Shown here one piece after another: positions 1-22,374 of a stretch of 22,374 bases of DNA (within the stretch, counting starts at the first letter, position 1; the number at the start of each line of letters is the position of its first letter). The DNA comes from a virus. The notes below the pieces were generated by a model. It saw only the letters and a list, made by a program, of their open reading frames with translations. It had not been told where the DNA came from and did no database searches. Made by a program: the position numbers and the translations under genes. The DNA is taken from positions 1 to 22,374 of IMG/VR virus record IMGVR_UViG_3300020214_000142, one strand, 5' to 3'.

Positions 1-465
1 TATGCAGAACATAGAAATTATAATTTATGCGATAAGGATGCAGGCAAAGAAGAAGCAAGGCAAGCTTTTAAGGATGGTGTTTGCTTGCCTCTATACCTTT
101 ATGATCATTCTGGGTTATGGTTAAGCACAAGCAATTCAACGTATCCATTTAATGATCGTTGGGATTCTGGTCAAGTCGGTTATATTTATACAACAAAAGA
201 ACATATCAAAAAGGAATACGGAGTAAAACGAATATCAAAACAACTAAAAGCCAAAGTTGAAAAAATCTTAAGTGCTGAAATAGAGAGATTTTCACATTAT
301 CTTAATGGAGAAGTCTACGGTTTTGTTCATTCAAAACTTGAAAAATGTGACCATGACCACACACATAAAGAAGAAATTGAATCGATTTGGGGATTTATTG
401 GTTTAGAGCCAGAAGAAATATTAAAACGACTAATACCAAAAACAGAAATCAAGGATTGGCACTAA
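1..465 (+). CDS. Conserved phage-type hypothetical protein (5' truncated)
   Basis: The frame is open from the first base, so the gene begins upstream of the window; 154 codons are visible. The segment LPLYLYDHSG, a later DSGQVGYIY and the KEYGVKRISK stretch resemble, from memory, a hypothetical protein widespread in tailed phages of many hosts. No catalytic function is established for that family to my knowledge. The C-terminal part is charged and helical, with a His/Asp/Cys patch (CDHDHTH) that could bind metal. A TTG at 85 could serve as a start, but the upstream residues (NLCDKDAGKEE) look like continuing protein, so I treat it as internal. The gene is read toward the 637 gene, which has its own promoter. 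Family recognition is from memory; function is unknown. Confidence 0.75.
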   Translation, partial: YAEHRNYNLCDKDAGKEEARQAFKDGVCLPLYLYDHSGLWLSTSNSTYPFNDRWDSGQVGYIYTTKEHIKKEYGVKRISKQLKAKVEKILSAEIERFSHYLNGEVYGFVHSKLEKCDHDHTHKEEIESIWGFIGLEPEEILKRLIPKTEIKDWH

Positions 466-513
466 AATGACTCTTTCAGCATTAAATTCAAAATGCCAAC
501 AGAATACAAGTAG

Positions 514-525
514 GGTTATATAAGA
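514..525 (+). promoter_or_regulatory. TATA-like element after the first gene, no ORF behind it
   Basis: TAGGGTTATATAAGA (511-525) lies about 45 bases after a stop codon. A near copy, TAGGGGTATATAAGA, lies at 1168-1182 after the next gene. Transcription from it would start near 540, where no convincing ORF exists. It may be a promoter for a short RNA or part of a termination or processing signal. Confidence 0.3.
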
Positions 526-550
526 ATTACTATTGAGTAGTGATTTGGTG

Positions 551-570
551 TTGTACACGCATTTGTACAC
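551..570 (+). repeat. Two direct TTGTACAC repeats, 12 bp apart
   Basis: TTGTACAC occurs at 551-558 and again at 563-570. The core TGTACA is palindromic. The pair sits upstream of the TATA box of the 637 gene, so an operator role is possible. This is a weak inference from spacing alone. Confidence 0.3.
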
Positions 571-603
571 TTGGCGCAAAAAAATTACTAAAAAATAAAA
601 AAA

Positions 604-611
604 ATTTATAT
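604..611 (+). promoter_or_regulatory. TATA box of the 637 gene
   Basis: TTTATATT starts 33 bases before the ATG at 637, as expected for an archaeal promoter giving a leaderless or nearly leaderless transcript. No ribosome-binding site is visible before the ATG. Confidence 0.6.
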
Positions 612-636
612 TATCTTTGATTGATATTAAATAGTT

Positions 637-1149
637 ATGAATGTGTTTGTTCTTGATACAAATCCAAAAACATGTGCTGAATACCACTGTGATAAACATG
701 TCGTAAAAATGATACTTGAATCTGCACAAATGATCTGTACTACACACCACATGTGTTACAATAAAAATTTATTTTATAAAATACCGTATAAGAAAACACA
801 TGAAAATCATCCATGTTCACGTTGGCTTAGAGATTCTTTAGCTAATTATCTATGGTTATTTGAATTGACCAAGCATCTAAACACTGAATATAAATTTAGA
901 TTTTCAAAAGACGTTGATCACAAATCATGGACAGCAGTGAAGGATTTGCCATTACCAAATATAAAGAATATAGGATTAACGGTGTGGGCTAGAGCCATGC
1001 CAGATGAGGTAAAGATGACCAACCTTAAAGGCGATGAATATTGTGTGGGGTTTGATGATGTTATTGAATCATACAGAAATTATTATTTAATAAAAAAACA
1101 ACATTTACTTACTTATACAAACAGACAAAAACCATTCTTTTTATTATAA
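637..1149 (+). CDS. Conserved phage-type hypothetical protein (CDKHVVKMILE family)
   Basis: This 170-residue protein has the N-terminal pattern NVFVLDTNPKTCAEYHCDKH followed by VVKMILESAQM, then THENHPCSRW and a Tyr-rich C-terminus (ESYRNYYLIKK). From memory the same arrangement occurs in hypothetical proteins of marine myoviruses and other tailed phages. The biochemical role of that family is not known to me. The conserved Asp, His, Lys and Glu in the first 30 residues and the HENHP motif suggest an enzyme, possibly acting on nucleic acid, but I see no catalytic signature that settles this. The start is supported by a TATA box 33 bases upstream. The gene stands alone between two short intergenic regions. 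Confidence 0.75.
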   Translation: MNVFVLDTNPKTCAEYHCDKHVVKMILESAQMICTTHHMCYNKNLFYKIPYKKTHENHPCSRWLRDSLANYLWLFELTKHLNTEYKFRFSKDVDHKSWTAVKDLPLPNIKNIGLTVWARAMPDEVKMTNLKGDEYCVGFDDVIESYRNYYLIKKQHLLTYTNRQKPFFLL

Positions 1150-1167
1150 TTCTTATTTCTTAAAATG

Positions 1168-1182
1168 TAGGGGTATATAAGA
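1168..1182 (+). promoter_or_regulatory. Second copy of the TAGGG-TATATAAGA element
   Basis: TAGGGGTATATAAGA lies 19 bases after the stop of the preceding gene and matches 511-525 at 14 of 15 positions. Both copies are followed shortly by GTGATT. The real promoter of the 1239 gene is further downstream, so this element is unexplained. Confidence 0.3.
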
Positions 1183-1200
1183 TTAGTGATTAACATCGAA

Positions 1201-1216
1201 AACGATAGATTTATAT
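1201..1216 (+). promoter_or_regulatory. Promoter of the 1239 operon (AACGATAGATTTATAT)
   Basis: This 16-mer holds a purine-rich upstream part (BRE-like) and the TATA sequence TTTATAT, which starts 29 bases before the ATG at 1239. An identical 16-mer occurs at 1736-1751 before the 1774 gene, and its last 13 bases recur on the minus strand at 14761-14773. It looks like the virus's preferred promoter core. Confidence 0.65.
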
Positions 1217-1238
1217 GGGGTGCAATGTATTATAGGGT

Positions 1239-1466
1239 ATGTCAAAACAACAAGAACAAAAAGCAAAACAGATTTTAAATAAAATAATGTGTGTTCAGAA
1301 AAACACTTGGTTAATACCATCATTATCTGAGGAAGGTAAATACCACACAGTTAACAAAACAAACGATAACTTTGAATGTGATTGTGTAGGATTTCAATTC
1401 TCACAGAATTGTTACCATATAATTGCCATCAAAATGATTATGGAAGGTATGGAAGTTAAGGCATGA
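1239..1466 (+). CDS. Small SWIM-type zinc-finger protein
   Basis: The 75-residue protein has C47-x-C49 in FECDCVGF and C58-x-H60 in NCYHIIAIK, the CxCx(n)CxH signature of the SWIM zinc-binding domain. SWIM domains usually bind DNA or protein partners within larger proteins; here the domain is almost the whole protein, with a Lys/Gln-rich N-terminal helix before it. It is the first gene of an operon leading into the MoxR-type ATPase and VWA genes. Its stop overlaps the next ATG as ATGA, so the two are likely translated together. The start is set by the TATA box 29 bases upstream. Role in the virus unknown; an adaptor or nucleic-acid binder is a reasonable guess. Confidence 0.75.
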   Translation: MSKQQEQKAKQILNKIMCVQKNTWLIPSLSEEGKYHTVNKTNDNFECDCVGFQFSQNCYHIIAIKMIMEGMEVKA

Positions 1467-1768
1467 CTTGTAAAAATATTCATAACTTTGATGAAGTCCC
1501 CTCAATAGTTCCTAATCTCTGCAAACATTGTTGGTACATAGAAGTTAATAAATTATTAAATAAAAATAAATTGGGTGAACTAGAGTGTGATTGTGGTTGT
1601 AATGGTGTTTGCCCAGAATGTGATAATGAACGATTTGTAGAATATGCTCGTGGAGATAGTTCACACATTGCTGGATGCTGTGTTTGTAATTCAAAGGGTG
1701 AATATTGTAATGATGATGATAACTATGATGACTATAACGATAGATTTATATTAAGAGGAAGTGTATAA
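1463..1768 (+). CDS. Cys-rich protein with acidic tail
   Basis: This 101-residue protein contains CKHC, then a dense ECDCGCNGVCPEC cluster and CCVC, ten or more cysteines suited to two or three zinc sites. It ends in an acidic, Asp/Asn/Tyr-rich stretch near residues 82-93. The middle cluster is faintly reminiscent of DnaJ-type or rubredoxin-like zinc knuckles, but I do not recognise a family. It overlaps the SWIM gene by ATGA. The DNA encoding its tail also contains the 16-mer promoter of the following gene (1736-1751). Possible roles are metal delivery or substrate binding for the ATPase/VWA pair downstream; this is inference from position. Confidence 0.7.
   Translation: MTCKNIHNFDEVPSIVPNLCKHCWYIEVNKLLNKNKLGELECDCGCNGVCPECDNERFVEYARGDSSHIAGCCVCNSKGEYCNDDDNYDDYNDRFILRGSV
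1736..1751 (+). promoter_or_regulatory. Promoter embedded in coding sequence, before the 1774 gene
   Basis: AACGATAGATTTATAT here is identical to 1201-1216 although it lies inside the coding region of the previous gene. TTTATAT starts 29 bases before the ATG at 1774. This suggests a second transcript start for the ATPase/VWA part of the operon. Confidence 0.6.
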
Positions 1769-1773
1769 GAGAT

Positions 1774-2037
1774 ATGATACTAACATGTGACCAATGCCAT
1801 AACTCAATCTCAGAAAAAGAAATTGGTGTTTCAATTAGATACCCAACCGATTCGGTGGTCTGTATAAATTGTGTATATAAAGATAATCCAGAAGAAATAA
1901 CATTATGTCAAAGATGTAATACTGAAATTAATGATGGATGTTGTTCAGCACATGATGGAGACTATTGTGATGATTGTTGTCAAGAGGTAAAAAAAGAGAA
2001 CATGATTTCGTGGTTTGAGGGTAGACAAGATGACTAG
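1774..2037 (+). CDS. Small zinc-binding protein with three Cys pairs
   Basis: The 87-residue protein opens with CDQCHNS, then CINC, CQRC, a CC pair and CDDCC, a pattern typical of treble-clef or double zinc-ribbon proteins. It lies 5 bases after the previous stop and overlaps the ATPase start by 8 bases. The embedded promoter at 1736-1751 would make it the first gene of a shorter transcript that includes the ATPase and VWA genes. I do not recognise a specific family. A metal-binding accessory role beside the chelatase-like pair is inferred only from co-location and cysteine content. Confidence 0.7.
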   Translation: MILTCDQCHNSISEKEIGVSIRYPTDSVVCINCVYKDNPEEITLCQRCNTEINDGCCSAHDGDYCDDCCQEVKKENMISWFEGRQDD

Positions 2038-2914
2038 AATAGTAGAAACCGCTGACATAAACTTTGAACAGTACAACCCAAACAATCTAAATGATTGGGG
2101 TGATTACATAGAAATAGGTGATGAGTTAAAATTATTAGAAATAAATATGAAAAATACCGATATACCATATTTAATTGAGGGTGATAAGGGACTAGGTAAA
2201 ACTTTGATGATTCACACTTTATGTCGAAAACTAAAGATACCTTTGATAGAATATTCATGTAGTTCTGAAACAAACAAGGGTGATTTGATTGGTAGAGTCC
2301 AGATAGATGATCAGGGGTCGTTTTTTGAACTTGGTATAATACCAACAGCTTTTGAGGTTGCCAATCATTATAAAACTGCTGTGCTTTACATGGATGAATT
2401 AAGTTCATTATCTCATTCCATGATGAAGTTGCTTAACAGACCATTTGATAAGAGAAAATCCATAAACGCAAATAATAAAATTTACAAGTTGAAACGGGAT
2501 TGTAAACTCTTTATAATTGGTACAATGAACCCGATTTCATACTCTGGAGTAAACGCTTTGACCGAAGATCTAAGAAGTAGAATGATAGGCATGGTGATGA
2601 GTTATCCAACAAGTAAAGAACTTGAGAAAATAATAGATTGGAGTGAAATTAATGCTGAGACCAAGGATTGCATACTAACACTAGCTCAAGAAACTCATGC
2701 ACTTAGAGTAAAGGGCGATGTAGACTATGTTTTATCTCCAAGAGATATAGATCAAATCTGTGTATACTTTAGAATGTTGAGTAAAGAATTTGAATTAGAC
2801 AAAGCCATAAAATTAACACTGCAACAAGTCGTAGTATCAAAGTATTCAGAAATAGAAGAGAGAGAACTAATAAAAGCGAGAATACATGAGATATTTGGTA
2901 TGAGTATAAAATGA
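2030..2914 (+). CDS. MoxR/CobS-like AAA+ ATPase
   Basis: Counting from the ATG at 2030 (294 residues), Walker A is GDKGLGKT at 51-58, Walker B is YMDE with D122-E123, sensor 1 is GTMNP and the arginine finger lies in DLRSRM. The C-terminal lid contains the SPRDIDQI helix seen in CobS/MoxR proteins. MoxR-family ATPases form hexamers that work with VWA proteins as chaperones or metal-chelatase motors; CobS does this in cobalt insertion. A TTG at 2015 would add five residues, but the ATG at 2030 gives the usual short overlap (8 bases) with the upstream gene and is preferred. The stop overlaps the next gene's ATG, so the ATPase and its VWA partner are translationally linked. Actual substrate unknown. 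Confidence 0.9.
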   Translation: MTRIVETADINFEQYNPNNLNDWGDYIEIGDELKLLEINMKNTDIPYLIEGDKGLGKTLMIHTLCRKLKIPLIEYSCSSETNKGDLIGRVQIDDQGSFFELGIIPTAFEVANHYKTAVLYMDELSSLSHSMMKLLNRPFDKRKSINANNKIYKLKRDCKLFIIGTMNPISYSGVNALTEDLRSRMIGMVMSYPTSKELEKIIDWSEINAETKDCILTLAQETHALRVKGDVDYVLSPRDIDQICVYFRMLSKEFELDKAIKLTLQQVVVSKYSEIEERELIKARIHEIFGMSIK

Positions 2915-4557
2915 GAGATAGGGAAATACTATCGGACTATGATTATTTTAGAAGTGTAGTTGACATTGTTGAACACGCAAAAAGAATAAGCGTCAAGCTT
3001 ACTTCATGGCGAGGGGATAATTATGTAAAACACATTGAAGCTGATAATTATGAATTGAATGTAGCTAATCCAGTTTGTAAGGGAATATCAAAGGCAGCAG
3101 CATTAGCGCATGAGTGTGGTCATCTTCTTGCAGAGTCCCCATTTACAGAAATGAGTTTAGTTCTTAAACGCTGGTCTTCCGTTGACAGAAAGTTTCAACT
3201 ATATTGGAAATGTTATAATATAATAGAAGATCAAAGAATAGAGTTTTTTGTACAAAACAAATGGAAAGTGAATAAAGAAAGATTTTATAAAACAAGAATT
3301 GCACTTGGTAAAAATCTTGTACCATTTGACGATGACCCATTATCAGAATTACTAGCAACACGATTTTTTAGATTTGACATGGTAAAGAATAAGAAAAGAT
3401 TAAAAACATATCAAGATTGTTTAAAACTAGTCGAAGGTACTGGTAGATGGGGTTCATTAAAGATTCTATTAATATTAAAACCAATACTCGATGAGTGGTT
3501 TATCAAACAGAAAGACTTTACACCACAAAAAACACCATTAACATTAAACCCATTCACCAAAAATGAGTACAATGAAGCAGACTTGAAGAAAATTGAAGAA
3601 ATTAAGGGAAAGTTCAATGATTTAATAGACTCTACCAAAAAAATAGATGAGAAATCACTTAACAAACTTTTAGAAGAAGATAGAGATGACTTTAAGAAAA
3701 ACATGAAGAGTTTGAATGAATCCATTCAGAATAATTCAATGGAACAACCAAAAATGAAAAAAAAATATAATTTAATTGATAGACAAACTAAAAATTATTT
3801 TGTAAATAAAAAAATGTCCAGTGAACTTGAAAGGTTCTTAAAAAAGATCAAAGAGAGAAAAACAATCTCACATAATGATTTTGGCTTAGAAGTTGATGTT
3901 GAGCAATATATTGAAAACAAGATTACAAATAAAGATAGAACCAAAGTAATGATAAGCGAGGCAGTTGACGATGGTATAGCCATAGTTTTATCAATAGATG
4001 CGTCTGGTTCAATGGAATCATATAACAACAATATGGCTAGGGCGAGAAACCTTGTTAGTACATTATTTGATGCTGTAAAAAATCAGCCCCAGATAAATGT
4101 TAGAGCAAACGTTTGGGCTTCAGATGATTACGGAAAAGTTGGAATCACTGAAATTAAAAATATTAAAGACTGTGAGAAAATAACATATCAAAATCCTTAT
4201 GGATTAACGCCAACTCATCTAGCATTAGAATACTCGGCAGAGCAGATAGAAAAAATGTCTGGTAGAAAAAAACTTGTGATTTTGATTACAGATGGGAAAC
4301 CAGAATACAGACTTAGAAAACATTTGTTATCAACCAATCAAATGATAACTATTTGTAAAAAGTCATTTACCAAAGCAAGATCCTCATGTCCAAACATAAC
4401 TTGCATATTACTTAATCCTAAAGACCTAAATGAACCGAAACGAGTCATGGAAGCCATATTTGGCAAGAGAAGATTTATGAATGTATCAGATATGGAACAG
4501 GCTTCAGAAAAAGTTATTAAACAGTTTAAGCAGATGGTAATTAGAAATTTAAAATGA
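2911..4557 (+). CDS. VWA protein, CobT/NorD-like, with HExxH motif
   Basis: The 548-residue protein has three parts. Residues 1-120 include HECGH (67-71) and NIIEDQRIE (103-111), a pairing seen in CobT- and NorD-type VWA proteins, where it looks like a metalloprotease fold. Residues 200-320 are charged and probably coiled-coil or linker. The C-terminal VWA domain has a full MIDAS site: D363-x-S-x-S in DASGS, T435 in TPTH and D461 in TDGKP, which would bind Mg2+. In this family the VWA protein is the partner of the MoxR/CobS ATPase immediately upstream, and the two genes overlap as ATGA. The next gene overlaps in the same way. Whether the HECGH motif is catalytic or only structural cannot be told from sequence. 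Confidence 0.9.
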   Translation: MRDREILSDYDYFRSVVDIVEHAKRISVKLTSWRGDNYVKHIEADNYELNVANPVCKGISKAAALAHECGHLLAESPFTEMSLVLKRWSSVDRKFQLYWKCYNIIEDQRIEFFVQNKWKVNKERFYKTRIALGKNLVPFDDDPLSELLATRFFRFDMVKNKKRLKTYQDCLKLVEGTGRWGSLKILLILKPILDEWFIKQKDFTPQKTPLTLNPFTKNEYNEADLKKIEEIKGKFNDLIDSTKKIDEKSLNKLLEEDRDDFKKNMKSLNESIQNNSMEQPKMKKKYNLIDRQTKNYFVNKKMSSELERFLKKIKERKTISHNDFGLEVDVEQYIENKITNKDRTKVMISEAVDDGIAIVLSIDASGSMESYNNNMARARNLVSTLFDAVKNQPQINVRANVWASDDYGKVGITEIKNIKDCEKITYQNPYGLTPTHLALEYSAEQIEKMSGRKKLVILITDGKPEYRLRKHLLSTNQMITICKKSFTKARSSCPNITCILLNPKDLNEPKRVMEAIFGKRRFMNVSDMEQASEKVIKQFKQMVIRNLK

Positions 4558-4823
4558 ATGAAAGAAATTCTGCAATAAGAAAAATAATGGAGATAGAAAA
4601 AAAAATATGGATACCAATATCGAGAACAACTAAAAGTCAATTAGAATTTAAAAACACAGATGAACTTAAAAAATATCTTAGATCTGTAGAATTAATATTA
4701 GAAAAAGATAACAATCACATAGAAGAGTATATTTCATGTGATAAATGTGGAAAATATCTAGCAAAAATAGAAATTAAAAGTGGTACAACCTGTTTTGAAT
4801 GTGAGGGAATAACATGGTTTTAA
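4554..4823 (+). CDS. Small zinc-ribbon protein downstream of VWA gene
   Basis: This 89-residue protein has a Lys-rich helical N-terminal half and a C-terminal single zinc ribbon, CDKCGKY (with CxxC) followed by CFEC about 20 residues later. Its ATG overlaps the VWA stop and its 3' end overlaps the next gene by 10 bases, so it belongs to the ATPase/VWA operon. No family recognised. It is the fourth metal-binding small protein in this operon, which is the main reason to suspect a shared metal-related task. Confidence 0.7.
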   Translation: MNERNSAIRKIMEIEKKIWIPISRTTKSQLEFKNTDELKKYLRSVELILEKDNNHIEEYISCDKCGKYLAKIEIKSGTTCFECEGITWF

Positions 4824-5059
4824 CTGATAGAGAAAAATATATAGTCCATAAATCAGTCATGGCGGTTTTAACAATGTTAAGTTCAAAAAACATAAAACAT
4901 GTAAAAATAAACAGGTATAGTGGATCTCTTTTACTGAATAAAATTACCAAAGAAAGATGCAGAAAACTTACAGATGAAGAAAAAGATGAGATAACAGATG
5001 AAATATCTTATGAAATGATGCTGAGTATTGGTGTTTATAAGGAACTAGATAACATTTAA
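4814..5059 (+). CDS. Small helical protein, last gene of the ATPase/VWA operon
   Basis: The 81-residue product is charged, with predicted helices around residues 5-25 and 50-75 (TDEEKDEITDEISYE) and a short strand-rich middle (VKINRYSGSLLL). No cysteine clusters, membrane segments or known motifs are visible. It overlaps the preceding zinc-ribbon gene by 10 bases, which supports co-translation. The TATA box for the next gene begins within its stop region, so the operon ends here. Function unknown. Confidence 0.6.
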   Translation: MVLTDREKYIVHKSVMAVLTMLSSKNIKHVKINRYSGSLLLNKITKERCRKLTDEEKDEITDEISYEMMLSIGVYKELDNI

Positions 5060-5062
5060 ATA
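5055..5062 (+). promoter_or_regulatory. TATA box of the 5086 gene
   Basis: TTTAAATA overlaps the stop of the previous gene and starts 31 bases before the ATG at 5086, consistent with a leaderless transcript. Confidence 0.55.
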
Positions 5063-5085
5063 CAACTCCGCTATTTCTATATTAT

Positions 5086-5298
5086 ATGTGTAAAGGAAAA
5101 TGTAGTTTTTTTTCTAAAAAATATAATGAGCGTTTTTACTATTGTCAAGGTTGTGCAAAAAGAATAGGTGAAAGTAATCTAATAAAAGAAAAAAATCATG
5201 GTAGACTTAGATGTTCATGCTGTAATGGTTTAGTAAGAACAAAATTTATGGTTTATAAAGAAGACCACTTAGTTAAATTTTTGAATTACAAAGAGTAA
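5086..5298 (+). CDS. Small double-Cys-pair zinc protein
   Basis: The 70-residue protein has CKGKC near the N-terminus, CQGC at about 23-26 and CSCC near residue 44, with many Lys and Arg residues. This suits a two-site zinc knuckle that could bind RNA or DNA. It has its own TATA box and is immediately followed by the promoter of the putative structured RNA at 5331. That neighbourhood makes an RNA-binding role conceivable, but nothing in the sequence proves it. No family recognised. Confidence 0.65.
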   Translation: MCKGKCSFFSKKYNERFYYCQGCAKRIGESNLIKEKNHGRLRCSCCNGLVRTKFMVYKEDHLVKFLNYKE

Positions 5299-5300
5299 GA

Positions 5301-5308
5301 TTTATATT
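5301..5308 (+). promoter_or_regulatory. TATA box of the putative structured RNA
   Basis: TTTATATT lies so that an archaeal start site 26-30 bases downstream falls at about 5328-5333, the exact 5' edge of the closing stem of the RNA described at 5331-5453. The upstream bases AAGA resemble the region before the TATA boxes of protein genes here. Confidence 0.55.
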
Positions 5309-5330
5309 ATAGGTATGATTATTAATAGTA

Positions 5331-5453
5331 GTGTGGAGCTTGACTGGCAAGAGAAATGACTCTGAAACTCGCACAACTGTTGAAAAGAGAGAAACTCACA
5401 GTTGCGAAACCCTATCGCAAGGGGTTCTGTGGGTATAAGAATCAAGCTACATA
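5331..5453 (+). ncRNA. Putative structured non-coding RNA (~123 nt)
   Basis: No credible ORF fills this region, yet it folds well. The ends 5332-5343 and 5442-5453 pair as a 12-position stem with one G-A mismatch (AGCTTGA with TCAAGCT at the inner part). Inside are three hairpins. A: AGAG 5350-5353 with CTCT 5360-5363. B: 5370-5380 with 5398-5406, nine pairs and a 2-nt bulge, extended by GAG 5387-5389 with CTC 5395-5397. C: 5408-5413 with 5421-5426. The single-stranded parts carry repeated GAAAC motifs. A TATA box ends about 23 bases before the stem, and a T-run follows in the hairpin element at 5463. I do not recognise the class: no tRNA, SRP, RNase P or C/D-box features fit. An H/ACA guide is unlikely because of the multi-way junction, although ACA does follow the closing helix. 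Confidence 0.5.
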
Positions 5454-5462
5454 ATATTAACG

Positions 5463-5509
5463 AGGCGTTTTTAACATGGGCTTTGGCTCATGCAAAACAA
5501 GCCACGCCT
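5463..5509. terminator. Hairpin element with AGGCGTTTTTAAC 13-mer, between convergent units
   Basis: AGGCGTTTTTAAC (5463-5475) is followed by a 7-bp hairpin (5475-5481 with 5486-5492, loop TTTG), flanked by TTTT/AAAA and by an outer AGGCG/CGCCT pairing (5463-5467 with 5505-5509). It lies between the + strand RNA and the 3' end of a - strand gene, so a two-way terminator is the simplest reading. The same 13-mer begins the element at 10831, also at a convergent junction. Confidence 0.45.
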
Positions 5510-5519
5510 ACCACACTTA

Positions 5520-5750
5520 TTAAATTAAACTTTCTTCAGCCCAAGCCATATTAAAGATAGCTCGTTCTTCCTGTTCGTCATCCATTTCTACATCTAAAAT
5601 ATTTAAAACGTGATGAATAAGTTCGTGTTGTATTGTTTTATAAATATCGTCTAATGATTCGTGATTGTTGAGATAAACAATAACTCTCTGTGTAGTAGGA
5701 AAATATGTACCCCTATCTTTACCCGCACATCTTAAATTTATTTCTGCCAC
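5520..5750 (-). CDS. Small HExxH metallopeptidase-like protein
   Basis: The 76-residue protein carries HELIHH with H42, E43 and H46 as a zinc-binding HExxH helix, followed about 15 residues later by a Glu-rich helix (DDEQEERAIFNM) that could give the third ligand. Short proteins of this layout are common in tailed phages and resemble the zincin core of ImmA/IrrE or SprT-type peptidases, though no substrate is known. The start codon is GTG at 5750. A TTTAAATAAT box at 5767-5776 can serve this gene and the divergent + strand gene at 5795. The protein could be a small protease or only a zinc-stabilised fold. Confidence 0.7.
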   Translation of the reverse strand: MAEINLRCAGKDRGTYFPTTQRVIVYLNNHESLDDIYKTIQHELIHHVLNILDVEMDDEQEERAIFNMAWAEESLI

Positions 5751-5766
5751 AAGACATCTAAAAACT

Positions 5767-5776
5767 TTTAAATAAT
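5767..5776. promoter_or_regulatory. Shared divergent TATA region
   Basis: TTTAAATAAT begins 28 bases before the TTG at 5795 on the + strand, and its opposite strand (ATTATTTAAA) ends 17 bases from the GTG at 5750. One AT-rich box may therefore drive both divergent genes. Confidence 0.45.
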
Positions 5777-5794
5777 AAAGATTATGATAAAATC

Positions 5795-6037
5795 TTGAGG
5801 TTTTTCGATTGGTATGAAAGACATATAACAGAAAGCATGATTGCTACAGCGGTGATACTTTACCTACAAATCCCTCACACTATAACCGCAGCCGATTGTT
5901 TTTTTAATTTAAAAATAGGAGTTTTTGGCTCAAATCCCGTGTTAGATTTCTTATTATATGGTATAGATTTATTAGAAACAGTACCTATTATTAGTGTTAC
6001 TCTTGCAATTATTTCAAAACTAAGGCATAAATTTTAA
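5795..6037 (+). CDS. Small membrane protein, two hydrophobic segments
   Basis: The 80-residue protein starts at TTG, 28 bases after the start of a TATA-like box. It has two hydrophobic stretches, roughly residues 14-32 and 45-72 (the second rich in Leu, Ile and Val), ending in a basic KLRHKF tail. This is consistent with one or two membrane passes. Size and topology would suit a holin-like or other small viral membrane protein, but there is no specific signature. The neighbours are short genes on alternating strands and give no further clue. Confidence 0.55.
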   Translation: MRFFDWYERHITESMIATAVILYLQIPHTITAADCFFNLKIGVFGSNPVLDFLLYGIDLLETVPIISVTLAIISKLRHKF

Positions 6038-6060
6038 TACAACCGTATATAAATGAAATT

Positions 6061-6309
6061 ATGGTAGAACAAATTGATGATTTGGAACCAAATTGGAAAA
6101 AAATAACAGCGTTAGCCGATAATTTAGATAAAGCTGTAGATGATGGCATATTAAAAAACGAAATGAGTTTTATTGAAATTGATATAGCGTTTATGATTGT
6201 AAAAGAAAAAATTAATGAGGAAAAAATTAGAATAATAAATCATATGTATAAAAACGAAAATGACAATGATACAGATAAAAAATCACCACCAGACGGATTT
6301 TATAGATAA
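6061..6309 (+). CDS. Small acidic helical protein
   Basis: This 82-residue product is mostly predicted helix (residues 8-65), acidic, with a disordered Asp/Asn/Lys tail ending in PPDGFYR. An AT-rich element (TTTTAATA, 6032-6039) begins about 29 bases before the ATG. Its last 44 bases overlap the start of a zinc-ribbon ORF in another frame at 6266. No family recognised. Confidence 0.55.
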   Translation: MVEQIDDLEPNWKKITALADNLDKAVDDGILKNEMSFIEIDIAFMIVKEKINEEKIRIINHMYKNENDNDTDKKSPPDGFYR

Positions 6310-6427
6310 TAAAAACACACCATGTATATTATGTAGAAATGAATCAATATCAATAACAGGAAATAAATATTGTAGGGTGTGTTATATTGAAATGATAACT
6401 AACCTTATTCTAAGGATAAATTCCTAA
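6266..6427 (+). CDS. 53-residue zinc-ribbon microprotein
   Basis: A short frame starting at ATG 6266 encodes 53 residues with CILC (20-23) and CRVC (36-39), a clean CxxC-x12-CxxC zinc ribbon, then a hydrophobic C-terminus. It overlaps the previous gene by 44 bases and the convergent - strand gene by 18. The Cys pattern and the codons filling the gap between neighbours argue that it is real. The start is uncertain because no separate promoter is seen; translation coupling to the upstream gene is likely. Confidence 0.5.
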   Translation: MIQIKNHHQTDFIDNKNTPCILCRNESISITGNKYCRVCYIEMITNLILRINS

Positions 6428-6829
6428 AGATTTTAGTATGGTTACCAATTCACCCCTGCTTTTTTCGTTAACTTGATCCTTCCAAAGTTCGGGACAATCA
6501 TAAAACCAGACATCAACAACCACACAGTCGTTCCATTCTAGGGTTTTTCTTTGAACGATGTCTCTTTTGCTTGTTATATTACCAGTATGGTGTTTGTCCT
6601 GTATCCTAACCACTATGGTTTTTATTGGTAATTTAACGACTATATCCAGTGTTTCTTTTTCCTGTCTCTCTGTTACCGTGTCCACCCATTCACCCTTTAA
6701 AAGATTTTTAAACTTTACTTGAGTAAAATATTCTGCGGTATTTCCATAAATAGATTTAAGTATTTCTAACGCTGTTTTTTCGGCACACCCAATAATTTCA
6801 GTCATAATTAATAGTAAAATTACCAACAT
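6410..6829 (-). CDS. Possible PD-(D/E)XK nuclease-like protein
   Basis: The 139-residue protein has a helical N-terminus, then TLDIVVKL, VVRIQDKHH and DIVQRKTLEW followed by CVVVDVWFYD. The order beta-strand with Asp, strand with (Q)xK, and a later helix with QxxxxL resembles a compact PD-(D/E)XK nuclease core with Gln in place of the usual Glu. I consider this suggestive, not proven. The start at 6829 is supported by a TATA-like TTATAAATA on the - strand at 6852-6860, about 27 bases upstream; an internal ATG at 6805 is the alternative. It converges on the zinc-ribbon ORF at 6266 and is divergent from the HNH-like gene. Confidence 0.55.
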   Translation of the reverse strand: MLVILLLIMTEIIGCAEKTALEILKSIYGNTAEYFTQVKFKNLLKGEWVDTVTERQEKETLDIVVKLPIKTIVVRIQDKHHTGNITSKRDIVQRKTLEWNDCVVVDVWFYDCPELWKDQVNEKSRGELVTILKSLGIYP

Positions 6830-6891
6830 TTATGTTTTCCGAGACATATCTATTTATAATAAAACATCTCTAACAAAGCAAAGATTTAAAT

Positions 6892-7209
6892 ATGAAAAAA
6901 GAAATAATGGATAAACTAAAAAGAGAAATAGCTTATATGCCACAGTTTGATGGTAAGTGTTTTGTCTGTAATAAAAAATTTGGAAAGTGGTTTGTGTTTC
7001 ATCATAAAAAATACTTAAATAGTGATAAAATATACTCCGACTTTAAAGATTCGTGGTCATATAACGAATATGTATTACCTATTATAAAAAGAGACCCTAA
7101 CAGATTTGCATTGTTGTGTAAAAAACATCATCAATCAGTGGAAATGTTAAAAAGATTTAAAAAAGATAATCTTGATAGATTAATAAAGCTGGTTAAGGAC
7201 TCACAGTAA
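6892..7209 (+). CDS. HNH-like nuclease or zinc protein
   Basis: The 105-residue protein has C23-x2-C26 (CFVC), FHHKK with H37-H38, and CKKHH with C76, H79 and H80. The CxxC...HH...CxxH order is that of HNH endonucleases, in which the first HH pair includes the general base and the cysteines bind structural zinc. The spacing between the HH and the second CxxH is within the usual range. Viral HNH proteins act in DNA packaging or as homing nucleases; the terminase is far away here, so neither role is indicated. A TATA-like sequence lies within 40 bases upstream and is shared with the divergent gene. Confidence 0.65.
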   Translation: MKKEIMDKLKREIAYMPQFDGKCFVCNKKFGKWFVFHHKKYLNSDKIYSDFKDSWSYNEYVLPIIKRDPNRFALLCKKHHQSVEMLKRFKKDNLDRLIKLVKDSQ

Positions 7210-7217
7210 GATTTATT
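7210..7217 (+). promoter_or_regulatory. TATA box of the 7241 gene
   Basis: GATTTATT starts 31 bases before the GTG at 7241. Together with the lack of any ribosome-binding site this supports a leaderless GTG start. Confidence 0.5.
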
Positions 7218-7240
7218 ACAAGCTAGATGTATTATAAAAC

Positions 7241-7570
7241 GTGCCAAATTTTAAAGGTAAAATTAACCTATACATAAGCAGTGATGTAAAGCATATTTTT
7301 GAAGAGTTTGATAAGCTGAGACCTAATAATTTATCATTTAGCTCTTTTATAGTTTATGCAATTAATGAATACTTGAAAAATAAAAACAGGGGTTTTAAAA
7401 AAATGGCAAGTGATGAGAATGTGCAAGCTGATTATCTTTATTTGCTGGCACCAATGAATGATTGGGAGAGAGAAATACATTCTTTAACTGGTGATGAATT
7501 TAAGAAGGTTCACACTAGGGTTAGACAATTAAGCAACTTGGTTAATATAGAAGTGAATAAGAGAATATGA
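7241..7570 (+). CDS. Ribbon-helix-helix-like protein upstream of MCM
   Basis: This 109-residue protein starts at GTG 31 bases after the start of a TATA box. Residues 7-45 show a short strand (KINLYISS), a helix (KHIFEEFDKL), a turn and a second helix (FSSFIVYAINEYLK), the ribbon-helix-helix layout of small DNA-binding regulators. The C-terminal half is helical, rich in charge, and ends at an ATGA overlap with the MCM gene. It is therefore likely to be a regulator or DNA-binding partner expressed with the helicase. Alternative reading: a replication accessory protein without DNA binding. Confidence 0.6.
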   Translation: MPNFKGKINLYISSDVKHIFEEFDKLRPNNLSFSSFIVYAINEYLKNKNRGFKKMASDENVQADYLYLLAPMNDWEREIHSLTGDEFKKVHTRVRQLSNLVNIEVNKRI

Positions 7571-9522
7571 CTATGAATTATACCGATTCAGCTTTTAGAG
7601 ATCTAATTTATGAAAAACTAACATCTTATAAACACTCTAAAATTATTAGTGGTTTAAAACCAAATAGTATTTACTCATTAGATATTGAGAGTGAAGACTT
7701 TGTTAATATTTTTAGTATTAAACCAGATGGTTTTAAAGAAGCTGTTAAATCTGTAATCTTCAAAATATTATCAGAACAATATCTCCAAATTAATGTTGAA
7801 GAGGCATTTGCTGATTTACAAATAAAGTTAGTTGGTAAAGAGCCAATACAAATGCATGACATTAATTCAAGATATGAAAATACAGTTATAACATTTGACT
7901 GTATCATATCCGCAACAGATTCCCCGAAAACATATATAAAAAACGGTTTGGCTCACTGTCCAAGTTGTTTTATTGAGGAAGAAGTTAAATGTGATTTTGA
8001 AAAAAAACTAGTATTACCAATATGTTTAAATCAAGCATGTAAGAAGTCAAAGATGATTTTAAGTTCTAATAAAGTTGTTACTGATGATGTGCAGGTTTTG
8101 TTTTTACAGGAACAATTAGAAAACGCCAAACATAGTTCACCCGTATTATTTATGGGTAAGGTATATGGAAATGATGTAAGTACATCATATGTTGGACAAA
8201 AGAAAAGAATCACTGGTATCTTTAGATCTATCATAGATGAACAAACAAATGAGAATGATGTGTATATTGATGTGTTATCAATCAATAATCTAGAAGAAGA
8301 AGCGGAAATACTTCCAACGGTTGAAGAAGAAAAAAATCTAAGATTAGAAGCGCAAAAATCAGAATACATAGAAAACCTGATAGGAAGTTTTGCCCCGAAC
8401 ATATATGGAATGAAAAATATTAAATTATCCATATTACTACAACTTGTGGGTAGTGTGAAAAGTAATAGGCGTTCTGATATTAACATATTTTTAGTTGGTG
8501 ACCCATCTATGGCTAAATCGGAGTTGTTAAAGTATGCAAAAAAAATTACAAAAAAATCAATTTATACATCTGGTCGTGGTACTTCGGCTGCGGGTTTAAC
8601 CATAGCGGTTGTAAAGATTAATGATAGATTTGTTGCTCAGGCTGGAATATTACCACTATGTAATGGTGGTTATGCTATGATTGATGAGTTTGATAAGATG
8701 AATAAAGATGATAGAAGTGCCATGCATGAGGCTATGGAACAACAGACAGTTAGTATTGCCAAGGCTGGTATCGTACTAAGCTTGCCAACTAATACATCAA
8801 TACTCGCAGCAGCCAATCCAAAATACGGTGCATACGACCCAGATAGCACACTGAGAGATAATGTGGACATACCAGTACCCCTATTATCAAGGTTTGATTT
8901 GATCTGGTTGATAAGAGACACGGTTAATGTAACAGAAGACATGTTAAAAGCAACACATATTATTGATTCGTTTGAAACAGATGACTCGACAAAAAAACAG
9001 ACTAAATTTAATGAGGATATGATGAGGAAGCTGTTAAATTTAGCAAAACACCAAATACCAAAGTTAAATGATGATGTAAAAACAGAAATAATTAAAATTT
9101 ATAATCAAATGAGAGCAGCATCTAATTCTGACGAATTACCAGTTGGTGTTAGGCAATTAGAATCTTTGATTAGATTATCATATGCGTTAGCCAAACTAAA
9201 ATTAAAAGATTTTGTAGATGTTGAAGATATAACTGAAGTGAAAACTTTGATAGAAGCCATGTATAATTCATTCAGTCTTACAATAAGTTCTAGTTCAAGA
9301 CAGCAAATTTTAACTGGAACCACGAAAGAAAACAAACAACATTTGGCAGAAAAAATTTGGGTGGATTGTGAAGATGATAGTGGTAATGTGAACATTGTAG
9401 ACTTTATGAATAATCTAGTTAAAGGTGGATTTGAACCATTTGAAGCAAAAAAGTTATTTGGTACTTGGGAGAGATATAATCATATAAAACTTAACAGTAA
9501 CGGTACATACAGAAAGGCATAA
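7567..9522 (+). CDS. mcm: MCM replicative helicase
   Basis: The 651-residue protein has the full MCM layout. An N-terminal domain with a zinc site (CPSC at about 137-140, later CLNQACKK) is followed by an OB fold and the AAA+ core. Walker A is GDPSMAKS (K317), Walker B is AMIDEFDKM, sensor 1 is AAANPKYG, and the arginine finger is LLSRFD. A C-terminal winged-helix-like region follows. Archaeal MCM is a hexameric 3'-5' helicase that unwinds DNA at the fork. Length is close to cellular archaeal MCMs, so the gene appears intact. ATG at 7567 overlaps the previous stop; a second ATG at 7573 is possible. RadA follows 24 bases later. A virus-encoded MCM indicates its own replication initiation or helicase loading. 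Confidence 0.95.
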   Translation: MTMNYTDSAFRDLIYEKLTSYKHSKIISGLKPNSIYSLDIESEDFVNIFSIKPDGFKEAVKSVIFKILSEQYLQINVEEAFADLQIKLVGKEPIQMHDINSRYENTVITFDCIISATDSPKTYIKNGLAHCPSCFIEEEVKCDFEKKLVLPICLNQACKKSKMILSSNKVVTDDVQVLFLQEQLENAKHSSPVLFMGKVYGNDVSTSYVGQKKRITGIFRSIIDEQTNENDVYIDVLSINNLEEEAEILPTVEEEKNLRLEAQKSEYIENLIGSFAPNIYGMKNIKLSILLQLVGSVKSNRRSDINIFLVGDPSMAKSELLKYAKKITKKSIYTSGRGTSAAGLTIAVVKINDRFVAQAGILPLCNGGYAMIDEFDKMNKDDRSAMHEAMEQQTVSIAKAGIVLSLPTNTSILAAANPKYGAYDPDSTLRDNVDIPVPLLSRFDLIWLIRDTVNVTEDMLKATHIIDSFETDDSTKKQTKFNEDMMRKLLNLAKHQIPKLNDDVKTEIIKIYNQMRAASNSDELPVGVRQLESLIRLSYALAKLKLKDFVDVEDITEVKTLIEAMYNSFSLTISSSSRQQILTGTTKENKQHLAEKIWVDCEDDSGNVNIVDFMNNLVKGGFEPFEAKKLFGTWERYNHIKLNSNGTYRKA

Positions 9523-9546
9523 TAATAGGGTGCAACATTTTAAAAC

Positions 9547-10515
9547 GTGGAAGAAATTAACCTAGCGGTATCCCAACTAGATGGAGTGGGTTCAGTTACC
9601 GAAAAAAAATTAAATGCTTTTGGTGTCAATACTATTTTAGATATTTGTGTTAGAGGTTCTGCTGAGGTTGCAGAGATAACGGGTGTCGGTAGAGAAAAAG
9701 CAGACCAGTGGTCTTTTAATGCTCAAAAAATATTAGAGGAGACAGGATTAATACGAAAATCTGATATGGGAACTTTAGAATTAATGGAGTATCAAGAGAA
9801 CTATCCCACGCTAGCAACACAGTGTAAAAATGTAGATAATTTAATGGGTGGTGGCATAAAACCAGAAGCAACCTATGAAGTATATGGTGAGTTTGGTAGC
9901 GGTAAAACACAATTCTGTAATTCATTAACGGTAGAAGCAATAAGACAGGGAATGAATGTAATTTGGGTAGACTGCGAAGACACGTTTAGACCTACGAGAA
10001 TATTTGAAATACTTAAAGCCAGAGAATATGTAAAAGAAAAACAAGACGCAAAGGAAATGTTAGAGAGAATCAAGTACTTTTATACCCCTAATACTGAATT
10101 ACTAATGGGCACGATTAATAATCTGTCAAAAACAATGCTGGACTTTAAGCCTAGAATGATAGTAATAGACGGTGCTATAGGACAATTTAGAGAAGAATAT
10201 CTTGGGCGTGGAACTTTGGCAGATAGGCAGAATCAGATTAAGAGATTAATGACTCATCTGAAAAACATAACTTACTACTTTAGATGTACCGTTGTATTTA
10301 CTAACCAAGTACAAGCAGATCCATCAACGATGTTTGGTGATCCAATCAAGCCGATTGGTGGTAATGTTGTAGGTCATGCTAGTACCCATAGAATTTATTT
10401 TAAGAAAGCGGGTAAGAAAAGAATAGCTCGAATGGTAGATTCACCAGAATATCCAATGGCAGATGCCGAATTTTTACTTAATATGGAAGGTATTTCAGAC
10501 CCAGAAGATAAATAA
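9547..10515 (+). CDS. radA: RadA recombinase
   Basis: The 322-residue protein begins with a helix-hairpin-helix domain (two GVG turns within residues 1-60). It continues with the RecA/Rad51 core: Walker A GEFGSGKT (114-121), Walker B ending at D208 in MIVIDG, and the L2 region FTNQVQ...GGNVVGHAS. RadA forms filaments on single-stranded DNA and catalyses strand exchange. The start is GTG at 9547, which removes any need for a Shine-Dalgarno sequence. The last codons (SDPEDK) and the sequence downstream are partly duplicated at 10681-10750. With MCM it forms the replication and recombination module. Confidence 0.95.
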   Translation: MEEINLAVSQLDGVGSVTEKKLNAFGVNTILDICVRGSAEVAEITGVGREKADQWSFNAQKILEETGLIRKSDMGTLELMEYQENYPTLATQCKNVDNLMGGGIKPEATYEVYGEFGSGKTQFCNSLTVEAIRQGMNVIWVDCEDTFRPTRIFEILKAREYVKEKQDAKEMLERIKYFYTPNTELLMGTINNLSKTMLDFKPRMIVIDGAIGQFREEYLGRGTLADRQNQIKRLMTHLKNITYYFRCTVVFTNQVQADPSTMFGDPIKPIGGNVVGHASTHRIYFKKAGKKRIARMVDSPEYPMADAEFLLNMEGISDPEDK

Positions 10516-10565
10516 ATTTATAAAGACCTAAAAAAACACAATTTATGATTTGGAAATGTTGTGGG
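10496..10565 (+). repeat. 70-bp direct repeat, copy A (radA tail, promoter, ORF start)
   Basis: This stretch and 10681-10750 match at all but about six of 70 positions. The repeat includes the end of radA, a TATA box (10517-10524) and the first codons of a zinc microprotein (MI-W/C-KCCG). The offset is 185 bases. Confidence 0.8.
10517..10524 (+). promoter_or_regulatory. TATA box in repeat copy A
   Basis: TTTATAAA starts 28 bases before the ATG at 10545. Confidence 0.55.
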
Positions 10566-10595
10566 CGGTGTTTAAAAAATGACGTGTGGTTGTAA
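10545..10595 (+). pseudogene. Truncated copy of the MICKCCG zinc microprotein
   Basis: The 16-codon frame starts like the gene at 10731 (M-I-x-K-C-C-G) but ends early. It lies directly behind the promoter in copy A of the 70-bp repeat. It is most simply a decayed or incomplete duplicate of the 10731 gene; a functional 16-residue peptide cannot be excluded. Confidence 0.4.
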
Positions 10596-10716
10596 ATGTT
10601 TAGAAAATTATTCGATTGTTCACTGTGCTTGCAAATGTCAATCTACATTTTTAGAAAAATCGGTGAGTGATAATGCATGTCAGACCCAGAAAATGAATAA
10701 ATTTATAAAGACCTAA
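10579..10716 (+). CDS. 45-residue Cys-rich microprotein
   Basis: The ATG at 10579 opens a frame encoding C-x-C-x-C at residues 3-7 and again C-x-C-x-C at 16-20, with a His just before the second cluster. The spacing is regular and fits a small metal-binding knuckle. The C-terminal third is read through the second 70-bp repeat copy in a frame unrelated to radA and may be a recent extension. It overlaps the truncated 10545 frame out of phase. It is probably made from the promoter in repeat copy A. Confidence 0.45.
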   Translation: MTCGCKCLENYSIVHCACKCQSTFLEKSVSDNACQTQKMNKFIKT

Positions 10717-10750
10717 AAAAGACATAGTTTATGATTTGTAAATGTTGTGG
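10681..10750 (+). repeat. 70-bp direct repeat, copy B
   Basis: Second copy of 10496-10565. It still encodes a remnant of the radA C-terminus (SDPENE then stop against SDPEDK in the gene), the TATA box at 10702-10709 and the start of the intact zinc microprotein at 10731. This shows the unit arose by duplication of the radA end with its downstream promoter. Confidence 0.8.
10702..10709 (+). promoter_or_regulatory. TATA box in repeat copy B
   Basis: TTTATAAA starts 29 bases before the ATG at 10731. Confidence 0.55.
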
Positions 10751-10832
10751 TAAAAAATTAGAAATGTACGAGCATGTTTTTTGTCATAATCAAATCTGTT
10801 TAACAAATAGAATGAAAAAAAATACATTTTAG
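10731..10832 (+). CDS. 33-residue zinc microprotein (MICKCCGKK)
   Basis: The frame encodes 33 residues with C3, C5 and C6 near the start and C18, H19 and C23 later, enough ligands for one zinc ion. The leaderless promoter 29 bases upstream and conservation of the first codons in the duplicated copy argue for a real gene. The stop codon touches the AGGCGTTTTTAAC element at 10831. Role unknown. Confidence 0.5.
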   Translation: MICKCCGKKLEMYEHVFCHNQICLTNRMKKNTF

Positions 10833-10890
10833 GCGTTTTTAACTATGCGCATACTACGCATACTACGCATAATGCGCATATAAAAAAGTT
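10831..10890. repeat. Palindrome with four 9-bp tandem repeats and shared 13-mer
   Basis: AGGCGTTTTTAAC (10831-10843, identical to 5463-5475) is followed by four 9-mers: TATGCGCAT, ACTACGCAT, ACTACGCAT and AATGCGCAT (10844-10879). The outer units form a perfect 9-bp inverted pair (10844-10852 with 10872-10880), extended by TTTTT/AAAAA. The element sits between convergent genes ending at 10832 (+) and 10889 (-). It may be a two-way terminator, a set of protein-binding iterons, or part of a replication origin near mcm and radA. Confidence 0.75.
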
Positions 10891-11038
10891 AGTGGAGTGG
10901 ACTGAGTGGTTTTTCAGATTCAAACCAAGTTTTAATTCCTTGTTTTTCTAAGTGTTGAACCAGTTTACTTGCTTTGTCCATAGGAAGTAAAGATTTTAAA
11001 ACATCATTGTTTTTTTTCCAACAAATATTGATGAACAT
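10889..11038 (-). CDS. 49-residue hypothetical protein
   Basis: The - strand frame from ATG 11038 encodes 49 residues, basic and helical, with the stretch MDKASKLVQHLEKQGIKTWFE. A TATA-like ATTTAAAT at about 11062-11069 lies 24-31 bases upstream, right for a leaderless transcript. The stop codon lies just outside the palindromic repeat element. The helix-strand end pattern resembles small peptides that recognise protein partners, but no family is recognised. Confidence 0.5.
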   Translation of the reverse strand: MFINICWKKNNDVLKSLLPMDKASKLVQHLEKQGIKTWFESEKPLSPLH

Positions 11039-11103
11039 TGTAACCCTATGATTGCTTCTTATTTAAATTATTCGTTCTAAGTTTTATAAAAAGAAATATA
11101 AAT

Positions 11104-11382
11104 TTACGGATAATAAAGAAACGAACAATCACATCTGCATTTCAAACGTGTCACTTTTTTTCCATTTGAAAGTTCTTCAAGTAATCTTGTTAGTGTTCTA
11201 TGTGAGACTGGATTGTTAAGTTTTTGCTCTATTTCTTTTGCTGTGATTCCATTCTTGCTTGTCTTAATTACCTTCCAAATTTTGTATCTAGTATTTTCTT
11301 CTGGTAAGGTTTTTTTTTCGGTGGAATTTATAATTGAATTTACCGTTTCTACATTGAGTGGTTTTCCTAATGGTCTAGTCAT
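11104..11382 (-). CDS. Winged-helix DNA-binding protein
   Basis: From the ATG at 11382 the product has 92 residues. Residues 30-80 carry a helix-turn-helix with the phrase GITAKEIEQKL and then SHRTLTRLLEEL as recognition helix, followed by a basic wing and a C-terminal KCRCDCSFLYY. The last part could bind metal through its three cysteines. This is typical of small archaeal transcription regulators. The ATG overlaps the end of the upstream metallophosphoesterase gene by 8 bases, so the two are co-expressed. An upstream in-frame start at 11412 would lengthen the overlap and is less likely. Confidence 0.65.
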   Translation of the reverse strand: MTRPLGKPLNVETVNSIINSTEKKTLPEENTRYKIWKVIKTSKNGITAKEIEQKLNNPVSHRTLTRLLEELSNGKKVTRLKCRCDCSFLYYP

Positions 11383-12175
11383 GCCCGTATATGTCTCCTG
11401 TATATGGATCAAAGGTTATTGTAATAGTACCGACTCTTTTTGCTTCTTTAGGATTGATTTCTACATATGAATCTATGCCTTTTTCATATCCTCTTAAAAA
11501 CGTTCCAGTATTACCCATAAGTACCTTTTTCTCTACTGGTAAATTATGTTTTCTATCGTATCCAGTTCTAACTATTGGTCTTACCCAAGTATCGTGGTTG
11601 TGTCCCATAAGTACCACATCACAGTCAAAGTCTCCAGTTATAGCTTTCATTCTATTGACAGCACCACCAGCTTGTAAACCAGAATATCCACCATGCATGG
11701 AAAGGATTAAATAATTTCTTATCTCTTGTTCATTGTAAGTAAACGTTAAACTTGTGTAAGCCAATCTTCCCAGATATGGAAGGTTTAGAGGTTTACAAAA
11801 ATCAGATATGAACCTTTTTTGATTTATTGTTTTCCATTCGTGATTGCCAGCATGAAGTCCCAATGTTTTTCCTGCAATCGGTTTCCAATATTCTAAAAAT
11901 TCCTCAGTTTGTTCTTCTGTAGTTAACATTTTTCGATCAATCGTTTCTGGATTCCAGCGTTTATCTACACTACCATTAGCGAAAGCCATCACATTGTCGA
12001 TATAGTCGCCCATACCTATCGTGATATATGAGTCATTTTTTATTATAAAGTTAATATTTTTTTTAAACTTATCAACATCACAACCTAAATTGCCAAGATG
12101 AATATCACCGAGCGGTCTTAAATGTATTTGAGAATCTTTTTTGGGTAGTTCTATTGTTTTTCTTATACAGAACAC
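11375..12175 (-). CDS. Calcineurin-like metallophosphoesterase
   Basis: The 266-residue protein has all motifs of the binuclear metallophosphoesterase fold: D24-x-H26 in GDIHLG, D57 in GDYID, N111-H112 in GNHEW, H161 in MHGG and GHNH at 191-194 (H192 and H194). These residues bind two metal ions and hydrolyse phosphoesters such as cyclic nucleotides, nucleic acids or phosphoproteins. Start codon is GTG at 12175, with a TATA-like sequence (ATTAATATA on the - strand) about 25 bases upstream. It is followed by the winged-helix gene with an 8-base overlap. Substrate unknown; viral relatives may process DNA ends or signalling nucleotides. Confidence 0.85.
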   Translation of the reverse strand: MFCIRKTIELPKKDSQIHLRPLGDIHLGNLGCDVDKFKKNINFIIKNDSYITIGMGDYIDNVMAFANGSVDKRWNPETIDRKMLTTEEQTEEFLEYWKPIAGKTLGLHAGNHEWKTINQKRFISDFCKPLNLPYLGRLAYTSLTFTYNEQEIRNYLILSMHGGYSGLQAGGAVNRMKAITGDFDCDVVLMGHNHDTWVRPIVRTGYDRKHNLPVEKKVLMGNTGTFLRGYEKGIDSYVEINPKEAKRVGTITITFDPYTGDIYGHD

Positions 12176-12210
12176 GATTAGTTAATATTATAGCTTCTAT
12201 ATTAATGTTG

Positions 12211-12432
12211 CTAAAATTCGCAGCGTGGTTTAAGAATAATAACATCAGTTTCTTTCACATAAAACTTTTTTAAACAATAACTGTTTAACCAACCCCAATC
12301 ATGCCTTTGTTCAGAGTTTTCAGGCATTGGTTTGTTGATAATCGGCAAATTAATTTTGTCATCTGTTAACAAATCATTTAAAAACCAACCTAAAATCCCA
12401 AATAAAATTATTAGCGTTAATATCAAGTACAT
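12211..12432 (-). CDS. Small membrane-anchored protein
   Basis: The 73-residue product begins with a hydrophobic helix (LILTLIILFGILGWFL, residues 3-18), then a polar domain of about 50 residues with Trp and Cys (WGWLNSYC, LKPRC). This suits a single N-terminal membrane anchor with a small exposed domain. An AT-rich box around 12456-12464 lies about 27 bases upstream and overlaps the promoter of the divergent gene at 12472. Possible roles include a spanin-like or host-envelope function; no evidence favours one. Confidence 0.5.
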   Translation of the reverse strand: MYLILTLIILFGILGWFLNDLLTDDKINLPIINKPMPENSEQRHDWGWLNSYCLKKFYVKETDVIILKPRCEF

Positions 12433-12471
12433 ATAGAAAGGTTTAAATATGGTATTATTTATTGATAACTT

Positions 12472-12753
12472 ATGAAATATTTAGCTACCTTTATCAAAGG
12501 TAAAGAAGGAAATGCAGCCAGAGAAGGATCAGTTCTAACTGTTCAAGTAGAAGGTGCTCATTTTATCAGTGGCGCAGTTTATCAGAAAGGTTCACCAATA
12601 ATAGCCTTTCAAACTGAAGCTGGTGATGACAGTGTAGACATTCTATTGAAAAGGAAAAACAGATCAATTAAAGGTAGAGCAATGCTAAAGGTGCGGGCTT
12701 ATGATTCTTGCTGGCGTGGAGCTGGTTGGAATGATGAGTTCGACATCATTTAA
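12472..12753 (+). CDS. Small beta-rich hypothetical protein
   Basis: This 93-residue protein is predicted to be mainly beta strand: repeated short alternating hydrophobic stretches such as YLATFIKG, SVLTVQVEG and SPIIAFQTE. A TATA box (TTTAAATA, about 12441-12448) lies about 30 bases upstream, and the gene is divergent from the membrane protein. There is no Cys cluster or catalytic motif. It could be a small structural or nucleic-acid-binding barrel. Function unknown. Confidence 0.6.
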   Translation: MKYLATFIKGKEGNAAREGSVLTVQVEGAHFISGAVYQKGSPIIAFQTEAGDDSVDILLKRKNRSIKGRAMLKVRAYDSCWRGAGWNDEFDII

Positions 12754-12769
12754 TTTTTTTGTGATTAAT

Positions 12770-13120
12770 ATGATAGAAGACTGTCCAGATTTTAAAACCG
12801 CTTTTAAAAAAGTTGGTGGTGAGGAACTACAGCCAAAAACATTTCAAGATGCCGTTAGGTTAATAACTGACGCATTAGCTCTTATGGTTATTTCAAAAAA
12901 TCACAAATATGGAAAAAAGAACATAAATGATTTAGGTCAGATCGGAATTTTTTGCAGGGTTTATGACAAAACTAGCAGACTTCGTGAGCATTTTGTCAAC
13001 CAAGTTGAGTTGGGAAAAGAGGGAACATTTGATTCTTTTGCCGATTTAGCTGGATATGGTGTTGTTGATTTATTGTATGAAATTGGTTGGTATAATTTGG
13101 AGTTGAAAAATGAAAAATAA
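12770..13120 (+). CDS. DUF1599/Nmad1-like phage protein
   Basis: The core phrase KYGKKNINDLG followed by GIFCRVYDKTSRLREH and DSFADLAGYGVVDLL matches the DUF1599 family, also named nucleotide-modification-associated domain 1, found in T4-like and many marine phages. Members sit near enzymes of modified nucleotide metabolism, but the exact chemistry is not established. The start is set at ATG 12770 (116 residues), 16 bases after the preceding stop; a GTG at 12761 is possible. A longer frame from 12701 would overlap the previous gene by 53 bases and adds a non-conserved stretch. The 3' end overlaps the next microprotein by 11 bases. Confidence 0.7.
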   Translation: MIEDCPDFKTAFKKVGGEELQPKTFQDAVRLITDALALMVISKNHKYGKKNINDLGQIGIFCRVYDKTSRLREHFVNQVELGKEGTFDSFADLAGYGVVDLLYEIGWYNLELKNEK

Positions 13121-13196
13121 TTTTTGTATTATTTGTGGTTCAGAAGTCTACACAGTAAATCATACGTCATATGTTATATGTGATGAACACACTTAG
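13110..13196 (+). CDS. 28-residue zinc-knuckle microprotein
   Basis: The frame from ATG 13110 encodes 28 residues with CIIC at 6-9 and CDEH at 24-27, a CxxC...CxxH zinc knuckle. It overlaps the preceding gene by 11 bases and stops 5 bases before the next ATG, so it fills the gap exactly. No family known. Microproteins of this size are easy to overlook; the Cys/His spacing is the support. Confidence 0.5.
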   Translation: MKNNFCIICGSEVYTVNHTSYVICDEHT

Positions 13197-13201
13197 TTAG
13201 T

Positions 13202-13438
13202 ATGCAAAAAATATCTCATTCCGTAACTGAAACAATCTTAAATGTTGGCAGTGGTGCTCTCATTTCTTTTTTTTTAAACATTTTAATATTACCAATGTTT
13301 GTTTCTGGAATACAAAACAGCCTTCTTGAAACTTCAATAATAATCAGTATAATATTTACTAGTGTATCTATGGGAAGATCTTTTATATTTCGTAGATTTT
13401 TTACTCGTTTTACCGAGAAAAAATCACGGGCTATCTAA
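13202..13438 (+). CDS. DUF7220-like two-helix membrane protein
   Basis: The 78-residue protein has hydrophobic helices at about 17-35 and 43-62 and a basic C-terminus (RRFFTRFTEKK). The pattern HSVTETILNVGSGALISFFL, then IIFTSVSMGRSF and a basic end, matches from memory a family of small phage membrane proteins labelled DUF7220. Function is not established. It is directly downstream of the zinc-knuckle microprotein and its end overlaps the convergent gene by 15 bases. Confidence 0.65.
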   Translation: MQKISHSVTETILNVGSGALISFFLNILILPMFVSGIQNSLLETSIIISIIFTSVSMGRSFIFRRFFTRFTEKKSRAI

Positions 13439-13705
13439 ACTTTTAAATGATTCTTTTTTTGGTGTTTTTTTATAATACTCTTTTTTAATCTTATAATTTT
13501 CATATCTATCAGGAAGATGATGTATACATGGTTCTAATAGGTTATAATGATTTAAACAAAGTTCACACCAGATTACGGTTTCCTTTAAAGCTTTTTTTTG
13601 TTTGTTTTTGTATCTTGGATCATCCCAATCATACTTTCCATCCAGTGATTTTTTAAATACATTTTTTGGTCTCCATTTACCATTAGGTAATTGTTCCCAT
13701 TCCAC
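13424..13705 (-). CDS. HNH- or zinc-finger-like small protein
   Basis: This 93-residue protein has WCELC (CxxC near residue 50) and CIHHLPD 12 residues later, a Cys2/His2 arrangement close to the first half of an HNH nuclease site. The second half (CxxH) is missing, so a structural zinc fold is as likely as nuclease activity. The N-terminus is Trp- and Lys-rich. Start codon is GTG at 13705; a TTTAAATAAT box on the - strand around 13724-13733 lies about 25 bases upstream and interleaves with the promoter of the 13742 gene. Confidence 0.55.
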   Translation of the reverse strand: MEWEQLPNGKWRPKNVFKKSLDGKYDWDDPRYKNKQKKALKETVIWCELCLNHYNLLEPCIHHLPDRYENYKIKKEYYKKTPKKESFKSLDSP

Positions 13706-13741
13706 AAATAGTATATTAAATGGGATTATTTAAAGCTATAT

Positions 13742-13870
13742 GTGCGTGGTCTTTGTCATAAGTGTTTTTCTTCTAATTCAATTTTAAATATTAAGAGAGG
13801 AAAGATATTATGTTTAAATTGTGCAGAACCAGAAGATTTATTAATTCGTGCTACTATTACTAACCAATGA
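13742..13870 (+). CDS. 42-residue zinc-ribbon microprotein (GTG start)
   Basis: The frame encodes CHKC (5-8) and CLNC (24-27), a CxxC-x15-CxxC zinc ribbon, within 42 residues. It starts at GTG about 30 bases after the start of a TATATTAAAT box (13712-13721) and ends in an ATGA overlap with the following gene, which strongly suggests real co-translation. It is divergent from the 13705 gene, with interleaved TATA boxes between them. Function unknown. Confidence 0.6.
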   Translation: MRGLCHKCFSSNSILNIKRGKILCLNCAEPEDLLIRATITNQ

Positions 13871-14205
13871 ATGTTTCCGAAGTACTCGATACAGGAAAAA
13901 CGTATGAGAAATCGACACCACTTAAAGCTGGCGACAAGCTAACTGTCCAACACTTTAAGGTAAGATACGTTGAAGCGATGGGTTCGGATATTGCTGAGAT
14001 ACAGACAACCGAAGGTATGAGACATAGCTTTGGTAAGACGGTCATAGGTCAAGCAAAATCAGAATACTGGAATGACGTAGTGGAAAAGTGCGTTAAGAAA
14101 GACGCATCAGATGGATTAGACGTTTGGGTAGTTGAGAGGGAAGCTGAAAAGACTGGCAGAAAAATGCTAGCCCTAAGTATGTTTGCACCAAAACATACTC
14201 CCTAA
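13867..14205 (+). CDS. Hypothetical protein, possible OB-fold binder
   Basis: The 112-residue protein has an extended strand pattern (DKLTVQHFKVRYVEA, DIAEIQTTEGM, GLDVWVVERE) with a helix in between, which would suit an OB-fold nucleic-acid-binding protein such as a small single-stranded DNA-binding protein. This is only a structural impression; no motif confirms it. The ATG overlaps the zinc-ribbon stop (ATGA). Base composition is slightly richer in GC than its neighbours. Followed 8 bases later by another zinc microprotein. Confidence 0.6.
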   Translation: MNVSEVLDTGKTYEKSTPLKAGDKLTVQHFKVRYVEAMGSDIAEIQTTEGMRHSFGKTVIGQAKSEYWNDVVEKCVKKDASDGLDVWVVEREAEKTGRKMLALSMFAPKHTP

Positions 14206-14213
14206 TCTTTTTT

Positions 14214-14321
14214 ATGAAGTGTGATAGATGTGATTATGAGATGGACAAGCTAACAGTATGTCATCAAATATGTCCTAATTGTGGTGCGGTAGTAGATTGT
14301 TCTGATGGTGTTTTTGAATAA
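14214..14321 (+). CDS. 35-residue zinc-ribbon microprotein (CPNCGAVVDCSD)
   Basis: ATG 14214 opens 35 codons with CDRC at 3-6 and CPNC at 20-23, followed by VVDCSDGVF. The phrase CPNCGAVVDCSD resembles, from memory, small zinc-ribbon proteins of many phage and bacterial genomes. Start lies 8 bases after the previous stop. Likely a single zinc site; partner unknown. Confidence 0.6.
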   Translation: MKCDRCDYEMDKLTVCHQICPNCGAVVDCSDGVFE

Positions 14322-14330
14322 AAAATAGGG

Positions 14331-14738
14331 TTATTCTCTATCTCTTGTGACTATAACTCCAGCCAAGTTCACAAGCTGATTGAGAATTGTTTGACGTATC
14401 ATACCAAACCTGTCGGCATTTACATCTTCTTGTGGATAAACTTCTTTGGTCAATTCATGTGCTTGCCTAAAGTATTGTCTCCACAGATCTGCTATCATGC
14501 TGGTATCATTAGAGATTTTAACCTCTGGCACGTTTGTTATTATGATACTTCGTGGGTCTGTTGGATTAAACGCTTTACGCCTCAGCATATCTTTCGTGCC
14601 ACCCTGTTCTGAGTAGCAAGACTCGTCAACACAAACAGCCTTTGGTAGTTTTTGATACCAGACTTGTTCGCCTATTTTCCATGAAGAACCACACAGTTTG
14701 CAGTTACCATTGAATTTTGCTGTTATCTGAATTCCCAT
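14331..14738 (-). CDS. Zinc-finger protein with helical C-terminus
   Basis: This 135-residue protein has a zinc module in residues 13-41: CKLC, then CVDESC, set within strands (ITAKFNGN, GEQVWYQ). This resembles small topoisomerase-like or treble-clef zinc domains that sense or bind nucleic acid. The C-terminal 70 residues are helical (ADLWRQYFRQAHELTKE) and charged. The start is supported by the recurring promoter 13-mer at 14761-14773 on the - strand, whose TATA part begins about 30 bases upstream. It converges on the previous zinc microprotein. Confidence 0.65.
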   Translation of the reverse strand: MGIQITAKFNGNCKLCGSSWKIGEQVWYQKLPKAVCVDESCYSEQGGTKDMLRRKAFNPTDPRSIIITNVPEVKISNDTSMIADLWRQYFRQAHELTKEVYPQEDVNADRFGMIRQTILNQLVNLAGVIVTRDRE

Positions 14739-14760
14739 ACAATATATAATAACTTCTTAC

Positions 14761-14773
14761 ATATAAATCTATC
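14761..14773 (-). promoter_or_regulatory. Minus-strand copy of the GATAGATTTATAT promoter
   Basis: The - strand reads GATAGATTTATAT, the same 13-mer found on the + strand at 1204-1216 and 1739-1751. Its TATA part lies 23-30 bases before the ATG at 14738, the same geometry as the other two. Confidence 0.65.
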
Positions 14774-14785
14774 TAATGACAAACA

Positions 14786-14793
14786 TTTATATA
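14786..14793 (+). promoter_or_regulatory. TATA box of the 14815 gene
   Basis: TTTATATA starts 29 bases before the ATG at 14815 and decides that start over an upstream in-frame ATG at 14776, which lies before the promoter. Confidence 0.6.
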
Positions 14794-14814
14794 TGGGCGT
14801 ATATAATCACATAT

Positions 14815-15054
14815 ATGGCTAAAAGAAAAATTGGCAATTCACATACCACAATTTGTGTTGCGTGGGCTGATAAAGAACACTTTAGAAAGCTTGCAAAGTT
14901 AGTCAAAAAAACAAAGAATGGGGAAATGTATGAAAGCGATGCAGTGATTTTCAAAAGAATATTAGATCACTATGTATCAACAAATGATGTAAGTAGTGTA
15001 CCACACTCTACTTATCCGACTAAGGTTTCTCCAACACATGTCCAGCAAGGTTAA
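14815..15054 (+). CDS. Small RHH-like DNA-binding protein
   Basis: From the ATG chosen by the TATA box the protein has 79 residues. It begins with basic MAKRKIGNS, then a strand (HTTICVAW), helix (KEHFRKLAKLVKKT), loop and second helix (DAVIFKRILDHYVS). This is the strand-helix-helix order of ribbon-helix-helix repressors, similar in layout to the protein at 7241. The C-terminus is Ser/Thr/Pro-rich and probably flexible. Its end overlaps the convergent RNase H gene by 35 bases. Probably a viral transcription regulator. Confidence 0.55.
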   Translation: MAKRKIGNSHTTICVAWADKEHFRKLAKLVKKTKNGEMYESDAVIFKRILDHYVSTNDVSSVPHSTYPTKVSPTHVQQG

Positions 15055-15370
15055 ACTTGCGTGGAACCCACTTTATTTTTATTTTATTGGTTAACATAAG
15101 TTTACATTTTTCATAAAGTGGTTGAAGTGATTCTGTAGTGACTCTCCATTTTTCATTAATTTGTTTAACAACCAACATGGAATCAGAACGTATTTCTACA
15201 TCAACGCCTTTATATTTCTCACGAACATAACCAAGTGCATACATTAATGCCAGATATTCAAGCTCATTATTAGTTGGATTACCACCCCTATATTTTACAA
15301 CAATGTGTGTATTATCAACCAAACAGATATTAGAATGTCTGGTTCCACCGTCAATGTAAATTACAACCAA
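15020..15370 (-). CDS. Ribonuclease HI-like protein
   Basis: The 116-residue protein has the RNase H core: D7 in YIDGG, E36 in NNELEYLAL and D63 in RSDSMLV, the first three metal-binding carboxylates. The C-terminal motif is WVPRKFNLAGH rather than the usual N-x-x-A-D, so the fourth carboxylate is absent or replaced by His111. RNase HI cuts RNA in RNA-DNA hybrids and would remove primers during viral replication. Start codon is TTG at 15370. Length is short but complete for the minimal archaeal/viral form. Confidence 0.8.
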   Translation of the reverse strand: MVVIYIDGGTRHSNICLVDNTHIVVKYRGGNPTNNELEYLALMYALGYVREKYKGVDVEIRSDSMLVVKQINEKWRVTTESLQPLYEKCKLMLTNKIKIKWVPRKFNLAGHVLEKP

Positions 15371-15391
15371 TGATCAGTCTATTTATATGAA

Positions 15392-15517
15392 TTATTTATG
15401 CTTTTTTGCATATTCCTTTCGGCATGTCTGAGAGCAGTATATCTTTTGTCTACCCTTATAACGCCAAGGTAACTGTGCCCCACACTCGATACAATAAAAC
15501 GTATCATCCTTTCTCAT
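15392..15517 (-). CDS. 41-residue zinc-finger microprotein
   Basis: The - strand frame encodes CIEC (9-12) and YCSQTCRKEY (28-32, CxxxC) with a basic tail (KEYAKKHK). This CxxC...CxxxC-RKEY pattern is common in small phage and bacterial zinc proteins thought to bind nucleic acid. An ATTTATAT box at 15527-15534 lies close upstream on the same strand. It stops 21 bases before the RNase H start. Confidence 0.6.
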   Translation of the reverse strand: MRKDDTFYCIECGAQLPWRYKGRQKIYCSQTCRKEYAKKHK

Positions 15518-15550
15518 ACCGATAGATATAAATACTTATTATATAAAGGT

Positions 15551-16234
15551 TTATGGTTTCTTTTGTTTTGAGTTTTGTTCAGCAACAGCTCGTTGTCTTT
15601 TACCTTGTCGTAATGTATTCATTCTTCCATCACCTCTAGTTTTACCAGTATTAGGATCTATTACTTTTCTTTCTGGATTAATTCTACCTTTTGTATTTCC
15701 AACACCTACATTTGAATTAGGTTTTTTTGGATTTACTACATTACCAGTACCAATACCAAAACTATCTTTTTCTGGAGTCTGAGTACCTATCGTGTTTGGA
15801 TTTTGAGATTGTTTTTTACCAGTTTCATCTTTTGGTTTTTCTGGTGTAATTTCTTTATTTCCTGTTTCTCCCATTCGAGAGGCTACTTCTGATCTAGTTT
15901 GACCAGTATCACGAATCATATTTAATGTATTTTGTAGTTTTTTATCAAATTGTTTACCACCTTCTTGACCTACACCAGTTTCTGCACTACCACCTCTGGG
16001 ACTTCCAACTTTTTCTTCAACACTTTTATTACCTTCCCAATTAGGATTACGTGTTTTTTCCATTTTTCCTGTTTGAAAATTATATGACGTTATAAATTCA
16101 TCTTTCGTATTATATTTTGCTTTATTAATAGAATAAACGATTGATTTTAGCTTTGCAACTACTGGACTAACACCATCAAGTATGAGATTATTATAAAATA
16201 TTATTTCGTCTAAAGATTTTTTTTTATCGGTCAT
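15551..16234 (-). CDS. Hydrophilic, mostly disordered protein
   Basis: The 227-residue protein has a short folded-looking N-terminus (residues 1-55, helices and YSINKAKYN), then about 170 residues rich in Gly, Asn, Lys, Thr, Pro and Gln with few hydrophobic residues. The last 50 residues are strongly basic (RQGKRQRAVAE). No membrane segment or catalytic motif. Its ATG overlaps the previous stop (ATGA). It is the last of three hydrophilic genes after the terminase. A scaffold, DNA-condensing or internal virion protein is possible; this is inference from composition and position only. Confidence 0.6.
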   Translation of the reverse strand: MTDKKKSLDEIIFYNNLILDGVSPVVAKLKSIVYSINKAKYNTKDEFITSYNFQTGKMEKTRNPNWEGNKSVEEKVGSPRGGSAETGVGQEGGKQFDKKLQNTLNMIRDTGQTRSEVASRMGETGNKEITPEKPKDETGKKQSQNPNTIGTQTPEKDSFGIGTGNVVNPKKPNSNVGVGNTKGRINPERKVIDPNTGKTRGDGRMNTLRQGKRQRAVAEQNSKQKKP

Positions 16235-17172
16235 ATCTTATCCTTTTGTTTTTTCAGAAAAGCTTCAGTCTCAGCTTTGGTTAGATATTTAATTCCGAAT
16301 GTAGGTCTTGTATCTTCTACTGCTTTCTCTATTTTTTTCTTTTCTTCTTTTACTTTACCATATACAGCATTAACACCATCGCTAGTTAGCCCATCCTTTT
16401 TACTTTCCTTGTGACCTTCCATTGTAGTTTTTGGTTTTTGTTTTTCATGTTTAAATTGTTCTTTAAAATCTTGATGTGAAGCACCCTCATAATCTTTTGA
16501 TGTATCAATATCAAGCTGTGTAGACACACCTATAAATGGTCTACCACCAACATTACCATAAGCACCTTGTTCAACGCCTGATTTTTCATAAGGTTTAAGT
16601 TTTGGAGCTTTACCACTTGGTAGTGGTTTGTTGTTTTGTGGATCAGAACTTTGCACTCCCTCTGGAATATTTGCAACATCTTTCAAGTCATCAGTTTCAT
16701 AAAATAGTCGATTTCTTGCACCTTGTGCTTCTATTTGATTTGCTGGTGTGCGATAATTTGTTCTTTTATATTCTTTCATGTCCTCTTCCTTACGTTTCGC
16801 TGCGGTAAGTTTTTGAGGTGTTCCAGTAGTCGGTTTTTTATCAAGTGCATCTTTCAAAACACCTCTTACTTCTCTTGGTAATTGTTCCCAAGTTTTTTCT
16901 AAAAATCTAGGAGTGTATGCTTTAATGATTTGCAAAACTTCCGCTCGCTCTTCTAAATTCATTTCGTTCCACGTTTTGTTTTTTATTAGAATATCTTTAA
17001 CAAAAAACGTCTCGTCAATGTTTAAAATCTTTGTCTTATTGTCCTTTAGAACAGTTATATAAGTTCCGCTAATATTAGTTACAATACCATCCATTGCGAC
17101 ACCATTAACGTAGAAGTTGATACTGTCTCCTACCCTCGTGTGTTGTAATTTGTTAATTGTCGATGTGTTCAT
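16231..17172 (-). CDS. Hydrophilic protein with N-terminal SH3-like segment
   Basis: Of 313 residues, the first 55 form alternating strands (VGDSINFYV, GIVTNISGTYITVL) reminiscent of a KOW/SH3-type barrel. Residues 65-110 are helical (WNEMNLEERAEVLQIIKAY, WEQLPREVR). The remaining 200 residues are polar, rich in Lys, Gly and Glu, and probably disordered, ending in a short helix. It overlaps the upstream gene by 20 bases and the downstream one by ATGA. No family recognised. Position after the terminase suggests a role in head assembly or packaging. Confidence 0.6.
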   Translation of the reverse strand: MNTSTINKLQHTRVGDSINFYVNGVAMDGIVTNISGTYITVLKDNKTKILNIDETFFVKDILIKNKTWNEMNLEERAEVLQIIKAYTPRFLEKTWEQLPREVRGVLKDALDKKPTTGTPQKLTAAKRKEEDMKEYKRTNYRTPANQIEAQGARNRLFYETDDLKDVANIPEGVQSSDPQNNKPLPSGKAPKLKPYEKSGVEQGAYGNVGGRPFIGVSTQLDIDTSKDYEGASHQDFKEQFKHEKQKPKTTMEGHKESKKDGLTSDGVNAVYGKVKEEKKKIEKAVEDTRPTFGIKYLTKAETEAFLKKQKDKI

Positions 17173-17932
17173 TATCCTCTTCCTTACCTTGTTGTGAGGG
17201 TTTTCCTATATAAATTTGCGTGTCAACTACCACATCCCCGTCAACATCTCCAGTTGTATTTTGCTCATGTTGGTTTGCTTTTGTCGGATCACCCATGCTT
17301 AGTTTAATAACATTCATGGCTTTTTTAAAATCATTGCTTTGACCTGTTAATTTCTCTAAAATATCCCGTTTAGTTTTTTTACTCTTAATATCTTTTGCCC
17401 CGCCCGATCCCTGCATATTAACCCTATCTCTCAAAGTGTCTAGAAATGAAACTACAGCACGAGATTTTGGATCTGTATTCAGTTCCTTTGAGCCTGTAGC
17501 ATCATTATTTCGTTTACCAGTATACACATTAAAAGCTTCCAATATTTTATCAGGTGTCATGGATGAATCCCACTTTTTGTTCAATAGGTTTTGCCAGTTT
17601 GCTGTCTTTCTTTCTTCTAACCAAATTTCCCAAGTATTTTTATTATCCGATTTCATGCTTTCTTGTTGTTCTTTAGTATATGTTTTAGCCTTTTTTGGAA
17701 TCTGTTTAAAATGTATTTCACCTTGAGGGTTTAAATCACTAATAAAAATTTCATCCTTTTTCTTTTTTAGTTTTTCCACCTCTTCTAAATTACCCTCTGT
17801 TAGTTTTTCTAGTGGTTGTTCTTTGGTTTGTGATTTCCCATCAGGATTATTAAGATCCCTATTCCAGAGTGTCAAAGAGTTTAATTTTTCGGCTATCTCT
17901 TCCTTTGTTAGTATTTTATCCTGTTTAGGCAT
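17153..17932 (-). CDS. Hydrophilic protein directly after the terminase
   Basis: The 259-residue protein is Lys-, Asn- and Gln-rich with few hydrophobic blocks. A likely folded middle (residues 95-190) includes NTWEIWLEERKTANWQNLL and TPDKILEAFNVYTGKR, helical with several Trp. The ends are charged and probably flexible. Tailed viruses usually have the portal here; this protein is too short and lacks a portal-like profile. It has its own TATA-like box (ATTTAAATAT, near 17955) about 25 bases before the ATG. Function unknown. Confidence 0.6.
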   Translation of the reverse strand: MPKQDKILTKEEIAEKLNSLTLWNRDLNNPDGKSQTKEQPLEKLTEGNLEEVEKLKKKKDEIFISDLNPQGEIHFKQIPKKAKTYTKEQQESMKSDNKNTWEIWLEERKTANWQNLLNKKWDSSMTPDKILEAFNVYTGKRNNDATGSKELNTDPKSRAVVSFLDTLRDRVNMQGSGGAKDIKSKKTKRDILEKLTGQSNDFKKAMNVIKLSMGDPTKANQHEQNTTGDVDGDVVVDTQIYIGKPSQQGKEEDNEHIDN

Positions 17933-17951
17933 ATATAACGTATATAATCAT

Positions 17952-17961
17952 CATATTTAAA
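17952..17961 (-). promoter_or_regulatory. Internal promoter after the terminase gene
   Basis: On the - strand an AATTTAAATA-like box lies about 20-30 bases before the ATG at 17932, between the terminase stop and the next gene. It would allow the three hydrophilic genes to be expressed apart from the terminase. Confidence 0.5.
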
Positions 17962-17962
17962 T

Positions 17963-19345
17963 TTAACCAAAAAGTGCTTTTTGTAGTTTTTTAGACATAT
18001 CTAAGACATGCCAATTATCCCCGCCAGCTACAGCTCTACACGCCAACACTAAACTGTCAGGATAATCATCATGCTCGTCAGATCTAATTTTCATTATACC
18101 AGTTTCGGTATATTCCCTTCTCAAGTACGATAGTTGATATATAAGTTTGTTAATCTGTTTTATTTTAACTCTATGATTTTCAAATAACATTCTTAAATCA
18201 CCATACATCTTCGCTTTCTCCTGTAAACTAAAAATAACACCCCTGACGGGCGAACCTTGAGATCTTGCCAAATCAACCAAACCACCACCCAAACCCGTTT
18301 CATCAATAAAAACGGTTTCAATTTTATATTTGTCAATAAATTCCTTGATTCTACCAGCGACTTGAACTACGTTTGATTGTGATTCGTTTTCTATTTCTTC
18401 GACTGCAACGTTGTCATCATCATCAACTGATACTACTGTGTATACTGTTTCATCTCTACCAGTTCTTGCCACATCTACGCCCATGTAGAACTTTTGCCTA
18501 CCTCTAGGTGTAAAATCACCTATGGCTTCCATCAACACTGAATTGGGAAATAAAGCGTTACCAATATCTAAAAACTCACCCTCAACTTCTTGTACATATT
18601 CTTCACGAGTTAGCCTTTTAATTTCTTCTATGAATGATGGATCTTTTTGAATTAATGGATTTTCGGTTGACTTGACATGAAATTGAGTCCATAATCCATC
18701 TGGGTTGGTCGGTCTAGAATTGATGCAAGCTTCATAAAAATAACCAGCCTTTGAGAATGGTGTTGAGGTGAGCCATACTCTAGCTTGAGTAGCCATACCT
18801 GAAGGGAGAAATGCTTTCAATATGTCGGTTTTAATAAACGAGCACTCGTCTGCAATAATTACGTGGGGAGAATAACCCCTCAAACCAATACCAGTTTCAC
18901 CAGTTGCCCTAGTTATTATTTTGGACACACCATTACCGTCTAGAAATGACACCCATAATCCAGTCTGAGTGTTTTTTATTATGTAACCTTTTAGAAAATC
19001 ATTATCCATAATTAATGATCTTATCTTATCAAACATGATTGTTGCCTGATTCTGTGTGGGTGCTGCAATTACTATAGTACATTCATTCTTTATAGTTTCT
19101 AACATTACAGGGGCAAAAAAAGCAAAGTGTATTGCTTTAACAGCGGTTGAGACGGTTTTGCCTACTTGTCTACCAGATCTATATACTATAAACCTATCTT
19201 TACAATCGATGTACTTTTTATTATAATCAAATACTTTATGATTTAAAAAAACCTCTGAAAATTTACTAGGGTTTTGAGCACACTCTGTTATTGTTTTAAC
19301 AAAATCCAACCTTTCTTGGATTTGCTCATTCGATGTTCGTGCCAT
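17963..19345 (-). CDS. terL: Terminase large subunit
   Basis: The 460-residue protein shows both terminase domains. The ATPase has Walker A RSGRQVGKT (56-64), Walker B VIIADE (162-167) and the coupling motif STP (194-196). The RNase H-like nuclease has D291 in GVDVARTG, D348 in FIDETG and D427/D430 in DDYPDS. Such proteins pump DNA into the capsid and cut concatemers. Length is in the usual range. The gene overlaps the probable small terminase gene by 20 bases. Its presence marks the genome as that of a tailed virus or a provirus of one. Confidence 0.95.
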   Translation of the reverse strand: MARTSNEQIQERLDFVKTITECAQNPSKFSEVFLNHKVFDYNKKYIDCKDRFIVYRSGRQVGKTVSTAVKAIHFAFFAPVMLETIKNECTIVIAAPTQNQATIMFDKIRSLIMDNDFLKGYIIKNTQTGLWVSFLDGNGVSKIITRATGETGIGLRGYSPHVIIADECSFIKTDILKAFLPSGMATQARVWLTSTPFSKAGYFYEACINSRPTNPDGLWTQFHVKSTENPLIQKDPSFIEEIKRLTREEYVQEVEGEFLDIGNALFPNSVLMEAIGDFTPRGRQKFYMGVDVARTGRDETVYTVVSVDDDDNVAVEEIENESQSNVVQVAGRIKEFIDKYKIETVFIDETGLGGGLVDLARSQGSPVRGVIFSLQEKAKMYGDLRMLFENHRVKIKQINKLIYQLSYLRREYTETGIMKIRSDEHDDYPDSLVLACRAVAGGDNWHVLDMSKKLQKALFG

Positions 19346-19865
19346 CTGATACCGACTTTTGCGCTTTTATTTGTCTGAATATACTAGATATGTCACCAGT
19401 CTTGCCAAACTCCGTTTTTTCAGTCACCACGATTTTACTATTTAAATCATTAATTGCTTTTATGACATTTAATAGGGTATTAATTTCAGATTTGGTATTT
19501 CTGTCTGGCACATTACCGTCAAACTTTGCCTGAGTTAAAGCCATTAAGACATTCTCCATTGACAGTTTGGCTATAAGATCAAGCATATCTTTTACATCTT
19601 CTGGATTGCGTGTGTTCATCGAATTGAGTAGTTTAACAAAATCAGCTCTTATAGCACAGACAGCATTTTTTTCATATTTAGGACATTTACCATTTCCACC
19701 TTCTTCCACACTGCGGTAAATACATTGATCACAAAGGGCTGGTATGTTTGCATCTTTAAAATGCTTAGCAGAGTTAAACGGTGATATGGTTTTTCTTTTA
19801 TCTTCTTCGGCTACAAAATTACCATTCACTGATTTTATTTTAAAAATCTCGTTCTTTTCAACCAT
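19326..19865 (-). CDS. Probable terminase small subunit
   Basis: From the ATG at 19865 the protein has 179 residues. It contains a Cys module (CDQC, then CPKY and VCAI) near residues 45-75, followed by helices (ADFVKLLNSM, VKDMLDLIAKL, SEINTLLNVIKAIND). It sits immediately before the large terminase with a 20-base overlap, the standard place for TerS. Helical content and position support the call, but TerS proteins are too diverse to identify by motif. The start at 19865 leaves 19 bases to the upstream stop; an upstream in-frame start at 19949 would overlap that gene. Confidence 0.6.
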   Translation of the reverse strand: MVEKNEIFKIKSVNGNFVAEEDKRKTISPFNSAKHFKDANIPALCDQCIYRSVEEGGNGKCPKYEKNAVCAIRADFVKLLNSMNTRNPEDVKDMLDLIAKLSMENVLMALTQAKFDGNVPDRNTKSEINTLLNVIKAINDLNSKIVVTEKTEFGKTGDISSIFRQIKAQKSVSDGTNIE

Positions 19866-19884
19866 TATATAACAGTTATTTTTT

Positions 19885-20655
19885 CTAGTACTTAAAGTTT
19901 TCTTCGTAAATGTTGAAGGATTTACATAATGGCATGAAAAGTAATGCAAATGGAATTTTTAATAGTGAGTAATATTCCGCATTAACGACATCTTCGGTTT
20001 TAATGCCTATTTTTTCCATGTAATCTTTATATTTTTCACAGTTGTATCTTAATATTGGTATCAGACCCCTACCCTTTTCACCAAAAAACATTGAGGATGT
20101 AGAATTGTTATTCCATATTTCAGTCTTTTTTGCCATCGCTGCTGAGATCCATGCACTAGTATCAAGACTGTAAAACTTGTTACCTCTACCCATATAACTT
20201 CCCTTTGCTAATCCATGAAATTTTAGATTAGCTGGTAACTTTCTTATTTGATCTTCCGTTTCTAATTTTCCCCTTATTTCACCTAAACAAACATATGAAT
20301 CTTTTTGGGGTTTAAGTAATGATATATGATTAAGATAATTACCTTGTAAGACTGGTAAAGTCCAATCTATACCCAATTCACGTTCTTTCTTATACCATTT
20401 TATAGTTTCTTCCATATTATAAAACACATCAAACTGAGTTGCAAAATCATAGTTTTCTCTATGCTTTCTTAACAGATCGTGGTATCTTTGTGCTTCGGTT
20501 CCTACACCAGCAACTACAAATATACTATCAAATTTCTGTCTAAATTTTGTAATATTTGCGTAAGAGTATCTGAAAGACAACATAACGTTTCTCACACCAC
20601 ATTTTTCTAAAGCTTCTAAATGTGCCTTGTTGTTGGCGTTAAAGTATATTTTCAA
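19885..20655 (-). CDS. TGT/DpdA-like TIM-barrel protein
   Basis: From TTG 20655 the product has 256 residues starting MKIYFNANN. The order of motifs fits tRNA-guanine-transglycosylase-like phage proteins: GVRNVMLSFRYSY, a strand at the usual catalytic-Asp position, LPVLQGNYL, CLGEIRG, KFHGLAKG and DTSAWISAA near the C-terminus. TGT relatives exchange guanine for 7-deazaguanine bases in tRNA, and DpdA does this in DNA. The usual DSGAF-like segment reads VVAGVGT, so the expected first Asp is missing. The TTG is chosen because it matches the family's N-terminus and limits overlap with the upstream gene to 17 bases; TTG 20661 and ATG 20718 are alternatives. Confidence 0.55.
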   Translation of the reverse strand: MKIYFNANNKAHLEALEKCGVRNVMLSFRYSYANITKFRQKFDSIFVVAGVGTEAQRYHDLLRKHRENYDFATQFDVFYNMEETIKWYKKERELGIDWTLPVLQGNYLNHISLLKPQKDSYVCLGEIRGKLETEDQIRKLPANLKFHGLAKGSYMGRGNKFYSLDTSAWISAAMAKKTEIWNNNSTSSMFFGEKGRGLIPILRYNCEKYKDYMEKIGIKTEDVVNAEYYSLLKIPFALLFMPLCKSFNIYEENFKY

Positions 20656-20842
20656 AGCCAACCACCGTTGGATTTTTTTGTACTTTAATTTGACTGTTTG
20701 TGAATTCCCAAATTTCACCAGAGTCTAAAATACAAGTGAACACCTTCTGTGTTTCCATACCAAATTCCGTAACTAACCAGATTCTTGCTTTTCCTTTCGG
20801 TGTAGACACGAGTATCGTGTTTCTAGGTTCATATATGAACAT
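20639..20842 (-). CDS. Small conserved phage-type protein
   Basis: The 67-residue protein has the pattern EPRNTILVSTPKGKARIWLV, then GMETQKVFTC, DSGEIWEFTN and a C-terminal QIKVQKN. From memory this matches small hypothetical proteins of marine tailed phages, in which a beta-rich domain links a GMExx phrase and a D(S)GE turn. No function known. Its ATG shares a base with the previous stop (TAATG) and its end overlaps the TGT-like gene, so it belongs to the packaging operon. Confidence 0.65.
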   Translation of the reverse strand: MFIYEPRNTILVSTPKGKARIWLVTEFGMETQKVFTCILDSGEIWEFTNSQIKVQKNPTVVGFENIL

Positions 20843-20961
20843 TAACCCGCACCAATTATCTTATGACAAAAACACTGACATTTCAAACCCAACCTTTCTA
20901 CTGGACATTTATAATGTTCGTGACAATAACATTCTGGTGACTTGAATACTATTCGTTCCAT
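20842..20961 (-). CDS. 39-residue Cys/His-rich microprotein
   Basis: The frame from ATG 20961 holds C11-x-C13-H14-x-H16-x2-C19 and, later, C28-x-C30-x-C32-H33, two tight Cys/His clusters in 39 residues. The ATG overlaps the end of the nuclease gene and the stop overlaps the next ATG, so it is locked into the operon at both ends. It is probably a double zinc knuckle. No family known. Confidence 0.6.
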   Translation of the reverse strand: MERIVFKSPECYCHEHYKCPVERLGLKCQCFCHKIIGAG

Positions 20962-21713
20962 TTCTTACGATTATCACCAAAACACATTGTTGCGTATGGA
21001 CAATAACCATCACATAAATAATTTTTCACTCTTGGTGGTAAAGTCATCTTAGTCAAAGAATCTTTAATTTCTCTAGCTTTCACTATCATGTCTTCAAGGG
21101 TCTCTTCTATTGGTGCGAGTTTAAATGATAGTGGTACTGGTTTGTCTTTCGTTTCCCTGTCTACAGAATTCGATATGTATATTACACACCCAAAATCTGC
21201 ATCTATATTATAGCATTTTTTTAACAAAACCCTATATCTATTGATTTGATCTACATGGGATTCACTTGGTTTTGCGGTAGACTTTTGAAAATAACCTATT
21301 GAACCCGTAGTCTTTTTGTCACAAATAATAAACTTACCATCAATTTCAACCAAGTCGTCTATACTGCCATAGATAATATCTAGTTGTTCCGAATCTTCGA
21401 TTGGTATCTTTAACGCCTCTTCCTTAGTTAATGCTTTATCCTTGACATAATTATAAGCTAAAAACATCTCATGGTGCTCTGGCGAAGCTATTGTTGATGC
21501 TGCGTGAATGGCTTGACCAAAATATAATGAGCGCATATCTTCTGTATTCATTCCTGTTTCTGGCATGGTTTTTTTATAAATCACATTACGCATACATGGT
21601 TTAATAATATCCGACACATGAATTATTCCTAACCTTTCAGTTTTCATGGATTCTATTTGTGCTTTTCTAAAAGCAAAATAAATTTCATTTGAAACATCTT
21701 CTAATTTTAACAT
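20949..21713 (-). CDS. Cas4-like PD-(D/E)XK nuclease with Fe-S cysteines
   Basis: The 254-residue protein has the RecB/Cas4 motif set: C40 after VSDIIKP, H70 in GQAIHAA, D119/D120 in GSIDD, D132-x-K134 in CDKKTT, Q156-x3-Y160 in QINRY and three C-terminal cysteines C234, C238 and C244. The four cysteines match the 4Fe-4S ligands of Cas4/AddB-type nucleases, which degrade or trim DNA ends. No cas1, cas2 or CRISPR repeats are nearby, so this is a viral replication or packaging nuclease. It is the first gene of the - strand packaging operon, and its ATG at 21713 faces the divergent metzincin gene. Confidence 0.85.
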   Translation of the reverse strand: MLKLEDVSNEIYFAFRKAQIESMKTERLGIIHVSDIIKPCMRNVIYKKTMPETGMNTEDMRSLYFGQAIHAASTIASPEHHEMFLAYNYVKDKALTKEEALKIPIEDSEQLDIIYGSIDDLVEIDGKFIICDKKTTGSIGYFQKSTAKPSESHVDQINRYRVLLKKCYNIDADFGCVIYISNSVDRETKDKPVPLSFKLAPIEETLEDMIVKAREIKDSLTKMTLPPRVKNYLCDGYCPYATMCFGDNRKKWNE

Positions 21714-21715
21714 AA

Positions 21716-21724
21716 ACTTAAATA
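21716..21724 (+). promoter_or_regulatory. Promoter region between nuclease and metzincin genes
   Basis: AACTTAAATAG on the + strand begins about 31 bases before the ATG at 21747. The interval to the divergent start at 21713 is only 33 bases. Confidence 0.45.
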
Positions 21725-21746
21725 GTTCTTTGATTATAAAAACGTT

Positions 21747-22374
21747 ATGGATATGATTTGTCGAGCAATAGCTTCATATAGTGGAAAGGTAGAATACAAT
21801 TCCGTAACAACAGATGGAAAAAATCAAATAGAAGCCGATAAAAAATTCGGCTTTTTAAAACCATCAAAGGAAGGCATTTTAACTTTTTCGATCACAAACA
21901 GAGACGGTGAAATATCTGAACGTGCAGTCGATAGGGCTGTGAAATTCGCATTAGGAGAATGGGCTTTTTATGTTCCGATTAAATTTAAAAAAGTTCCAAA
22001 AGACGGTAGAATAAGTGTGGAGTTTAAATCCGAATATGAAGACCCAATTTTAAACTCTAGCACACTCGCATATATGTATTATCCTATAAGCGGTACAAAT
22101 AGCGGAAAGTGTGTAATTAATACGAGATTCTATTGGACAAATCATGGCAAGGGAATAAACATGAGTAAGATTGATCCTATCAGATATGATGTAAATACAA
22201 AAGTTAAAGGAAAAACATGGGATTTGGATCAGGTTCTTAGGCATGAATTCGGGCATGGTGTTTTTGGGCTACCCCACGATAAAAATGAGAATAACATCAT
22301 GTCGGCTAACTATGGAGTTATGAAAGAACATCTTACGGAAGCTGATATAGAAAGAGCGAGAGCAAAAGCTGGTG
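21747..22374 (+). CDS. Metzincin-like zinc metalloprotease (3' truncated)
   Basis: The frame runs from ATG 21747 to the window end, 209 codons. Residues 45-160 are strand-rich (ILTFSITNRDG, RISVEFKS), and a zinc-protease helix follows: HEFGH at 166-170, then GVFGLPH with H177 and D178, and a Met-turn at IMS (M185). This is the matrixin/metzincin layout, but the third His is one residue further from HExxH than in the canonical HExxHxxGxxH. Cell-wall or protein substrates and a role in entry, virion maturation or release are all possible. There is no signal peptide; the N-terminus is short and polar. A TATA-like box lies just upstream and the gene is divergent from the packaging operon. Confidence 0.8.
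   Translation, partial: MDMICRAIASYSGKVEYNSVTTDGKNQIEADKKFGFLKPSKEGILTFSITNRDGEISERAVDRAVKFALGEWAFYVPIKFKKVPKDGRISVEFKSEYEDPILNSSTLAYMYYPISGTNSGKCVINTRFYWTNHGKGINMSKIDPIRYDVNTKVKGKTWDLDQVLRHEFGHGVFGLPHDKNENNIMSANYGVMKEHLTEADIERARAKAG

Follow-up and report, generated by a model that had tools for sequence, protein, structure and literature searches.

A predicted structured non-coding RNA with a near-invariant arm in viruses probably related to marthaviruses of ammonia-oxidising archaea

The 22,374-base IMG/VR virus record analysed here (the window) encodes, at positions 5327-5520 of the plus strand, a real structured non-coding RNA, as judged from folding z-scores, homologues and covariation, and its expression is predicted. 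The RNA belongs to a new family, which matches none of the described classes with which it was compared; virus-encoded structured RNAs as such are already known. The original prediction had placed an unassigned structured RNA with its own promoter at 5331-5453. Its essence is borne out by compensatory changes in an inner stem (P1) and in the true outer stem (P0), as well as by the recurrence of a TATA-like element upstream, the transcript itself being predicted. However, the RNA does not end at 5453 but extends to near 5520, and only its 5' two-thirds had been outlined.

The window carries genes for an MCM helicase, a RadA/UvsX-like recombinase, a CobS/MoxR-type AAA ATPase adjoining a VWA protein, and a large terminase. 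When bacterial and archaeal genomes were scanned, the best relatives of the window's MCM came mostly from Nitrososphaeria, including many Nitrosopumilaceae, and passages of PMC7678222 present RadA, ATPase and CobS as genes typical of marthaviruses and their freshwater relatives. Based on these MCM relatives and this gene set, the window probably represents a marthavirus-like tailed virus, with ammonia-oxidising archaea as its predicted hosts. The freshwater Marthavirus relatives share the RadA, ATPase and CobS-like gene set with the RNA-carrying viruses, and the same passages of PMC7678222 make no mention of any non-coding RNA. A protein encoded at positions 637-1149 of the window, which is weakly similar to pyrimidine dimer DNA glycosylase (PF03013, below the Pfam cut-off), is conserved among the RNA-bearing viruses.

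A relative found via the neighbouring peptidase-like gene contains, elsewhere in its genome, DNA similar to positions 5445-5512 of the window, which lie just 3' of the RNA as originally outlined and form its most conserved stretch. A covariance model of this 3' stretch (R1), which contains the P2 arm, was used together with sequence patterns to find the family. As a result, the RNA was identified in seven IMG/VR contigs (the window and six others) representing five distinct sequence types: the window, 3300025889_000128 (L009), 3300025889_000149 (L012), 3300028198_000003 (L010) and 3300001838_000086 (L095), the latter with two near-identical copies, L114 and L122. The R1 matches to P2 have E-values from 1e-15 to 1e-24. 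The full model (R2) misplaces the 5' half of the RNA in L010 and L095 with their long variable arms, and was used as a finder, not as proof of P0. Both models were applied to about 45 other related viral records, some of them fragments, with no copy found, and further pattern scans for the family returned chance matches only. R1 also found no copy in six Nitrososphaeria genomes or, under strict filters, in 250 genomes of the host family. Among 400 genomes of the Nitrososphaeria class, a set partly overlapping with the family-wide one and searched with strict filters, there was a single match (L229, E-value 0.004), which was not upheld by the full model (E-value 1.5). Other rejected candidates include L011, L221 and L224 (coding or GC-rich, scoring weakly or not at all with the model), L096 (within a coding region), and L262 and L263 (chance matches). 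Since copies are few among related viruses and none was upheld in genomes of the host class, the RNA looks viral and patchy in its distribution.

All five types share the same order of core elements, namely P0, P1 following without a gap, a linker of 5-6 nt, hairpin P3, an arm of variable size, the 3' strand of P1, a linker starting with ACA, the P2 arm, a single A and the 3' strand of P0, whereas the total size of the RNA ranges from 155 to 260 nt. P0 (5327-5336 with 5511-5520) comprises 7 bp in the window (AGUGUGG/CCACACU) and 10 bp in L009, L012 and L095. An internal UGUGG at about 5428-5432, proposed by R2 in local mode as an alternative 5' strand of P0 in the window, was rejected, as it offers 5 bp versus 7 bp and its position is unlike that of P0 in the other types. 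P1 is formed by AGCUUGA (5337-5343) and UCAAGCU (5442-5448), the latter followed by a conserved single-stranded ACA, with which the linker between P1 and P2 begins (ACA...ACG, 5449-5462, single-stranded); L010 and L095 have an extra hairpin in this linker. The closing stem had been drawn at 5332-5343/5442-5453. Its inner 7 bp are P1 and carry double changes, whereas its outer part (UGUGG with ACAUA) has no such support; in homologues, the outer strand pairs instead with the counterpart of CCACAC... at 5511-5520, forming P0, and the ACA is single-stranded.

P3 (5350-5363), a hairpin already recognised in the original prediction, is real and conserved, with 4 bp, of which three show double changes, and a hexaloop of the RANNGA type (AAAUGA, AAUUGA, AAAAGA or GAAUGA among the types). 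The variable arm (5364-5441) differs between homologues in both size and fold, and the inner arms bear no resemblance to each other; thus, the two hairpins described at 5370-5406 and 5408-5426 do fold in the window but have completely different equivalents elsewhere. The three GAAAC motifs pointed out earlier are closely spaced, which is mildly unusual (chance 0.06 per window), but this set is absent from the homologues. P2 (5463-5509), identified by R1 matches, double changes and G-U pairs, is a long, highly conserved 3' arm with two asymmetric internal loops, which separate a base stem (5463-5468/5504-5509), a middle helix (5470-5472/5496-5498) and a tip (5475-5482/5485-5492). What had been taken for a separate hairpin with a T-run after the RNA (about 5458-5512) is this most conserved arm, and the TTTTT belongs to its 5' side and is not a terminator. 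In L095, the G007-type RNA is preceded by three strong hairpins upstream of P0 (about 1180-1345) that are absent from the other types, and the transcript there may be longer or processed.

The covariation was assessed on an alignment of the five types with the variable arm removed (A4). MAFFT alone misaligned P0 and P1, so the sequences were cut to the core, equalised and aligned with the structure in mind; one linker base was removed from L010 and two bases from the window, so that MAFFT aligned the helices. In A4, 97.2% of cells are paired and 17 out of 36 pairs show double changes (40 double-change cells), at a statistical depth limited by the five distinct sequence types. None of 500 shuffles reached any of the five measures, and sliding the partner by 1-3 columns reduced the pairing to 31-45% and collapsed all measures. 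Double changes were found in seven out of ten pairs of P0, in two out of five modelled pairs of P1 (100% paired), and in the middle helix and tip of P2, the base stem of which is invariant. Hence every core helix except the P2 base stem contains compensatory changes. These substitutions in homologues from related archaeal viruses, for which the original prediction had proposed to look, mark the element as a conserved structured RNA, and the computation establishes both the fold and its maintenance by selection.

Given that the structure had guided the making of A4, P0 was also tested without any alignment: the 10 nt that follow P2 were compared with the 400 nt preceding it to find their best complement. 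This is the P0 strand in all five types, with P1 directly after it. The match is 10 out of 10 bp in L009, L012 and L095, where 0, 9 and 4 of 1000 shuffles, respectively, were as good; taken alone, the test is weaker for the window (7 bp, 55 of 1000 shuffles) and L010 (6 bp, 212 of 1000). The region 5327-5520 folds with -55.8 kcal/mol (z-score -3.1, 2 of 300 shuffles as good), and the 123 nt of the original outline with -33.6 kcal/mol (z-score -2.35, 3 of 200 dinucleotide shuffles as good), the latter being suggestive only. Single-sequence folding places P0, P1, P3 and the P2 arm in the minimum-energy structure of each type (z-scores from -2.5 to -6.0), with the inner P0 pairs having a probability near 1; the P2 base stem of the window is less certain, with a pairing probability of about 0.5.

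Two pairs of P2 are G-U in every sequence, and both P0 and P1 contain G-U variants. The invariant G-U pairs of P2 point to an RNA transcribed from the plus strand, since the same positions would be mismatched in DNA or on the opposite strand. The stretch had been described as gene-free, and indeed no conserved open frame and no shared ORF were seen among the homologues; the P2 loops of L009 and L012 differ by a single-nucleotide indel, so that any reading frame is shifted, and such frame-breaking indels indicate that the RNA is non-coding. Both the strand and the non-coding nature are thereby established computationally. The TATA box noticed at 5301-5308 (plus strand) is present as the TATA-like octamer TTTATATT, a predicted promoter located 26 nt before P0, and TTTAAATA/TTTATATT elements precede P0 by 30-48 nt in L012, L009 and L010, so that the distance varies between 26 and 48 nt in four types. 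In L095 there is no TATA-like element close to P0, and the extra 5' hairpins are found there instead. A T-rich tract follows P0 in L095, L012 and L009, whereas the window and L010 have no clear T-run.

Two other repeated motifs were observed in these viruses. TATA-box-like AACCTTTATATACCC units are repeated in tandem in L095 (at about 1155 and 1580-1710), near the G007 RNA locus, and at positions 1-130 of L008, the start of the G001 record; they are perhaps an array of promoters or regulator sites. The motif GTTGTACAC, a candidate operator, recurs near gene starts in several of the viruses, sometimes as an imperfect repeat, including the window at about 551-573 (as GTTGTACACGCATTTGTACAC), L010 at 3350-3376, L002 at about 5690-5703, L008 at about 104-113, and a gap in L071; no match was obtained for one strict spacing pattern of this motif.

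Among the related viruses, the RNA occupies four different loci. In the window it lies between a small zinc-ribbon-like gene (5086-5298, plus strand) and a convergent HELIHH gene encoding an SprT/M76/M78-like, peptidase-like protein (5520-5750, minus strand), and the stop codon of this HELIHH gene falls at the 3' end of the RNA. The RNA comes after a pyrimidine-dimer-glycosylase-like gene in G004 and G008, upstream of a gene of about 430 aa in G007 and G059, and between a 107-aa gene and an AIG2-like gene in G037. Otherwise collinear relatives lack the RNA at the corresponding loci, and thus the comparison demonstrates a change of its genomic position. In most relatives, the zinc-ribbon-like and peptidase-like genes abut, overlap or have an AIG2-like gene between them, so the window copy has the look of an insertion, a cassette of about 220 bp that begins shortly upstream of the TATA element and extends as far as the stop codon of the convergent gene. 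G033 (reverse complement of L071, about 7720-7800) carries another kind of stem-closed element (AATTGCCTAG / CTAGGCAGTT) at this locus, located between the peptidase-like gene and a 69-aa gene. It encloses two small hairpins, is directly followed by TTTTTT and lacks a P2 arm, and may be another small RNA or a terminator. A protein of about 100 aa without a Pfam match (L237:2123-2437, minus strand; L239:9719-10003, plus strand; and homologues) is present in G004, G007, G008, G037 and G059, and BLAST did not find it in six genomes that lack the RNA. As an RNA-specific partner it was not retained and is only a lead, since it also occurs in G001 and G033, where the RNA was not detected; the G001 record ends near where a G007-like RNA copy would lie.

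As the explanation for these data we lean, with a confidence slightly above even, towards a free-standing, trans-acting viral RNA that has its own TATA promoter, docks a conserved partner through P2 and serves as a scaffold or decoy. In this scenario, the host archaeal RNA polymerase would probably transcribe the 155-260 nt RNA from its TATA promoter, and the transcript would end just after the outer stem. The RNA would then adopt two nested three-way junctions, P0/P1/P2 on the outside and P1/P3/variable arm on the inside. Docking of a conserved partner, most likely a protein, would fall to the near-invariant P2 arm and its asymmetric internal loops, and the variable arm would be an extension that is tolerated or specific to the virus. 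During infection, such an RNA would most likely act as a scaffold or decoy by binding a protein of the host or the virus. This role is inferred, as are the timing of its action, its binding to a protein and its transcription. In favour of a trans-acting RNA with a conserved partner, the same RNA is found at four loci, as would not be expected from a cis regulator of one gene, the window copy is an insertion between genes that abut or overlap in most relatives, and P2 is near-identical between L010 and L012, the MCM proteins of which are 45% and 69% identical to that of the window, respectively, while the inner arms are unlike each other, as would suit a docking site and a free arm. The same pattern could also have arisen if viruses recently exchanged the P2 arm. 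More tentatively, and with clearly less confidence, the RNA may represent a new viral class that forms the core of a ribonucleoprotein (e.g., a motor, host-takeover or counter-defence complex) in marthavirus-like viruses and that has moved as a promoter-plus-RNA cassette.

Several alternative explanations were considered. A special case of the decoy reading would be an RNA for counter-defence or host takeover that imitates an RNA of the host. Like typical accessory anti-host genes, the RNA is patchily distributed and gained as a cassette, and P2 changes more slowly than the viral proteins, as if constrained by a host partner, but no Rfam class was matched and nothing similar to P2 was upheld in the host-class genomes searched, so we regard this version as rather unlikely. 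We give even less weight to a viral machine RNA, either a packaging-motor RNA like that of phi29 or an RNA-only assembly like ROOL and GOLLD. The compact shape with paired ends, multi-way junctions and a variable arm on a conserved architecture would fit, as would the virus-only distribution in the searches made; however, no complementary or palindromic multimerisation loops were seen by eye, the RNA is far smaller than ROOL or GOLLD, and the viruses encode an ordinary large terminase, while many relatives have no detectable copy.

A DNA-level element resembling an RNA fold, such as a replication origin, cruciform, packaging or recombination site, is improbable. The region is intergenic, rich in inverted repeats and near the replication genes for MCM and RadA, and A-rich tracts lie upstream in L009 and L012, but the invariant G-U pairs and the changes from A-U to G-U are sensible only for RNA, a TATA box is located upstream, the position varies and the window has no such A-rich tract. 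More improbable still is control of a neighbouring gene in cis, with the RNA acting as a leader, riboswitch or 3' UTR element. In L010 the RNA is indeed just upstream of a co-directional AIG2-like gene, whereas in the window the next gene is convergent, and each of the four loci has different neighbours, so that no consistent leader position emerges and this explanation is largely refuted. Finally, the window fold taken alone is only moderately better than its shuffles, as a non-functional chance fold or remnant might be, yet the compensatory changes in the core helices and the near-identity of P2 across diverged viruses already refute this at the level of structure conservation and leave it a negligible probability.

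The original statement that the RNA fits no known class agrees with the Rfam scans. Rfam 15 at the gathering threshold gave no match for the window, L002, L003, L005, L007 and L008, and relaxed scans gave none for 5250-5530 at E-values up to 5 or for L009 at E-values up to 1. ARAGORN detected no tRNA or tmRNA genes in the scanned stretches, and readings as a K-turn, H/ACA, C/D, RNase P, SRP or known ribozyme RNA were rejected because of lacking motifs and no Rfam matches. 5S rRNA is a three-way junction with a closing helix of about 10 bp and two arms. The archaeal-virus RNA shares the closing helix of about 10 bp and the two arms, but differs in a long linker between the arms (about 14-30 nt), an extra inner junction and the absence of an Rfam 5S match. 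In the packaging RNA of phi29, the ends are paired in a closing helix, a three-way junction is formed and the sequence varies under a fixed fold, all of which are common to the RNA described here; in contrast, the latter has no Rfam match, two nested junctions instead of one, no complementary pair among the P2 and P3 loops of the five types upon inspection by eye, and a conventional TerL in its viruses. No description of non-coding RNAs of these archaeal viruses was found in the open-access literature searched. The nearest RNAs in kind, ROOL and GOLLD of bacterial phages and prophages, range from about 660 to over 800 nt, are often located beside tRNA islands and form homo-oligomeric cages (PMC12286853). 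The archaeal-virus RNA is smaller, has no tRNAs in the scanned stretches and, assuming that both models are present in the Rfam copy used, was not matched by either of them; it is likewise structured, encoded by tailed viruses and conserved in fold. The predicted host archaea are abundant ammonia oxidisers, the viruses of which are mostly known from metagenomes, and a compact RNA with a near-invariant arm offers a tangible starting point for studying how they act on their hosts.
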